The notes under the pieces: generated by a model
Databases searched by the model: none
Seen by the model: only the letters and a program-made list of their open reading frames with translations
What the model was told of the DNA's origin: nothing
Shown here: positions 1 through 64,000 of the stretch, piece by piece
How the letters are laid out: each line of letters begins with the position of its first letter
Position numbering within the stretch: position 1 is the stretch's first letter
NCBI RefSeq assembly: GCF_002865985.1
Contig: NZ_LNDD01000005.1
Location: 62,001-126,000 of the forward strand
Direction of reading: 5' to 3'
DNA: 64,000 nt
Source of the DNA: Thermotoga sp. SG1
Lineage (GTDB): Bacteria; Thermotogota; Thermotogae; Thermotogales; Thermotogaceae
Translations under genes and position numbers: made by a program

Positions 1-202
1 TGAAATTCTGAATTCCAAAAATCTTTTTCAGCTTGTCGTCGAGATTGATATCTTCATCGAGTGGTATGATGAACCTCCCCCATTGTTTTTTCACCTTCAC
101 ACCCGTTATCTTTTCGATGTTCCTCTTCAGAGCGTCCTCGAAATTTTTTCTGTTTTTTCCTTTGAGACCTATCTCGGCGTACCTTATTATGTAAACTCTC
201 AA
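1..202 (-). CDS. thiI: ThiI, tRNA 4-thiouridine synthase (N-terminal fragment)
   Basis: Only the first 67 codons lie inside the window; the gene runs off the left edge. The translation begins LRVYIIRYAEIGLKGKNR, the conserved opening of ThiI, followed by the start of the ferredoxin-like/THUMP RNA-binding region. ThiI moves sulfur to uridine 8 of tRNA and in many bacteria also feeds thiamine thiazole synthesis. The start is TTG at 202, eight or so bases after a GGAGGTG ribosome site. The rhodanese and PP-loop parts are outside the window, so I cannot say whether the rhodanese domain is present. Identification is good from the N-terminus alone. Confidence 0.85.
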   Translation of the reverse strand, partial: MRVYIIRYAEIGLKGKNRKNFEDALKRNIEKITGVKVKKQWGRFIIPLDEDINLDDKLKKIFGIQNF

Positions 203-222
203 TCCGTCCACCTCCGGATAAA

Positions 223-231
223 ATTTTAGCA
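223..231 (-). promoter_or_regulatory. extended -10 promoter for thiI
   Basis: Minus-strand TGCTAAAAT lies about 20 bases before the thiI start. There is no good -35 box, as expected for the extended -10 class. The same nine bases occur before the 27510 gene and before ruvB. Confidence 0.55.
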
Positions 232-261
232 GATGGGCAGAAAGGTTGCCCGTCTCAGGTG

Positions 262-267
262 TATAAT
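262..267 (+). promoter_or_regulatory. candidate -10 box for the TPR gene
   Basis: A perfect TATAAT sits 41 bases before the ATG at 309. No clear -35 box is seen at 16-18 bases, so this is a weak call resting on the -10 match and on the position between divergent genes. Confidence 0.4.
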
Positions 268-308
268 GTAAAATGAAAATGAACCGAAAGTTTCAGGAGG
301 GATGTTAC

Positions 309-1382
309 ATGGCAGAGTATATAATAACACTCGCTTCATCGGACGGCAAGGTGGATATCACCACTTCCACTCCGTTCGTTGTGGCCCTCAGAGATCTTCT
401 TTACGAGGGCGACTGGGAAACCTTAAAAGAGGATATGAAAACAAAGGAGAACATAATGAAAGAGGTTCAAACGTGTGAAAAACTCGAAAAGGTTGTTCAT
501 CTGGACGAGACCATCTATGAACCTCTCATCTTCCCGGAGTTTCAGGAGTGGCTCGGAGAAGAAGGTATCAGTGTGAAAGACTTCAAAAACGTTTCGCTGA
601 AAGGTCTCTACGATCTTGCCCTTGAGTACGCCGATCGAAATCTTTACGATGTGGCGCACGATATAATCAAGTTCATGCTCGACATCGACGGTAATTACGC
701 TCCTGCGTACGAATTGAAGGGATCTCTCCTTGTTGAACAAGGAAAGATAGAGGAAGGTATCAAGTATCTTGACAAAGCGGTGGAGATAGATCCATGGCTT
801 GTACAGGCTTACGCTTCTTTAGGAGAGGCCTACTACAACCTCGGTGATTATGAAAAGGCGGTTCATTACTGGGAAAGGGAACTGGAATATGCTCCCGATG
901 ACAAACTCACCTATTTTGTTTTGGCGGAAGCTTATCAGGAGATGAACAGAAAAGACCTTGCCGCCCAAACATTGGAAAGGCTACTTGAAAGAGATCCAAA
1001 CAACATTCCCGCTCTGTATCAGCTCTCAGAACTCTACCGAGCTTTCGGCAAAGAAGGGAAGGTGAGAGAGATGGAAGAACGCATTATGAAGATCAAACCA
1101 AGGTACCCCACTGAAATTGAACCGTGGGCAAAGGTTATGCTCAAGCATGGAAAATACGAGGAAGTAGCGGAAGAACTGGAAAAGATAGTTGAATCGTCTC
1201 CTCTGAACACGCTTGCAAAACTTCTTCTTGTGGTTCCCTATGTGAAAATGGGAAAGATCGACAGGGCAAAAGAATTACTCGAAGACCTCGAACAGACAAA
1301 CGTCTGGTATTATTATGGAAAAAAGGAAGTCTTCGATGAATTTCTAACAGAGGAGGAAAAATCAGTTTGCGGCATATCCTGA
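309..1382 (+). CDS. tetratricopeptide-repeat protein, function unknown
   Basis: A 357-residue soluble protein. From about residue 95 it is built of TPR-like helical pairs; clear repeats are seen around GKIEEGIKYLDKAVEIDP, YYNLGDYEKAVHYWERELE and NRKDLAAQTLERLLERDPN. No signal peptide or membrane segment is visible. I chose ATG 309 because AGGAGG ends eight bases before it; an upstream in-frame ATG at 273 has no ribosome site. It overlaps the prepilin peptidase gene by 16 bases, so the two are likely co-translated. TPR proteins are scaffolds; a role in type IV pilus assembly is possible from context only. Confidence 0.8.
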   Translation: MAEYIITLASSDGKVDITTSTPFVVALRDLLYEGDWETLKEDMKTKENIMKEVQTCEKLEKVVHLDETIYEPLIFPEFQEWLGEEGISVKDFKNVSLKGLYDLALEYADRNLYDVAHDIIKFMLDIDGNYAPAYELKGSLLVEQGKIEEGIKYLDKAVEIDPWLVQAYASLGEAYYNLGDYEKAVHYWERELEYAPDDKLTYFVLAEAYQEMNRKDLAAQTLERLLERDPNNIPALYQLSELYRAFGKEGKVREMEERIMKIKPRYPTEIEPWAKVMLKHGKYEEVAEELEKIVESSPLNTLAKLLLVVPYVKMGKIDRAKELLEDLEQTNVWYYYGKKEVFDEFLTEEEKSVCGIS

Positions 1383-2089
1383 TGTTTGGACTTGGGTTGA
1401 TAATCGGAAGTTTCCTCAACGTGGTGATCTACAGATCAACGAAGGAGGGTCTCAAACTGTGGGATCCTCCTTATTCATTTTGCCCTAATTGTAAAAGTAG
1501 AATACGATGGTATGACAACGTACCCCTTTTGAGTTATGTTCTGCTGAAGGGAAAGTGCAGGTACTGTGGCTGGAAGATTCCTTTGAGATATCCGACTGTG
1601 GAATTTCTGACGGGGCTGGTGTTTCTTTTGAATTCTCTTTTCATGAAAAACGTGTTGGATCTTCTACTGTCTTGCGTGATATCCTCGGCTTTGATTGCCA
1701 TTTCTTTCATAGATCTTGAGACTTTTTTGATACCGGATTATCTGAACTTCACGGTCGTTGCAGCCTCTTTCATGATGGCGCTCAGAGGTTATTTTCTAGA
1801 TCATCTGTTGGCCTTTTCCGTGGTGACGACCATATTTCTGGTGTTGAAGTTTCTCTATAAAGAAGGCCTGGGAATGGGTGATGTGATTCTTGCAATGGGA
1901 ATAGGCATTCTTCTCCCTCCCTTCCCGGCTATAGTTGCTGTTCTCACCGCTTCAGTTACAGGTATTCTGTTTGCACTGATAAAGGAAAAGGGTAAAATGG
2001 ATATAAAAATGCGTATCCCGTTTGGGCCCTTCCTTGCTCTGGGAGGATACACATTGTTTCTCATATCGTACAAGATGGGGTGGTTGTAG
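1367..2089 (+). CDS. pilD: type IV prepilin peptidase / N-methyltransferase
   Basis: Integral membrane protein of 240 residues that cleaves type IV prepilin-like leader peptides and methylates the new N-terminus. Both catalytic aspartates of the GxGD family are visible: D116 in FIDLE and D172 in GMGDV. The zinc-binding cytoplasmic loop typical of the bifunctional enzymes is intact, with CPNC at 39-42 and CRYC at 64-67. Several hydrophobic helices follow. The start is TTG 1367, ten bases after AGGAGG, overlapping the end of the TPR gene. The RlmI-like gene follows directly with no gap. Pilin genes are not in this window. Confidence 0.93.
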   Translation: MRHILMFGLGLIIGSFLNVVIYRSTKEGLKLWDPPYSFCPNCKSRIRWYDNVPLLSYVLLKGKCRYCGWKIPLRYPTVEFLTGLVFLLNSLFMKNVLDLLLSCVISSALIAISFIDLETFLIPDYLNFTVVAASFMMALRGYFLDHLLAFSVVTTIFLVLKFLYKEGLGMGDVILAMGIGILLPPFPAIVAVLTASVTGILFALIKEKGKMDIKMRIPFGPFLALGGYTLFLISYKMGWL

Positions 2090-3259
2090 TTGGCCAGAGT
2101 CTTTCTTAAAAAACTCAACAGGAGGCTTTTGAGTGGTCACCTCTGGATTTACGAAAACGAGATCTCGAGAATAGAGGGCGACTACGAAAACGGAGAAGTT
2201 GTGGATCTTTTCCGTCCCGATGGTTCTTTCTTTGGGAAGGGGTACATAAACGATCACTCGAAAATTAGGGTGAGAATCCTCACCCGAAAAAACGAAAGAA
2301 TAGACGGTGAATTCATAAAGAGAGGAATAGAGAACGCCATCAGAAAGAGGAAATCTCTCAAAGACACGAATGCCTTCAGAGTGGTACACGGTGAGGGAGA
2401 TTTTCTGCCAGGACTCATTGTGGATCTTTTCGGTGATTACGTTGTCGTTCAGATCACAACGCTGGGAATGGAAAGGATGAAGAACTGGGTTCTCGATGCC
2501 TTGATAGAACTTCTACAACCAAAGGGAATATACGAAAAGTCGTCCGGAACATTCCGCGAGAAAGAGGGACTGGAAGATCGGGAAGGATGGGTCTACGGTG
2601 AGGGTCCTGAGTTAATCGAGTTTGAGATGAACGGGCTGAGGTTTCTCGCTGACATGAAAGGACAGAAGACCGGATTTTTCCTTGATCAGAGGGAAAACGC
2701 AAGGATGGTGCTCGACTTTGCAAAAGACAAAGTGTGTCTGGATGCCTTTTCCTATACGGGAAATTTTGCTGCACACCTTTTGAAAGGTGGAGCCAAACAT
2801 GTCACTCTCGTGGACTATTCCGAAAGGTCCCTGGAGATCGCAAGAGAAATACTGAAGATGAACGGTTTTGAAAATTTCGACACGATCACCGGCAACGCCT
2901 TTGACATTCTGAAGAACTTCGACAAAAGTGGAGAAAAGTACGATCTTGTGGTGTTAGATCCTCCATCCTTTGCGAAAAGTACCAGAAGTCTTGAGAGTGC
3001 AAAAAGAGGATACAAAGAGATAAACCTGAGAGCGATGAAGATTTTGAGAAAACCGGGAATCCTTGTGACATCTTCCTGCACCCAGATTGTTTCTGAAGAG
3101 ACGTTCAGAGAGATCCTCATGGACGCTTCCCTCGACACCAGGACCTACTTGACTGTGTTGAAAAGAGGAGGGCAACCCTCCGATCATCCTGTCCTTCTGA
3201 ACGTTCCGGAAACGCAATACCTGAAGTTCTACATTTTCCAGGTCGAGAAGAGGTGGTAA
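2090..3259 (+). CDS. class I SAM-dependent rRNA methyltransferase (RlmI-like)
   Basis: A 389-residue protein with an N-terminal PUA-like RNA-binding domain (about 1-75), a middle region, and a C-terminal Rossmann methyltransferase. SAM-binding motif I is LDAFSYTG (217-224), motif IV is DPPSF (290-294), and a cysteine at 330 in SSC fits the nucleophile of RNA 5-methylcytosine enzymes. Architecture and length match RlmI, which makes m5C1962 in E. coli 23S rRNA; the exact target here is inferred. The start is TTG 2090, immediately after the TAG of the prepilin peptidase gene, with a GGGGTGG ribosome site inside that gene's end. Confidence 0.87.
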
Positions 3260-3260
3260 C

Positions 3261-4463
3261 GTGTTTTCAAAACGGGTGTTGAACTTCGAAGAAAGTCCCA
3301 TAAGAAAACTCGTTCCGTACGCCGAGGCAGCGAAAAAGCGTGGCATAAAGATCTACCATCTCAACATCGGACAGCCCGATCTGAAAACCCCTGAAGTGTT
3401 CTTTGAAAGTATACGAAAAAGAACACCGGATGTTGTCTACTACTCACACTCTGCTGGTATACCGGAACTTCGAGAAGCGTTTGCCTCTTACTATCAGAGA
3501 AGGCAAAACGCCCGTGTGAAATCTGAGAACGTTCTGATCACAAACGGAGGAAGCGAAGCAATTCTTTTCTCCTTCACCGTTGTGGCAGATCCTGGTGATG
3601 AGATACTCGTTCTAGAGCCTTTTTATGCGAATTACAAGGCTTTTGCGAAAATAGCCGGTGTGAAGCTCGTACCCGTGATCAGGCAGATGGAGGATGATTT
3701 TTCGATCCCAGGCAACCTGGACAAATTTGTGAGCGATAGAACGAGAGCGATCGTGCTGTCCAACCCCTGCAATCCAACGGGGGTGGTCTACGGCGAAAGG
3801 GAACTACGTTATCTTTTGGATTTCGTTGAAAGAAAAGACCTTTTCATGATAGTCGATGAGGTCTACAGCGAAATAGTCTTTCGTGGAAACTTCGTGAGCG
3901 CAACGACATTCGAAAGCGACAGGGTGATAGTGGTTGACAGTGTTTCCAAGAAATTCAGTGCGTGCGGTGCTAGGGTAGGATGTCTCATCACGAAGAACGA
4001 GCAGGTGCTGAACCATGCCATGAAACTGGCTCAGGGAAGACTGGCACCTCCTCTTCTTGAGCAGATAGGCTCTGTTGCCCTTTTGAACCTCGATGAAGAT
4101 TTCTTCAGAACCATCAGAGAAACCTACAGAGAACGCGTCGAGATCGTCATAAAAAAACTTGAAGAGTACGGACTGAAGAGATTCACCAGACCTTCGGGGG
4201 CCTTTTATGTCACCGTGGAACTTCCTGTGGACGACTCAGAGGAGTTCGCCAGATGGATGCTCACAGACTTCGCTCTCGACGGTGAAACGACGATGGTTGC
4301 ACCGCTGAAGGGTTTCTACATCACGCCAGAACGTGGGAAAAGGGAGATCAGAATTGCGTGTGTGCTTGACAAAGAGGTTCTCTCAAGGGCCATGGATGTT
4401 CTCATGGAGGGATTGAGAACGTGGTTGAAAAAGTTCTCTTCGGTTCAGCAATATCTTTCCTAA
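3261..4463 (+). CDS. class I aminotransferase (aspartate aminotransferase family)
   Basis: A 400-residue fold-type I PLP enzyme that moves amino groups between amino acids and 2-oxoacids. The PLP lysine is K230 in the SVSKKFS motif; NPCNPTG (168-174) and D199 in VDEVYSE bind the cofactor; R238 follows in the GAR triplet. This corresponds in my memory to T. maritima TM1698, annotated as aspartate aminotransferase, but substrate range cannot be read from sequence. GTG 3261 is the start, after a GAGAAGAGGTGG stretch. Its last 43 bases overlap the next gene in another frame. Confidence 0.9.
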
Positions 4464-6343
4464 CCGCTCTCTATTTTTCTATCCCGAAAGTTTTCAGTTT
4501 GAAAAAGCTCTTAAAAGCTGCTCTTTTCTCCCTGCCGTTTAGTTTTGTGGATTGGAAAATCCTTTTTATGGTTTTTCCAGTTGCTTATGCCCTGGAGGTT
4601 CTTGGATCGAGCGGTCTTCTGGTTCTTCTAACGCTTCCTGTTGCTTTGTTCAACATTTTGCTCTTTCACGTATCCATCATGATACTTGGTTTTGTTGTGT
4701 TCTTGAGGAAAAACCCTCTTGAGAAAAACCTCCCTTTTCTGGAAGTTTTCTTCATCTTCCTTCTTGCCTTCTTTTCCATACTAGGTCTCATCAGAAGAGA
4801 GTATACCTTCCTGTTTTTCACGGTCTTTGCTTTTCTGATTTTTCTACTTGAGAAGAAGTGGCGGGCAAAGAGTGAGAGAACACTTCAGGAGAAAACGGAA
4901 GAACTTTCCGCTGTTAACCAGGAACTTACCGCACTGAATCAGCAACTCACGGCTGTGAACCAGGAACTGGAAGCATCTTACGAGAGCCTTCAGGTGTTGT
5001 CCGCTCAGTTGAATAGAACGATGGAGATCCTCGGAGAAATAGATCTTGAAACCGATCCGTTTCCTGTTCTGGAGAGGATCTATTTCGAATCAAAAAAGTT
5101 GCTGGAGCCTTTCTCAGGACTTGAAGTGAAAAATTCAAAACAAGAGCTCATGGTTGGAGAAAAAACTGAGGAGTTCCTTTACAAAAGATCGAAAGATTCA
5201 AGCGTGAAACTGTTCGTGTCAAGGGAACTGGAGAAAGACGAGGAGGCGTTTTTAAAATCCTTAATGAACTTTTCGCTTTTCCTTTTGAGAGCACATGACT
5301 CCTATTGCGAAGTGGTTGAAAACCGGAACGCACTGTCTCACATGCTCGCTTCCCTGGAAGGGGTCCTAACGGTTTCGAGCAGAACGGAACTTCTGGAAAA
5401 GATGCTTTTCTACTTGAAAAGCATGTTTCCGGGAGTGGTTGTCTCTTCTGTCACCATGTCAGAAGATGGTGAACTGTCCACCTTCTTCTTGAGAGACGGG
5501 AAAATGGAAAAGGTGAAACTGGATCGAGGAATCGTTGTGAAAGCCTTCAGAGAAAGAAAGGACATTCTCGTTGAGGATGTCAAAGACTTTCCGGAGTTCT
5601 TCGACGTGACAGGCGGAAGGGTAAGATCTGCCGCCGCTGTTTTCTTTGAGTACGAAGGTGTGTCTTTTGTGATAGAGATAGAAAAAGAGTCAGCGTTTTC
5701 TGAGTTTGAGTTTTCCACATTGAAGATAATGGCCCGTGTTCTGGGTATTTTCCTTTCAAGGCTGGTTCTCTACAGAAAGTTGAGGAGAACGTTCTTTCAG
5801 ACCATCGAGGCGTTTTCCTACGCGGTTGAGCTGAAAGATCCTTACACCAGTGGTCACAGTGTGAGGGTTTCAGAGTATGCGCAGGAGATCGCCAAAAGGA
5901 TGGGGCTATCAAAGCACAGAATTGAGAGGATAAGAATAGCAGCCCTTCTGCACGACATAGGAAAAATAGGGGTGAGAGGAGCTATCCTCAACAAGACTTC
6001 AAAACTCACCAAAGAGGAATACGAAGAGGTAAAGAAACATCCAGAACTGGGAGAAAGGCTGATCAGCAAGGTAGAAACCTTTTCCGACATCGCAAAGATC
6101 GTAAGACACCACCACGAGTGGTACGGTGGCGGAGGATATCCGGACAACCTTCGTGGAGAAGAGATCCCCCTGGAGGCCAGAATAATCGCAGTGGCAGACG
6201 CTTTCGATGCCATGACCAGCGACAGACCGTACAGAAAAGCCATGAACAAAAGAACAGCCCTTGAGATTCTTCGAAAGAATGAGGGACTTCAGTGGGATCC
6301 CTCTGTCTTGAAAGTTGCTCTGGAATATTTCAGCGAACTTTGA
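4421..6343 (+). CDS. membrane sensor with coiled coil, GAF-like region and HD-GYP phosphodiesterase domain
   Basis: A 640-residue signalling protein. Residues 1 to about 145 hold four or five hydrophobic helices. A glutamine/leucine coiled coil follows (about 150-200) with near-repeats of [13 protein letters not shown]-like region spans roughly 300-460. The C-terminus is an HD-GYP domain: HDIGK at 511-515, [12 protein letters not shown] at 563-574. HD-GYP domains hydrolyse cyclic di-GMP; the metal ligands look complete. GTG 4421 is chosen because GGAGG precedes it by nine bases inside the aminotransferase gene, giving a 43-base overlap. The 3' end overlaps the convergent HAD gene by 14 bases. 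The stimulus sensed is unknown. Confidence 0.9.
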
Positions 6344-6932
6344 TGAACTTCATACCTGTTTTTTTACAAGCACCGTCGTTTACTTCATCGTCGCCGTACA
6401 TGACACAGTCCTCTGGCAAAACTCCGATTTTTTCACATATTTCAAGGTAATACCTCGGATCGGGTTTGCAGAAGTGAAAGCTCTCCATATCCGTTATCAG
6501 ATGGAAATCCTCTTCTGAGAGACCTATCCAGTTCAACCTTTTCGTTATGGCTATCCTTGGAAAAACAGGATTCGTTGCAAGAACGATCTTTCCTCCTTTC
6601 TTTTTCTCACTGAGAAGATCCAGCGTTTTTCTGAGAGGCCTAACTGTGTTTCTGAGAGCATCGAAAAGATCACTTCTGTAGAAATCCATGAAAAGGTCTT
6701 TCCATTCTTCGGCCTTTCGCTTCGTTTTACTTTCAAGGCATTTCATGTATCTTTCGAGATTTGTGGGGCCATCCGGTTTTCTTGTTATTTCCTCTACACA
6801 ATCGAGAATCAGGTTTGGCGAGACCAGGACGCCCTTTTCTTTGAAAAACGAAATCAGATGTTTGAAGTATTTCTCCGCAAAGCCATTATCTTTTGCCAGC
6901 GTTCCATCATAATCGAAAAGAAAGACCTTCAT
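6330..6932 (-). CDS. HAD-superfamily hydrolase (phosphatase-like)
   Basis: A 200-residue haloacid dehalogenase fold protein. Motif I is DYDGT (nucleophile D7, acid D9), motif II LATNP, motif III lysine in KPDPRYY, motif IV YGDDEVND. A helical cap lies between motifs I and II. The substrate is unknown; the family includes phosphoglycolate and sugar-phosphate phosphatases. The start ATG 6932 has AAGGAGGG before it. The gene is divergent from the MATE exporter gene and shares a promoter region with it; its 3' end overlaps the HD-GYP gene antiparallel by 14 bases. Confidence 0.85.
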   Translation of the reverse strand: MKVFLFDYDGTLAKDNGFAEKYFKHLISFFKEKGVLVSPNLILDCVEEITRKPDGPTNLERYMKCLESKTKRKAEEWKDLFMDFYRSDLFDALRNTVRPLRKTLDLLSEKKKGGKIVLATNPVFPRIAITKRLNWIGLSEEDFHLITDMESFHFCKPDPRYYLEICEKIGVLPEDCVMYGDDEVNDGACKKTGMKFIKVR

Positions 6933-6955
6933 TTTCTTGACCCTCCTTTTTAACT

Positions 6956-6982
6956 ATTCTAACACTAGTTCGGTGATAGAAT
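6956..6982. promoter_or_regulatory. paired divergent extended -10 promoters forming an inverted repeat
   Basis: ATTCTAaCAC ... GTGaTAGAAT form a 27-base imperfect palindrome centred at 6969. Read rightward the right arm is TGATAGAAT (6974-6982), an extended -10 for the MATE gene. Read leftward the left arm is TGTTAGAAT (6964-6956), an extended -10 for the HAD gene. The two -10 hexamers are only 15 bases apart, so both promoters cannot be occupied together. Confidence 0.55.
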
Positions 6983-7004
6983 TTTTAACGGGAGGTGGTG
7001 CGCT

Positions 7005-8369
7005 CTGGAAAGAGAAACAAGAGGAATCAGACTTCTTAGGGGAGATCCCAAAAAGGCGATTGTCAAACTCTCCGTTCCCATGATGCTCGCAATGCTCGTT
7101 CAGACTATTTACAATCTGGCAGATGGAATCTGGGTAGCAGGACTTGGGCCTCAGGCTCTTGCGGCAATAGGATTGTTCTTCCCAATCTTCATGATCATCA
7201 TCTCGCTTGCGGCAGGTATTGGTGTTGGTGCAAGTTCCGTTGTGTCTCAGAAGATAGGTGAAAGAGACAAAACGGGTGCCGATGTTGCCGCTTCTGTTTC
7301 AATGCTACTTTCGGTGATCATCGGTTTGATAGGGATCGCTGTTTTTTTGCCCACCGTTCCATCCATTCTCGGTTTTGCCGGTGCACGCGGAGGAACTCTA
7401 AATCTGGCTTTAGAGTACTCTGTTGTTCTCATATATTCCATGCCCCTTCTCATGTTCAACAACGTGGCAAACGGTGTTCTCAGAGGAGAAGGAGACGCAA
7501 AAAGGGCGATGATCGCAATAGCTGCAGGTTCACTTCTCAACATAGCCCTGGATCCTCTGTTCATATACGTTTTTGGATTCGGGATCAAAGGAGCCGCTTA
7601 TGCCACAGTGCTCTCGATTGCTGTTTCCTCTTTTCTGATCTCCTTCTGGCTTTTCTTCAAAAAGGATACGTACGTATCCTTCCATCTCGGATGGAATTGG
7701 GAGATATTGAAGAAGATTCTAAAGATAGGAATTCCCGCTTCCTTGGCGCAGGCCATGATGTCCATAGCGATCTACGTTCTCAACGTTTTTGCAGTGAAGG
7801 CTGGGGGAGATTATGGAGTTGCGATCTTCACGAGTGCATGGCGTGTGGTGAACTTCGGAACGGTTCCACTCATTGGAATGGCCATGGCGGTGACCTCTGT
7901 CACGGGGGCTGCGTTCGGTGAAAGAAACGGCGAAAAACTCGAAACGGCGCATCTTTATGCTGTGAAACTTGGCTTTTTCATCGGGCTGGTGGTGATGCTG
8001 GCAATACTTGTCTTTGCACCTTTCATAGCAAAGGCGTTCACTTACTCTCAAGAAGGAGAGAGTATCTACAGCGAACTTGTGAGGGCTCTTAGAGTACTGA
8101 GCCTTTTCCTTCCTGGTGTTCCCTTTGGAATGTTCACCTCTTCCATGTTTCAGGGTGTGGGGCAAGGTTTGAAGAGTCTTGCTGTGACCATAATGAGAAC
8201 CGTGATCATGCAGGTGCTCTTTTCATGGCTGTTCGTGTTCGTTCTGAAGGCAGGGCTGATGGGTGTCTGGTGGGGAATAGTCCTTGGAAACGCCACATCC
8301 GCATTCATCACTTTCACCTGGGGAAGGATCACGGTGAACCGGTTGAAAAAGGAGTTTCAGGCATTATAA
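7005..8369 (+). CDS. MATE-family multidrug/Na+ antiporter, probable CTG start
   Basis: An inner-membrane exporter of about 454 residues with the repeated 12-helix pattern of MATE transporters. The reading frame stays open upstream of the first ATG (7080) to 6969, and the upstream residues LERETRGIRLLRGDPKKAI read into SVPMMLAMLVQTIYNLAD, which looks like a normal MATE N-terminus. No ATG, GTG or TTG lies in frame before 7080. GGAGGTGG at 6991-6998 sits nine bases before CTG 7005, whereas ATG 7080 has no ribosome site and would cut into the first helix region. I therefore place the start at CTG 7005. Exported substrates are unknown. Confidence 0.85.
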   Translation: MERETRGIRLLRGDPKKAIVKLSVPMMLAMLVQTIYNLADGIWVAGLGPQALAAIGLFFPIFMIIISLAAGIGVGASSVVSQKIGERDKTGADVAASVSMLLSVIIGLIGIAVFLPTVPSILGFAGARGGTLNLALEYSVVLIYSMPLLMFNNVANGVLRGEGDAKRAMIAIAAGSLLNIALDPLFIYVFGFGIKGAAYATVLSIAVSSFLISFWLFFKKDTYVSFHLGWNWEILKKILKIGIPASLAQAMMSIAIYVLNVFAVKAGGDYGVAIFTSAWRVVNFGTVPLIGMAMAVTSVTGAAFGERNGEKLETAHLYAVKLGFFIGLVVMLAILVFAPFIAKAFTYSQEGESIYSELVRALRVLSLFLPGVPFGMFTSSMFQGVGQGLKSLAVTIMRTVIMQVLFSWLFVFVLKAGLMGVWWGIVLGNATSAFITFTWGRITVNRLKKEFQAL

Positions 8370-8370
8370 T
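8343..8370 (+). promoter_or_regulatory. promoter TTGAAA-16-TATAAT
   Basis: TTGAAA (8343-8348) and a perfect TATAAT (8365-8370) are 16 bases apart. The -10 box overlaps the stop codon of the MATE gene. It would start a very short leader for the gene at 8391. Confidence 0.6.
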
Positions 8371-8390
8371 GTCATCGAGGAGGGAGATGC

Positions 8391-8774
8391 ATGGTCAAGA
8401 TAGAGGCCTCTTATTCCACCATTGAAAAGGTCGTTTTAAAAACAGCAGAAGGTATATCTCACTTTTCGATCTCGAAAGACGAGGAAAGCCTTCTGGTGAA
8501 GATGAAGCACGGGTCTTTTCCCTTTGCCATATCGGTGAAGGTTAAAGTACTGTCAACCCAGCGAACACCGGACGATCCCATTGTACTGAAGGTGGGTGTT
8601 CCTTCCTTTCTAATGGAGATGTTAAAAAGCAGGATAAAGCGGGAAGGAGTGGAACTTCACGGAAACGAAATACACCTTTACCCAAGAAAGATCTCCAGGG
8701 TATTCGAGGATCTCATAGTCCCAAATGTGGAACTCAAAGAGGACAGAATCATACTCCATGTGGAGGAGGCATGA
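8391..8774 (+). CDS. conserved hypothetical protein
   Basis: A 127-residue soluble protein rich in charged residues and alternating hydrophobics, so probably mainly beta strand, with a helical stretch near FLMEMLKSRIKREGVEL. I recognise no domain or catalytic motif, no signal peptide and no membrane segment. GAGGAGGG precedes ATG 8391, and the gene appears to have its own promoter in the end of the MATE gene. It ends three bases before the convergent ltaS-like gene. I do not propose a function. Confidence 0.75.
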   Translation: MVKIEASYSTIEKVVLKTAEGISHFSISKDEESLLVKMKHGSFPFAISVKVKVLSTQRTPDDPIVLKVGVPSFLMEMLKSRIKREGVELHGNEIHLYPRKISRVFEDLIVPNVELKEDRIILHVEEA

Positions 8775-8776
8775 AT

Positions 8777-10534
8777 TCACTTTTCTGCGAGATCTGAAGT
8801 GGCCTTGCAATTTCTGAGGATGAAATATCTGGAAGCCTCTATCTGCTGTATGGCCTTCACGTATCCGTCCAGAAATTCCACGTAGTTTCTGTTTTCACCG
8901 TTTTCAATGGCAAGACTCTCGTCCAGCCTACCGTCCCAAGAGATTATGAAGATTCGATCGTCGTCTATGAACGAACCGTCTGGAACGTGGTATCTCAGTG
9001 CAACAAAGCCACGGGATGTGTTCAAAAGATCGTGTCCCATGAAAAATCCCTTCCTATACTCTATACCCATAACGTTGAGGATCGTTGGTAGAAAATCGAT
9101 CTGTCCACCTGTGGTCTTCACAATGCGGTGCACACCACTTCCTGGTACATGAATCGCGAAGGGAACGTTGAGAGCCTTCTCAAAGGTGTACTCTCCCCCC
9201 AGGATCTTTGGCATGTTGACTCTGACTTCTCTGTTGAACGGGTACAGACCTGCATGATCACCGTAGAGAACGATCACCGAGTTGTCGTAGAGTCCTGTGC
9301 GCTTGAGTTCCTCAAGGAAAACTCCAAAGGCCTCATCCGCGTAGTGTATGGCCTGAAGATAGTGTCCAACTACGGTGTCACTTATCTTTTCCGGAAGGTT
9401 CAGTTTCCTGTGCTCTTCAGGAATGACAAAAGGAGTGTGGCTCGATATGGTGATCAGAAAAGCGTAGAAGGGTTTTGGTGAGTTTTTTAGTTTTTGAACG
9501 GCCTGTTTGAAGAAAGAAACGTCTGCAAGCCCCATTCCAAAGATTTCGTCCTGTTTGAAATCCTCAAGACTCGCAAACTCATCAAATCCTATATGCCTGT
9601 AAACCTCTTCTCTGTTCCAAAACCAGGCAACGTTTCCATGGAACACGATCGTGTAGTAGCCGTTCGACTTCATTATTTTTGGAAGTGTTGGAAGCCCAAT
9701 CACAGGGTACTCTTCGTAGACCACGGCATCTCCCAGGGTGTGAAGAGAGGTGTTCACGACAAATTCAGCGTCCGCCGTGTTTCCACTTCCCACCTGTTGA
9801 TAACACCTTGAAAAGTAAATCGTGTCTCTATCTTCCAGAAAGGCGTTTATGTTCGGCGTGATCTCCTGCCCGTTCACCGTGAGTCCAACAACGAAGTTCT
9901 GGAGTGACTCCATCTGAACAACTATCACGTTCTTTCCTTTTCCAATCCCGAAGAATTCCTTCTGTAAGTTGTTTTCTTTTACCTCCATTCTAGGAACTTC
10001 TTCGGCTTTGTTTTCTCTTTTCTCTTCAGGAGAAAAAAGGTCAATTATATCCTGAAGGTGATAGGAAAACATACCGTATCTGTTAAAGACGAACTTCGGT
10101 TCCAGACGCTGAGATGTATGAATGGCCGCTATGAAAGTGAAGGAAGTCAGTATCAGGCTCAGCGTGAGAAAACTGCCAGATTTTCCTCTCTCCTTAAAGA
10201 GAAACCACACGAAAGGAAGATCCGCCACAAAGAAAAGGGAATAAACGTCGATGAAATATTTTATGTCCCCTCCAAGGTCACCCACCTGGGGAATCAGGGT
10301 TATTTCCCTTATGGAAGGAAGGTTTCCAAAATTCTGGAAATACAGATAATCAACGAAAAGCAAAAGGGAGAGCACAATGTAGAGGAATCTGTGCCCTCCC
10401 TTGAAGATCAGAAACAGTATCAAAAGCCAGCCGGCCGTACTGAAAACAATCGAAACGCTGAAAGAGTTCAGAGTGACCGCATAGAACAGAACCAGTTTAA
10501 CGGCAAAAAGAACCATCAAAAAGTAACTGTTCAT
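8777..10534 (-). CDS. LtaS-like membrane sulfatase-fold phosphoglycerol transferase
   Basis: A 585-residue protein with five N-terminal membrane helices (to about residue 138) and a large extracytoplasmic alkaline phosphatase/sulfatase domain, the plan of lipoteichoic acid synthase. Catalytic features: E209 in QMES, nucleophile T253 in GNTAD, HGNVAWFWNR, and a metal site GDHAG. In Firmicutes LtaS polymerises glycerol phosphate from phosphatidylglycerol; related enzymes move phosphoglycerol or phosphoethanolamine to glycans or lipids. In an organism with an outer toga the acceptor is unknown. It is the last gene of the 12-gene minus-strand operon, three bases after the surA-like gene. Confidence 0.85.
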   Translation of the reverse strand: MNSYFLMVLFAVKLVLFYAVTLNSFSVSIVFSTAGWLLILFLIFKGGHRFLYIVLSLLLFVDYLYFQNFGNLPSIREITLIPQVGDLGGDIKYFIDVYSLFFVADLPFVWFLFKERGKSGSFLTLSLILTSFTFIAAIHTSQRLEPKFVFNRYGMFSYHLQDIIDLFSPEEKRENKAEEVPRMEVKENNLQKEFFGIGKGKNVIVVQMESLQNFVVGLTVNGQEITPNINAFLEDRDTIYFSRCYQQVGSGNTADAEFVVNTSLHTLGDAVVYEEYPVIGLPTLPKIMKSNGYYTIVFHGNVAWFWNREEVYRHIGFDEFASLEDFKQDEIFGMGLADVSFFKQAVQKLKNSPKPFYAFLITISSHTPFVIPEEHRKLNLPEKISDTVVGHYLQAIHYADEAFGVFLEELKRTGLYDNSVIVLYGDHAGLYPFNREVRVNMPKILGGEYTFEKALNVPFAIHVPGSGVHRIVKTTGGQIDFLPTILNVMGIEYRKGFFMGHDLLNTSRGFVALRYHVPDGSFIDDDRIFIISWDGRLDESLAIENGENRNYVEFLDGYVKAIQQIEASRYFILRNCKATSDLAEK

Positions 10535-10537
10535 CGT

Positions 10538-12280
10538 TTATTCACCCGTTGCTGTAGATGGTGTTGATTCTTCTGTTTCCAGTTCCTTCAAAAGCGATTC
10601 CACCTGGTTGTAGGCAGACTCATAATCTATGAAACTTGGATCCAGGTTTTTCATCTCATCGAGGTAGAACTTTGCAGATGTTGGGTCCTTCAGTGCAAGA
10701 CTCATATCGTAGAGCATGTAGTAAGAATCGAGTCTCATATCCGTAGAAGCATCTGTGGCGTTGGCCACGGTATAGAGTCCAAGCATAGTTCTGAGAACCT
10801 GATTTGGATCGTAACTTCCCATCGACAAATAGGGCTTGATTTGATTGTACAGGTTGGAATAGTAGTTATATCTTATGTTGATGTCGTTTGGATTCATCTG
10901 GTATGCGTACTCGAGAACGTACGTGGAGGACGGGTAGTTGGAATAGAGGTAGTTTACAACGGTTCTTTTTCGGTTCTCCACTGTATTTTTCTCGTTTTCT
11001 AGTTCCTGCTTCTTTCTGGCGACTTCCTCGAGTGAAAGTTCTCCGTACTTTTTCACAAGATCCTCATCGGGTTTTTGAGAGTTCTTGAGGGCTTCTTCGT
11101 ACTGCGTCATTTCGGCTATCCGTTGAGTGAGATCTTGTATCTTCGTGTCGGAGAGGAGGACAAAGAGTGATTTCAACTCATCAGATGCTTCTTCAACCAG
11201 CCTATCTTCCTGAAAGAGAAGATCCGATAGTTTTTCGTAAAGCCCTTCTTCGTTTTTCAGGTATCTCCACCAGTACTCGAGCACCTGGACGTTGAACGCG
11301 TAGGACACATTCTCTTCTTTCATGAATTCTTCCAGCCACTTCTGGAATTTTTCCTGCTCCAGTTTCGTCTTCACTTCACTGTACGCATCGCTGTTTTCGA
11401 AGGCGTTGAAATCTGTGAGGACCGAAGAGGTTTTCACCCTGAACACGTACCACTGATCGAGGAAATAAAACGGTCCTACGATCGAACCCGGCGTGGCACT
11501 GAACAGAGCCGTGTCTATCTCTTCCGGGAAGATCCCCCTTGTGGCGTTTGAAAATGGCTGTACTGTGAGTCCCATGCTGGAAGCAGCCTCATCGAAATCC
11601 ATTTCATTGGCTTTTGTCAGAAACTCTTGAACTGTTGAGCTGCTGTCGAACGATATGGCCTCCAAATCCACCCTGTCGTACTGGTTTTGAAGCTCCTCCT
11701 TGTTTTCCTCAAAGTACTGTTTTATCTCATCCTCACTGACAGCACCCACCGCTTCCTGGACCTTCTTCACCGTGAGTTGAACACGTATCTGCGGCTCAAG
11801 ATAATCCTTCTCGTAGACTGAAAGGCTTCCATATCTTCTCTTTATTTGATCAAGCTGATTCTGATCGTTCTTTATCGTGTTAATAATACTCTTCACTTCC
11901 TGTTCTACTTCCTTTTTGGAGGGTTTTATGTTGTTTTTCTCCGCGTAATAGAGGATCACCTTTTGCTGGAGGAACACATCTGCTATCAATGCCTTGAGCC
12001 TGGGTTCCTCAAACAGGGGATCTAAAGAGTTGATCCTGTAGGAACTGAGCAGATTTGAATAATAGTCGTTCACTTCCCAGGGCATGAGCCAGTAAGTAGG
12101 ATCGGTGAGCGCTGTACCATCTTTTGTGATGTAGGCAAGGCTCTGGTCCAGGGTATAGTTCACATTCCTTGGGGTGCCTCTCAGGTTTATCGACACAGAC
12201 CACCAGATCATACCCGCAACGAAAGCGATGGCAATCACCCAGATGATGACTCCCTGCCATTTTTTCATCCACCTTCTCAT
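10538..12280 (-). CDS. SurA/PpiD-type membrane-anchored periplasmic chaperone
   Basis: A 580-residue protein. One membrane helix near the N-terminus (about 10-30, [17 protein letters not shown]) anchors it, with the rest outside the cytoplasm. A SurA-N/trigger-factor-like helical region covers about 85-210, followed by a peptidyl-prolyl isomerase-like stretch (about 200-310, with [12 protein letters not shown]) and a long helical, TPR-like C-terminus. The family helps fold exported and outer-membrane proteins. I cannot tell whether the isomerase part is active. It overlaps lysS by four bases (ATGA) and is followed by the ltaS-like gene. Confidence 0.8.
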
Positions 12281-13785
12281 TCCATGACCCCTCCTTCGAA
12301 TTCCGCCTCTTCTTCCTCGAATTTCTTCGGTTTCACAAGTGGGAAGGGAATGACATCCCTTATTGTGGGAGAATCCGTGATGAACATGAAGAGTCTGTCA
12401 AGGCCGATGCCAAGGCCACCGGTGGGAGGCATGCCGTACTCGAGTGCCCTTACAAAATCCAGGTCCATCATGTGGGCTTCCTCGTCGCCTTCTTCTCTCA
12501 TCCTCATCTGTTCTAAAAATCTCTGATACTGATCGATGGGATCGTTCAATTCGCTGAAAGCATTTGCAATCTCCCTTCCAAATATGATGAGTTCGAACCT
12601 TTCAGTGAGGCGAGGATCTTTCCGATGTCTCTTCGCAAGTGGAGAGATGTCAACGGGATGATCGATGATGAACGTGGGATTCACCAGTTCTTCCTCGACG
12701 ATGTCTCTGAGTTTGTCTATGAGGTGTGCTCTGTTCTTTATCTCCACCTCAACACCGTGTTCTTCGAGTTTTTTCAGAAGAACTTCATCGCTGTCTTCGA
12801 GGATGTCAACTCCGAGTTTTTCTTTGAGAAAGTCCCTCATTCTCACCCTTTTCCAGGGAGGGGTGAAGTCTATTTCTTTACCCTGGTATGTGATCTTCAG
12901 AGTTCCACAGGTTCTTTTCACCACTTCCACTATCAGTTCTTCGGTGAGATTCATCATATCGTTGTAGTCTGCATACGCCTGGTATATTTCGATGCTTGTG
13001 AACTCAGGACTGTGCTTGTACGAAATTCCTTCGTTTCTGAAGTTTTTGCCTATTTCGTATATTTTTTCAAAACCACCGACGATCAGTCTCTTCAGATAGA
13101 GTTCCGGGGCTATTCTCAGGTACATGTCGACGTCGAAGACGTTCAGGTGCGTGACGAACGGTCTTGCCTCCGCACCGCCAGTGACGTAATGCAATATCGG
13201 TGTTTCAACCTCCACGAATCCTCTGCTGTTCAGGAACTCCCTGATCACTTTCATTGCTTCGAATCTTTTCTTGAACCTCTCGATTGCTTCATCACTCATG
13301 ATCAGTTCCAGATACCTCTGTCTGTAGATGATCTCTTTGTCTTTGATACCGTGCCACTTCTCCGGAAGAGGTCTCAAGGCTTTGCTCAGGAGCGTGAAAT
13401 CTTCCACGTAGATCGTGAGTTCTCCCGTTTTACTCTTGAACGGAAAGCCTCTTATTCCGACGAAGTCTCCTATCTTCACGTGCTTTTTGAAAAGCCCCAT
13501 CCTGTCCTTCCCAACGGCATCTGCCCTTATGTAGGCCTGTATCCTTCCCGTGTCGTCCTTCAGATGGAAGAAGGCCGTTTTTCCATGATGGCGTATGGAC
13601 ATCACCCTGCCAGCAAAACTCAGTTTTTCGCTCTCCTGCACCTCTCCAGCCTGAAGGTGGTCGTATTTTTCTTTTATCTCTGAGGCCGTCATTTCCTTTT
13701 CAAAGCGATAGGGATAGGGTTCTATGTTCATGGAACGAAGTTCCTGGATTTCCTTGATGCGTTGTTCTTTGAACTCTTTGAGCAC
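12277..13785 (-). CDS. lysS: lysyl-tRNA synthetase, class II
   Basis: A 502-residue class IIb synthetase that charges tRNA-Lys. An OB-fold anticodon-binding domain is at about 55-150 ([17 protein letters not shown]). The catalytic core holds motif 2 [15 protein letters not shown] and motif 3 [12 protein letters not shown]. Length is normal for the family. The start is GTG 13785 after GGAGGTGG. It sits between greA (13 bases upstream) and the surA/ppiD gene (four-base overlap). Placing lysS after greA is also common in other bacteria. Confidence 0.97.
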
Positions 13786-13798
13786 AAAACCACCTCCA

Positions 13799-14269
13799 TT
13801 ACCTGTTCGTTACCTCTACCACCTGATACCTCTGAACTCCACCCGGAGCCTTTACCTTAACGATGTCTCCCACCTTTCTTCCAAGAAGACTCTTTCCAAG
13901 CGGAGAGTCTGCGCTCAGCTTCTGGGCAAAGAAATCAGCCTCCTGTGGGGTGACGATCCTGAACTTGTGCTCTTCCCCCGTGTCGAGGTTTCTTATGGTA
14001 ACCCACTTTCCGAGGGTCACCTCGTCTCCTTCCTCCGAATCTTCTATGATTTCAGCGTTACTCAAGATTTGCTCGATTTCCATGATCCTGCTTCCCACGC
14101 GGCCTTGCTCGTTTTTCGCTGCTTCGTACTCGGAGTTTTCAGAAAGGTCTCCCAGTTCTCTGGCTTCCTTTATTCTTTCGGAGATCTCGTACATGAATTT
14201 TCTTTTCAATTCCTCCAGTTCCTGTTTCAGCTTTTCGTACCCTTCACGGGTGAGACGCACCTTTTTCAT
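13799..14269 (-). CDS. greA: transcription elongation factor GreA
   Basis: A 156-residue factor that enters the RNA polymerase secondary channel and stimulates cleavage of backtracked RNA. The N-terminal coiled coil carries the acidic tip [14 protein letters not shown] (around residues 39-52), with the Asp and Glu needed for cleavage. The C-terminal FKBP-like domain is complete. ATG 14269 overlaps the stop of nrdR by four bases. Confidence 0.97.
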
Positions 14270-14736
14270 TTCCCTTCGCCCTCCTTTTCCCTTTTGAGTT
14301 CCTTCACGATCTCCAGAAATTGATCAACTTCCCGGAAATCACGATAAACGGATGCAAATCTCACATACGCAACCTGGTCGAGTTTTTTCAACTCTTCCAT
14401 GACGAGTTCTCCTATTTTTTTCGTCTCCACTTCGAAGAGGCCTTCTTCCCGAAGTTTCAGACAGATTCTGTTCACCGCTTCCTCTATCTGGTCGTAGGTG
14501 ACAGGTCTTTTCTCACAGGCTTTTATCATACCATTTTTTATCTTGTTCCTATCGAATTTTTCTCTTCTGCCGTCCTTTTTTATGACGAGAACGGGGGCCT
14601 CTTCGTACCTTTCGTACGTGGTGAATCTTCTGCCACATGAGACGCACTCTCTTCTTCTCCTGATGGCGGCACCATCTAGAGTCGGCCTTGAGTCCAAAAC
14701 TCTTGTGTCCATGGAACCACAAAACGGGCACCTCAT
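14266..14736 (-). CDS. nrdR: NrdR, ribonucleotide reductase repressor
   Basis: A 156-residue regulator with an N-terminal zinc ribbon (CPFC at 3-6 and CVSC at about 31-34) and a C-terminal ATP-cone. NrdR binds ATP/dATP and represses ribonucleotide reductase genes at NrdR boxes. No reductase gene lies in this window, so its targets are elsewhere. It overlaps whiA and greA by four bases each, so it is translated within the large operon. Confidence 0.96.
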
Positions 14737-15620
14737 TTTACATCACCGAACCTTTCGGCTATTTTAATGATCCTTTTCAACTTGGAGTACAGTTGAGACT
14801 TTGTAAGGTTCAACCTCTTTCCAAGTTCTCTCAAAGACAATTCCTTGTTCATCAAACGGGCAAGAGCCACTTTTCTCAGATCTTCCGGCAATTTATCCAG
14901 TCCCATCCTCCTCTGTATGAGTTCTATCGCCTTCACCTGTCTTGCCGTGCTTTCGGCGGTTCTGACAGCGTTTGCCTCTATGAAGTTCACCGTTCTGTTC
15001 ACATCGCTTATCACCCTTCGTTCCGTCACTATCCGTTCTATCTCTCTCAGTTTCTCCTGAACACCGATGGCCTCGAGAAATGTCATAATGTCTCTTATAG
15101 ATTTTATATAAAGCTTTCTCGTGTTTGGAAGATCCACTACACCGGAGTTTACGTTAAAAAAGAATTTCAAGGCTTTTTTTGTGAATACAAGAACGTCTTC
15201 TTCGAACAGGTTGATTTCCAGATGATAATGGTGTTTTGGATCCGTCATGGAACCTCCTCCAAGGAAGAGGCCCCTCAGAAATGACACAAAAAGAGCAACA
15301 TCAGAAAAAGGATCGATCTGCATGAAACTTTCCGAATATTCGGTCATGATTTTTATAAATCTCTTCCTTATGTTGTAGGATTTCTCCACGACTATCTCCA
15401 CAACGGGAACGGATATGTACTTCATTAAGTTCAAAAGCCGCCTCGAGGCGGCAAAGGAATGGAGCGAAAAGACGAGTTGCCTTTTTTTGACGTCGAAATC
15501 TCCCCTCGCCTTTATAAAGCCAAGAAGTTCTGATCTGGCCTCATCACGACTTCCAAAAGGTATTTTGACGAGTTCTTCCTTTATCTCTTCTGAAAAAGTG
15601 CGCCTCAGAAGGATCACCAC
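14733..15620 (-). CDS. whiA: WhiA, DNA-binding protein with LAGLIDADG-like domain
   Basis: A 295-residue WhiA homologue: an N-terminal region related to LAGLIDADG homing endonucleases and a C-terminal helix-turn-helix (about 240-290, [20 protein letters not shown]). In Actinobacteria WhiA controls sporulation septation; in Bacillus it affects division and chromosome segregation. The catalytic acidic residues of homing nucleases are not evident, so I treat it as a regulator. The start is GTG 15620, overlapping the end of yvcK by seven bases. It forms the conserved rapZ-yvcK-whiA triad. Confidence 0.95.
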
Positions 15621-16558
15621 CTCGAGATCCTCTCTATAACACCGGCAAGTCTCAGGAAATCATGGCGTACCTTTTTCTTTCCGTCCAGTGGATCTACGAT
15701 CTCTGTCAGGAGGGGTTCTGCGATGACTGTGTTCTGCGTGTTTTCCACATCTATCTCTACAAAATCACTCCCTTCCTTTCTGTACCTTTCGAGAACTTCT
15801 GGAGATGGCCTTTTTGTGTTCACCACCACAAAATCCAACTTCTCTTCGAGATATCTTTCGAGTTCTCTTACGTGATCGGAAACCCTGTAGCCTGTTGTCT
15901 CACCAGGTTGTGTCATGAGGTTGCATATATAAACCTTCCTGGCCTTTGATCTCTTTATCGCTTCTTTCACACCTTTCACCAGTACGTTAGTTATGATGCT
16001 CGTGTAGAGACTTCCTGGTCCGAACACGATCATTTCCGCTTCAAGTATCGCTTCTGTCACTCCAGGTAGAGCTTCTATAGGTCTGTCAAGCCATACTTTC
16101 GCTATCTTTCCGTTCTTTTTGACTATGTTCGTTTCACCTGTTATTTCTTCTCCGTCTTCGAACCTTGCCACAAGTCTTGCGTGATCTTCACTCACGGGAA
16201 GCACTCTTCCTCTTATGGCCAGCACCTTCTCCAGGGTTCTTATGGCCTCAGAGAAGCTTCCTTCAATCTTGGTGAGTGCTGCTATGATGAGGTTTCCAAG
16301 ACTGTGCCCTTTCAAAGATCCTTCCATGAAACGATAATTCATGAGTTTTGCCAGAAGGTCCTCATCTTCAGCGAGTGCAACGATGTTATTTCTGACGTCA
16401 CCTGGTGGAGGTACGTTCAGTTCTTTCCTGAGTTTTCCAGAGCTTCCCCCCTCGTCCGTTACAGAAACGACAGCGGTTATTTCGAAGGATGAAAGGTGTT
16501 TTAAGCCCTTCAGCAGGGTGGAAAGTCCCGTACCTCCCCCTATCGCGACCACCTTCAT
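15614..16558 (-). CDS. yvcK: YvcK/CofD-like protein (gluconeogenesis factor family)
   Basis: A 314-residue protein of the CofD-like fold with the nucleotide-sugar binding opening VVAIGGGTGLSTLL. In Bacillus YvcK binds UDP-sugars and is needed for growth on gluconeogenic carbon and for placing penicillin-binding protein 1. ATG 16558 has AAGG seven bases before it; a GTG six bases further upstream (16564), overlapping the rapZ stop, is the alternative start. Neighbours rapZ and whiA are its usual partners. Confidence 0.93.
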   Translation of the reverse strand: MKVVAIGGGTGLSTLLKGLKHLSSFEITAVVSVTDEGGSSGKLRKELNVPPPGDVRNNIVALAEDEDLLAKLMNYRFMEGSLKGHSLGNLIIAALTKIEGSFSEAIRTLEKVLAIRGRVLPVSEDHARLVARFEDGEEITGETNIVKKNGKIAKVWLDRPIEALPGVTEAILEAEMIVFGPGSLYTSIITNVLVKGVKEAIKRSKARKVYICNLMTQPGETTGYRVSDHVRELERYLEEKLDFVVVNTKRPSPEVLERYRKEGSDFVEIDVENTQNTVIAEPLLTEIVDPLDGKKKVRHDFLRLAGVIERISRW

Positions 16559-16560
16559 CT

Positions 16561-17406
16561 TCACACCTTCTCCAGATCTCTATGTTTCTCAACAACCGAA
16601 AATCCTTCTTTTTTCAACATTTCAGCGATTCTGTGGGCAATGTAGACGGATCTGTGCCGCCCACCGGTACACCCAACACCCACCGTCACGATCCTTCTGC
16701 CAGATCTTTGATATTCTTTCACTGCTATATTTACCGTCTCAAAGATCTTATTTACGAATTCGTCCACAAGGGAGTATTTTTTGAAATACTCCTCTACTTC
16801 CCTGTCAAGGCCTGTCTTTTGGGAAAGCTCTGGCACGTAGTGAGGATTGGGAAGAAATCGCACATCGAATATGAAATCTGCGTCCATTGGTATCCCATGC
16901 TTGAATCCAAAACTCAATATTCTGACGGAGATTCCACCGGATTGGTTCATGAGTGACTGTCCCAGGATTTCCCTCAACTGGTGGGAAGTCATCTTCGTTG
17001 TGTCTATAACAAAGTCGGCTATTTCTTTAATTGGCAGCAGAATCTGTCTCTCTTTTTCAATAGCCTCTTCGAGCCCGACATCGTTTCTCTGAAGAGGGTG
17101 TTTTCTTCGGGTTAGTGCGTATCTTCTCAGAATCTCTTCTTTTGAAGCCTCAAGGAAAACGATCAAAGCGTTTGTTCTTTTCTTTATCTTCTCTATCGCT
17201 TCAACAGGATCACTGAAATGTTCACTCCGTGCGTCCACTGCTATCGCCATCTTTTCAAGATCTGAACTCAAGAAGAGCTTCAGGAGTTCTTCCAATATGA
17301 TTCCCGGCACGTTGTCCACACAGAAATATCCGAGATCTTCAAGAAAACCCATAGCGGTCGTTTTTCCTGCACCGGATAGACCTGTTACCACCACTACTCG
17401 CTTCAA
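16561..17406 (-). CDS. rapZ: RapZ-family nucleotide-binding protein (YvcJ)
   Basis: A 281-residue protein with a Walker A motif GLSGAGKT at 9-16 and the conserved C-terminal GCTGGRHRSVYIA segment. In E. coli RapZ binds small RNAs and steers glucosamine-6-phosphate synthase mRNA; in Bacillus YvcJ binds and hydrolyses GTP. The role here is likely control of cell-wall precursor supply, from context with murB and yvcK. The start is TTG 17406, overlapping the zapA stop by four bases, with only a weak ribosome site, so translation may depend on coupling. Confidence 0.94.
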   Translation of the reverse strand: MKRVVVVTGLSGAGKTTAMGFLEDLGYFCVDNVPGIILEELLKLFLSSDLEKMAIAVDARSEHFSDPVEAIEKIKKRTNALIVFLEASKEEILRRYALTRRKHPLQRNDVGLEEAIEKERQILLPIKEIADFVIDTTKMTSHQLREILGQSLMNQSGGISVRILSFGFKHGIPMDADFIFDVRFLPNPHYVPELSQKTGLDREVEEYFKKYSLVDEFVNKIFETVNIAVKEYQRSGRRIVTVGVGCTGGRHRSVYIAHRIAEMLKKEGFSVVEKHRDLEKV

Positions 17407-17669
17407 GGTGCATCTTCACCGTCCTTTAAAACGTAAGAGATCTTCTTTTTGAGTTCCCTGATCTTTTCTGCCATCTTCATGTTCTCCAGAACAGAGTTTG
17501 CCAGCATAACAAAGAGGATGTGATCTATCCCCACTTCATCCACATATTCTTCGTATCGTTTGAAATCCTTCTCTATCCTTTCTATGGTTCTTCTCACTAT
17601 CTCCGTATCTTCGTCTGTGATCAGGTTGTACACTCGCTTTCCAAGTCTAACGCTCACTTTCTTCTTCAT
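17403..17669 (-). CDS. ZapA-like cell division protein
   Basis: An 88-residue protein. The N-terminal half (VSVRLGKRVYNLITDEDTE) matches the short beta-alpha unit of ZapA, and the rest is predicted helix/coiled coil. ZapA binds FtsZ and bundles its filaments at the division ring. The call rests on pattern and length, and is supported by the division/cell-wall neighbours. It overlaps the upstream coiled-coil gene by 23 bases and rapZ by four. Confidence 0.72.
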   Translation of the reverse strand: MKKKVSVRLGKRVYNLITDEDTEIVRRTIERIEKDFKRYEEYVDEVGIDHILFVMLANSVLENMKMAEKIRELKKKISYVLKDGEDAP

Positions 17670-17913
17670 CCTGTATCATCTCCTGATTGGCCGTGAAGGA
17701 GAGGAATCTTTGAATCTTTTCCACTAAAGTGTTTAGAGAACGCTTGTGGTTTTCCAATGTCTTTTCCAGTTGTTCCTTTTCTTTTTCAAGGACGAGAATT
17801 TTCTCGTTGAGTTGTTTTACTTTGCTCCACAGTTCTCTGTTCTCTTCCTCGAGCTTTCTGTAGTTCTCTATCATTGTGTCGAGCATCTTTTCCAGATCCT
17901 CGATCTCTTTCAT
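17647..17913 (-). CDS. small coiled-coil protein, possibly ZapB-like
   Basis: An 88-residue, almost entirely helical protein: heptad leucines run from about residue 5 to 70 (IEDLEKMLDTMIEN, VKQLNEKILVLEKEKEQL). There is no membrane segment. ATG 17913 lies seven bases after a GGGGGG run; GTG 17916 just before it is possible. Because it precedes and overlaps a ZapA-like gene, a role as a ZapA partner like ZapB is an attractive guess, but coiled coils match many proteins by chance. Confidence 0.7.
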   Translation of the reverse strand: MKEIEDLEKMLDTMIENYRKLEEENRELWSKVKQLNEKILVLEKEKEQLEKTLENHKRSLNTLVEKIQRFLSFTANQEMIQDEEESER

Positions 17914-17932
17914 CACATTCCCCCCTTCGTGA

Positions 17933-18508
17933 CTATATTAACACATCCCGAACCGTTTTTGGGTTCAGTTCCTCAGGCACTTCGACGCCTCGGAGCAGAA
18001 ACCTTGCCCCCGTTTCCGTGTAGATCATCTCCACAAGATCCAGTTTTTTCGTCTCGATGATCCTGAACACACTGTTCAGTTCGGAAAAAGTGGCTTCAAC
18101 CTCAAACTCCTTCATGAGACTGAGTGATCGCAATTTTGCCTCCGCCACCGCAAGTTCTGCGGCTGCTGAATATGCCTCTATTAGTCCTCTGACACCCAGT
18201 TTTACTCCTCCAAAGTACCTTGTGACCACGATGGCAGTGTTCATCAGGTTGTGCTTTTTCAGAACACCAAGGATCGGTCTTCCAGCCGTCCCGCCAGGCT
18301 CTCCATCGTCCGAGCAGTGTTCGAGTATTCCCTCTGTTGAAAAAATCCTGTACGCCCAGCAGTTGTGTGTAGCGTCTCTTTTCGATATTTCCTTCAGTTT
18401 TTTGCGGAAATCTTTCTCATCTTTCACAGGAAATACTGTTGCGTAGAACTCCGATCTTTTCACGTTGATTCTTTCGCTGTGTGGACTCACAACCGTTTTC
18501 CACTCCAC
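17933..18508 (-). CDS. YigZ/IMPACT-family protein
   Basis: A 191-residue member of the UPF0029/IMPACT family. The signature DDGEPGGTAGRPIL is followed by VVTRYFGGVKLGVRGL, both diagnostic. The C-terminal ferredoxin-like domain (DUF1949) covers about 130-191. Bacterial YigZ is of uncertain function; eukaryotic IMPACT acts on GCN1-dependent translation control. The start GTG 18508 overlaps murB by 22 bases. Confidence 0.9.
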   Translation of the reverse strand: MEWKTVVSPHSERINVKRSEFYATVFPVKDEKDFRKKLKEISKRDATHNCWAYRIFSTEGILEHCSDDGEPGGTAGRPILGVLKKHNLMNTAIVVTRYFGGVKLGVRGLIEAYSAAAELAVAEAKLRSLSLMKEFEVEATFSELNSVFRIIETKKLDLVEMIYTETGARFLLRGVEVPEELNPKTVRDVLI

Positions 18509-19392
18509 CAGATCTCTACCTCCGTTTCCAGATCAACTCCGTATCTTTCCTTCACCTTTTTTCTCACAAAATCTATGAGTTGGATCACATCCTTGAAGGT
18601 TGCGCCTCCAACGTTCACGATGAAACCAGCATGCTTTTTCGATATCTGTGCTCCTCCGATCGTGTAACCTTTCAATCCCAGAGATTCTATTGCCTTTCCC
18701 ACGTAAAAATCGTTTCTGGGACGCTTGAACACACTGCCGGCACTCGGCAAATCGATTGGCTGCTTTTCCAGACGTTTTTCCAGAAAATCGTCCATCCTTT
18801 TTTTTATGAGGTCTTTTTTTCCTCTTCTAAAGAGCATCTCGACGCGTGTTATGATCATCTTTTCTCTCTTGAAAATGCTGTCTCTGTATCCAAAGGACAG
18901 TTCACTTTTCGAGATCCAGTACCTTTTCCCTTCTTTCAGAACTTCGACTGCCTCAACAAACTCTCCGATCTCTTTCCCATAGGCTCCTGCGTTCATGTAC
19001 ACAGCTCCACCAACACTTCCAGGAATTCCGTACGCGAACTCGAGCCCTTCGAGTTCTGCCTCCATCAGAATCAGACAGAGTCTCTTCAACGGCGTTCCAC
19101 TTTCGACGACAACTCTTTCTCCCTCGATCTCTACTTGATTGAGTCTCTCTGTCTTCAAGACGGCAATTTCAAGATCTTCATCCTGAACCAGAAGGTTCGT
19201 TCCAAGTCCCATAATTTGAAATGGAATAGTTTTACTCAAAAGTTCAACTGCTTTTTCGAGGGATACAACATCGTTCGGAAGAACAAGATACCTGACCTTT
19301 CCACCTATTTTCATGCTGGTATGACAGGATAGTTTTTCAAACATCCTGACATCGCATCCTGCTTTGTAGAGATCAGAGAACATTTTGTCCAA
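18487..19392 (-). CDS. murB: UDP-N-acetylenolpyruvoylglucosamine reductase
   Basis: A 301-residue flavoprotein that reduces UDP-GlcNAc-enolpyruvate to UDP-MurNAc with NADPH in peptidoglycan synthesis. FAD-binding segments IGGKVRYLVLP, GLGTNLLV and GIPGSVGGAVYMNAGAYG are present, as are the active-site serine in SAGSVFKRP and the C-terminal glutamate in EVEIWW. The start is TTG 19392 with GGAGGG eight bases upstream; the ATG three codons on is too far from that site. It is the first gene of the 12-gene minus-strand operon and is divergent from rlmN. Confidence 0.95.
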   Translation of the reverse strand: MDKMFSDLYKAGCDVRMFEKLSCHTSMKIGGKVRYLVLPNDVVSLEKAVELLSKTIPFQIMGLGTNLLVQDEDLEIAVLKTERLNQVEIEGERVVVESGTPLKRLCLILMEAELEGLEFAYGIPGSVGGAVYMNAGAYGKEIGEFVEAVEVLKEGKRYWISKSELSFGYRDSIFKREKMIITRVEMLFRRGKKDLIKKRMDDFLEKRLEKQPIDLPSAGSVFKRPRNDFYVGKAIESLGLKGYTIGGAQISKKHAGFIVNVGGATFKDVIQLIDFVRKKVKERYGVDLETEVEIWWSGKRL

Positions 19393-19410
19393 TTTACATT
19401 CCCTCCTTAT

Positions 19411-19418
19411 AGTATAAT
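19411..19418. promoter_or_regulatory. overlapping -10 boxes for rlmN and murB
   Basis: The plus strand has TATAAT at 19413-19418 for rlmN; the minus strand has TATACT at 19416-19411 for murB. The two hexamers share four bases. No good -35 boxes are seen on either side, so the assignment rests on the -10 matches and the 47-base divergent gap. Confidence 0.4.
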
Positions 19419-19439
19419 TTCAAACTGGGAGGTGTTGAC

Positions 19440-20471
19440 TTGAAAAACTTACTCGATCTTTCCTACGATGAACTGGTCAGCGAAATCACTGGTCTTGGAC
19501 TTGAGCGCTACAGAGCGGATCAAATTCTGGACTGGGTGTTCGACAAAAAGGTGAATAACTTCGACGAAATGACGAATCTTTCAAAGAAACACCGTGCTCT
19601 GTTGAAAGAGCACTTCACCATTCCTTTTTTGAAGCTCCTGGAAAAGAGGGTTTCCAAGATAGATGGTACCACCAAATTCCTGTGGGAACTCGAGGATGGT
19701 AACACGATAGAGTCCGTGATGATCTTCCATCCAGGCAGAATAACAGCGTGTATCTCCACACAGGTTGGTTGTCCTGTCAGGTGCACGTTCTGTGCCACGG
19801 GAATGAGCGGATTCGTGCGAAATCTCACCACAGGAGAGATCGTTTCACAGATTCTCTCCATGGAGAAAGAAGAGGAAAAGAAGATAGGAAACGTTGTTTA
19901 CATGGGAATGGGAGAGCCGCTGCTCAACTACGAGAACACGATAAAAAGCATAAGAATCCTCAACCACAAAAAGATGGGAAACATAGGAATCAGAAGGATC
20001 ACGATTTCGACTGTGGGGATACCGGATAAGATCATCCAGCTGGCCGACGAAGGACTCGATATAAAACTCGCACTTTCTCTTCACGCTCCCACAAACTTCA
20101 AGAGAGATCAGCTCGTTCCACTGAACAGGAAGTATTCTGTGGAGGAGATTTTGAACGCTATCAAGATGTACCAGATGAAGACGGGAAAGCGAGTGACAAT
20201 AGAGTACGTTTTGATAAGAGGCGTGAATGATGAGATAAGCGATGCAAAAAAACTTGCCGAAATACTCAAAGGACTGAAGGTGTTCGTTAACCTGATCCCT
20301 GTGAACCCGACCGTGGCTGGCCTTTCGAGACCTTCCAGACAGCGCATATTGGCCTTCAAAAAAATATTGCTTGAAAACGGTATAGAAGCAGAAATCAGAC
20401 AGGAGAAAGGTAGTGACATTGAGGCTGCATGCGGCCAGCTGAGGCTGAAGAGAAAAGTCTCATCGCCATGA
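19440..20471 (+). CDS. rlmN: RlmN, 23S rRNA/tRNA adenine-C2 methyltransferase (radical SAM)
   Basis: A 343-residue radical SAM enzyme that methylates C2 of A2503 in 23S rRNA and A37 in some tRNAs. The iron-sulfur motif is CPVRCTFC; the SAM region has GMGEPLLNY; the C-terminal cysteine of GSDIEAACGQL is the methylated catalytic residue. The start is TTG 19440 after GGGAGGTG. The stop overlaps the PASTA gene start (ATGA). Confidence 0.96.
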   Translation: MKNLLDLSYDELVSEITGLGLERYRADQILDWVFDKKVNNFDEMTNLSKKHRALLKEHFTIPFLKLLEKRVSKIDGTTKFLWELEDGNTIESVMIFHPGRITACISTQVGCPVRCTFCATGMSGFVRNLTTGEIVSQILSMEKEEEKKIGNVVYMGMGEPLLNYENTIKSIRILNHKKMGNIGIRRITISTVGIPDKIIQLADEGLDIKLALSLHAPTNFKRDQLVPLNRKYSVEEILNAIKMYQMKTGKRVTIEYVLIRGVNDEISDAKKLAEILKGLKVFVNLIPVNPTVAGLSRPSRQRILAFKKILLENGIEAEIRQEKGSDIEAACGQLRLKRKVSSP

Positions 20472-21082
20472 AAGTTTTCCTTGGAATGTTGACGGGTGTT
20501 GTCGCAGGAGGATTGCTTTTTCTCCTCACGATCGGGTTATACCAAAATCAGTTTGTGATAGTTCCTGATGTTACGGGACTTTCAGGAACGAAAGCCTGCG
20601 AAAAATTGAGGGAATCCGGTCTTTTATGTGATAAAGTATCCACCGAGACAGTGATCGACACGTATCCTCAGAGTGGTTCGAAGGTCAAGAAGGGAAGGAT
20701 CATAAACCTGTATTACGAAAACTCGTTGAAGGATGTTATCCCTCGTTTTGTGGATGTGAAGCTTTCGGTAGCAGAGGAGATCTTGAAAAAACTTGGGTGG
20801 AACTACGAGATCGTTCGATTTCCTTTTGGTGAAGAAAAGGATAGAGTGCTTGCTACCTATCCTGAAGCAGGAAAACTCTACAACGGGAAACTGATTCTTC
20901 TTGTGGACACAGGAGAAAAAGAAGAGTATTTCGTTGTGGAAAATTATGTGGGAAGGAGTCCATCCGACGTAGAAAACGAAGAACACGTAGTTTTCGTTGG
21001 AAACGGTAGCAGGGTGGTATCCCAGTATCCACCGGCTGGATCCATCGCAACGGAAGTCATATTGATCCTCGGGGAGGAGTGA
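20468..21082 (+). CDS. membrane-anchored PASTA-repeat protein without kinase domain
   Basis: A 204-residue protein: one membrane helix at about 4-24, then three PASTA-like repeats outside the cytoplasm at roughly 30-85 (VPDVTGLSGTKACEKL ... YPQSGSKVKKG), 89-147 and 153-202. PASTA repeats bind muropeptides or lipid II in Firmicutes PrkC/PknB kinases and in penicillin-binding proteins. Here there is no kinase domain. ATG 20468 overlaps the rlmN stop as ATGA; an ATG at 20429 is open too but would overlap rlmN by 43 bases and place extra charged residues before the helix. Neighbours rlmN, rsgA and rpe are those of prkC in Firmicutes. Confidence 0.85.
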   Translation: MKVFLGMLTGVVAGGLLFLLTIGLYQNQFVIVPDVTGLSGTKACEKLRESGLLCDKVSTETVIDTYPQSGSKVKKGRIINLYYENSLKDVIPRFVDVKLSVAEEILKKLGWNYEIVRFPFGEEKDRVLATYPEAGKLYNGKLILLVDTGEKEEYFVVENYVGRSPSDVENEEHVVFVGNGSRVVSQYPPAGSIATEVILILGEE

Positions 21083-21084
21083 TC

Positions 21085-21966
21085 TTGAGGAGAAGAGGTA
21101 TTGTGTTGAGCTTTCATTCGAACATGGTCACGGTCGAGGACGAAGAAACTGGGGAGAGGCTTCTCTGTAAATTGAGAGGGAAGTTTCGTTTGCAGAATCT
21201 GAAGATCTACGTCGGAGACAGAGTGGAGTACACACCGGACGGCACAGGGTCCGGTGTGATAGAGAACGTTCTTCACAGGAAGAATCTGCTCGTAAAACCA
21301 CATGTTGCGAACGTTGATCAGGTCATTCTCGTTGTCACCGTGAAAATGCCAGAAACCTCGACCTACATCATCGACAAGTTCTTGGTCCTCACCGAGAAGA
21401 ACGAACTGGAAACCGTTCTTGTCATAAACAAGATGGATATATACGACGAAGAGGATCTCGAAAAAGTAAAGGAGCTGGAACGTATCTATTCAAAACTTTA
21501 CCCGATCGTGAAAACAAGTGCGAAAGCGGGAATGGGCATCGAAGAACTCAAGGAATACCTGAAGGGAAAAATCAGTACCATGGCAGGGTTGTCTGGTGTT
21601 GGAAAGAGCAGTCTTCTCAACGCGATAAATCCCGGCCTGAAACTTCGGGTAAGTGAGGTCTCTCAAAAACTCCAGAGAGGAAGGCATACCACCACCTCCG
21701 CCCAGCTTCTGAGGTTTGATTTTGGAGGCTATGTGGTTGACACTCCGGGCTTTGCAAACCTTGAGATAGGTGACATAGAACCAGAGGAGTTGAAATATTA
21801 CTTCAAAGAATTCAACGGAAAGCAGTGTTTCTTCTCCGACTGTAATCACATAGACGAGCCAGAGTGTGGTGTGAAGGAAGCCGTGGAAAATGGTGAAATC
21901 GCTGAAAGTCGCTACGAAAACTACGTGAAGATGTTTCACGAACTTCTGGGAAGGGGGAAAAGTTGA
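21085..21966 (+). CDS. rsgA: RsgA (YjeQ), small ribosomal subunit maturation GTPase
   Basis: A circularly permuted GTPase of 293 residues: N-terminal OB fold, then the G4 motif NKMD before G1 (GLSGVGKSS) and G3 (DTPGF), and a C-terminal zinc knuckle (CFFSDCNHIDEPECGV). It checks late 30S assembly. Start choice: TTG 21085 is seven bases after GGGGAGG; the upstream GTG 21079 is only one base from that site. It closely resembles, but is not identical to, the T. maritima protein as I remember it. The stop TGA shares a base with the rpe ATG. Confidence 0.95.
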   Translation: MRRRGIVLSFHSNMVTVEDEETGERLLCKLRGKFRLQNLKIYVGDRVEYTPDGTGSGVIENVLHRKNLLVKPHVANVDQVILVVTVKMPETSTYIIDKFLVLTEKNELETVLVINKMDIYDEEDLEKVKELERIYSKLYPIVKTSAKAGMGIEELKEYLKGKISTMAGLSGVGKSSLLNAINPGLKLRVSEVSQKLQRGRHTTTSAQLLRFDFGGYVVDTPGFANLEIGDIEPEELKYYFKEFNGKQCFFSDCNHIDEPECGVKEAVENGEIAESRYENYVKMFHELLGRGKS

Positions 21967-22628
21967 TGGTAAAGATCGCCGCTTCGATCCTTGCGTGTGA
22001 TCTTGCAAGACTCGCCGATGAGGTAAAGAGGGTGGAAGAACACATAGACATGGTTCACTTCGACGTCATGGATGGACACTTCGTTCCGAACATCTCGTTC
22101 GGACTGCCCGTTCTCAAAGCCCTGAGAAAAGAAACCAGCCTTCCAATAAGTGTTCACCTGATGATCACAAATCCAGAGGACTATGTAGACCGCTTTGTGG
22201 AAGAGGGAGCAGACATGGTGGCGGTCCACTACGAGACAACACCACATCTTCACAGGATAGTACACAGGATAAAAGATCTTGGTGCGAAGGCGTTTGTTGC
22301 CATCAACCCCCACACACCGGTTTTTCTCCTGTCTGAGATCATAACGGATGTGGATGGCGTACTCGTGATGAGTGTGAACCCGGGCTTTTCCGGCCAGAGA
22401 TTCATCGCGAGGAGTCTGGAAAAGATAAGGAACCTGAAGAGGATGATAAGGGATCTGGGGCTCGAAACGGAGATCATGGTCGACGGTGGTGTCAACGAAG
22501 AAAACGCTTCAATTCTGGTAAAGAACGGTGCAACGATCCTTGTGATGGGGTACGGTATCTTCAGAAACGAAAACTACGTGGAACTGGTGAAATCCATCAA
22601 GCGGGAAAGAGAGGAATCTGCTGACTGA
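21966..22628 (+). CDS. rpe: ribulose-phosphate 3-epimerase
   Basis: A 220-residue TIM-barrel enzyme interconverting ribulose-5-phosphate and xylulose-5-phosphate in the pentose phosphate pathway. Motifs: SILACD, HFDVMDGHFVPN (metal histidine and catalytic aspartate), VHLM, and VNPGFSGQ and DGGV for phosphate binding. ATG 21966 is eight bases after GGGGG. Its last 32 bases overlap mutS on the other strand. Transketolase at 56597 acts on the same pentose phosphates. Confidence 0.96.
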   Translation: MVKIAASILACDLARLADEVKRVEEHIDMVHFDVMDGHFVPNISFGLPVLKALRKETSLPISVHLMITNPEDYVDRFVEEGADMVAVHYETTPHLHRIVHRIKDLGAKAFVAINPHTPVFLLSEIITDVDGVLVMSVNPGFSGQRFIARSLEKIRNLKRMIRDLGLETEIMVDGGVNEENASILVKNGATILVMGYGIFRNENYVELVKSIKREREESAD

Positions 22629-24984
22629 ACTTCTTCACTTTTTCATTCTTTCTCTGACTCTTTGTTTTGAAGCCTTTTTCCATTATCTCAAAGGCCCTCC
22701 TTATAACGTTCTCTGGAATACCTGCAATCCTCGCCACCTCTATACCGTAACTCCTGTCTGCCACTCCATCCACGACTCTGTGGGTAAACACTACGTTGCT
22801 TTCCTCTTCCTTCACAAGGATCGTCTTGTTCTGAACCTGGGGGAAGAGGTTTTCCAGATTCGTCAATTCGATGAAGTGTGTGGCAAAGAGGACCTTGCAT
22901 CCTCTGGAGATGAGTTCTTCGGAAATCGCCCATGCGATGCTGATGCCATCCTGTGTGCCGGTTCCTCTTCCCACTTCGTCCAGGAGAACCAGACTCTTTC
23001 TTGTGGCCTTCAGAAGGATGAGCGCCATTTCGTTCATTTCAACAAGAAACGTGCTTCGACCACCAGCAAGATCGTCCCTTGCTCCCATCCTTGTGAATAT
23101 CCTGTCGAACACAGGAAGAACTGCTTTTTTCGCAGGAACAAAAGAGCCAATCTGTGCCATGAGAGAGATGAGTCCCACCTGTCTTATGAAAGTGGATTTA
23201 CCACTCATGTTTGGACCAGTTATCACCGTGAACCTCTTTTCATCGTCCATGTAGAGATCGTTTTCCACGAAATCCCGTGTGAATCTCTCAACGACCGGAT
23301 GTCTTCCCCCGATTATCTCCATCCTATCCTCGGAAAAGGTGGGTCTTGTGTAATTGTAGAGAATCGCATCGTAGGCCAGGGTGGAGAGTACATCTATTCT
23401 GGCAAGTTCTTCTGAAATCTCAAGGAGGATCTCTTTGTGTCTTTTCACTTCTTCGCATATCTTCCTGAAGAGTTCCTTTTCGAGTTCTTCTATCCTCTCT
23501 TTTGCGGCCATTATCTTCGTTTCGAATTCTTTCAGTTCTGGCGTGATGAATCTCTCGGAGTTCACAAGGGTCTGTTTTCTTTCGTAATCTTCGGGGACCT
23601 TGTCCAAGTTTGCCTTCGTCACCTCAATGTAGTAACCGAAGACCTGGTTGTATCCAACCTTCAGTTTCTGTATCCCCGTTTTTTCTCTTTCCTTTTCCTC
23701 GAACTCCTTCAATTTCTCTTCTGAGTGTTCAAGAAGATCTCTGTACTCGTCCAGTTCTGGGGAAAACCCTCTTTTTATCACCCTTCCTTCTCCCGGACTG
23801 CCCGCAGGATCGTCTTCGATCGCTTTGCAGAGAAGATCGAAAAGGGAGTCTGGAAAGTTGAGTTTTTCGAAGAAATCGAAACTTGATAGCTCCTCGTTCA
23901 GCTTCGGCACAACGCTCAAGGTCTCCCTCAGTGCCACAAGGTCTCTCGGAACAGCCCGGTTGTACTCCACTCTTGAGACAATCCTTTCAACGTCTCGCAC
24001 CCCGGAAAGGAGTTTTCTGATCCTTTCCAGTTTCAACCTGTCCTCTTTCAATTTCTCGACGGCGTTGAGTCTATCCTCTATCTGATGTCTATCGGTCAGT
24101 GGATGAAGGATCCATTTCTTCAGAAGCCTTGCGCCCATGGGTGTTTCCGTGTGGTTCAGAACGTCGAAGAGGTTCTTTCCTTTTTCCCCGGGAATGAGGG
24201 AGAGATTCTCCACTGTGGCAGAATCGAGTATCATGAAGGTCTTTCTGGAAATGGTGACTGGTGGTTTTAGGTTCAATTTTTCAGAGATCATCGTGTATTT
24301 GATGTACTTTATCAAAGCCGAAAGTGATTTCATGGCAAGCGAAGAGAGTTCGAAGTGGTGTATGTCCTCTATTCCGTAGACCCTTTTCACTTCTTCTTCG
24401 GGCTCGGAGAAGTACCATTCGTCGATAACTTCGATGTATACGCCGGGAAGCGTTTCTCTTAACTTCGATTCGAGATCTTCCGGACAGACGATTTCAGATA
24501 CAGAGTAGGCCTTCATCAGGTCTAGGACTTCCTGTTCATCGATACTTTCATGGATCAACACCTCTCCGGTGGAAACATCACAGAACACGGCACAGTATTT
24601 CTCTTTTTCCCTGACGAGAACAACCATGTAGTTGTTCGTTTCGCTGAGGAACTCGTCTTCCACTATGGCTCCGGGAGTCACAACACGTGTGACCTCTCTC
24701 CTGATGAGTTTTTTCGATTTTGAAGGCTCTTCCATTTGATCACAGATGGCGACCTTGTAGCCTGCCTCGACCAGTTTTTTCAGGTAGGTGTTCAGGGCAT
24801 GGTACGGTATGCCCGCCATGGGAGCGTCCTGTCTTTTTGTGAGAACGATGTTCAAAACCTTCGACACGGTCTTGGCATCTTCGAAGAATGCCTCGTAAAA
24901 ATCTCCCAGACGAAACAGAAGGATGGAATCCTTGTACTGTTCTTTTATCTTCAGGTACTGTTCCATAAGGGGTGTCATCTTCAC
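22597..24984 (-). CDS. mutS: DNA mismatch repair protein MutS
   Basis: A 795-residue MutS1. The N-terminal mismatch-binding domain begins MTPLMEQYLKIKEQY and carries the FRLGDFYEAF segment with the Phe-x-Glu mismatch wedge. Connector, lever and clamp domains follow. The C-terminal ATPase has Walker A GPNMSGKST, Walker B LVLLDEVGRGT and the ATHF motif. The start is GTG 24984, overlapping the GNAT gene stop. Its 3' end overlaps rpe antiparallel by 32 bases. mutL is not in the window. Confidence 0.96.
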   Translation of the reverse strand: MKMTPLMEQYLKIKEQYKDSILLFRLGDFYEAFFEDAKTVSKVLNIVLTKRQDAPMAGIPYHALNTYLKKLVEAGYKVAICDQMEEPSKSKKLIRREVTRVVTPGAIVEDEFLSETNNYMVVLVREKEKYCAVFCDVSTGEVLIHESIDEQEVLDLMKAYSVSEIVCPEDLESKLRETLPGVYIEVIDEWYFSEPEEEVKRVYGIEDIHHFELSSLAMKSLSALIKYIKYTMISEKLNLKPPVTISRKTFMILDSATVENLSLIPGEKGKNLFDVLNHTETPMGARLLKKWILHPLTDRHQIEDRLNAVEKLKEDRLKLERIRKLLSGVRDVERIVSRVEYNRAVPRDLVALRETLSVVPKLNEELSSFDFFEKLNFPDSLFDLLCKAIEDDPAGSPGEGRVIKRGFSPELDEYRDLLEHSEEKLKEFEEKEREKTGIQKLKVGYNQVFGYYIEVTKANLDKVPEDYERKQTLVNSERFITPELKEFETKIMAAKERIEELEKELFRKICEEVKRHKEILLEISEELARIDVLSTLAYDAILYNYTRPTFSEDRMEIIGGRHPVVERFTRDFVENDLYMDDEKRFTVITGPNMSGKSTFIRQVGLISLMAQIGSFVPAKKAVLPVFDRIFTRMGARDDLAGGRSTFLVEMNEMALILLKATRKSLVLLDEVGRGTGTQDGISIAWAISEELISRGCKVLFATHFIELTNLENLFPQVQNKTILVKEEESNVVFTHRVVDGVADRSYGIEVARIAGIPENVIRRAFEIMEKGFKTKSQRKNEKVKKFSQQIPLFPA

Positions 24985-25415
24985 CGTCCCACCACCTTTT
25001 CCATTCTCACGTGCGGAATGTTTGCTTCGTAGAATATCTCCCCTTTTGCCTTGTATCCAAGCTTTTCGTAAAACCCCCTCACTTGAATCTGAGCGTTCAG
25101 AACAAGCTTTTTCGCTCCTTTCGATACGAGCTCTCTTTCCACCTCTTTCATGAGAAATCTACCGTAATCTTTTCCACGTTCTTCCTTTAAAATTGCCACG
25201 CGCTCTATTTTGAAAATCCCTTCGCCGATTCTTCTTATCCTGGAGACGCCTACGTACTTTCCATTCACTTCCAGAAGAGCATGCAAACTCTCTGGATCTT
25301 TTCCATCCAGTTCATCTTCCTCTGATACTTTCTGCTCTTCTATGAACACCTTCCTTCTGATTTCAAACGCCTTTTCCATGAGCTCACTGTCACCTTCGAA
25401 GAAGATCACACGCAC
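24981..25415 (-). CDS. GNAT-family N-acetyltransferase
   Basis: A 144-residue acetyltransferase fold: the acetyl-CoA binding segment is near ILKEERGKDYGRFLMKEVE, and the closing FYEKLGYKAKGE is typical of the family. It resembles the ElaA/YitI type. The acceptor is unknown. The start GTG 25415 follows GAGGTGG. It shares a four-base overlap with mutS, so the two are co-transcribed. It is divergent from the exported protein gene at 25481. Confidence 0.8.
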   Translation of the reverse strand: MRVIFFEGDSELMEKAFEIRRKVFIEEQKVSEEDELDGKDPESLHALLEVNGKYVGVSRIRRIGEGIFKIERVAILKEERGKDYGRFLMKEVERELVSKGAKKLVLNAQIQVRGFYEKLGYKAKGEIFYEANIPHVRMEKVVGR

Positions 25416-25449
25416 CTTTTACCACCTCTCAGGATATTTTAACTCCAGG

Positions 25450-25458
25450 TGGTAGAAT
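25450..25458 (+). promoter_or_regulatory. extended -10 promoter TGGTAGAAT
   Basis: TG-G-TAGAAT ends 22 bases before the ATG at 25481. Predicted transcription would begin about 25465, right at the ribosome site, giving a leader of about 16 bases. Confidence 0.5.
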
Positions 25459-25480
25459 TTCCAGGAAGGGGGTGAAAGAC

Positions 25481-26656
25481 ATGAGGATCTTGTTGATAAT
25501 TTTATCTGTTCTGTCAGCAACAGCCATGGCATCACCCGTGCTTCTTCTTTTCGAAGACAGTGCGATACTCATGGAAGACGTTTCTGTGAACAATACGAAG
25601 AACATCACGATACCGGAAAACTGGGATGTTATGGACGTGTTAGGGGCAGAGAGCTGGCATGTTCTACCACAAGAAAAACTCTCATGGGAAGATGTTATGA
25701 AGGGAAAGGTCGTCGAAATAGTGGAAAATCCTCCTGAAAGATCTGAACTTGTGAGTCTGTCGCCTCTTGTTTTCAGGAAAGGAAAAAAGTACTTCTTATA
25801 CAGTACCACTCTGGAGAAATGGCTGGCGTTCGACTACGAAGAATCAAAAACTGAGCGAACACTCGTTTTGAACGGTCAGGGAGAGGTAACGGTTCTGCTT
25901 TACTCCAGCGCAGGCTGGAATGTCCAGTACTATCTTTTTGAAAATCTCCTGATCGGGAACGCTTTCCTTTCTGTCTCCGGTGTGGATCACGCAGAGGTTT
26001 TTCTTGTTTCAAGACGCCTGAAAGAAACATCGATGAAAGAAACCTTTGCCATAAGCAGGGCTCCGTCTGGTGAAACCTTCGAAGAATATGAAGCCGAAGA
26101 GGTGAAAATTTACCCTCTTGGAGAAGTAAAAAATCTGAACAGATCCCCTGTTGTGGAGTTTTTGCGCACGAACCTGTCAAATCTGGAGGAATTTTACGAC
26201 TACAAATTCAGTGTGAGCGATCGAAGTTTCGATTTCCAGAAGACCACGTTTACAAAGAGGTTCAAAACCTTCGTTGACCTTCCAAAGGGTACAGTGAACA
26301 TCTTCTCAAAAGTGGCCGGAATGAGCCTGATCGTCGGGAAAACAGATATAATGGACACCCCAAAGAACACTCCGCTGGAGATTCCAGTGACATCCTCGTG
26401 GGACGTGCGTGTGAAGGGGGATCTTCTGGAAGAAAAAGAATACAAAGATTTCCATGAAAGACGCTGGAAAGTGACGGTCCAGAATCTTGGAGAAACAGAA
26501 TCCAGGGTGAGAATCACCGTATACGGAAGCGAGATGACCTTGCAGAAGACCTCCGTCGAGCCGTCAAAGGTGACTTCTGATTTGATCGTTTTTTATCTAC
26601 TCGTCTCCGGCAGTTCAGAAAAGGAGATCGAATTCACTGTGAGGAGCAGGTGGTGA
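25481..26656 (+). CDS. exported protein with DUF4139-like C-terminal domain
   Basis: A 391-residue protein with a clear signal peptide (MRILLIILSVLSATAMA, likely cut after AMA). The C-terminal part, with FVDLPKGTVNIFSKVAG, a long beta-rich stretch and a final EIEFTVRSRW, resembles DUF4139 proteins, which are secreted beta-rich proteins of unknown role. ATG 25481 is nine bases after AGGAAGGGGG; GTG 25472 lies inside that site. The gene is followed after three bases by a transporter gene. Domain assignment is from pattern memory and needs a profile search. Confidence 0.65.
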   Translation: MRILLIILSVLSATAMASPVLLLFEDSAILMEDVSVNNTKNITIPENWDVMDVLGAESWHVLPQEKLSWEDVMKGKVVEIVENPPERSELVSLSPLVFRKGKKYFLYSTTLEKWLAFDYEESKTERTLVLNGQGEVTVLLYSSAGWNVQYYLFENLLIGNAFLSVSGVDHAEVFLVSRRLKETSMKETFAISRAPSGETFEEYEAEEVKIYPLGEVKNLNRSPVVEFLRTNLSNLEEFYDYKFSVSDRSFDFQKTTFTKRFKTFVDLPKGTVNIFSKVAGMSLIVGKTDIMDTPKNTPLEIPVTSSWDVRVKGDLLEEKEYKDFHERRWKVTVQNLGETESRVRITVYGSEMTLQKTSVEPSKVTSDLIVFYLLVSGSSEKEIEFTVRSRW

Positions 26657-26659
26657 GGT

Positions 26660-27526
26660 TTGTTAAAAGCACTGTTCAGTTTGCTTTTCGTTACGTTCAT
26701 CTGGGGTGCCACATTTCCTCTTCAGAAGATAGCACTGGTGGGAGTTTCTCCCACCTTTTATATCGCTATCAGGTTCACTGTGGCAGCTGTACTTTCTTAT
26801 TTTTTGTTTGGAAAGGGAAATTTCAGGTACGGAGTGATCCTGGGCGTTGTTCTCGGGGTAGCGTACATCACACAGACGTGGGGGCTCACGCTCACCACTT
26901 CCACAAAGAGTGGTTTCATAACGTCACTCTACATAGTTTTTGTTCCGATCTTCGCCTACTTCATTGAGAAAGAAGTTCCCACACCTTTTCAGATCGTTTC
27001 ATTTCTTGGGGGAGCGCTGGGGCTCTACATGATCTCTGGAAGAATCGAAGGACTCAACCTGGGAGACCTTCTGACGATTTTCTGTGCGATAAGTTTTGCC
27101 CTTCATGTGGTGTTGATAACGCGATTTTCAAAACGGGTTGACGAAAAAGACCTTCTCTTTCCCCAGTTTCTTGTAGTCACCATATTCAGCCTGATTCTGA
27201 GTCTGTTCTTCAAAGACTGGAGATTTAACTTTCCTGCGTTTGGAAGCGCCCTCTTCACTGCCGTGTTCGCCACGATACTTGCCATTTATCTTCAGGCAAA
27301 GTATCAGAAGGTGCTTGGAAACAACATATCAGCTCTTGTTTTTCTTGGGGAGCCCGTTTTCGGGGCAAGCCTTTCCTATCTTGTCCTGGGGGAAACTCTC
27401 TCTTCAGAACAGATGATCGGATCGCTTTTTCTTCTGGCCTCCATTTTACTCTCCAGCCTCGAACGTGCTAAAATAGTTCGTAGTACGAACCAGAAGGGGA
27501 GGGGTGAACATGAAGGTGCTCTTTAA
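26660..27526 (+). CDS. EamA/DMT-superfamily transporter
   Basis: A 288-residue inner-membrane protein with about ten helices and the two-repeat EamA pattern: FIWGATFPLQKIAL near the N-terminus and FLGEPVFGASLSYLVLGE in the second repeat. The family exports amino acids or other metabolites. TTG 26660 is the likely start; the site GGTGG is seven bases before it. The C-terminus overlaps the amidohydrolase gene by 17 bases and carries that gene's promoter and a palindrome within its coding sequence. Confidence 0.85.
   Translation: MLKALFSLLFVTFIWGATFPLQKIALVGVSPTFYIAIRFTVAAVLSYFLFGKGNFRYGVILGVVLGVAYITQTWGLTLTTSTKSGFITSLYIVFVPIFAYFIEKEVPTPFQIVSFLGGALGLYMISGRIEGLNLGDLLTIFCAISFALHVVLITRFSKRVDEKDLLFPQFLVVTIFSLILSLFFKDWRFNFPAFGSALFTAVFATILAIYLQAKYQKVLGNNISALVFLGEPVFGASLSYLVLGETLSSEQMIGSLFLLASILLSSLERAKIVRSTNQKGRGEHEGAL
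27445..27490 (+). promoter_or_regulatory. promoter with 15-base operator-like palindrome
   Basis: TTTACT (27445-27450), 18 bases, TAAAAT (27469-27474), preceded by TGC so also an extended -10. Directly downstream is the perfect palindrome GTTCGTA-G-TACGAAC (27476-27490), over the expected transcription start, just before the ribosome site of the amidohydrolase gene. It looks like a repressor site; the regulator is unknown. Confidence 0.55.
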
Positions 27527-28664
27527 AAATGCAACGGTCTTTCCCGTCTCTTCAAAACCCTTCAAAGGAGATGTTCTGGTCTCGAACGGAAAGATAGAGA
27601 AGGTGGGGGAAAACCTTGAGGATCCAAACGCCGAAATCGTTGACCTGACGGGAAAGTTCCTTTTTCCTGGTTTTATAGATGCTCACTCACACATCGGCCT
27701 TTTCGAGGAGGGAGTAGGCTACTATTACAGCGATGGAAACGAAGCAACGGATCCTGTCACACCCCATGTGAAGGCACTGGACGGCTTCAACCCACAGGAC
27801 CCAGCGATCGAGAGGGCTCTTGCTGGTGGAGTCACAACGGTGATGATCGTTCCCGGAAGCGCCAATCCGATAGGCGGACAGGGAAGCGTTGTGAAATTCA
27901 AGTCCATCGTTGTGGAAGAGTGTGTGGTGAAAGATCCTGCGGGCCTGAAGATGGCGTTCGGTGAAAACCCAAAAAGAGTTTACGGTGAAAGAAAACAGAC
28001 TCCCTCAACGAGGATGGGAACGGCCGGTGTGATCAGAGATTATTTCATGAAGGTGAAAAACTACATGAAGAAAAAGGAACTCGCAGAGAAAGAGGGAAAA
28101 GAGTTCACCGAAACAGATCTGAAGATGGAAATTGGGGAGATGGTCTTGAGAAAGAAGATCCCCGCACGAATGCACGCCCATCGAGCAGACGACATCCTCA
28201 CAGCCATCAGAATAGCCGAGGAGTTCGGTTTCAACCTTGTGATAGAGCACGGAACGGAAGCCTACAAGATCTCCAGGATTCTTGTAGAAAAGAACGTGCC
28301 TGTCGTTGTAGGACCACTTCTCACTTTCAGAACGAAACTGGAGCTGAAGGATCTCACGATGGAGGTCATCGCAAAACTCTTGAAAGATGGAGTGCTCATT
28401 GCATTGATGTGTGATCATCCGGTGATCCCACTCGAATTTGCAACGGTCCAGGCTGCAACCGCCCTGAGATACGGTGCGAAAGAGGAAGAACTCCTGAAGA
28501 TCCTAACGGTGAATCCTGCGAAGATCCTTGGGATGGAAGACAGGATGGGTACCATAGAACCTGGAAAGGATGCCGATCTTGTGGTTTGGAGTGGTCATCC
28601 GTTCGACATGAAATCCAGGGTAGAAAGGGTTTTCATCGAAGGAACTGAAGTCTTCAGAAAATGA
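27510..28664 (+). CDS. amidohydrolase (imidazolonepropionase/dihydroorotase-like)
   Basis: A 384-residue metal-dependent hydrolase of the amidohydrolase superfamily. The N-terminal beta-sandwich ends in FLFPGFIDAHSHIGLFEEG, holding the first metal histidines. Further ligands are likely in ARMHAHRADD, VIEHGTEAY and MCDHPVIP; the C-terminal sandwich reads NPAKILGMEDRMGTIEPGKDADLVVWSG. The substrate is unknown; related enzymes act on imidazolonepropionate, hydantoins or isoaspartyl peptides. ATG 27510 follows GGGGAGGGG. It ends in a hairpin shared with fabG. Confidence 0.85.
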   Translation: MKVLFKNATVFPVSSKPFKGDVLVSNGKIEKVGENLEDPNAEIVDLTGKFLFPGFIDAHSHIGLFEEGVGYYYSDGNEATDPVTPHVKALDGFNPQDPAIERALAGGVTTVMIVPGSANPIGGQGSVVKFKSIVVEECVVKDPAGLKMAFGENPKRVYGERKQTPSTRMGTAGVIRDYFMKVKNYMKKKELAEKEGKEFTETDLKMEIGEMVLRKKIPARMHAHRADDILTAIRIAEEFGFNLVIEHGTEAYKISRILVEKNVPVVVGPLLTFRTKLELKDLTMEVIAKLLKDGVLIALMCDHPVIPLEFATVQAATALRYGAKEEELLKILTVNPAKILGMEDRMGTIEPGKDADLVVWSGHPFDMKSRVERVFIEGTEVFRK

Positions 28665-28687
28665 GGGGCCTCAGATCACGAGGCCCC
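28665..28687. terminator. shared hairpin terminator between amidohydrolase and fabG genes
   Basis: GGGGCCTC / GAGGCCCC form a perfect 8-base stem with a 7-base loop. It starts one base after the amidohydrolase stop and includes the fabG stop codon. On the minus strand it is followed by TCATTTTCT, so it is a better terminator for fabG; on the plus strand no T run follows. Confidence 0.7.
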
Positions 28688-29411
28688 CATCCACTCCTAT
28701 CACCTGTCCTGTGATGTAACTCGACTCGTCGGATGCAAGGAACAGGTAGACCTGTGCCACCTCCTCGGGTTTTCCAAACCGGCCGAGGGGAATTCTGGAG
28801 AGTGCCGCTTCGCGTGCTTTATCTGGGAGTTTCTCTGTCATCGGTGTTTCTATGAAACCGGGTGCCACAGCGTTCACCCTGATGTTTCTCCCGGCGAGTT
28901 CTTTCGCCCACGTTTTTGTCATTCCAATGACACCTGCTTTGGAGGCAGCGTAGTTGGTCTGACCGGGATTTCCATAGACACCCACCACGGAGGAGACGTT
29001 TATGATCGATCCGCTTCTTTGTTTGATCATGTACGGAACCACCGCCTGTGTTACGTTGAAAACTCCCTTCAAGTTCACGTTTATCACCGCATCCCAGTCC
29101 TCTTCCTTCATTCTCACAAGAAGAGCATCCCTTGTTATGCCTGCGTTGTTCACCAGAACGTCGATGCGGCCGTATTTTTGAACGATCCTTTCCACAACTT
29201 CCCTCACCTGCTCTCTGTTCGTCACATCGAGTACGTAGGGTTCCACCCTTCCTGGAAGATCCTTTGCTTCTTCAACGAGAGTGTTGAGACTGGGCTCGGA
29301 CACGTCACACGCGGCCACGATCGCACCTTCTTGAGCAAAAAGAAGAGAAGTGGCCTTTCCTATTCCACTCGCAGCTCCCGTGATCATGCACACCTTTCCT
29401 TCAAGTCTCAT
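28671..29411 (-). CDS. fabG: 3-oxoacyl-ACP reductase (FabG-type SDR)
   Basis: A 246-residue classical short-chain dehydrogenase. NAD(P) motif TGAASGIG (11-18), NNAG (88-91), and the catalytic S140/Y154/K158 set (NVSSVVG, YAASK). The close of the chain, SSYITGQVIGVDGGLVI, fits FabG, which reduces 3-oxoacyl-ACP in fatty acid synthesis; other SDR substrates cannot be excluded. It stands alone on the minus strand with its own extended -10 promoter, divergent from alaX, and no other fab gene is near. Confidence 0.88.
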   Translation of the reverse strand: MRLEGKVCMITGAASGIGKATSLLFAQEGAIVAACDVSEPSLNTLVEEAKDLPGRVEPYVLDVTNREQVREVVERIVQKYGRIDVLVNNAGITRDALLVRMKEEDWDAVINVNLKGVFNVTQAVVPYMIKQRSGSIINVSSVVGVYGNPGQTNYAASKAGVIGMTKTWAKELAGRNIRVNAVAPGFIETPMTEKLPDKAREAALSRIPLGRFGKPEEVAQVYLFLASDESSYITGQVIGVDGGLVI

Positions 29412-29433
29412 GGATACACCTCCTCTGGTTTTT

Positions 29434-29462
29434 TTAAGATTCTACCATGGACGGGTTAAAAT
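29434..29462 (+). promoter_or_regulatory. promoter TTAAGA-17-TAAAAT for alaX
   Basis: TTAAGA at 29434-29439 and TAAAAT at 29457-29462 are 17 bases apart and 25 bases before the GTG start at 29487. It overlaps the divergent fabG promoter. Confidence 0.5.
29439..29447 (-). promoter_or_regulatory. extended -10 promoter TGGTAGAAT for fabG
   Basis: On the minus strand TG-G-TAGAAT ends 27 bases before the fabG ATG at 29411, with a GAGGAGG ribosome site between. No -35 box is seen. Confidence 0.5.
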
Positions 29463-29486
29463 ATGTGATGAAAGGGGAGAACGCAT

Positions 29487-30596
29487 GTGAAGATGAGAAT
29501 AGACGATGTTGTAAAAAACGAAAACCAGGTGATAGCAATAGCAAAGGAGAGCCCTTTCTATCCAGATGGAAAGGGAGGCCAACTAGGAGACAGAGGAAAG
29601 ATCGGCCCTGCAAGGGTATTGAGAGTAAAGGAGAAAAACGGCTACATCCTCCACTATCTGGACACCGAACTTGAGCCAGGTGAGTACGACTGCGAGATAG
29701 ATTTTTCCAGGCGGAGAGACATCGCATGTCAGCACACCGCCCAGCACATACTCTCTGCTGCTTTTCTCAAAACGGCTGATCTTGAAACCGTGAGTTTCCA
29801 CATGGGAGAGGAAATATCCACAATAGATCTGAACGCACCATTCATCCTGGAAGATGTTCTGGAAGAAGTAGAAGACCTAGCGAACGAAGTGGTGAGAAAG
29901 TGTGAAAGAGTGGAGATATTGGAGGTAGACCAGGAAGAAGCAAAAAACATGAATCTCAGAAAGATTTCCAAGGTGAAAGAAAAGATAAGGGTGGTGAAGA
30001 TAGGAGACTTCGACATCGCAGCGTGCGGAGGCTTCCACGTGGAAAACACTGGAGAGATAGGACTTATAAAAATCGTCGACACGGAGAAGGTCAAAAAGAT
30101 GTTCACAAGAGTGTACTTCGTCGCAGGAGAGCGCGCCCTGAAAGATTACAGAAACAAAGACAAATTGATCAAAGCTCTGACCACTGTCCTCACCACATCT
30201 CCCCAGGAGCTGGAAAAAAGGGTGAAAAATCTTCTGGAAAGCGTAAAAGAAAAGAGCTCAAAACTCGAAAAACTCGCAGAACTCTGTGCGTCACTTCTGG
30301 CCAAAAACATGGCGTCGGAGAAGATCGGCCGTTTTGAGGTGTACGATTTTGATGGTCCGCAGGAGGTCGGAAAGTACTTGCCGAAGTTTCTGGCAGACAG
30401 AGAAAACACGGTCATCTTGTTGAGGTATCCAGACCGGGTCGAGATCATCTCGAACTGGATCGATTGCAGGAAGATTTTCGAGAGGTTGAAAGAAGACATG
30501 AACATCAAAGGTGGAGCCGGTCAGAAAAGAGCGATAGTATCGACGGGTTCCTCAAAAGTCGTGGAGAAAATCAGGGAGATATTGGAATGGTTCTGA
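29487..30596 (+). CDS. alanyl-tRNA editing protein, AlaX type with DHHA1 domain
   Basis: A 369-residue stand-alone relative of the alanyl-tRNA synthetase editing region. Zinc ligands are HTAQH (HxxxH, around residues 83-87) and CGGFH (CxxxH, around 178-182). After a coiled linker the C-terminus has the DHHA1 pattern MNIKGGAGQKRAIVSTGS. It removes Ser or Gly wrongly attached to tRNA-Ala. There is no aminoacylation domain, and the length is normal for long AlaX. The start is GTG 29487, about eight bases after AAAGGGGAG. The end overlaps the next gene by ten bases. Confidence 0.88.
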   Translation: MKMRIDDVVKNENQVIAIAKESPFYPDGKGGQLGDRGKIGPARVLRVKEKNGYILHYLDTELEPGEYDCEIDFSRRRDIACQHTAQHILSAAFLKTADLETVSFHMGEEISTIDLNAPFILEDVLEEVEDLANEVVRKCERVEILEVDQEEAKNMNLRKISKVKEKIRVVKIGDFDIAACGGFHVENTGEIGLIKIVDTEKVKKMFTRVYFVAGERALKDYRNKDKLIKALTTVLTTSPQELEKRVKNLLESVKEKSSKLEKLAELCASLLAKNMASEKIGRFEVYDFDGPQEVGKYLPKFLADRENTVILLRYPDRVEIISNWIDCRKIFERLKEDMNIKGGAGQKRAIVSTGSSKVVEKIREILEWF

Positions 30597-31381
30597 ATTT
30601 TGTGGGAACGGGAAACCTCACAAGATTCTTCCTTGAGTGTCTGAAGGGTCGGTATGAATTCGGGTACATTATCTCTCGTAGCATAGAACGAGCCACCGGT
30701 ATCACCAGACTTTACGGAGGAAAACCCGCCACTCTGGAAGATCACCCTCCGTTGAATGGAGTGGTGTTCATCATCGTCCCCGATAGGTACATAGAAAGTG
30801 TGGCAGAAATTCTGAGAGTTGAAGACGGTGTTCTTGTACACTGCTCTGGTTTTCTTCCCTCGGATATCCTAAAAAGAGAAAAAAGAGCATCTCTTCATCC
30901 CAACTTTTCCTTTTCCAGTCTCGAGAGGGCTCTGAGGATGAAAGAGCAGATTGTGTTCGGTATCGAGGGTGATGAAGAAGGAATCCGAGTTGCCGTGGAA
31001 ATCGCGCAGGTGATATCTGGGAAATACATCGTGATCCCACCGCAGATGAAAAGGGCCTATCATCTTGCTGCTGTTATCGCCTCGAATTTTCCGGTAGCGC
31101 TCGCTTACCTTTCAAAGAGGATATACTCTTCCATGGGAGTGAAAGATCCGGATCGCCTCATCTCCACCCTGATGCAGGGAGTTGCAGAAAGCATCGGAAA
31201 GATGGGTATGGAGAAAGCCCTAACAGGGCCGGTTAGACGGGGAGACTGGGAAGTGGTAAGGGCAGAACGGGAAGAATTCAAAAAGATCTTTGGGAACTCT
31301 TCTTTTTACGATGAGATCGTGAATCTTTTGAAGGAGGTGGCAGGGAGTGAACGTAGAAAAACTGAAGAAGATGAAGGGTAA
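30587..31381 (+). CDS. Rossmann-fold/DUF2520 oxidoreductase, possible ketopantoate reductase-like
   Basis: A 264-residue protein with an N-terminal nucleotide-binding Rossmann fold (MVLNFVGTGNLTRFF) and a helical C-terminal domain of the DUF2520 type, an arrangement like ketopantoate or pyrroline-5-carboxylate reductases. HCSGFLPSD and ASLHPNFSF are typical of the family. ATG 30587 follows GGGAGAT and overlaps the alaX end; the 3' end overlaps panB by 35 bases. Tight linkage with panB suggests a step in pantothenate synthesis, but this is inference. Confidence 0.8.
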   Translation: MVLNFVGTGNLTRFFLECLKGRYEFGYIISRSIERATGITRLYGGKPATLEDHPPLNGVVFIIVPDRYIESVAEILRVEDGVLVHCSGFLPSDILKREKRASLHPNFSFSSLERALRMKEQIVFGIEGDEEGIRVAVEIAQVISGKYIVIPPQMKRAYHLAAVIASNFPVALAYLSKRIYSSMGVKDPDRLISTLMQGVAESIGKMGMEKALTGPVRRGDWEVVRAEREEFKKIFGNSSFYDEIVNLLKEVAGSERRKTEEDEG

Positions 31382-32159
31382 AGAAAGAATTGTGATGGTC
31401 ACAGCATACGACGCTCCCAGTGCCAGAATAGCCCAGGATGCGGGGATAGATATCATACTCGTTGGAGATTCCCTGGGAAACAACGTTCTTGGGTACGAAA
31501 ACACCATCCCTGTGACGATGGAGGAGATGCTCATACATGTGGCGGCGGTCAGAAGAGGAGCACCGAAAGCCTTTGTAGTCGCCGATATGCCTTTTCTTTC
31601 CTACCAGCCGTCCCTGGAGAAGGCCATAGAGAACGCTGGAAGGTTCTTGAAGGTGGGGGCAAATGCGGTTAAGATAGAGGGTGGAGAGGAATTCGGTGAT
31701 GTTGTTCAGAGGCTTGTTGAATCGGGAATTCCGGTGATGGGACACATTGGACTCACACCGCAGTTTGTGAACCGCTTTGGAGGTTACAGAGTCCAAGGAA
31801 AAACGGAAAAAAGCAGGGAGTACCTTCTGAGAAGTGCCAGAGAACTGGAAAAAAGGGGAGCGTTCGCCATAGTTCTGGAGATGGTCGTTGAAGAAGTGGC
31901 AAAGGAGATCACAGAAAGTGTTTCCATTCCGACGATCGGTATTGGATCCGGCCGTTTCTGTGACGGACAGGTTCTTGTATGGCACGACCTTTTGGGACTG
32001 AACCCGGATTTTGCGCCACGCTTTTCCAAGAGGTACGCAAACCTGTACGAAACGATTCTGAAGGCTCTTCAGGAGTTCAGAAAGGAAGTGAAAGAAGGTA
32101 TTTTTCCGTCCGAAGAACATGTGTTCACAGATAAATCTCAGGGAGGTGTATCTTCATGA
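31347..32159 (+). CDS. panB: 3-methyl-2-oxobutanoate hydroxymethyltransferase
   Basis: A 270-residue TIM-barrel enzyme that adds a hydroxymethyl group from methylene-tetrahydrofolate to 2-oxoisovalerate, the first step to pantothenate and CoA. Motifs: VTAYDAPSARIAQDAGID, VGDSLGNNVLGY, and KIEGG, HIGLTPQ and IGIGSG further on. The start is GTG 31347 with AAGGAGGTGG seven bases upstream, inside the DUF2520 gene. The stop overlaps the ompA1 ATG (ATGA). Its substrate 2-oxoisovalerate is also a likely substrate of the oxidoreductase at 51758-54354. Confidence 0.95.
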   Translation: MNVEKLKKMKGKERIVMVTAYDAPSARIAQDAGIDIILVGDSLGNNVLGYENTIPVTMEEMLIHVAAVRRGAPKAFVVADMPFLSYQPSLEKAIENAGRFLKVGANAVKIEGGEEFGDVVQRLVESGIPVMGHIGLTPQFVNRFGGYRVQGKTEKSREYLLRSARELEKRGAFAIVLEMVVEEVAKEITESVSIPTIGIGSGRFCDGQVLVWHDLLGLNPDFAPRFSKRYANLYETILKALQEFRKEVKEGIFPSEEHVFTDKSQGGVSS

Positions 32160-33367
32160 GGAAATTTCTGGCATTTGCTCTGATACTCGGAGCACTCATC
32201 GGTATCTCACAGCAGTTCAAGGACGTTCCAGTAAACCACTGGGCTTACGAGGCAGTAACTGAGATGGCAAAACTCGGTGTGATCACCGGGATGCCCGACG
32301 GCACGTTCCAGGGCAATTCCTACCTCACAAGGTATCAGGCTGCGGTTGCGTTCTACAGACTCTACAACATCCTCAAGCAACCATCCGTTGAGGTCTCAGG
32401 CCTCATCAACAAAGTTTCTACACTCGAGGATCTTGTGAGCACTGCCCTGATGAAGGTTCAGAACCTCTCCGATAACTTCGGGGGAATCACGTCCGATCTT
32501 GAAAGTCTCAAAAACGATGTGGCCAACCTGAAATCTACCCTTGTGGATCTCAAAAACCTCAGAATGGAAGTCATGAGTCAGCTGCAGAGTCAGTCCGACA
32601 CGGTTCAGAAACTCGACTCCAGAGTAAACGAAGCCCTCACCAGAATCGCCGCCCTCGAATCGAAGGTCTCTGGAGATTTTGTGAGCAAGGATTACGTGGA
32701 TACCAGAATATCTCAGACTGTCTCAAGATTGAGCGATCTTGAAAAGAAACTTTCGATGCTTGAGACGAAAACAGCAAATCTTGAAGCCCTTGTGAACAAC
32801 ACAGAGACTTCCTTGAAAGATTACGTGGAGAAGGCACTCAAAGCATACACTGAAACGCTGGATCAGAAACTCTCCGAAATCTCCGCTACTCTTGAGAAAA
32901 ACAACACCGCACTCTCTGGAGAAATAGGAAACCTCAAGGTTCTTGTTTCCAAACTCCAGAGCGACCTTGAAACACAACAAAAGGCAGCAAGAGCCCTTGA
33001 CGCACGCGTGAGCGTTCTTGAAGGGCAGGTCACAACGGTCAACAACCGTGTAGAGAACCTCGAAAAGAGAGTCTCACAGGTTGAGTCCTCCGTTGGTAAA
33101 ATCAGCTCCCTTGAGAGAAGCCTGGGGGCAGTCACCGCGAGAGTCACCAAGGTCGAAGAGGAGGTTCAGAACCTCAGTCAGAGTAACACAGAACTCTCGC
33201 AGAAAGTTGACGAGATCGTCTCCTCCAAGCCGTGGATGGAAGACGTGAACAGCGTGAGTGCCACCCTCAGCAAAAAGATCTCGGATGTTCAGACCATGGC
33301 CCTTGCAGGAGTTGCCATTGGAATCGTCGGAGTGATCATCGGATTCGTCATGGGTAGTAGCGAATAA
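32156..33367 (+). CDS. ompA1: Omp-alpha, SLH-anchored coiled-coil envelope spacer protein
   Basis: A 403-residue exported protein: signal peptide (about 1-18), one SLH domain (about 20-75, FKDVPVNHWAYEAVTEMAKLGVITG ends in YLTRYQAAVAFYRL), a long heptad coiled coil (about 80-370) and a C-terminal hydrophobic anchor (ALAGVAIGIVGVIIGFVMG). This is the plan of T. maritima Omp-alpha, a rod that bridges the cell wall and the toga, with the SLH end on the wall and the anchor in the outer membrane. ATG 32156 overlaps the panB stop, after GGGAGGTG. A strong terminator follows. Confidence 0.93.
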   Translation: MRKFLAFALILGALIGISQQFKDVPVNHWAYEAVTEMAKLGVITGMPDGTFQGNSYLTRYQAAVAFYRLYNILKQPSVEVSGLINKVSTLEDLVSTALMKVQNLSDNFGGITSDLESLKNDVANLKSTLVDLKNLRMEVMSQLQSQSDTVQKLDSRVNEALTRIAALESKVSGDFVSKDYVDTRISQTVSRLSDLEKKLSMLETKTANLEALVNNTETSLKDYVEKALKAYTETLDQKLSEISATLEKNNTALSGEIGNLKVLVSKLQSDLETQQKAARALDARVSVLEGQVTTVNNRVENLEKRVSQVESSVGKISSLERSLGAVTARVTKVEEEVQNLSQSNTELSQKVDEIVSSKPWMEDVNSVSATLSKKISDVQTMALAGVAIGIVGVIIGFVMGSSE

Positions 33368-33388
33368 CGAAAACCGACACAGAATCAG

Positions 33389-33415
33389 AGGGGGCGTAAG
33401 CCCCCTTTGTTTGTC
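33389..33415 (+). terminator. rho-independent terminator after ompA1
   Basis: AGGGGGC / GCCCCCT form a perfect 7-base stem with a GTAA tetraloop, followed by TTTGTTTGT. It closes the alaX-DUF2520-panB-ompA1 operon. Confidence 0.9.
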
Positions 33416-33435
33416 AAGTTCACCCCTTTCCACTG

Positions 33436-33444
33436 TGCTAAAAT
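33436..33444 (+). promoter_or_regulatory. extended -10 promoter TGCTAAAAT for ruvB
   Basis: TG-C-TAAAAT ends 34 bases before the GTG start of ruvB, just downstream of the ompA1 terminator. No -35 box at the usual distance. Confidence 0.55.
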
Positions 33445-33478
33445 GAAATTTGAACAGAAAAAGCAAAGAGGTGAAACA

Positions 33479-34483
33479 GTGAGTGATTTTCTCTCGCCGG
33501 AGAGAACCGTTTACGACAGCGGTGTTCAGTTCTTAAGGCCCAAAAGTCTGGACGAGTTCATCGGACAGGAGAAGGTTAAAAGGAAACTTTCCCTCGCACT
33601 GAAAGCCGCAAAGATGAGAGGGGAAATACTCGACCACATACTCCTTGCGGGCCCTCCCGGGCTCGGGAAAACGACCCTTGCCCACATAATCGCAAGCGAG
33701 ATGCAAACGAACATACACGTAACCAGTGGCCCCGTTCTGGCAAAGCAGGGAGACATGGCCGCCATTCTCACGAGTCTGGAAAGAGGTGACGTACTGTTCA
33801 TAGATGAAATTCACAGACTGAACAAAGCCGTAGAAGAGGTGCTCTATTCTGCAATAGAGGACTTCCAGATAGACATAATGATCGGAAAGGGACCGAGTGC
33901 AAAGTCCATAAGGATAGACATCCAGCCGTTCACCCTCGTTGGAGCCACAACAAGAAGCGGCCTTCTGAGCTCTCCCCTCAGGAGCAGGTTCGGTATGATC
34001 CTTGAGCTTGACTTCTACACAACGGAGGAACTGAGGGAGATCATAAAGCGAGCAGCCAGACTGATGGACGTTGAAATAGAAGAAGAAGCGGCGGAGATGA
34101 TAGCAAAACGCTCCAGGGGAACTCCCCGAATAGCGATAAGGCTCACAAAGAGAGTGAGGGATATGCTCACAGTCGAAGGTGCAGACAGAATCGACATCAG
34201 AATCGTTCAGAAGACCATGGAAATCCTCAACATAGACGAAGAAGGACTGGACGAATTCGACAGGAAGATCCTGAAGACGATCATAGAGGTGTACAGAGGA
34301 GGGCCGGTGGGTCTGAATGCCCTTGCCGCCTCTCTCGGTGTTGAGGCAGACACCTTAAGTGAGGTGTACGAGCCTTACCTTCTCCAGTCTGGTTTCATCG
34401 CAAGGACTCCACGTGGAAGGATCGCAACAAAAAAGGCTTACGAACACCTCAAATACGAGTTTCCAGAAAACCGCCTCTTCTGA
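33479..34483 (+). CDS. ruvB: Holliday junction branch migration ATPase RuvB
   Basis: A 334-residue AAA+ motor. Walker A GPPGLGKT at 58-65, Walker B LFIDEIHRL, sensor GATTRSGLLSSPLRSRFG, and a C-terminal winged helix (GGPVGLNALAASLGVEADTL). It drives branch migration with RuvA. The start is GTG 33479 with AGAGGTG before it, giving MSDFLSPERTVYDSG and the same length as the T. maritima protein as I recall it. First gene of a seven-gene operon; ruvA and ruvC are not near. Confidence 0.97.
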   Translation: MSDFLSPERTVYDSGVQFLRPKSLDEFIGQEKVKRKLSLALKAAKMRGEILDHILLAGPPGLGKTTLAHIIASEMQTNIHVTSGPVLAKQGDMAAILTSLERGDVLFIDEIHRLNKAVEEVLYSAIEDFQIDIMIGKGPSAKSIRIDIQPFTLVGATTRSGLLSSPLRSRFGMILELDFYTTEELREIIKRAARLMDVEIEEEAAEMIAKRSRGTPRIAIRLTKRVRDMLTVEGADRIDIRIVQKTMEILNIDEEGLDEFDRKILKTIIEVYRGGPVGLNALAASLGVEADTLSEVYEPYLLQSGFIARTPRGRIATKKAYEHLKYEFPENRLF

Positions 34484-34494
34484 GGTGATTTCGG

Positions 34495-35184
34495 ATGGGA
34501 TTGAGAGAAAACCTGGAGAAAGTCATGGAGAGAATAGAAAATGCTGCCCTTCGTTCGGGTAGAGACCCTTCGGAAGTGAAACTCGTTGTCGCTTCAAAGT
34601 ACGCCAGCGTTCAAGAGATGGAGGAACTTTTCCTTCTTGGAGTTCGAGATTTTGGTGAAAACAGAGCGCAAGATCTCATCAGAAAGAGTGAACATTTCAA
34701 AGGGGAACCCATCATCTGGCATTTCATCGGAAGAATACAAACGAACAAGGTGAAATACATCGTGCCAAAGTGTGAACTCATACACTCTGTCTGGAGAGTG
34801 GAAGAACTCGAGGAGATTGAAAAGAGAGCAGCAAAGATCAACAAGGTTCAGAAGATACTGATCGAGGTGAACGTCTTCGGTGAAGAATCGAAGGCTGGCC
34901 TACCCGTTGAGAGTGTCGAAGAATTCCTGAAAACCTGCCAGAAGTTCGATCACGTGGAAGTCCTTGGATTTATGACCATGGCACCATACGTTGAAGATCC
35001 CGAAGAGGTGAGATGGGGGTTCAGAGAACTCAGAAAACTGAGAGATGAACTGTCGCAGAGGTTCAGTGGAAACATAAAACTGAAGGAGCTTTCCATGGGG
35101 ATGAGCAACGACTTCGAGGTTGCAATAGAAGAAGGTGCAACCATAGTCAGAATAGGAAGCGCCATATTCGAAGGAGGGAAGTGA
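34495..35184 (+). CDS. YggS-family PLP-binding homeostasis protein
   Basis: A 229-residue alanine-racemase-fold protein that carries PLP on K35 (VVASKYASV) without a known catalytic reaction; loss in other bacteria upsets vitamin B6 and amino acid balance. Conserved segments FGENRAQDL, WHFIGRIQTNK and LSMGMSNDFEVAIEEGATIVRIGSAIFEG are present. ATG 34495 follows GAGGTGAT. It precedes yggT directly; that pairing is common. Confidence 0.93.
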   Translation: MGLRENLEKVMERIENAALRSGRDPSEVKLVVASKYASVQEMEELFLLGVRDFGENRAQDLIRKSEHFKGEPIIWHFIGRIQTNKVKYIVPKCELIHSVWRVEELEEIEKRAAKINKVQKILIEVNVFGEESKAGLPVESVEEFLKTCQKFDHVEVLGFMTMAPYVEDPEEVRWGFRELRKLRDELSQRFSGNIKLKELSMGMSNDFEVAIEEGATIVRIGSAIFEGGK

Positions 35185-35481
35185 ATGTTCGTGATAGGAA
35201 ATCTGTTGAGAGCGATCGCTGTGACTCTGAGGAGTTTCATCTACATAGAGATCGTTTCAATCGTGATTTCGGTGATCTTCAGCTGGGTCATGCCTTACTA
35301 TTACCATCCCGTGAGGAGATTTTTCGATTCTCTTTCTTCTCTTGTTTTGAATCCCATAAGACGTTTTCTTCCTCCCATAGGATCGGTCGACATTTCACCC
35401 ATGATAGCCATTTTCATCCTTCTTTTTCTAGACGAGTTCCTTGTTGAAACCCTCTTCGATCTGGCGGTGAGGCTCTCATGA
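35185..35481 (+). CDS. YggT-family membrane protein
   Basis: A 98-residue protein with two hydrophobic helices around the conserved NPIRRFLPPIGSVDISPMIAIFILLFL core of the YggT family. The function is not established; it is often linked to yggS, division or osmotic response genes. ATG 35185 begins right after the yggS stop, with GGAGGG seven bases before. It overlaps nadK by four bases. Confidence 0.88.
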   Translation: MFVIGNLLRAIAVTLRSFIYIEIVSIVISVIFSWVMPYYYHPVRRFFDSLSSLVLNPIRRFLPPIGSVDISPMIAIFILLFLDEFLVETLFDLAVRLS

Positions 35482-36254
35482 AGATAGCGATTCTGTACAG
35501 AGAGGAGAAAGAGAAAGAAGGAGCTCTGCTGAAAGAAAAACTCTCAAAAGAACACGAAATTGTAGGCTTCCATGAAGCAAGCACTGTAAGCGTCGTTGAT
35601 GCAGATCTGATAGTGGTGGTCGGTGGAGATGGCACGATGCTCAGGGCGGCAAGAAAGGCCGCTGATGGAACACCTCTGGTGGGATTCAAGGCAGGAAGAC
35701 TGGGATTCCTTACGTCTTACACTCTCGAAGAAGTGGATCAATTTCTGGAGGATCTGAAAAAGGGGAACTTCCGAGAGGAGTTGAGATGGTTCATCCGTGT
35801 GGAGAGTGATATCGGTTCATACCTTGCGTTGAACGATGCTACACTGGAAAGGGATCTGAGCGGAAAGATGGTGGAGATAGAGGTGAACGTCGAACATCAT
35901 TCCTCCATGTGGTTCTTTGCTGACGGAGTGGTTGTTGCTTCTCCAACGGGCTCCACGGCGTACTCACTTTCCATCGGTGGACCGATAATATTTCCTGAAT
36001 GTGAAGTGCTGGAGATCTCTCCCATCGCACCGCAGTTTTTTCTGACCAGAAGCGTGGTGATACCCTCCAGTTTCAGAGTCACTGTAGAGTGCCAGAGGGA
36101 GATCAACCTGTTGATAGACGGAACGATGGTGGGCAAGACCAAGAGAGTGATCGTTCAGAAGGCCGAAAAGTACGTCAAGATCCTCAGACCAACCAAGTAC
36201 GACTACGTGGCGATTGTGAGGGAGAAGCTGGGTTACGGGAGGCGCATCGAGTGA
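35478..36254 (+). CDS. nadK: NAD kinase
   Basis: A 258-residue kinase that makes NADP from NAD. The GGDG motif is in VVVGGDGTMLRAAR, and the second signature is SPTGSTAYSLSIGGP. Both domains look complete and the length is normal. ATG 35478 overlaps yggT (ATGA); the stop overlaps the phoU start (GTGA). Confidence 0.95.
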   Translation: MKIAILYREEKEKEGALLKEKLSKEHEIVGFHEASTVSVVDADLIVVVGGDGTMLRAARKAADGTPLVGFKAGRLGFLTSYTLEEVDQFLEDLKKGNFREELRWFIRVESDIGSYLALNDATLERDLSGKMVEIEVNVEHHSSMWFFADGVVVASPTGSTAYSLSIGGPIIFPECEVLEISPIAPQFFLTRSVVIPSSFRVTVECQREINLLIDGTMVGKTKRVIVQKAEKYVKILRPTKYDYVAIVREKLGYGRRIE

Positions 36255-36958
36255 ACAGGTTGTTGAGTGACAGGGTTGAGGAGTTCAAAAAAGGTGTTTT
36301 GAAGGCAGGATGGTTCATAGAAAAGATGTTCCGCAACTCAATATCCGCTCTCGTTGAAAGAAACGAATCACTGGCAAAAGAAGTGATCGCTGACGAGGAG
36401 GTCGTTGACCAGATGGAAGTGGAGATTCAGGAAAAAGCCATGGAAATCCTTGGACTCTTCTCTCCTATCGGAAAACCCCTCCTGACTGTCACAGCCGGTA
36501 TAAGAGTTGCAGAACTCATAGAAAACATCGCAGACAAATGTCACGATATAGCCAAAAACGTCCTCGAACTCATGGAAGAGCCTCCGCTGAAACCGCTGGA
36601 GGACATACCCAATATGGCAAACCAGACCTCAGAGATGCTGAAATTTGCTCTGAGGATGTTCGCAGATGTGAACGTGGAGAAATCCTTCGAGGTCTGCAGA
36701 ATGGATTCCAAGGTGGACGATCTGTATGAGAAGGTCAGAGAAGAACTTCTTCTCTACATGATGGAATCTCCAAAGTACGTGAAAAGGGCTTTACTTCTGC
36801 TTGAAATAGCCGGTCATATAGAGATCATTGCAGATTACGCAACGAACATTGTGGAGGTCTCCGTATACATGGTTCAAGGAGAACCGTACAAGTGCTACCA
36901 CGACGAGCTCCTTCTCTTCAAGAAAGCCGGAGGGGTGTTGTTTGAAAATATTGACTAA
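36251..36958 (+). CDS. phoU: PhoU-like phosphate signalling protein
   Basis: A 235-residue all-helical protein with two three-helix PhoU repeats; acidic metal-binding motifs of the E/DxxxD kind lie in VRELIENIADKCHDIAKN-like and HIEIIADYATNI segments. PhoU links phosphate uptake through PstSCAB to PhoR signalling. No pst genes are here. GTG 36251 with GGGAGGCG upstream gives a 235-residue protein; longer readings into nadK are not needed. The gene end overlaps the lptF/lptD fusion by 17 bases. Confidence 0.9.
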   Translation: MNRLLSDRVEEFKKGVLKAGWFIEKMFRNSISALVERNESLAKEVIADEEVVDQMEVEIQEKAMEILGLFSPIGKPLLTVTAGIRVAELIENIADKCHDIAKNVLELMEEPPLKPLEDIPNMANQTSEMLKFALRMFADVNVEKSFEVCRMDSKVDDLYEKVREELLLYMMESPKYVKRALLLLEIAGHIEIIADYATNIVEVSVYMVQGEPYKCYHDELLLFKKAGGVLFENID

Positions 36959-39900
36959 GTACCTTCTGAAACTTTCTGCTGTACCTTTCCTGATAGGGCT
37001 TGGCGGTTTCATCATCTTCGTCAGCATCGAGATACTCTATCAACTTTCGGATCTGATAGTTCGGCACAGGGTTGGTATCGGAAAACTTTTTCTTCTACTC
37101 TACTATTACCTGCCCTATTTCGTCGCAATGGGCGTTCCTGTGGGTGTGCTGCTTTCCATCTTCTGGACCTTCTCAAAACTCTCTGAGGACAGAGAACTCA
37201 TGGCCATCCAGGTCCACGGTATCTCTCAGAAAAACCTGATCGTTCCTTTTCTTTTGCTGAGCATTTTCCTGTCTGTGGCTGTTTTCTTTCTCAACGATCA
37301 GGTGGTTCCGGTCTATCAGTCCAAGGCAGAGGAAGCCATGTCGAAGTACGTTCTCAAAAAACCGGAAGTCTTCGTTGTGGAGAACGTGATCTCGAAGATC
37401 GGCGAAGACCAGTACTTCTACGTTGAAAAGTACGATGAAAAGACGAACACCCTCTGGAACGTTGTGATCTTCAAGTACGGAAGTGAAGAGAAGATAGTCA
37501 CCGCAAAGAGGGTGCAGAAGAGAAAGGACAGATGGTATCTCTTCGATGGAAGGTATTACACGGTGGACAAAGATGGCTTTTTGAAACTGGACGTTCATTT
37601 CTCCGAGATGGAGCTCGACATAACCGAGGATATAGAAAACCTCCTTCGCGTGGGAAAGACACCGAGAGAAATGACTGGAAAAGAGCTCAAGGAGAAAATA
37701 GAGTTCTTCAGAAAGGTCGGCATAAAGCCCTCTCCATGGATAGTGGAACTTCAGAGCAGATACGCAAATTCTCTCACTCCCATCGTGATAGTTCTCGTTG
37801 GGGTGCCGCTCTCTCTGCTCTTTCAACTCAGAAGCAAATCCTGGGGTGTGATATTCACTTTTGTTCTTGTTGTTCTGTACCAGGGAAGCGGAGCCTGGCT
37901 CAGTGCTATGGGAAAAGAAAACCTTCTGGATCCTGGTTTCGCACCGTGGATTCCAAACATCGTGTTTTCCGTCGTGGGTGGTTTTCTTTTTGTACTCCTT
38001 GACACCGCTGTTGCCTACAGGATTCGGGAGTTCCTCACCAGGATTTTTCTGCTCTTGATCTTCATCTTCGGCACTTCCCTTTTCTCCTCTCAGATAAACA
38101 TTGTGTCCGATCAGATGGAAAGATTCACAGACAAGATGATTTTTCTGGGAAATGTGGAGATCACCTACAAAGATGCGACCATACAGGCCAGCAAGACCGT
38201 TGTTCATCTCACCGAAGAAGACAGAGTAGAATATCTCGAGGCCACCGGAGAAGTGGTCTACAGAAAAAAAGACACGATTCTGGAAAGCGACCGCTTGATC
38301 TTCTATCCCGAAGGTGAAAGGAGCCTTCTTTTCCACGTGAGGGGAAGCACCATCGTTGAGATAGAAAGAGAGAAGAAAAAGATCTATCTGTCAGGAGAGG
38401 AAATCAGAGTCGAGGGTTCAAAAACGACTGTGGACTTTGGCTACATCACCACCTGTTCGGAGACTCCTCCTCACTACAAACTGAAGGCCACGTACATGGA
38501 GATGAAGGAAAACGACTACCTTCTGGCCAAAAACGTGGTTTTTTATCTTCTGGAGATACCGATATTCTACCAGCCTGTGTTTTTCACTTCTCTGTCCGAC
38601 AAACCGCACCCCTTTTCTGTGGAGATTGGATGCGGGCAGAATCCCTATCTGAAGACCTCGTACAACGTTTCCTACGCACGGGGTCTTGTGTCCTTTTCTG
38701 CAAAGAGTGTGCTTGGGAAGGGAAACTGGAAGGAGTTCGGATGGAACCACAAACTGGGAAACTGGACGGTCAACGTCAACTACGAAGAATCACCAGACTC
38801 TCGTGAGGCTCTGGTTAAACTTTTCGACGAGAAAAACACGATTCTCTTTTCCCAGGATGAGGAAAGAACGTATCGTTTTGAGCGAAAGGAAAAAGTTCTG
38901 AACGGAAATCTGAACATCTTGCTGGAAAAATCGTCGGATGGTGCTTACATCGTTCCACGTGTAACTCTGAAGAGGGCTTCCTTCAAATCGAGTCAGGGAA
39001 CCCTATCCGTGAACAGTTTCACCCATGAAACCCGTGTGGAGGGTGAAGACAGCGAGACCTCCGGAACGGTGAACCTTTCATTTCGATCGGTTCCGTTTTT
39101 TCTTCTTCAGACTGTGAACGTCAACACCACCGGAAAATACCTCTTCGAAAACGGGATCTTCGATGAAGAGGTGAGCTTTCTCAAAGTGGATTCTGTCTGG
39201 GATCTTCAGAATCTCTCTCTCGGGAAACTTATAACACTGGATGATAAAATATACGCTGGCATCTACAGGGCCGAAGAAAGTGGATATCGCGTCGGGAATT
39301 TTTTCACAACAACACTGAAAGTACCGCTTGGCCCTTTTTCCTTTGAGAGTTACTACAAACTCTACGTGGTTCGTGGGGAAAACCTGAGAAAGTTCTCACA
39401 GAACGAGTCCAGAAACGAGGTGGACCTGAAGGCGAAGTTCTCTTACGGAAGTTTTCGCTTCTCACTTGAGACAACGTACGATTTCATCGAAGAAGAGTTT
39501 TCCGATCCATACCTGAAGACTTCTTTCTCCTTCAAAACGAAAGATTTGACTCATACGATCAATGCCACCACCCGTTTCGTCCTGGATGATTTGAAAAAGA
39601 GTTACACCAGATGGGAATTTCAACAGAGGGCTGGATCGTTGCTGAACAAACTCTACTTCACCTACTTTTACGACAAAATGAACATCGAATACATTGAAGA
39701 CCAGATGAGAATATACGGAAGTGATTTTCTCTTCATGGAGGATCCAAGGATAACGGCGTACTCTAAGGTGAAGGTCGATCCTTTTAAACTGGAAAGATTC
39801 TGGATACGTGGGAACTTCAAAAGAGAAGAGATCGTACATTCCATAAAACTGGATTTCGATGGCGAGGATCTGGATCTTTCCTACGGGATGAAAAATGGAG

Positions 39901-40121
39901 ATCCCACTTTCGATCTGTCGATCTCTCTTGAAAACTGGAACGTCAGGTCTTTCAGCGTGTCCGTTGAAAAGGCACTTCACTGTCTCGGGGCAAAGGTATC
40001 TGCCTCTTTCGGTAGGGACTTTTCCCTCGAAAACTTCTCGGTGTTCTTCTACATAAGGGACTTTCCAAACAGTGGTATCGGATTCGACTCGGAGGAAGGT
40101 CTGGGCGTGAACGTCTTTTGA
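36942..40121 (+). CDS. LptF/LptG permease fused to OstA/LptD-like protein
   Basis: A 1059-residue protein with two normally separate parts. Residues 1 to about 358 are an LptF/G permease: three helices (to about 118), a periplasmic beta domain (about 120-262), and three more helices (to about 356). A seventh, signal-peptide-like helix (IFLLLIFIFGTSLFSS, 368-383) then puts the rest outside the cytoplasm. Residues 385-500 are OstA/LptA-like strands; 500-560 carry the LptD-like TTCSETPPHYKLKA and FYLLEIPIFYQPVFF; the rest to 1059 is beta-rich like an outer-membrane barrel. TTG 36942 follows GGAGGGG. The frame is open throughout with no internal start with a good ribosome site. LptFG/A/D move lipopolysaccharide outward in Proteobacteria; the cargo here is unknown. 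Confidence 0.85.
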   Translation: MKILTKYLLKLSAVPFLIGLGGFIIFVSIEILYQLSDLIVRHRVGIGKLFLLLYYYLPYFVAMGVPVGVLLSIFWTFSKLSEDRELMAIQVHGISQKNLIVPFLLLSIFLSVAVFFLNDQVVPVYQSKAEEAMSKYVLKKPEVFVVENVISKIGEDQYFYVEKYDEKTNTLWNVVIFKYGSEEKIVTAKRVQKRKDRWYLFDGRYYTVDKDGFLKLDVHFSEMELDITEDIENLLRVGKTPREMTGKELKEKIEFFRKVGIKPSPWIVELQSRYANSLTPIVIVLVGVPLSLLFQLRSKSWGVIFTFVLVVLYQGSGAWLSAMGKENLLDPGFAPWIPNIVFSVVGGFLFVLLDTAVAYRIREFLTRIFLLLIFIFGTSLFSSQINIVSDQMERFTDKMIFLGNVEITYKDATIQASKTVVHLTEEDRVEYLEATGEVVYRKKDTILESDRLIFYPEGERSLLFHVRGSTIVEIEREKKKIYLSGEEIRVEGSKTTVDFGYITTCSETPPHYKLKATYMEMKENDYLLAKNVVFYLLEIPIFYQPVFFTSLSDKPHPFSVEIGCGQNPYLKTSYNVSYARGLVSFSAKSVLGKGNWKEFGWNHKLGNWTVNVNYEESPDSREALVKLFDEKNTILFSQDEERTYRFERKEKVLNGNLNILLEKSSDGAYIVPRVTLKRASFKSSQGTLSVNSFTHETRVEGEDSETSGTVNLSFRSVPFFLLQTVNVNTTGKYLFENGIFDEEVSFLKVDSVWDLQNLSLGKLITLDDKIYAGIYRAEESGYRVGNFFTTTLKVPLGPFSFESYYKLYVVRGENLRKFSQNESRNEVDLKAKFSYGSFRFSLETTYDFIEEEFSDPYLKTSFSFKTKDLTHTINATTRFVLDDLKKSYTRWEFQQRAGSLLNKLYFTYFYDKMNIEYIEDQMRIYGSDFLFMEDPRITAYSKVKVDPFKLERFWIRGNFKREEIVHSIKLDFDGEDLDLSYGMKNGDPTFDLSISLENWNVRSFSVSVEKALHCLGAKVSASFGRDFSLENFSVFFYIRDFPNSGIGFDSEEGLGVNVF

Positions 40122-40132
40122 GAGGTGATAGG

Positions 40133-41488
40133 ATGCGAGTACCTCCGCACAATCTGGAAGCAGAGATCGCCGTTCTTGGGAGCATACTGATAGATCCATC
40201 CGTCATAAACGATGTACTGGAGATACTGAGTCACGAGGATTTCTATCTGAAAAAACACCAGTACATATTCAGGGCGATGGAAGAGCTCTACGACGAAGGA
40301 AAGCCGGTGGATGTTATTTCCGTGTGTGACAAACTTCAGAGTATGGGAAAACTCGAGGAAATCGGCGGGGACGAGGAAGTTGCCCGCCTGGCAGAGGCGG
40401 TTCCAAGTTCTGCTCACGCCGTTCATTACGCAGAAATCGTCAAGGAAAAATCCATTCTGAGACAACTCATTGAGGTTTCAAGAAAAATCTCTGAAAGTGC
40501 TTACATGGAAGAAGACGTGGATGTTCTTCTTGACAACGCCGAAAAGATGATATTTGAAATCTCCGAAATGAAGACAACCAAGTCGTACGATCACCTGAGA
40601 GGAATCATGCATCGTGTCTTTGAAAACCTGGAAAACTTCAGAGAAAGGGCAAACGTCATAGAACCCGGTGTTCTCGTTACTGGTCTTCCAACGGGCTTTA
40701 AAAGTCTGGACAAGCAGACCACGGGTTTTCACAACTCCGACCTGGTGATCATCGCTGCAAGGCCATCCATGGGGAAAACGTCCTTTGCGCTCTCCATAGC
40801 CAGGAACATGGCTGTCAGTTTCGAAATACCAGTTGGAATTTTCAGTCTTGAGATGTCCAAGGAGCAGTTGGCTCAGCGACTTCTCAGTATGGAGTCTGGT
40901 GTGGATCTGTACAGTATAAGAACGGGACATCTCGATCAGGAACAGTGGGAAAGGCTCACACTAGCCGCATCCAAACTCTACAAAGCTCCAATAATAGTCG
41001 ACGATGAAACCCTCCTGGATCCGAGAACACTGAGGGCGAAAGCAAGAAGGATGAAAAAGGAGTACGATGTAAAGGTCATCTTCGTTGACTATCTTCAGCT
41101 CATGCATCTCAAGGGAAGAAAAGAGAGCAGACAGCAAGAAATATCGGAGATCTCCAGATCTTTGAAACTTCTCGCAAGAGAGTTAGATATCGTTGTAGTG
41201 GCTCTATCTCAGCTTTCCAGGGCGGTGGAGCAAAGAGAGGATAAGAGGCCAAGACTCAGTGACCTGAGGGAATCTGGTGCGATCGAACAGGATGCCGACA
41301 CGGTCATCTTCATATACAGGGACGAGTACTATAAGAGCAAAAAGGACAAGGAAGGAAGCAAACTCCATGAGCCTCACGAAGCGGAGATCATCATAGGAAA
41401 GCAAAGAAACGGACCCGTTGGAACGATCACACTCATCTTCGATCCGAGGACGGTGACGTTCCACGAAGTGGATTTGGTGCATTCGTGA
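40133..41488 (+). CDS. dnaB: replicative DNA helicase DnaB
   Basis: A 451-residue hexameric 5'-3' helicase. The N-terminal domain (MRVPPHNLEAEIAVLGSIL) contacts primase; the RecA-like domain has Walker A RPSMGKTS, Walker B VIFVDYLQLM and the arginine-finger region near the C-terminus. No intein is present. ATG 40133 follows GAGGTGAT, better placed than the TTG at 40118. It is the last gene of the ruvB operon; the next promoter overlaps its stop codon. Confidence 0.96.
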   Translation: MRVPPHNLEAEIAVLGSILIDPSVINDVLEILSHEDFYLKKHQYIFRAMEELYDEGKPVDVISVCDKLQSMGKLEEIGGDEEVARLAEAVPSSAHAVHYAEIVKEKSILRQLIEVSRKISESAYMEEDVDVLLDNAEKMIFEISEMKTTKSYDHLRGIMHRVFENLENFRERANVIEPGVLVTGLPTGFKSLDKQTTGFHNSDLVIIAARPSMGKTSFALSIARNMAVSFEIPVGIFSLEMSKEQLAQRLLSMESGVDLYSIRTGHLDQEQWERLTLAASKLYKAPIIVDDETLLDPRTLRAKARRMKKEYDVKVIFVDYLQLMHLKGRKESRQQEISEISRSLKLLARELDIVVVALSQLSRAVEQREDKRPRLSDLRESGAIEQDADTVIFIYRDEYYKSKKDKEGSKLHEPHEAEIIIGKQRNGPVGTITLIFDPRTVTFHEVDLVHS

Positions 41489-41494
41489 TAGAAT
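41486..41494 (+). promoter_or_regulatory. extended -10 promoter TGATAGAAT for the PNP operon
   Basis: TG-A-TAGAAT begins on the dnaB stop codon (TGA 41486-41488). Transcription would start near 41501, with the GGGGAGGTG ribosome site at 41511. Confidence 0.55.
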
Positions 41495-41525
41495 TTTCTT
41501 GAAAAAGGCCGGGGAGGTGTTCGAA

Positions 41526-42362
41526 GTGGATATAAAAGCCTACAAGGAAAGAGTGGAGAAAGCCGTTGAATATCTGAGAGGACAGATCGATGAATCACCT
41601 GAAATAGCCATAATACTGGGTTCCGGACTGTCGGTGATAGCGGACGAGGTAGAAAAGGAAGGTACTTCAAAGAAGATACCTTACAGCGAAATACCCGGTT
41701 TTCCCATCTCCACAGCACCGGGACACAAGGGAGAGTTGATCTTTGGAAAGCTCTCTGGAAAAAACGTCATGCTGATGAACGGAAGATTCCACTACTACGA
41801 GGGATACTCGATGAAAGAAGTCACCTTCCCCATCAGAGTGATGCAGCTTCTTGGAGTGGAGATCCTGATCGTTACCAATGCTGCTGGCGGTCTGAATCCC
41901 GATTTTGAAGTGGGAAGACCGATGATAATAACCGATCACATAAACTTCATGGGGGACAATCCACTGATAGGTCCCAACGTGGACGAGTGGGGGCCCAGGT
42001 TTCCTGACATGTCAGAACCCTACAACAAAGAGCTGATAAATCTTGCCTACAACAGTGCAAAAGAGCTGGGGATACCGGTTTACCAGGGAGTTTACGTGGC
42101 GGTGACTGGTCCGTGCTTTGAAACACCAGCAGAACTCAGAATGCTCAGAAGACTCGGTGCGGATGCCGTTGGTATGTCCACCGTACCCGAAGTCATCGTT
42201 GCAAGGCACGGACAGATCAGAGTGCTTGGGATCTCCGCCATCACGGACAGGGCGGTCCCCGAAGATCTCAAACCCCTGACTGCCGAAGAGGTTCTTGAGG
42301 TTGCAGAGAAGACAGGAAGAAAGATCGCCCAGATCATATTCGAGGTCGTCAGAAAACTTTGA
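41526..42362 (+). CDS. purine nucleoside phosphorylase
   Basis: A 278-residue trimeric-type PNP/MTAP family enzyme that splits purine nucleosides with phosphate. Motifs: ILGSGLSVIAD, GHKGELIFG, RFHYYEGYS, VTNAAGGLNPDF, and the base-binding TGPCFETPAEL and GMSTVPE. The start is GTG 41526, eight bases after GGGGAGG; the TTG at 41499 would put the ribosome site inside the gene. A second PNP elsewhere in the genome is possible. It leads a six-gene run to nagD. Confidence 0.92.
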   Translation: MDIKAYKERVEKAVEYLRGQIDESPEIAIILGSGLSVIADEVEKEGTSKKIPYSEIPGFPISTAPGHKGELIFGKLSGKNVMLMNGRFHYYEGYSMKEVTFPIRVMQLLGVEILIVTNAAGGLNPDFEVGRPMIITDHINFMGDNPLIGPNVDEWGPRFPDMSEPYNKELINLAYNSAKELGIPVYQGVYVAVTGPCFETPAELRMLRRLGADAVGMSTVPEVIVARHGQIRVLGISAITDRAVPEDLKPLTAEEVLEVAEKTGRKIAQIIFEVVRKL

Positions 42363-42371
42363 GGTGAAAAA

Positions 42372-43109
42372 ATGATTTTGAAGGGAATCCTCTACAGTTC
42401 CATAGCGGGAATGGCAACCTCCCTTGGTGCGTTGCCATTCCTTTTTTTGAAACCACACCGCACGAGTGACAAAACGATAGACTCGTTTCTGGGTTTCGCC
42501 GCGGGTGTCATGATAGCGGCCAGTGCTTTCAGTCTGGTTGCGCCCGCTCTTGAGATGGGGGGAATCATCAGGTTCATAGTGGGCTTTGCTCTTGGGGGAT
42601 TGTTCGTCAACCTTGCCGACAAACTCATTCCCCACAAACATCTTTTGAAGGGTCATGAGGGACCGGACGCGAAAAGATTGAAAGGTATCTGGCTCTTCGT
42701 GATCGCCATAACGATACACAACTTTCCCGAGGGAATGGCAGTTGGGATCTCTGCCTTCACTCCACAGGCTCTGTCCATAGCCATTGCGATCGGTGTACAG
42801 AACATTCCAGAGGGAGCCGCAGTTATGGCGTCTCTGATCCCCATGAAGTACAAAAAGGGCAAAGCCTTTCTCATTACCTTCCTCACGGGACTTGTGGAAG
42901 CAATTGGAGGACTCCTTGGAGCGGGTATCGTCTCGATTTCACAAAGGCTGCTTCCTTACATGATGGCCTTCGCCGCCGGGGCGATGATATACGTTGTGAG
43001 TGATGAAGTGATTCCAGAAACACATTCCAAAGGGAACGAACTTCTTTCCACCTGGTGGATCATGGTAGGTTTCATCGTCATGGCGTCCCTCGATGTGGCG
43101 CTGGGGTGA
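42372..43109 (+). CDS. ZIP-family metal transporter (GufA type)
   Basis: A 245-residue membrane protein with about eight helices. The paired metal motifs HNFPEG (helix 4) and QNIPEG (helix 5) are intact. ZIP carriers bring Zn2+ or related divalent metals into the cytoplasm. A short His/Lys-rich loop ([14 protein letters not shown]) lies between helices 3 and 4. GAGGTG precedes ATG 42372 by six bases. Metal preference cannot be read. Confidence 0.9.
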
Positions 43110-43113
43110 GAAC

Positions 43114-44022
43114 GTGCGTATCGAAAGGGTGGAGAGTGTACAGAACGAGATCGAAGAACACAGAAGGGATCAGAGTTTTTCGGAGAAATCGAACTTTCTT
43201 GAAGAAGACAGCCGAGAAGATGGAACGGTTCTGGAGCGCATCATCTTCGTGGATGGAAAACGAAGAAGTTTCGTGTGGATAGAAACCGATGAAGGATTCA
43301 GAGGAGTGTTCGCCGAACTCTGTGTGGGGGCTGTTGTGTGGGAAAAAGATAGGGGAACGTTTCCTCTTTTTTCACCACAGTCTCCGCCGGTTGTTGAAAA
43401 GGTGCTGGGATTTTCCCAGAACTTCCCGGAAGAAGGATACGTTGAGGTGGAGGGAAGTGTCTTTAAGATAGTAAAAGGTGGAAGAGAAGCAATGGAATCG
43501 GTGGATTCCCATCTTAGGGAACTGGAAATCCAGGAGGTCAGAAAACACCTTCAAAGTGGCACTCTCGTTGTAAAGGACGGACCTGCTGTTTCGGAATTGC
43601 CGTTCAGAGAAGGTACTGGCCCAGTCGGTCTTGTGAAAAACGTAAACACAACGGATCTGAGAAGAGAGGATTTCAGGAAACTTCGCTCCCTCAGAAGGGG
43701 AGAGAGAAGCCAGATGTTCGTTGTGGGGACCGGTACCATGAAGAAGGTAGGAACATATGTGAAACTCGTTGACGGTGAAGGAACGAAGGGGTTGATCAGA
43801 CTGGAAGCATACGTTGAAGATGACACACAGATTCCTTCTTTGAAAAAGACCTTCGATGATCTTGCAGCCACTCTACCTCACCTCACAGCGGACCTTCCCA
43901 TTCCAAGACTCCCAGAGAACATCCTTCCGATCCAGTTTCTAGAGGAGAGTCTCTCCCGTTATCTCACGGACAAACACTACATGAACACGAAACTGTTCGC
44001 GTATTTGAGAATCGGGAGATGA
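43114..44022 (+). CDS. NurA-like nuclease-fold protein
   Basis: A 302-residue protein without signal or membrane segment. The pattern fits NurA nucleases: a first acidic site FVDG (D47), a second strand LVVKDGPAV (D155), and a lysine in VGLVKN (K175), followed by a conserved-looking TYVKLVD ... GLIRLEAY. NurA is a 5'-3' nuclease paired with the HerA ATPase in archaea and some bacteria; no herA lies here. GTG 43114 follows GGGGTGAG. The call is from motif order and spacing only and needs a profile search. Confidence 0.6.
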
Positions 44023-44026
44023 AAAA

Positions 44027-44494
44027 GTGGAGGGTATATTCCAGTTCGACACGAAGGCTGATCGTGTTCCATCTGCTGTTCTTGCCTACGTAGGAGATGC
44101 CGTTCTGGAACTCGTGTTTCGCCTGAGATTCGCTGGAAACTACAGAATCTCCACTATACACGAGAGGGTGAAAGAATGGACGTCGAAGCATGGGCAGGCA
44201 CGGATGTTAGAATCTCTCTGGAACTTTTTGACCGAAGAAGAACGGGAAGTTGTGAAAAGAGCGATGAACTCAAAGGCTGCCAAAAGGTATGGAAACGATC
44301 CACTTTACAGGAAAAGCACGGGGTTCGAAGCGCTCGTTGGCTATCTTTTCCTGAAGAGAGATTTTCAGCGAATTCAACAACTTCTGGCGGTGATGGACGT
44401 TGAGGGTGTACGGAAGGAAGATACTGGAGGAAGCACTCAGAAACAACGTTCCGATAAAGAAAGTTTTCTTTCAGAAGATGAAAAATCCAGGTAA
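44027..44494 (+). CDS. mrnC: Mini-ribonuclease III
   Basis: A 155-residue RNase III catalytic domain without the double-stranded RNA binding domain. LAYVGDAVLELVFRLR holds the catalytic acidic residues, and GNDPLYRKSTGFEALVGYLFL is the second conserved block. In Bacillus MrnC matures 23S rRNA. GTG 44027 follows GGGAGATG. The last 31 or so residues, after LLAVMDVEG, are charged and not conserved in appearance, and their DNA also encodes the start of the next gene in another frame. Confidence 0.92.
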   Translation: MEGIFQFDTKADRVPSAVLAYVGDAVLELVFRLRFAGNYRISTIHERVKEWTSKHGQARMLESLWNFLTEEEREVVKRAMNSKAAKRYGNDPLYRKSTGFEALVGYLFLKRDFQRIQQLLAVMDVEGVRKEDTGGSTQKQRSDKESFLSEDEKSR

Positions 44495-45128
44495 TTACTT
44501 TCTGTCTCTGATAAAACAGGTCGAAGAGAGGGGCATAAAATATTCCTTTGAGTCAGAGGAGAATTTAAGAAGGCTTTCAGGAACGAAGAAACATCAGGGA
44601 GTGGTTTTCGATATACAGGAATACAGGTACTCCTCCGTGGAAGAGATTCTGGAGTCGAAAACGTCCCCCCTGATAGTGATACTCGATCAGGTTCAGGATC
44701 CGCACAATCTGGGAGCCATCGTCAGGACCTCCGTTGGTGCTGGTGCAAGCGGTATCATCATTCCGAAAGACAAATCCGTGAAGGTGACAGAGACGGTGGT
44801 TAAAGTTTCTGCGGGAACAGTCTTCAGAGCAAAGATAGCGATCGTGACGAATCTTGCAAGAACAATAGAGGAACTCAAAGAGAAGGGGGTTTGGGTCTAT
44901 GCCTCCGACGTGAACGGAACACCCATCTACGAAGAGGACTTCACACTTCCAACCGCTTTTGTCTTCGGAAACGAAGGAGAGGGCATCAGAAGACTCGTGA
45001 AAGAAAAATGTGACAGAGTGCTGACCATCCCCATGGAAAGCGACATAGATTCTCTGAACGTTTCGGTGAGTGTGGGAATCGTCCTTTTCGAAGCAGTGAG
45101 GCAGAGGAGGATGAAGCGTGCTGAGTGA
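44400..45128 (+). CDS. rlmB: TrmH-family 2'-O-ribose RNA methyltransferase (RlmB-like)
   Basis: A 242-residue SPOUT enzyme: N-terminal substrate-binding domain (RVYGRKILEEAL) and C-terminal knotted domain with ILDQVQDPHNLGAIVRTS, FVFGNEGEGI and IPMESDIDSLNVSVSVGIVLFE. RlmB methylates G2251 of 23S rRNA in E. coli. TTG 44400 (or GTG 44406) is the start, giving 89-95 bases of overlap with mrnC. The pair mrnC-rlmB is conserved in Firmicutes as well. Confidence 0.93.
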   Translation: MRVYGRKILEEALRNNVPIKKVFFQKMKNPGNYFLSLIKQVEERGIKYSFESEENLRRLSGTKKHQGVVFDIQEYRYSSVEEILESKTSPLIVILDQVQDPHNLGAIVRTSVGAGASGIIIPKDKSVKVTETVVKVSAGTVFRAKIAIVTNLARTIEELKEKGVWVYASDVNGTPIYEEDFTLPTAFVFGNEGEGIRRLVKEKCDRVLTIPMESDIDSLNVSVSVGIVLFEAVRQRRMKRAE

Positions 45129-45897
45129 AATAGATCTCTTCATTCTGGATATGGATGGAACGTTCTACCTCGATGACTCCCTCCTTCCCGGTGCGGTAGA
45201 GTTTTTGGAAACCCTGAAAGCAAGAGGGAAAAAAGCAGTGTTTTTTACCAACAACTCTTCCCTTGGGTCTTCCGATTATGTAGAAAAACTGAGGAAAATG
45301 GGTGTTGACGTATCGGACGACTCTGTGATCACCTCAGGTGAGGTGACGGCAGAGTACATGTTGAGAAAGTACGGACCAAGCAGAATCTTTCTTCTGGGAA
45401 CTCCCCAGTTGCAAAGGGTTTTCGAAGAATACGGACATCTTGTGGTGGACGAAGATCCTGACTTTGTGGTTCTCGGTTTCGACAAGACCCTCACGTACGA
45501 AAAACTCAAGAAAGCCTGTATATTTCTGAGATCCGGGAAAGAATACATAGCCACCCATCCGGATGTGAACTGTCCTTCGAAGGAAGGACCCATTCCGGAT
45601 GCCGGTAGCATCATGGCGGCCATAGAAGCCTCGACCGGAAGAAGGCCGGGTGTCATAGTGGGAAAGCCGAACCCACTGGTGGTTGAGGTGATATCAAGGA
45701 AATTCAACGTTCCAAAAGAAAAGATGGCGATGGTCGGAGACAGACTCTACACCGACATAAAACTTGGGAAGAACGCCGGTATAGTCTCCATACTCGTTCT
45801 CACGGGAGAGACCATCCTGGAAGATCTGAAGTCTGCCAGCATAAAACCCGACTTTGTGTTCGAAAACCTGAAAGAACTATGCGAGGCTATCCAGTAG
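45118..45897 (+). CDS. NagD-type HAD phosphatase
   Basis: A 259-residue HAD subclass IIA phosphatase. Motif I LDMDGTFYLDD, motif II FFTNNSS, a mobile cap, the lysine in KPNPLVV, and motif IV VGDRLYTDIKLG. It resembles NagD and p-nitrophenyl phosphatases acting on sugar or nucleotide phosphates. GTG 45118 follows GAGGAGG and overlaps the rlmB stop. The 3' end overlaps the convergent aldo/keto reductase gene by 21 bases. Confidence 0.92.
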   Translation: MLSEIDLFILDMDGTFYLDDSLLPGAVEFLETLKARGKKAVFFTNNSSLGSSDYVEKLRKMGVDVSDDSVITSGEVTAEYMLRKYGPSRIFLLGTPQLQRVFEEYGHLVVDEDPDFVVLGFDKTLTYEKLKKACIFLRSGKEYIATHPDVNCPSKEGPIPDAGSIMAAIEASTGRRPGVIVGKPNPLVVEVISRKFNVPKEKMAMVGDRLYTDIKLGKNAGIVSILVLTGETILEDLKSASIKPDFVFENLKELCEAIQ

Positions 45898-46701
45898 TTT
45901 CATCTCTTCCTCTGTCAGATTTATCTTCGTTGCCTCCAGGTTCTCCCTGAGGTGTTCCGCTCTGCCCGCCTTTGGTATGGCGACAACACCTGGCTTTGCG
46001 AGAAGCCACGCCAGCATGATCTGAAACACGGTGGCGTTGTGGTTTTTCGCTACATTCTCAAGGGCAGTTTTCACCTTCTCCGAGAGGAGGGTTCTTCTCA
46101 GAGGCGAGTAGGCAACCAGCGTTATGCCGTTTTTCTGACAGAACTCCAGAAGGCCGTCTTTTTCTGGTTCTCTGTCTTCGATGTTGTACTTGACCTGATC
46201 ACAGACGATGGGTTCTTCCGATTTGTTGATCGCCTCTTCCAGGAGTTTTCTGTCAAAATTGGAAACACCGATGTATCTGATGAGGCCCTGTCTCACCCCT
46301 TCTGCCATTGCGGACAGAGTTTCCTCGAGTGGAACTTCAGGATTTGGCCAGTGGATGAGGTAAAGATCCACGTAATCTGTGTCGAGACGTTTCAAGGTGC
46401 TCTCCAGGGATCTCAAAAGATCGTCCCTTCTCAAGTGAGTTGGCCACACCTTCGACACTATGAACAGATCTTCCCTTTTGAATTCTTTGATCGCCTTTCC
46501 TATGAGTTCCTCCGTGTGTCCTCCTCCGTAGTACTCGGCGGTGTCTATGTGTGTGTATCCCATCCTTATCGCCGTTTTGAGAAGTTCTACCATCTCCTCG
46601 TCTCTCGAGTAATCCGGAGTTTCAAATCCACCTATTCCCCACGTACCAAGCCCAAGGGCGGGTATTTTCTCTCCTGTTCTTCCAAGTTTTTTGTATATCA
46701 T
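45877..46701 (-). CDS. aldo/keto reductase
   Basis: A 274-residue NADPH-dependent TIM-barrel reductase. Catalytic set: D53 and Y58 (HIDTAEYYG), K84 (VSKVW), H117 (LIHWP); the cofactor site is near AIPKAGRAEHLREN. The substrate is unknown. ATG 46701 with GGAGGCG upstream is the start; the frame stays open further upstream but that part has no conserved sequence and overlaps the threonine aldolase promoter. A TATAAT box lies at 46737-46732 on the minus strand. Confidence 0.92.
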   Translation of the reverse strand: MIYKKLGRTGEKIPALGLGTWGIGGFETPDYSRDEEMVELLKTAIRMGYTHIDTAEYYGGGHTEELIGKAIKEFKREDLFIVSKVWPTHLRRDDLLRSLESTLKRLDTDYVDLYLIHWPNPEVPLEETLSAMAEGVRQGLIRYIGVSNFDRKLLEEAINKSEEPIVCDQVKYNIEDREPEKDGLLEFCQKNGITLVAYSPLRRTLLSEKVKTALENVAKNHNATVFQIMLAWLLAKPGVVAIPKAGRAEHLRENLEATKINLTEEEMKLLDSLA

Positions 46702-46731
46702 TCTCAACGCCTCCTGAATTAGTCTGATATT

Positions 46732-46737
46732 ATTATA
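46732..46737 (-). promoter_or_regulatory. -10 box for the aldo/keto reductase gene
   Basis: A perfect TATAAT on the minus strand, 30 bases before the ATG at 46701. No good -35 box. It is divergent from the ltaA promoter 20 bases away. Confidence 0.45.
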
Positions 46738-46757
46738 ACTCATTCTCTGGGAAACGG

Positions 46758-46766
46758 TGATAGAAT
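46758..46766 (+). promoter_or_regulatory. extended -10 promoter TGATAGAAT for ltaA
   Basis: CGGTGATAGAATT at 46755-46767 is identical in 13 bases to the sequence before the MATE gene (6971-6983). It lies 28 bases before the ATG at 46795. Confidence 0.55.
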
Positions 46767-46794
46767 TCAAACAAAATCGATGGGAGGTGAAGAA

Positions 46795-47826
46795 ATGATA
46801 GATCTTCGTTCTGACACAGTCACAAAACCTACAGAAGAGATGAGAAAAGCGATGGCTCAGGCCGAAGTAGGAGACGATGTGTACGGGGAAGATCCCACAG
46901 TCAACGAACTGGAGAAACTTGCAGCGAAGATCTTCGGAAAGGAAGATGCTCTTTTCGTGCCATCTGGCACCATGGGAAACCAGGTCAGCATCATGGCACA
47001 CACTCAAAGAGGCGATGAGGTGATACTCGAGGCAAACAGTCACATCTTCTGGTACGAAGTTGGAGCCATGGCAGTTCTTTCAGGTGTCATGCCCCATCCC
47101 GTTGCCGGGAAAAACGGTGTTATGAACCCTGCCGATGTGAAGAGAGCCATAAGACCTGAAAACATCCACTTTCCCAGAACCTCTCTTATCACCATCGAAA
47201 ACACACACAACCGCTCCGGTGGCAGGGTAATACCCCTTGAGAATATGAAAGAGATCTACTCGATAGCCAAAGAATTCGGAATAAACGTCCATGTGGATGG
47301 TGCAAGAATCTTCAACGCTTCTGTTGCCTCCGGAATTTCTGTGAAGGAATACGCCAGGTATGCCGATTCCGTCATGTTCTGTCTCTCCAAAGGACTGTGT
47401 GCACCCGTTGGATCGGTAGTGGTCGGTGATAGCGAATTCATAAAAAAGGCAAGGAAGGCAAGAAAGATGCTCGGTGGCGGAATGAGGCAGGCGGGTGTTC
47501 TTGCCGCCGCCGGGATAATCGCCCTCACAAAGATGGTCGATCGTCTGAGAGAAGATCATGAGAACGCCAGATTCCTCGCCACGAAATTGAAGGAGATTGG
47601 ATACCAGATAAGCCCTGAAGATGTAGAAACCAACATGGTGATCCTGAGAACCAGCAACCTGAGGGTGAACGCTTCCATGTTTCTGAAAGAACTCGAGGAA
47701 AACGGTGTTCTGGCATCCGTTCTGTCTAACACGGAGATCAGACTGGTGACACACAAGGACGTCTCAAGATCGCAGATAGAAGATGCTCTGAACGTTTTTG
47801 AAAAACTCTTCAGAAAACTCTCCTGA
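46795..47826 (+). CDS. ltaA: low-specificity L-threonine aldolase
   Basis: A 343-residue PLP enzyme that splits threonine or allo-threonine to glycine and acetaldehyde. The PLP lysine is K199 in CLSKGLCAP, matching the lysine of the solved T. maritima enzyme as I recall. Other sites: [19 protein letters not shown] 46795 follows GGGAGGTG. In T. maritima the stretch after this gene leads into a glucan/mannan-use cluster; here a small exported protein follows instead. Confidence 0.95.
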
Positions 47827-47902
47827 CACGAAAAAATTTCACGTTTTTTTCACGATCGAGGCGATAAGATGAAACCGAAGACCTTAAAGAGGAGGTGGTA
47901 GC

Positions 47903-48502
47903 ATGAAGAAGTTCCTTGTGGTGATGATGGTTCTTGTGGTGGCCATGGGACTCTTCGCGGCGGGCAGAGGTTTTGGCGGATACCCCATGGGTCCCGGATT
48001 CGACAGACAACCCCTGATGTATGAAAGAGAGAACTGTTTTGGCTACGGTGTGCCGGAGTATCACATGAGAACTGAGAGAGGTTTCAACTATGGCCTTGGA
48101 TTGAGGATCAGAGACGAAGAACAGTTGAAACTCGCATTCAAAACAAGAGTGGCAGAAGCGATAGACCAGTTGAATCTGAGCGATGATCAGTTGAAAGAAC
48201 TCTACGACATCGTCAAAGAGGCAAAAGAAAAGATCGACTCCCTGGAAGAGAAACTGGCACAACTGCGCGAAGAGTACTACAACGCACTGGTGAAAAGAGA
48301 TACAGAAACAGCAGAGGACCTTCAGGATCAGATATGGGACCTGAAAGATGAGATCAGCGACACCTACAGAGACTTTGTAAGAAAGGTGGATGACATCATA
48401 ACAGTTGACCAGTACAGAAGACTGGGAGGACTTGAAAGAATGCTCTTTGTTCTCCTCACAGACGAAGGGTTCGAGGTACTTCAGGATATGGTTCAGGAGT
48501 GA
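47903..48502 (+). CDS. small exported protein, Spy/CpxP-like
   Basis: A 199-residue protein with a signal peptide (MKKFLVVMMVLVVAMGLFAA), a Gly/Pro/aromatic-rich linker (about 21-65, one cysteine), and a helical C-terminus (about 70-170) with LSDDQLKELYDIVKEAKEKID and a coiled-coil stretch rich in Glu and Lys. The plan recalls periplasmic Spy/CpxP chaperones and the LTxxQ helices, but sequence similarity is weak. GAGGAGGTGG precedes the ATG. A strong terminator follows the stop, so it ends its own unit. Confidence 0.7.
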   Translation: MKKFLVVMMVLVVAMGLFAAGRGFGGYPMGPGFDRQPLMYERENCFGYGVPEYHMRTERGFNYGLGLRIRDEEQLKLAFKTRVAEAIDQLNLSDDQLKELYDIVKEAKEKIDSLEEKLAQLREEYYNALVKRDTETAEDLQDQIWDLKDEISDTYRDFVRKVDDIITVDQYRRLGGLERMLFVLLTDEGFEVLQDMVQE

Positions 48503-48524
48503 ATCTTTTTCCCCACCGCCCGGC

Positions 48525-48557
48525 GGGCCCCGCAAGGGGCCTGTTTTTCTTTTTTTG
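48525..48557 (+). terminator. rho-independent terminator after the Spy-like gene
   Basis: GGCCCC / GGGGCC stem (7 pairs with a terminal G-T) closed by a GCAA tetraloop, followed by TGTTTTTCTTTTTTT. Confidence 0.9.
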
Positions 48558-48575
48558 GTGTAATGTTGATGAATT

Positions 48576-48604
48576 TTGATCTTGATGTTTCTATATGGTA
48601 ATAT
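48576..48604 (+). promoter_or_regulatory. promoter TTGATC-17-TAATAT for the buk-ptb-vor operon
   Basis: TTGATC (48576-48581) and TAATAT (48599-48604), 17 bases apart, with TGG before the -10 so also extended. Directly downstream TTCC-GGAA-TTCC (48604-48620) gives two overlapping short inverted repeats at the start site. Confidence 0.65.
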
Positions 48605-48662
48605 TCCTATGGAACATTCCTTAAAAATGCTTGTAACATTTGGATAAAAAAGGGGTGGTAGG

Positions 48663-49738
48663 TTGTACAGAATTCTCGGCATAAATCCCGGATCGAGTTC
48701 CACAAAGATCGCCGTGTTCGAAGACGAAAGAAAGGTGTGTGAAGAGAGGATCTACCACAGTCTGGAGGAACTGAATGATTTCAAAAGAGTGATGGATCAA
48801 GAATCATTGCGAAGAGGTGCTGTTGAGAAATTCCTGAAAGATAACAACTACAGAATAGAAGATTTCGATGCCATCGCTGCTCGTGGAGGCATTCTTGAAC
48901 CGGTGCCCGGTGGCACCTATGTGGTGGACGATCATATGGTGGATTACCTTTTGAATCGCTCTCCGGTGGATCATGTTTCAAACCTGGCTGCCGTCATTGG
49001 GTACAGGTTGGGCAAACCGTATGGAATACCCTGCTTTGTTGTTGACCCTGTTTCCGTGGACGAAATGTGCGATGAGGCCAGATTCTCCGGGATCCCCGAA
49101 ATCGAAAGAAAGAGTTACTCTCATGCACTGAACATCAAAGCCGTGGCACGAAAGGTAGCAAAAGAAATAGGAAAGTCCTTTGAAGAAGCTAAGATGGTGG
49201 TTGTCCATCTTGGAAGTGGTATCTCTGTGGGTGCACTGAAGAATGGTCGGATGATAGATGTGAACAACGCCAACGATGAAGGTCCATTCAGTGTAGAACG
49301 AACGGGAGAACTTCCCGTTGGGGACGTGGTGAAAACAGCCTACTCCGCTAAATACTCTGCGGAGGATCTGAAGTGGAAATTCACCAAAAACGGTGGTTTG
49401 ATCTCCTACCTTGGTACAAGAAACCTGAAAGAAGCGATAAGGATGACGAAACGCTCATTTAAAGCACGATTGGTTATCGAAGCCATGGCATACCAGATAG
49501 CAAAGGAAATTGGAGGAATGTGTGCCGTTCTTGGAGAAAAGCCAGACGCCATAGTGATAACAGGTGGAATGGCCTTAGAGAAAAGATTTGTGGACACGAT
49601 AGTTGATCACGTTTCAAGTTTTGGAACGGTGAAAGTAATACCAGGAGATATGGAGATGGAGGCCCTCGCATTTGGAGTTCTGAGGGTCCTCCGAGGGGAA
49701 GAAAAAGCCAGAGATTATCGGGAGGCTAGAACAAAAAG

Positions 49739-49742
<4 letters not shown>
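48663..49742 (+). CDS. buk: butyrate kinase 1
   Basis: A 359-residue ASKHA-fold acyl kinase that makes ATP from acyl-phosphate and ADP. Phosphate-1 motif ILGINPGSSSTKIAVFE, phosphate-2 VVVHLGSGISVG, adenosine motif IVITGGMALEK. It acts on butyryl- or branched acyl-phosphates. The start is TTG 48663 after AAAGGGGTGG. First gene of a seven-gene operon; it overlaps ptb (ATGA). It differs clearly from the second kinase at 50598. Confidence 0.93.
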
Positions 49743-51737
<1,995 letters not shown>

Positions 51738-51757
51738 GAGAATCGGGGGGTGAAAGG

Positions 51758-51991
51758 ATGAGAGGATACATAATGATCGATTCGGAAAGATGTAAAGGCT
51801 GTGGTCTGTGCATCAATGTCTGTCCAGTCAAAGTGATAGGTTTTTCCAAAAAGTACAACTCTAAAGGTTACCACCCTGCCGAATACAAAGGAGAAGGTTG
51901 CATAGCGTGCGGACTGTGCTATCTCAGTTGTCCAGATGTCTGTATCACGGTCTTCCGTGATGTCAAGAAGAAGGAGAAGATGAAAGTTTGA
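51758..51991 (+). CDS. 2-oxoacid:ferredoxin oxidoreductase, delta (ferredoxin) subunit
   Basis: A 77-residue two-cluster ferredoxin-like subunit with CKGCGLCINVCP and CIACGLCYLSCP, each giving one 4Fe-4S cluster. It carries electrons from the thiamine site to external ferredoxin. ATG 51758 is seven bases after a GGGGGG run. It is followed 11 bases on by the alpha subunit. Confidence 0.92.
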   Translation: MRGYIMIDSERCKGCGLCINVCPVKVIGFSKKYNSKGYHPAEYKGEGCIACGLCYLSCPDVCITVFRDVKKKEKMKV

Positions 51992-52002
51992 GGAGTGATA
52001 GT

Positions 52003-53058
52003 ATGAAAAAGATCATGATGAAAGGCAACGAAGCGATAGCAGAGTCAGCCATAAGGGCGGGTTGTAGACTCTACTTTGCTTATCCCATCACACCTCAGAG
52101 TGAAATAGCCGAATACATGGCAAAAAGGCTTCCAGAAGTGGGAGGAGTTTTCCTTCAAACAGAGAGTGAAGTGGCAACCGTGAATATGGTGTACGGAGCT
52201 GCTTGTACGGGAAAGCGTGTTATGACCTCAACGTCTTCTCCCGGTTTCAGTTTGATGCAGGAAGGAATATCGTACATAGCCGGTGCAGAACTACCATGTG
52301 TTTTTGTCAATGTAGTCCGCGGTGGACCGGGACTTGGTAACATTCAGCCTTCCCAGGGCGACTATTTTCAGGCGGTGAAAGGAGGAGGGCACGGAGATTA
52401 CAGACTCATTGTTCTGGCTCCTTCAACGGTTCAGGAAGCCGTCGATCTGACACAACTTGCTTTTGACCTCGCTGACGAATACAGAAACCCCGTTCTTGTT
52501 CTGGCGGATGGAATGATAGGCCAGATGATGGAGCCGGTGGAGCTGCCGCCAGTGAGAGATCTGTCTACTTTACCTGATCACTCAGACTGGGCATTGACGG
52601 GTGCTAAAAACAGAGAACCTCACAGAATAGCTGCTTTCAACATAGATCCAGTTGGACTTGAACAGATGAACATACGATATCAGGAAAAATACAGGCGTAT
52701 TGAAGACAAAGAACAGCGATGGGAGGAGTACAGAGCAGACGATGTTGAATATCTGATGGTAGGATACGGAACCGTCGGTAGGATTTTAAAGAGCGTTGTG
52801 GACGAATTGAGAGAGGAAAAACTACCGGTGGGACTGTTCAGACCAGTAACTCTCTGGCCCTTCCCTCAAAAAAGGTTGGGTGAGATCTCAGAAAGGGTGA
52901 AATGTATCTTCGTGGTGGAGATGAGTTCCGGGCAGATGGTGGAGGACGTCAAGCTTTCGGTGAACGGAAAAGTTCCCGTCTATTTCTATGGACGGATGGG
53001 CGGGATCGTTCCAACACCCGAAGAGATATGTCTTGCCTTCAAGGAGGTGATACGATGA
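52003..53058 (+). CDS. 2-oxoacid:ferredoxin oxidoreductase, alpha subunit
   Basis: A 351-residue subunit with the pyrimidine-binding and transketolase C-terminal-like domains of the OFOR family: [65 protein letters not shown]. Size and subunit order (delta, alpha, beta, gamma) fit the KOR/VOR type rather than pyruvate oxidoreductase. ATG 52003 follows GAGGAG; the TTG at 51988 is less likely. The stop overlaps the beta subunit start. Confidence 0.92.
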
Positions 53059-53798
53059 AAGTCATATTCGAAAGGCCAAAATCTCTGAACGACAAAGAGT
53101 TCACTTACTGCCCTGGCTGTCACCACGGAATAATTCATCGTCTGATAGCCGAAGTGATAGACGAACTGAACATACAGGACAGAACCATAATGGTTGCCCC
53201 TGTGGGATGTTCTGTTTTTGCCTACGAATTCTTCGATGTGGATGGAACCGTGGCCCCACATGGAAGAGCCCTTGCGGTGGCAACTGGTATTAAGAAAGCG
53301 TTGCCAGATAGCGTGGTCTTCACCTATCAGGGTGATGGAGACCTCGCGTCCATAGGCATAGCCGAAACCATCCATGCAGCCAATCGGGGAGAAAAACTGA
53401 CAACGATATTCGTGAACAACGCGGTGTACGGTATGACCGGAGGTCAGATGGCTCCAACGACACTGTTGGGACAAAAAACCACCACGAGTCCACGTGGAAG
53501 GAACGTGGAAAATGAAGGATTTCCGCTCCATGTTTCCGAACTTCTGAGTACGATCCCGGGTGTTGCATACCTTGAACGCACCGCCGTCAGTTCTCCTCGA
53601 GACATTCTGAACACAAAAAAAGCCATAAAAAAGGCGTTTCTTGCCCAATTGAAGGGTCTTGGGTTTGGACTTGTGGAAGTGTTGAGTACATGCCCAACCA
53701 ACTGGAAAATGACACCTGTGGAGGCTCAGAAGTGGCTTTTAGAAAACATGACAAAAGAGTTTCCTCCAAGGCTTTTCATAGATAAGGTGGGGGATTAA
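53055..53798 (+). CDS. 2-oxoacid:ferredoxin oxidoreductase, beta subunit
   Basis: A 247-residue thiamine-diphosphate subunit: [11 protein letters not shown] near the N-terminus (cluster/cofactor region) and the thiamine motif GDGDLASIG ... [21 protein letters not shown] 53055 follows AAGGAGGTGAT, and it overlaps the alpha stop by four bases. A longer open frame to 52902 lies inside the alpha gene and is not used. Confidence 0.93.
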
Positions 53799-53799
53799 T

Positions 53800-54354
53800 A
53801 TGGGATATCACGCTATGGTGATAGCGGGATTTGGTGGACAAGGGATTATGCTTGCGGGGCAAATCGTAGCCATGGCGGCCGTCATTGAAGGAAAAAACGC
53901 CACATGGCTTCCTTCCTACGGTCCGGAGATGAGAGGAGGTACGGCAAACTGCACGGTCATCGTCGATGAAAAGCCTATCAATTCACCTGTTGTTGATCAT
54001 CCCACGGAAGTGATTGCGATGAATTTTCCATCGATGATGAAGTTCGGTCCAAAATTGAGGCAGGGGGGAATTCTTTTTGTGAATTCATCTATAGTCGAAC
54101 ACGTTCTGGAAAGGGACGATATTGAGATAGTAGAAATTCCTGCAAACGAGATAGCAGAAAAACTCGGAAGTGTAAAAGCAGCGAACATGGTAATGATTGG
54201 AGCCCTTCTAGAACTGACAAAAGTGGTGAGCTTTGAGGCCGTCAGAGAAGCTCTCGGTGAGAAAATCACTAGGCAGGATCTTTTGGAGATAGATCTGATG
54301 GCGCTTTCGAAGGGAAGAGAGTACATAAGAAAATCACATTGTGGGTCCTCTTGA
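53800..54354 (+). CDS. 2-oxoacid:ferredoxin oxidoreductase, gamma subunit
   Basis: A 184-residue gamma-type subunit: VIAGFGGQGIMLAGQIVAMAAVIEGKNATWLPSYGPEMRGG is the family signature. It binds CoA and assembles with the other three. GGTGGGG before ATG 53800. Last gene of the operon: TTGACA of the next promoter overlaps its stop codon. Confidence 0.93.
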   Translation: MGYHAMVIAGFGGQGIMLAGQIVAMAAVIEGKNATWLPSYGPEMRGGTANCTVIVDEKPINSPVVDHPTEVIAMNFPSMMKFGPKLRQGGILFVNSSIVEHVLERDDIEIVEIPANEIAEKLGSVKAANMVMIGALLELTKVVSFEAVREALGEKITRQDLLEIDLMALSKGREYIRKSHCGSS

Positions 54355-54384
54355 CAAGGTATCCCTTTTCTGAGAAAATAATAT
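54351..54384 (+). promoter_or_regulatory. promoter for tRNA-Asp
   Basis: A perfect TTGACA (54351-54356). The -10 is either GAAAAT at 54374-54379 (17-base spacing) or TAATAT at 54379-54384 (22 bases, too long). The tRNA starts at 54393. Confidence 0.6.
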
Positions 54385-54392
54385 TCGGTCCA

Positions 54393-54470
54393 GGGGACGT
54401 GGTGCAGCCCGGTTAGCATGCCGGTCTGTCACACCGGTGGTCGCGGGTTCAAATCCCGTCGTCCCCGCCA
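54393..54470 (+). tRNA. tRNA-Asp (anticodon GTC), CCA encoded
   Basis: A 78-base cloverleaf. The acceptor stem GGGGACG pairs with CGTCCCC, followed by the discriminator G and an encoded CCA. The anticodon loop CTGTCAC gives GTC (54428-54430) on a CCGGT/ACCGG stem. The T arm is GGG-TTCAAAT-CCC. GC-rich stems suit a hyperthermophile. Confidence 0.97.
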
Positions 54471-54476
54471 GACAAC

Positions 54477-54500
54477 AAAAGGGGCTCAATGCCCCTTTTT
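54477..54500. terminator. shared terminator for tRNA-Asp and uvrB
   Basis: AAAAGGGGC / GCCCCTTTT form a perfect 9-base stem around a 5-base loop, with a T run beyond on both strands (TTTTT on plus, TTTTGTTG on minus). The uvrB stop codon (54486-54488 on minus) lies in the loop. Confidence 0.9.
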
Positions 54501-56480
54501 CTTTTTCAACACCTCTCTGACCTTGAAGAGCTCATCACGCAAGGCAGCTGCATCTTCGTATCTCAGTTCACTTGCTGCTCTGTACATCTCTTCTTCCAGA
54601 AGGCTCATGTACTCCTCCAGAGAGAGACTTTCTTTCATAGAAAAGATATTCTTGAGTGTATCACCGTACTTGGCAGGTTCTTCTTTCACCATGAACTGTT
54701 CGAACACCTCTATCTCAAGCGGTTTCACTATGGAGCGTGGTGTGATACCGTGTTTTTTGTTGTATTCAAGTTGTATCCTCCTTCTTCTGTTCGTCTCTTC
54801 GATCGCTCTCTTCATGGCGTTCGTTATTCTGTCAGCGTACATGATTACCTTCCCATTCACGTTCCTTGCGGTTCTTCCAATTATCTGTATGAGAGTTGTT
54901 TCAGACCGAAGAAATCCTTCCACATCAGCGTCCATGATGGCAACAAGAGAAACTTCGGGAAGATCGAGCCCCTCTCTCAAAAGATTCACCCCAACCACAA
55001 CGTCTACATCACCGCGCCTCAGTTTTTTCAAGACTTCAACTCTTTCTATCGCATCCAATTCAGAATGAAGATACAGGGACTTTATACCGAGTTCTGTGAG
55101 ATGTTCGCTCAGAAGCTCTGCTGTTTTTTTGGTGAGAACCGTCACAAGAGCCCTTTCTCCCCTCTGTTTCACCTTCACTATCTCGTTTATGAGGTCGTCC
55201 ACCTGCCCTTTAGTGGGACGAACCTCCACCTCTGGGTCGACGAGGCCAGTTGGTCTTATGATCTGTTCGACCACCTGTTCAGAAACAGAAAGTTCAAAAT
55301 CTCCCGGTGTGGCTGAGACGAACACGATCTGCCCCACCTTCTTCAGAAACTCTTCGAAAGTGAGTGGTCTGTTGTCGTAGGCAGAGGGAAGACGAAATCC
55401 ATACTCCACAAGGTTTTTCTTTCTGGATCTGTCACCGTTGTACATTGCTCTGAGCTGAGGTACCGTAATGTGAGACTCGTCTATGAAGACCACGAAATCA
55501 TCGTCGAAATAGTCCAGGAGTGTGTAGGGTGGCTCTCCCGGTTTTCTTCCATCGAAGTGTCTAGAGTAGTTTTCTATGCCAGGACAGTATCCCATGGTTT
55601 CAAGAAGTTCTATGTCGTTCAGTGTTCTTTGCTTCAATCTTTCGTATTCAAGTAGTTTTCCCTGCTTTTTGAGTTCAGCGAGTCTTTCTCTGAGTTCTTC
55701 CTTTATCGATTTAATAGCTCTTTTCAGTTTCTCTTCGGTCGTCACAAACTCCACAGCAGGATAGATGATGATTTTGTCGAGTCTTTCAATGGTTGTTCGA
55801 TTAAAGCGATCTATCAGAGAAATAGAGTCTATCTCATCGCCGAAAAATTCTATGCGTATACCTTCATCTTGATAGGTAGGATATATCTCCAGCGTATCAC
55901 CTCTTATTCTGAAACATCCAGAAAGAGATACGTCTTCGGTTCTCTGATATCCTATCTTTGCAAGTTTTTCCGCAAGTTCGAAAACATCCACTTTATCTTC
56001 CACAGAGAGTTTTATATTCATCTTGTCGAAATCGTTTGGATCCCCCGTGGCGTAAATACACGAGACACTTGCAACGACAATCACATCTCTTCTGGTTCTG
56101 ACCGATTTCAGGGTGGACATGCGCATCCTCACGATCACATCGTTTATATCGGCGTTCTTTTCTATGTAGAGATCTTTGGTGGGTATGTAAGCCTCCGGCT
56201 GATAGTAGTCGTAGTAACTGATGAAGAACTCCACCCTGTTTTCGGGAAAGAAGGTTTTGAACTCCTGGTACAGTTGAGCGGCGAGGGTCTTGTTTGGAGA
56301 GATCACAAGTGTTGGCCTGTTCACACGCGCTATCACGTTGGCCATGGTGAAGGTCTTTCCGCTTCCTGTAACACCAAGAAGTGTCTGGAACCTCATTCCT
56401 CTGTTCAATCCTTCCACCAGTTTCTCTATTGCCTGTGGCTGATCACCGGTGGGCTCAAATTCACTCACCAGCTTGAACAC
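54486..56480 (-). CDS. uvrB: excinuclease ABC subunit B
   Basis: A 664-residue UvrB. Walker A GVTGSGKT at 36-43; the beta-hairpin around [16 protein letters not shown] with its tyrosines for damage checking; Walker B VFIDESH; helicase motifs [12 protein letters not shown] and [10 protein letters not shown]-terminal UVR domain ([22 protein letters not shown]) for UvrC contact. The start is GTG 56480 with GGAGG nine bases upstream. It stands alone on the minus strand between tRNA-Asp and transketolase. Confidence 0.97.
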
Positions 56481-56519
56481 AATTTTTTCCTCCTTGAAAA
56501 CTTTTTAACATCTCAATAA

Positions 56520-56528
56520 TGGTAGAAT
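56520..56528 (+). promoter_or_regulatory. extended -10 promoter TGGTAGAAT for transketolase
   Basis: TG-G-TAGAAT about 70 bases before the ATG at 56597; the -35 region has no match at 16-18 bases. The leader of about 60 bases ends in a strong GAGGAGGTGAGG site. Confidence 0.5.
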
Positions 56529-56596
56529 CTCAGAAGATGGTTGAAAACATTTCCACACATTATTATGACTCAAATCGGAGGAGGTGAGGTTTAACA

Positions 56597-58504
56597 ATGG
56601 AAAGATTCCCTTACGAAAAGCTTCCAGAAAGCGAACTCAAAGAATTGAAGGAACTTGGAAGACTCTGCCGTGGAGATATCCTGAAGATGACCTACATCGC
56701 AAACTCCGGACATCCCGGTGGGTCCATGTCCTCCATCGACCTGTATCTCACCGTTTTCAAATACGCAAAACTGAAACCTGCCGATGATCCCGCAAGGGAT
56801 AGGATCGTGATCAGCCACGGACACACCTCTCCCGGCGTCTACGCTGCGATGGCTCGTCTTGGTTTTGTCGACCTCGATGAGGTTCTCACGGGATTCAGAC
56901 ATCCCGCTTCTGTGTTCGAAGGACACGTGACCCGTGGAGTAGGAATAGTCGACTGGACCACAGGAAATCTCGGCCAGGGTCTTTCAGCCGGACTCGGGTT
57001 TGCCCTGGCATCTAGGTTCACAGGAAGAGATTACCACGTTTTCGTTCTGATGAGTGATGCTGAGCAGGCAAAGGGACAGGTGGCAGAAGCAAGAAGGGTA
57101 GCGAAAAAATACGGTGTCACAAACCTCACCGTGATCATCGACTACAATGACGCCCAGATCAGTGGACGAGCCAGGGATGTCATGCCCGTGAACATAAAGG
57201 AAAATTATCTGGCAGACGGCTGGAGAGTAATCGAAATTGACGGTCACGATTACGAACAAATCTACCTTGCCTTGAAAGAAGCGGTTGAAGATGAATTGAA
57301 TCCAGTTGCCATTCTCGCAAAGACGGTTATGGGAAAGGGCGTCTCCTTCATGGAGAACGAGGTCAAATACCACGGAAAACCTCTGAACAGAGAAGAACTG
57401 GAGAAGGCCCTTTCAGAACTCGGCATCGAAAACGACGTAGATGTTTACATAGAAAAGAGAAAGAAACTTCCTGTGGAAAAGCACAGAAAAGTTCACAAAA
57501 CCTACCCTGTGAAGATCGATACGGGAGATCCCATCACCTACACCGAACCTCTCGACAACAGAAGCGCCTTTGGAAAAGCACTTCTCGATCTGGTGAAGAA
57601 GAACGCAGACAACTCTGACGCCACGCCCATCGTTGCTGTGGACTGTGACCTCAAAGGTTCAGTGAAACTGGATCTTCTGGACAAAGAATTTCCAGAAAGG
57701 GTTCTAGAAGTTGGTGTTCAGGAACACAACGCCGCTGCTATGGCGGGAGCGCTTTCTGCAGAGGGTGTGATCACATTCTTTGCAGACTTCGGTGTATTTG
57801 GAATCTCCGAGACCTACAATCAGCACAGGCTGAACGCCATAAACGGAACAAATCTGAAGGTCGTCGTCACGCACTGTGGTCTCAACGTGGGAGAAGACGG
57901 AAAGACTCACCATGGGCTCGATTACATCTCCGGTCCCATGAACTGGTACGGCTTCAAGGTGATCGTTCCCGGAGATCCGAACCAGACGGACAGAGCGGTA
58001 AGATACGCCGCAAAAGAATACGGAAACTTCGTGATCGCCATGGGAAGATCAAAACTTCCCATCGTTCTGGATGAAAACGGAAAACCCTTCTTCGGAGAGG
58101 ATTACACCTTCGAGTACGGAAAGATCGACGTTGTGAGGGAAGGAAGCGATGCTGTGATCGTAACGTACGGATCCACTCTCCATCTTGCGGTGGAAGCAGC
58201 CGACGATCTCAGAAAAGAAGGTATCAGAGTCTCTGTGTTGAATGTATCCTGTCCTGTGGATCTTGACATAGAGACACTGAAGGTGCTCGATGGAAAACCC
58301 GTTCTCGTGGTGGAGGATCATAACGTCCTCACTGGACTTGGAAGTTATCTTGGAACGGTGCTTCTTGAGAATGGAATCCTGCCGAAAAAATACGTCAGGG
58401 TCGGTGTTCCAGAGTTCGCCGTATCCGGAGATTACAAACTCCTCTACAAACTCTACGGTCTGGACAAGGAAGGCATCGTTTCAAGGCTCAAAGAAATGCT
58501 CTGA
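56597..58504 (+). CDS. tkt: transketolase
   Basis: A 635-residue single-chain transketolase moving two-carbon units between sugar phosphates. N-terminal thiamine domain: ANSGHPGGSMS, ISHGHTSPGVYAAM, GDAEQ-like MSDAEQAKGQ and DYNDAQISG. Middle pyrimidine domain: VGVQEHNAAAMAGAL and FFADFGVFGISETYNQHRLNAIN. Many bacteria of this kind split the enzyme in two, but here it is one chain. It works with rpe (21966) in the non-oxidative pentose phosphate pathway and is related to dxs at the right edge. Confidence 0.96.
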   Translation: MERFPYEKLPESELKELKELGRLCRGDILKMTYIANSGHPGGSMSSIDLYLTVFKYAKLKPADDPARDRIVISHGHTSPGVYAAMARLGFVDLDEVLTGFRHPASVFEGHVTRGVGIVDWTTGNLGQGLSAGLGFALASRFTGRDYHVFVLMSDAEQAKGQVAEARRVAKKYGVTNLTVIIDYNDAQISGRARDVMPVNIKENYLADGWRVIEIDGHDYEQIYLALKEAVEDELNPVAILAKTVMGKGVSFMENEVKYHGKPLNREELEKALSELGIENDVDVYIEKRKKLPVEKHRKVHKTYPVKIDTGDPITYTEPLDNRSAFGKALLDLVKKNADNSDATPIVAVDCDLKGSVKLDLLDKEFPERVLEVGVQEHNAAAMAGALSAEGVITFFADFGVFGISETYNQHRLNAINGTNLKVVVTHCGLNVGEDGKTHHGLDYISGPMNWYGFKVIVPGDPNQTDRAVRYAAKEYGNFVIAMGRSKLPIVLDENGKPFFGEDYTFEYGKIDVVREGSDAVIVTYGSTLHLAVEAADDLRKEGIRVSVLNVSCPVDLDIETLKVLDGKPVLVVEDHNVLTGLGSYLGTVLLENGILPKKYVRVGVPEFAVSGDYKLLYKLYGLDKEGIVSRLKEML

Positions 58505-58518
58505 AAACATCGCTGTTA

Positions 58519-58527
58519 TGGTAAAAT
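58519..58527 (+). promoter_or_regulatory. extended -10 promoter TGGTAAAAT for the efp operon
   Basis: TG-G-TAAAAT ends two bases before the hairpin at 58529. Predicted initiation near 58534 falls inside the left arm of that hairpin. Confidence 0.55.
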
Positions 58528-58528
58528 T

Positions 58529-58563
58529 CTACGAGGGGAGAGAATCCCCTCGTAGATTTTGTT
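58529..58563 (+). terminator. terminator after transketolase
   Basis: CTACGAGGGG / CCCCTCGTAG form a perfect 10-base stem around AGAGAAT, followed by ATTTTGTT. Further A-T pairs outside the arms extend it to about 15 pairs with one mismatch. It stops transcripts arriving from tkt. Confidence 0.85.
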
Positions 58564-58578
58564 ATGGGAGGTGTTTGC

Positions 58579-59136
58579 ATGATCGAAGTAGGTGACCTGA
58601 AAAAGGGCATGTTCATCATCTACGATGGTGAGATATACAGGGTACTCGAGGCAAGCAAACACTTCATGGGAAGAGGAAGTGGACTTGTTAGAACAAAACT
58701 TAAGAATGTGAAAACAGGTCTTGTGAGGGAAGTGAACTTCCCGAGTGGTGAAAAGGTACCCGAAGCAGAACTTTCCTTCAGAAAAGCCCAGTATCTTTAC
58801 AGAGATGGAGACCACTATTATTTCATGACCCTGGACGATTACGAACAGCACGCTCTCAGCGAAGAAGAAATCGGGGATGCCAAGTACTATCTGGTTGAAA
58901 ACATGGAAGTAGACCTTGTTTTCCACGAGGGTGTTCCTATAGGTGTTGAACTTCCCACCACCGTTGAATTGACCGTTGTGGAAACAGAGCCTTCTTTCAA
59001 AGGTGACACCGTCTCCGGTGGCGGAAAACCAGCCGTGCTTGAGACAGGACTGAAGATCACCGTTCCTTACTTCATAGAAACTGGTGATAAAATAAAGGTT
59101 GACACAAGAACAGGTGAGTACGTGGGAAGAGCATAA
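58579..59136 (+). CDS. efp: translation elongation factor P
   Basis: A 185-residue EF-P with its three beta domains; it relieves ribosome stalling at proline runs. The N-terminal KOW-like domain has the tip loop [10 protein letters not shown], where an arginine stands at the place of the modified lysine of E. coli; the C-terminal signature is [30 protein letters not shown] 58579 follows GGGAGGTG. No EpmA/EpmB or EarP gene lies in the window. First gene of an operon running to dxs. Confidence 0.96.
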
Positions 59137-59152
59137 AAAAGGGGGGATTGGC

Positions 59153-59506
59153 ATGGCAGAGGAATACAAGAACATCGAAATATCCGATGGAGTGATAAAA
59201 GAGATCGCGATCAGAAGCATTGGAGAGTTTCTCGGAGACGTTGGTTCCAGAGTGATGAAGAAAATCAGAAAGAGTCTGGATGTCACAAGGAACCCAGATG
59301 ACAGCCTCGTCATCGAGTTCAAAATCGATGTCCCTTACGGTGAACCCATTCCTGAATACGTTTCCAAACTCACCGAGAAAGTGAAACACGATATCGAGAT
59401 GATGACCTCCATGAGAGTGGAATCCATCAACGTAACGGTGGAGAACGTTTTCGAGAAGGAAGAAGAGATAGAAGAACCCGAGGAGGGTGAAGAGAACCAA
59501 GAATGA
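59153..59506 (+). CDS. Asp23/YqhY-family alkaline-shock-like protein
   Basis: A 117-residue Asp23 (DUF322) family protein: the N-terminal IEISDGVIKEIAIRSIGEF and VIEFKIDVPYGEPIPEYVSKLTEKVKHDIE fit the family, ending in a long acidic tail of glutamates. In Firmicutes these proteins are near the membrane or tied to lipid synthesis (YqhY). ATG 59153 follows GGGGGG. It keeps the place it has in Firmicutes between efp and nusB. Confidence 0.85.
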   Translation: MAEEYKNIEISDGVIKEIAIRSIGEFLGDVGSRVMKKIRKSLDVTRNPDDSLVIEFKIDVPYGEPIPEYVSKLTEKVKHDIEMMTSMRVESINVTVENVFEKEEEIEEPEEGEENQE

Positions 59507-59530
59507 ACATTCAAGAAAGGAGATCCAGAC

Positions 59531-59959
59531 ATGAAAACACCGAGGCGAAGAATGAGGCTTGCTGTCTTCAAAGCTCTTTTTCAACATGAATTCAGGAAAG
59601 ATGAGGATCTTGAGCAGATACTCGAGGAAATACTGGACGACAGTTACGATGAAAAGGCAAAAAAAGATGCAAGACGCTATATTCGGAACATTAAAGCACA
59701 CCTTCAAACGATAGACGATCTCATCTCCAGGTACCTTGAGCGCTGGACGATAGATCGTCTCTCTGCTGTTGACAGAAACATCCTGAGGCTTGGAACCTAT
59801 GAACTCCTTTACGAGAAAGACATCCCCATAGAGGTTACGATCAATGAAGCCATAGAGATAGCCAAAAGATATGGTACTGAAAACAGCGGAAAATTCGTAA
59901 ACGGCATACTGGATAGAATTGCAAAAGAGAACGCTCCAAAGGAAAAATTCGATTTGTGA
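59531..59959 (+). CDS. nusB: transcription antitermination factor NusB
   Basis: A 142-residue all-helical protein of the NusB family; with NusE (S10) it binds boxA RNA and supports rRNA antitermination. It opens [19 protein letters not shown], with the core [25 protein letters not shown] and [36 protein letters not shown] precedes the ATG. The fhs gene follows. Confidence 0.95.
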
Positions 59960-59970
59960 AGGTGATAAAG

Positions 59971-61599
59971 TTGATTCCGATAAAAAAGATCGCAGAGAAC
60001 GTGGGGATAGGCGAAAACCACCTGTTTCCTTATGGCCGATACATTGCAAAGGTAGACCACAGGCTTCTGAAAGAACTCGAGGGTAGGAAAAACGGAAAAC
60101 TGATTCTTGTGACGGCGATCACACCAACACCCGCAGGTGAAGGAAAAACCACCACCAGTATAGGACTCTCTATGGCATTGAACAGAATTGGAAGCAAATC
60201 TTTTGTGACGCTCCGTGAGCCTTCACTGGGACCCACCCTCGGTCTGAAGGGAGGAGCAACTGGGGGAGGAAGAGCAAAGGTCGTTCCCTCCACTGAAATA
60301 AACCTGCATTTCACCGGAGACATGCACGCTGTAGCAAGTGCTCACAATTTGCTGTCTGCTGTTCTAGATTCTCATATAAAACACGGGAACGAACTTAGAA
60401 TAGATCAAACGAAGATCTTCTGGAAACGAACTATGGACATGAACGATCGCTCTCTCAGAAAGATCGTGATAGGCCTTGGCGGTTCGGCAAATGGCATCCC
60501 AAGAGAAGATGGTTTCATCATAACCGCAGCCTCCGAGGTAATGGCAATACTCAGCCTGTCTACAGATTTGAAAGACCTGAAGGATCGCCTTGGAAGAATC
60601 GTTGTTGCACTCGATTCAAAGGGAAAACCAGTGAGAGCCTCCGATCTTGGTGTTCAGGGTGCGATGACCGCTCTTCTGAAAGATGCTATCAATCCAAATC
60701 TTGTTCAGACAACAGAAGGAACCCCCGCCTTCGTTCATGGAGGACCCTTTGCCAACATTGCCCACGGGACTAACTCCGTTATTGCAACGAAGCTAGCTTT
60801 GAAACTCAGTGATTATGTGGTGGCCGAAGCGGGCTTCGGTGCAGACCTTGGAGCAGAAAAATTCATTGATTTTGTTTCCCGAGTTGGAGGTTTCTATCCA
60901 GGTGCTGTTGTTCTTGTGGCAACAGTTCGAGCGTTGAAGTATCACGGTGGCAGTGAGATTGACAATCTTCATGAAGAAGATCTGGAGGCGTTGAAACAAG
61001 GATTCGAAAATCTGAAGGTTCATGCGGAAAACCTGAAAAAATTTGGCCTTCCTGTTGTAGTGGCTTTGAACAGGTTCGAAACCGACACAGAAAAAGAGAT
61101 CTCCTTTGTGATAAATGAATGTGAAAAACTCGGAGTCAGCGCGGTGGTCAGTGAGGTTTTCACAAAGGGAAGCGAAGGAGGAGTGGAGCTTGCAAAAGCA
61201 GTGACCGAAATCATCAAAGATCCGTCTCCTTTCTTTCTCTACGATTGGGAAGATCCGATTGAAAAGAAAGTGGAGATCCTCGCAAGGGAGATCTACAGGG
61301 CAAAGGATGTTGAGTACACAGACGAGGCCCGAAAGGCTTTGAAGTTCATAAAAAAGAACAGTTTTGATCATCTTCCCGTGATCGTGGCCAAAACCCCAAA
61401 GTCTCTCTCCCACGATCCAAAGCTCCGGGGAGCACCTGAAGGTTACACCTTCGTTGTTCGGGACGCTTACGTTTCGGCAGGAGCAGGTTTTGTTGTTGTT
61501 CTAGCAGGAGACATAAATCTCATGCCTGGTCTTCCGAAAAACCCCAACGCCCTGAACATGGACGTGGATGAAAACGGCAACATCATGGGAGTCTCTTGA
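59971..61599 (+). CDS. fhs: formate-tetrahydrofolate ligase
   Basis: A 542-residue enzyme that uses ATP to join formate and tetrahydrofolate, giving 10-formyl-THF. The P-loop-like [18 protein letters not shown] and the conserved [20 protein letters not shown] and [12 protein letters not shown]-like segments are present. Length is normal. TTG 59971 is chosen because AAGGTGAT lies eight bases upstream; GTG 59956, overlapping the nusB stop, has a worse site. It is next to folD, so one-carbon interconversion is encoded together. Confidence 0.93.
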
Positions 61600-61612
61600 A
61601 GGGGGATCGACC

Positions 61613-62428
61613 GTGTGGATAGACTGTAAATCCATAGCGAAGTCCATTGAAGAAGACGTCAAAAAGAGAGTGGATCTGCTTTCTTTCACTCCGAAACTTG
61701 TCAGTGTGGTGGGAACGGATGATCTTTCTACCGCTTCATATCTCAGATCTCAGAAAAGAAAGGCAGAGAAACTGGGAATAGATTTTGAAACAATCAAAAC
61801 GTCTCCTGGAGATTTTCTTTCCACCCTGGAGAAACTCGCTGAAGACGAGAATGTGAACGGTGTCTTCGTTGCAAGACCCCTGCCAGAGGGACTGGATGAA
61901 AAACGGGTGTTCTCTGCCGTACCCGTCGAAAAGGATGTTGAAGGTGTCAATCCTGAAAACCTAGGATTTTTGCTCTATGGAGAGGAGACCTTCCCACCGT
62001 GTACCGCAGAGGCCGTTGTGAAAGTTCTGGAGAGTGTCACTGAGATTTCTGGAAAGAAAGTTACGATCGTTGGAAGAAGCGTTACTGTGGGAAAACCTCT
62101 TGCGATTATGCTTCTGAAGAAGGGAAGAGACGCCACTGTCACTGTTTGCCATTCCAGGACGCAAAATCTTGGGGAAATCACAAGGGCCAGTGATATCGTT
62201 GTCGTTGCCGTTGGAAAGGCCCATTTCCTGAAAAAAGACATGGTGAAGAACAATGCTATCGTGATAGATGTTGGGATCAACTACGTGGATGGAAAATGGT
62301 GCGGAGATGTGGACCCTGCCGTCGAGGAGATAGCACAGGTTACACCTGTTCCCGGTGGTGTGGGGCAGATCACAACCGCCCTTTTGTTTGAACATGTGGT
62401 GAGAGCGGCGGAGCGTCAGAAAGTATGA
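61613..62428 (+). CDS. folD: FolD, methylene-THF dehydrogenase/cyclohydrolase family, with altered catalytic residues
   Basis: A 271-residue FolD-family protein. The NADP-binding half is normal (VGRSVTVGKPLAIMLL, TVTVCHSRT, VAVGKAHFL, VIDVGINY). In the catalytic half three family positions differ: the YxxxK lysine is Q47 (YLRSQ, Y43), the glutamine of VQLPLP is A87 (VARPLP), and the second aspartate of KDVDG is E110 (KDVEG). Residue K48 lies one place after Q47. The C-terminus reads TPVPGGVGQITTALL instead of the usual GVGPMT. GTG 61613 is seven bases after GGGGG. Dehydrogenase activity may remain; cyclohydrolase is doubtful. Confidence 0.9.
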   Translation: MWIDCKSIAKSIEEDVKKRVDLLSFTPKLVSVVGTDDLSTASYLRSQKRKAEKLGIDFETIKTSPGDFLSTLEKLAEDENVNGVFVARPLPEGLDEKRVFSAVPVEKDVEGVNPENLGFLLYGEETFPPCTAEAVVKVLESVTEISGKKVTIVGRSVTVGKPLAIMLLKKGRDATVTVCHSRTQNLGEITRASDIVVVAVGKAHFLKKDMVKNNAIVIDVGINYVDGKWCGDVDPAVEEIAQVTPVPGGVGQITTALLFEHVVRAAERQKV

Positions 62429-63606
62429 GAGAGATCGTCTACACCGTCACGGAGATAAGCGAGTATATAAAAAAGCTGCTCGAAGAGGATCCTTATCTCG
62501 TCAACGTGAGTGTATACGGAGAAGTCACCAATGTGCGCCCTAGAAAGGGCCACATTTTTTTCTCGCTGGTCGATGAAAACGCAAAACTGGACTGTGTCCT
62601 GTTCGGTGGGGACAACATGGGAATCCGCCTCCAGGAAGGCAGGATGGCTCTCGTCGATGGCAGTATAAGTGTTTACACACCACACGGAACGTACAGGTTC
62701 GTCTGCTCGAACATAAGGTACCTTGACCATATCGGAACTTACCAGATGAAGTTCGAAACGACCTTAAAAAAGCTCCTCGAGGAAGGTCTTCTGTATCGTC
62801 CCAAAAGACCACTTCCCAGATTTCCAAAGAGAATCGGTGTCATCACCTCCAGGAGTTCTGCAGCGTTTCAAGATGTGATAAGAACGGCAAAGGAGCGAAA
62901 ATCCCCCGTTGAGATATACCTGTTTCACACCTCCGTTCAGGGAGATTCTGCGAAGAAAGAGTTGATAGAAGCCTTGAGGAAGGCAAACAAGTACGATCTG
63001 GATCTTGTCCTGATAGTCAGAGGAGGTGGATCCAGGGAAGATCTGTGGGTGTTCAACGAAGAGGAAGTGGTGCGAGAAATTCTGAAGATGAAACATCCTG
63101 TCGTGACGGGAATAGGACACGAGATAGATCGTGTCATAGCGGATTTTGCGGCAGATGTATCCATGCACACACCAACAGGAGCAGCCGAATACGTCCTTCC
63201 TGATTTCAGAGACGTTCATGAAGAGCTGAAAAATCTCTATGAGAGAATGAAAGATACCGTTCTGGAGAAGATAACGCGTGAGGAAGAAAGACTGAACAGA
63301 CTATTTCATTACATCAAGGCAGCAGCAAAAAGAAAGTATGAAATAAACAAACTGACAGCCGTCAGGGTCAAAGAACTGGCGGGGAAACTCAGGAGTTTGG
63401 TGTTGAACTCTGTGAGAAGAAAACATGAAAGGGTGGAACATCTCTTCAGAGTACTTGAGAGTCTGAAACCAACAAGATTTCTTGACAAAGGATTTGTTCT
63501 GGTGAAAAAGGAAGGCAAAATCGTGAAAGAGGCCGCATCTTTGAATTCAGGAGACATCGTGTTTCTTATTTTCAGAGATGGTGAAAAGAAGGCGAGGGTG
63601 ATCTAG
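62425..63606 (+). CDS. xseA: exodeoxyribonuclease VII large subunit
   Basis: A 393-residue XseA: N-terminal OB fold (VSVYGEVTNVRPRKGHIFFSLVDENA), catalytic domain with GVITSRSSAAFQDVIRT, LVLIVRGGGSREDLWVFNEEEV and ITGIGHEID-like VTGIGHEIDRVIADFAADVSMHTPTGAAE, and a coiled-coil C-terminus. With XseB it degrades single-stranded DNA. ATG 62425 overlaps the folD stop; xseB follows without a gap. Confidence 0.95.
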   Translation: MREIVYTVTEISEYIKKLLEEDPYLVNVSVYGEVTNVRPRKGHIFFSLVDENAKLDCVLFGGDNMGIRLQEGRMALVDGSISVYTPHGTYRFVCSNIRYLDHIGTYQMKFETTLKKLLEEGLLYRPKRPLPRFPKRIGVITSRSSAAFQDVIRTAKERKSPVEIYLFHTSVQGDSAKKELIEALRKANKYDLDLVLIVRGGGSREDLWVFNEEEVVREILKMKHPVVTGIGHEIDRVIADFAADVSMHTPTGAAEYVLPDFRDVHEELKNLYERMKDTVLEKITREEERLNRLFHYIKAAAKRKYEINKLTAVRVKELAGKLRSLVLNSVRRKHERVEHLFRVLESLKPTRFLDKGFVLVKKEGKIVKEAASLNSGDIVFLIFRDGEKKARVI

Positions 63607-63831
63607 GTGGACTTCGAAGAGATGATGAAAGAACTGGAAGAAATCGTCAACAGACTCGAAAACGAAGACCTGTCTCTTGAAGAGTCCATTGAACTCTTTC
63701 AAAGAGGTGTGGAACTCTACAAAAAATGCAGGGAGATCCTTCAGAAAAAGCAGTTGAAAATCATCGATGTTTTGAAAGAACTGGAAGGTGATGAAGATGA
63801 TACTGGACGAAATCAAGAAAATGAGTCATGA
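63607..63831 (+). CDS. xseB: exodeoxyribonuclease VII small subunit
   Basis: A 74-residue helical protein, [39 protein letters not shown], the typical XseB hairpin that binds the XseA arms. GTG 63607 directly follows the xseA stop, with GAGGGTGAT upstream. Its last 35 bases overlap the dxs start. Confidence 0.94.
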
Positions 63832-64000
63832 AGAACTGAAAAGGCTCGCTGATGAGATAAGACAAAAAATCATAGAGGTGGTTCTGAAGAACGGGGGGCA
63901 CCTTGCTTCCAATCTGGGAACGGTGGAACTCACACTCGCCCTCTACCGTGTCTTCGATCCCAGAGAAGACGCTGTGATCTGGGACACGGGGCATCAAACG
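63797..64000 (+). CDS. dxs: 1-deoxy-D-xylulose-5-phosphate synthase (N-terminal fragment)
   Basis: The first 68 codons only; the gene leaves the window at the right edge. [21 protein letters not shown], then [23 protein letters not shown] and WDTGHQT, match the thiamine-binding N-terminus of DXS, the first enzyme of the non-mevalonate isoprenoid pathway. ATG 63797 is eight bases after AAGG of AAGGTGAT; ATG 63791 is closer than usual. It overlaps xseB by 35 bases. Confidence 0.93.

Follow-up and report, generated by a model that had tools for sequence, protein, structure and literature searches.

What is a membrane-anchored row of PASTA repeats doing, without a kinase, in the place where Firmicutes carry prkC? 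PASTA kinases have been studied as a Gram-positive route for reporting the state of the wall to the cell, and one paper states that the order prpC-prkC-cpgA (rsgA) is conserved in Firmicutes (PMC6449344). The DNA analysed here, termed the window, is the whole stretch of 64,000 nucleotides from Thermotoga sp. SG1. The features of the locus within it are as follows.

19440 to 20471, plus strand: rlmN, the upstream neighbour (Pfam RlmN_N, Radical_SAM)
20468 to 21082, plus strand: gene for the kinase-free PASTA protein, 204 aa (list of open reading frames, sequence, Pfam PASTA)
20471 to 20545, plus strand: predicted transmembrane helix, residues 2-26 (AlphaFold2 helix; the NCBIfam PASTA-kinase model aligns from position 342 of 563, past its kinase part)
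20555 to 20719, plus strand: PASTA repeat 1 (PF03793, 49 bits, E = 1.1e-12 in the genome search)
20735 to 20905, plus strand: PASTA repeat 2 (PF03793, 24 bits in the genome search)
20918 to 21079, plus strand: PASTA repeat 3, C-terminal, limits approximate (third Pfam stretch at E ≤ 1; model strands 174-177, 182-187 and 197-202)
21079 to 21966, plus strand: rsgA, the downstream neighbour (Pfam RsgA_GTPase, 194.1 bits)
21963 to 22628, plus strand: rpe, the end of the conserved cluster (Pfam Ribul_P_3_epim, 244.2 bits)

The reading frame of the PASTA gene runs from an ATG at 20468 to a stop at 21080-21082. Its start shares four bases (ATGA) with the rlmN stop and its own stop shares four (GTGA) with the start of rsgA. 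The start methionine is backed by aligned sequences from seven genomes in the genus, where the frames of three relatives begin at the same place. Pfam PF03793 matches the 204-aa protein in three stretches with a total of 86.8 bits (E = 9.4e-25); the curated cut-off of 23.2 bits is passed by the whole protein and by two repeats singly, and no family besides PASTA was matched at E ≤ 1. Repeat 3 gives a weak sequence signal, and the genome-wide PASTA search reports only the first two for this gene. The AlphaFold2 model (mean pLDDT 94.1) consists of a helix (residues 2-26) and, behind it, a series of small alpha/beta units, with inter-domain angles that are uncertain because the pTM is 0.53. The predicted topology is a single membrane helix with tandem external PASTA repeats and almost no cytoplasmic part, probably one or two residues ahead of the helix. 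The preliminary description had given the order as rlmN, a membrane helix plus three PASTA repeats, rsgA and rpe; this is borne out by the Pfam matches, the reading frames and the AlphaFold2 helix, and it fits a locus family fmt-rsmB-rlmN-X-rsgA-rpe in which X is the PASTA gene. About 3 kb upstream, on the opposite strand (14733-17406, minus), lies a cluster that we take, from its sequence, to resemble whiA, yvcK and rapZ. YvcK is reported to be a substrate of a PASTA kinase in Listeria (PMC5091766).

The absence of a kinase and a phosphatase from the locus, also part of the preliminary description, held when the search was widened to the genome. There is no PP2C phosphatase gene beside the PASTA gene, as rlmN directly precedes it. 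In the 99.99%-complete genome no match was found to PF00069 (Pkinase) at E ≤ 1 or to PF13672 (PP2C_2) at E ≤ 0.001, the genome-wide absence being defined by these two models. A 2005 survey lists T. maritima among the genomes without an identified Ser/Thr kinase, yet gives it the table entry '1 (1)' (PMC1262709). Apart from this gene, the genome has PASTA only in a transpeptidase penicillin-binding protein (PBP) on contig C3, where the match is the C-terminal repeat.

The protein was compared with two classes of PASTA protein, the kinases and the PBPs. Residues 28-203 of the model superpose on PASTA domains 2-4 of M. tuberculosis PknB (5e12_A) with Z = 10.9 and an rmsd of 13.1 over 172 residues, against Z = 7.4-10.3 for structures of PBP1 and PBP2x. 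A profile built from 20 Thermotogota sequences gave 110.7 bits with the PknB ectodomain and 92.6 with that of PrkC, but at most 31.1 with the PASTA-PBPs, a gap that is partly due to repeat number. NCBIfam scored the window protein at 46.5 bits with PknB_PASTA_kin (NF033483) versus 26.7 with spoVD_pbp; the NF033483 match covers model positions 342-517 of 563, from the membrane segment on, and stays below the 450-bit cut-off. The assignment of the window protein to the PrkC/PknB-type ectodomains, here standing alone, is well supported.

The kinase-free form is far more widespread than one odd locus in Thermotogota. At E ≤ 1e-5 the Thermotogota profile has matches in 254 of 390 genomes; 69 belong to the phylum and 185 do not. 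The best match lies in a frame shorter than 450 aa in 132 of 163 outside genomes (71/83, plus 61/80 in a lower-ranked set), the stop-to-stop frame length being a proxy only and the other 22 of the 185 having no resolved best match. Sixty outside loci were read, drawn from the upper ranking by the kinase-free profile, while for the lower-ranked 80 only frame lengths were taken. Forty-eight of the 60, from 44 families, were kinase-free, meaning that the frame spans 234-425 aa and BLAST matched no kinase in it, with Pfam or NCBIfam applied to three of them; six were pseudokinase fusions, three had a long unassigned N-terminus and three encoded active-looking kinases. In one kinase-free protein (L203), about 190 unassigned residues stand ahead of the profile match. 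A cluster neighbour (fmt, rsmB, rlmN, rsgA, rpe or DUF116) was present near 45 of the 48 kinase-free loci: in 37, rpe or rsgA lies no more than 1,300 bases downstream, in another eight the only such genes are fmt, rsmB, rlmN or DUF116 within 2,600 bases upstream, and the last three have neither. Reading the window gene as an odd relic is too narrow, as short kinase-free forms are common at the locus elsewhere. In the openly licensed literature, no paper among the matches listed dealt with kinase-free PASTA proteins at this locus, judging by titles and the starts of abstracts, and in a 2025 review of bacterial pseudokinases PASTA appears once, in the reference list (PMC12599244).

One of the three active-looking kinases (L195) lies in the cluster, where rsmB is followed by rlmN-prpC-prkC-rsgA-rpe, so that a single outside genome shows the order which the preliminary description attributed to Firmicutes; the remaining kinases, L197 and L200, lie out of the cluster. 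The six fusions without the HRD aspartate (L173, L190, L194, L196, L198 and L201) come from six families and each has at least one cluster neighbour, and at a seventh outside locus (L170) a separate pseudokinase gene adjoins a kinase-free PASTA gene. The HRD position reads HGL in L173, HGA in L194, HGH in L198, HGQ in L201 and YRS in the separate gene of L170. Pfam scores the kinase-like domains of L190 and L196 at 13.7 and 16.5 bits, but profile alignment to kinases gave 95.8% and 96.5% (shuffles at most 1.6%), and inspection by eye gives HGF and HNC for the two catalytic loops. The DFG aspartate is retained in several of the pseudokinases at the locus; the altered catalytic loops suggest that activity has been lost. 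The N-terminal parts of L181 and L202 (one family) and of L199, about 150-230 aa long, gave 2.8%, 2.8% and 1.1% in the profile alignment to kinases, near their shuffles, and were left out of the pseudokinase count.

A profile of the C-terminal domain, made from 23 tails of kinase-free, pseudokinase and one long-N-terminus protein, scored 26.5 bits on the tail of L195, a true kinase (best of 20 shuffles, 5.9). Outside the phylum the domain is thus common to kinase-free and pseudokinase proteins and a true kinase, and in many outside homologues the likeness to a PrkC-type ectodomain extends beyond the repeats. The domain is absent from the window protein (0.3 bits), and among solved structures its profile found nothing better than E = 0.073, short of the 0.01 threshold.

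Because decayed kinases stand at the locus in six families, loss of the kinase is favoured. Our preferred reading, which we hold with about even confidence, is that the window protein is a free-standing PrkC/PknB-type ectodomain retained after its kinase decayed, and that it would bind peptidoglycan or lipid II and organise wall enzymes without phosphorylation. The ancestor would have been a PASTA kinase at fmt-rsmB-rlmN-X-rsgA-rpe; in many lineages its kinase part would have decayed to a pseudokinase and then disappeared, the ectodomain being kept for a kinase-independent job. Neither tree decides between loss and later fusion of the kinase: 42 of the 74 inner branches of the PASTA tree are open, and the RPE tree is also too weak. 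Sixteen of 17 Thermotogota rows of the PASTA tree join one pseudokinase-PASTA protein and one kinase-free protein, both encoded upstream of rsgA (SH-aLRT 87, a modest value), and the f6 sequence (G004) falls elsewhere. For the Thermotogota themselves, whose slots coincide with no Pkinase match, kinase loss is only presumed, the tree being poorly resolved.

The strongest alternative reverses this history and is, in our judgement, possible but distinctly less probable. A free-standing PASTA wall-binding protein would be the ancient resident of the locus, its ectodomain having a phosphorylation-independent job from the start, and PASTA kinases would derive from it by the addition of kinase and phosphatase, PrkC arising by kinase fusion (with prpC) in the Firmicutes line. 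The high proportion of outside best matches in frames below 450 aa and the spread of the 48 short forms over so many families fit such an origin, as does the finding of an active-looking in-cluster kinase with prpC at only one of the 60 inspected loci. On the other hand, the pseudokinases imply an earlier active kinase in their six lineages, and the modestly supported grouping of 16 Thermotogota rows with a pseudokinase-PASTA and a kinase-free protein also counts against this history.

Within the phylum, rsgA was located in 99 of 103 genomes and 100 slots were read, 99 through rsgA and one through the PASTA gene, leaving G003, G056 and G065 uncovered. A kinase-free PASTA gene occupies the slot in 61 of the 100, with both rlmN and rsgA on the stretch in 58 of these, and six further genomes carry it elsewhere, giving 67 in all. 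All but one of the 61 slot copies are open over 161-311 aa, and the remaining one (123 aa) is at a contig end. In 28 genomes (10/10 of family f8, 17/17 of f9 and one of f5) rlmN abuts rsgA without a PASTA gene, -46 to 37 bases separating the two, and the PASTA gene is therefore dispensable in parts of the phylum. Five slots (f4, three f7, one f11) are cut by a contig end or rearranged, rlmN being absent from the stretch. Among named genomes a scan returned four loci, all in Thermotogota. Pkinase matches occur in 27 of the 103 genomes and PP2C_2 matches in ten, and none of their places coincides with those of rsgA (lists compared by eye); the comparison across the phylum for forms that still have the kinase, which the preliminary description had proposed, yielded none in the slot. 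Two f9 kinases that were read are short and sited among other genes. A split PrkC, with a kinase elsewhere complementing the PASTA gene, was considered and rejected: eight of the 27 Pkinase genomes have the PASTA gene and 19 lack it, and the two genes are not mutually exclusive.

Some variation at these loci was seen in passing. The three f3 PASTA proteins read (L051, L052 and L082, from g10 and g11) all end in QGGQF past a variable linker. Three others, L060 and L061 (f11) and L059 (f6), are extended at the C-terminus, and the profile of the C-terminal domain shared outside the phylum matches only G100 (L061) among them, weakly at 8.8 bits. In one f9 genome the rsmB counterpart upstream of rlmN (L078:1787-2788) matches the NusB domain only, with no methyltransferase at E ≤ 1e-5, and 13 of the 17 f9 genomes have an additional rsgA at another place, diverged to about 34-42% identity. 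Two in-frame TAA codons in the rsgA match at G041:C12:367811-368617 suggest that the gene is broken or the assembly faulty there.

The relocated genes raise the further alternative that the protein is an outer sensor, signalling via its membrane helix to a separate cytoplasmic protein such as a histidine kinase or pseudokinase. All six relocated f1 copies (L045, L047, L048, L154, L155 and L156; g2, g3 and g5) precede HisKA-HATPase and HDOD genes, the histidine kinase gene being directly next in three and a cation-efflux gene intervening in three, and at L170 a separate pseudokinase gene adjoins the PASTA gene. The preliminary description's idea of a partner for another protein is a possibility on which these six copies, and two outside loci with the gene ahead of mreB, have a bearing. 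However, the homologous histidine kinase of the window genome lies on a different contig and has no kinase-free PASTA gene adjoining it, and the cytoplasmic part is predicted at one or two residues. We regard a sensor role as unlikely.

Derivation from the PASTA tail of a PBP, with the shared locus a coincidence, is very improbable: a PASTA-PBP is present in the same genome and PASTA repeats are short and alike, but kinase ectodomains score higher, the locus is that of prkC, and the outside homologues have their C-terminal domain in common with a PrkC-type kinase.

The PASTA gene is under purifying selection and is less constrained than its neighbours. Among seven g1 genomes the median omega was 0.118 (11 of 21 pairs unsaturated), compared with 0.045 for rlmN (16/21), 0.033 for rsgA (12/21) and 0.042 for rpe (8/21), a 2.6- to 3.6-fold difference; frames were taken from the first start codon, so that some PASTA rows contain 13 residues overlapping rlmN. 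A dead relic in the process of loss is the least credible reading, for although the gene is absent from f5, f8 and f9 genomes and evolves faster than its neighbours, its omega is about 0.12, nearly all slot copies are open and many families have it. Since the same kinase-free form is found at the same spot in many bacterial families, it is apparently functional and not a degenerate remnant. Of the earlier suggestion of a relic that lost its kinase, the presumed loss gains support from the pseudokinase-PASTA proteins at the same locus in other lineages, while 'dead' finds no support, given the purifying selection, the gene's presence in 67 of 100 genomes and the common short forms elsewhere.

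An association with MreB was kept as a lead only. A strong MreB match (E ≤ 1e-40) is present in 66 of the 67 Thermotogota genomes with the PASTA gene, the exception (G074) being 60% complete. Most of the phylum has MreB, and matches at this threshold are missing from 10/10 f8 (G008-G017) and 5/17 f9 genomes (G018, G023, G027, G033 and G034), f8 also being without the PASTA gene. At two outside loci of one family the order is fmt-PASTA-mreB, with mreC and mreD next in the one examined (named MreB, MreC and MreD by NCBIfam), an arrangement in keeping with the preferred reading. The link is weakened by the 12 of 17 f9 genomes that have MreB without the PASTA gene, by the near-universal occurrence of MreB (344 of 390 sampled genomes) and by G114, which has a 438-aa PASTA frame but no MreB match.

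Returning to retention after kinase decay, the N-terminal anchor would sit in the inner membrane and present the PASTA repeats on its outer side, where they may bind peptidoglycan or lipid II at sites of wall synthesis, and the anchor and PASTA contacts together could position or restrain wall synthases or hydrolases. Work on PASTA kinases offers analogies. The PknB ectodomain is reported to bind mDAP lipid II (PMC6428115), and the extracellular part of StkP to be needed for placement of PBP2x, with StkP directing LytB (PMC12077195). Overexpression of the PknB PASTA domain in mycobacteria is said to alter growth and beta-lactam sensitivity; the growth effect was relieved by magnesium but not by added muropeptides (PMC4632501), a point against the preferred reading. 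If the external half has been retained at this locus, alone or on a dead kinase, a kinase-independent role of PASTA repeats becomes testable in bacteria that lack the kinase. A predicted wall-binding protein would also then be clustered with ribosome-maturation genes (rsmB, rlmN and rsgA) beyond the Firmicutes.

Three known groups of proteins can be set beside the window protein. With the PASTA PBPs (PBP2x, SpoVD and S. aureus PBP1) it shares the PASTA fold outside the membrane, but it has no transpeptidase domain and its sequence scores to them are lower. The pseudokinase-PASTA proteins have the same transmembrane-PASTA ectodomain in the same cluster and have apparently lost catalysis, but they still contain a kinase-like domain, which in L190 and L196 Pfam scarcely detects. 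PrkC, PknB, StkP and Stk1 differ from it in that the window protein has neither a kinase domain nor an adjoining prpC, in a genome without a Pkinase match, whereas they are like it in the membrane helix followed by PASTA repeats, in the slot between rlmN and rsgA-rpe, and in providing its top matches in both sequence and fold.
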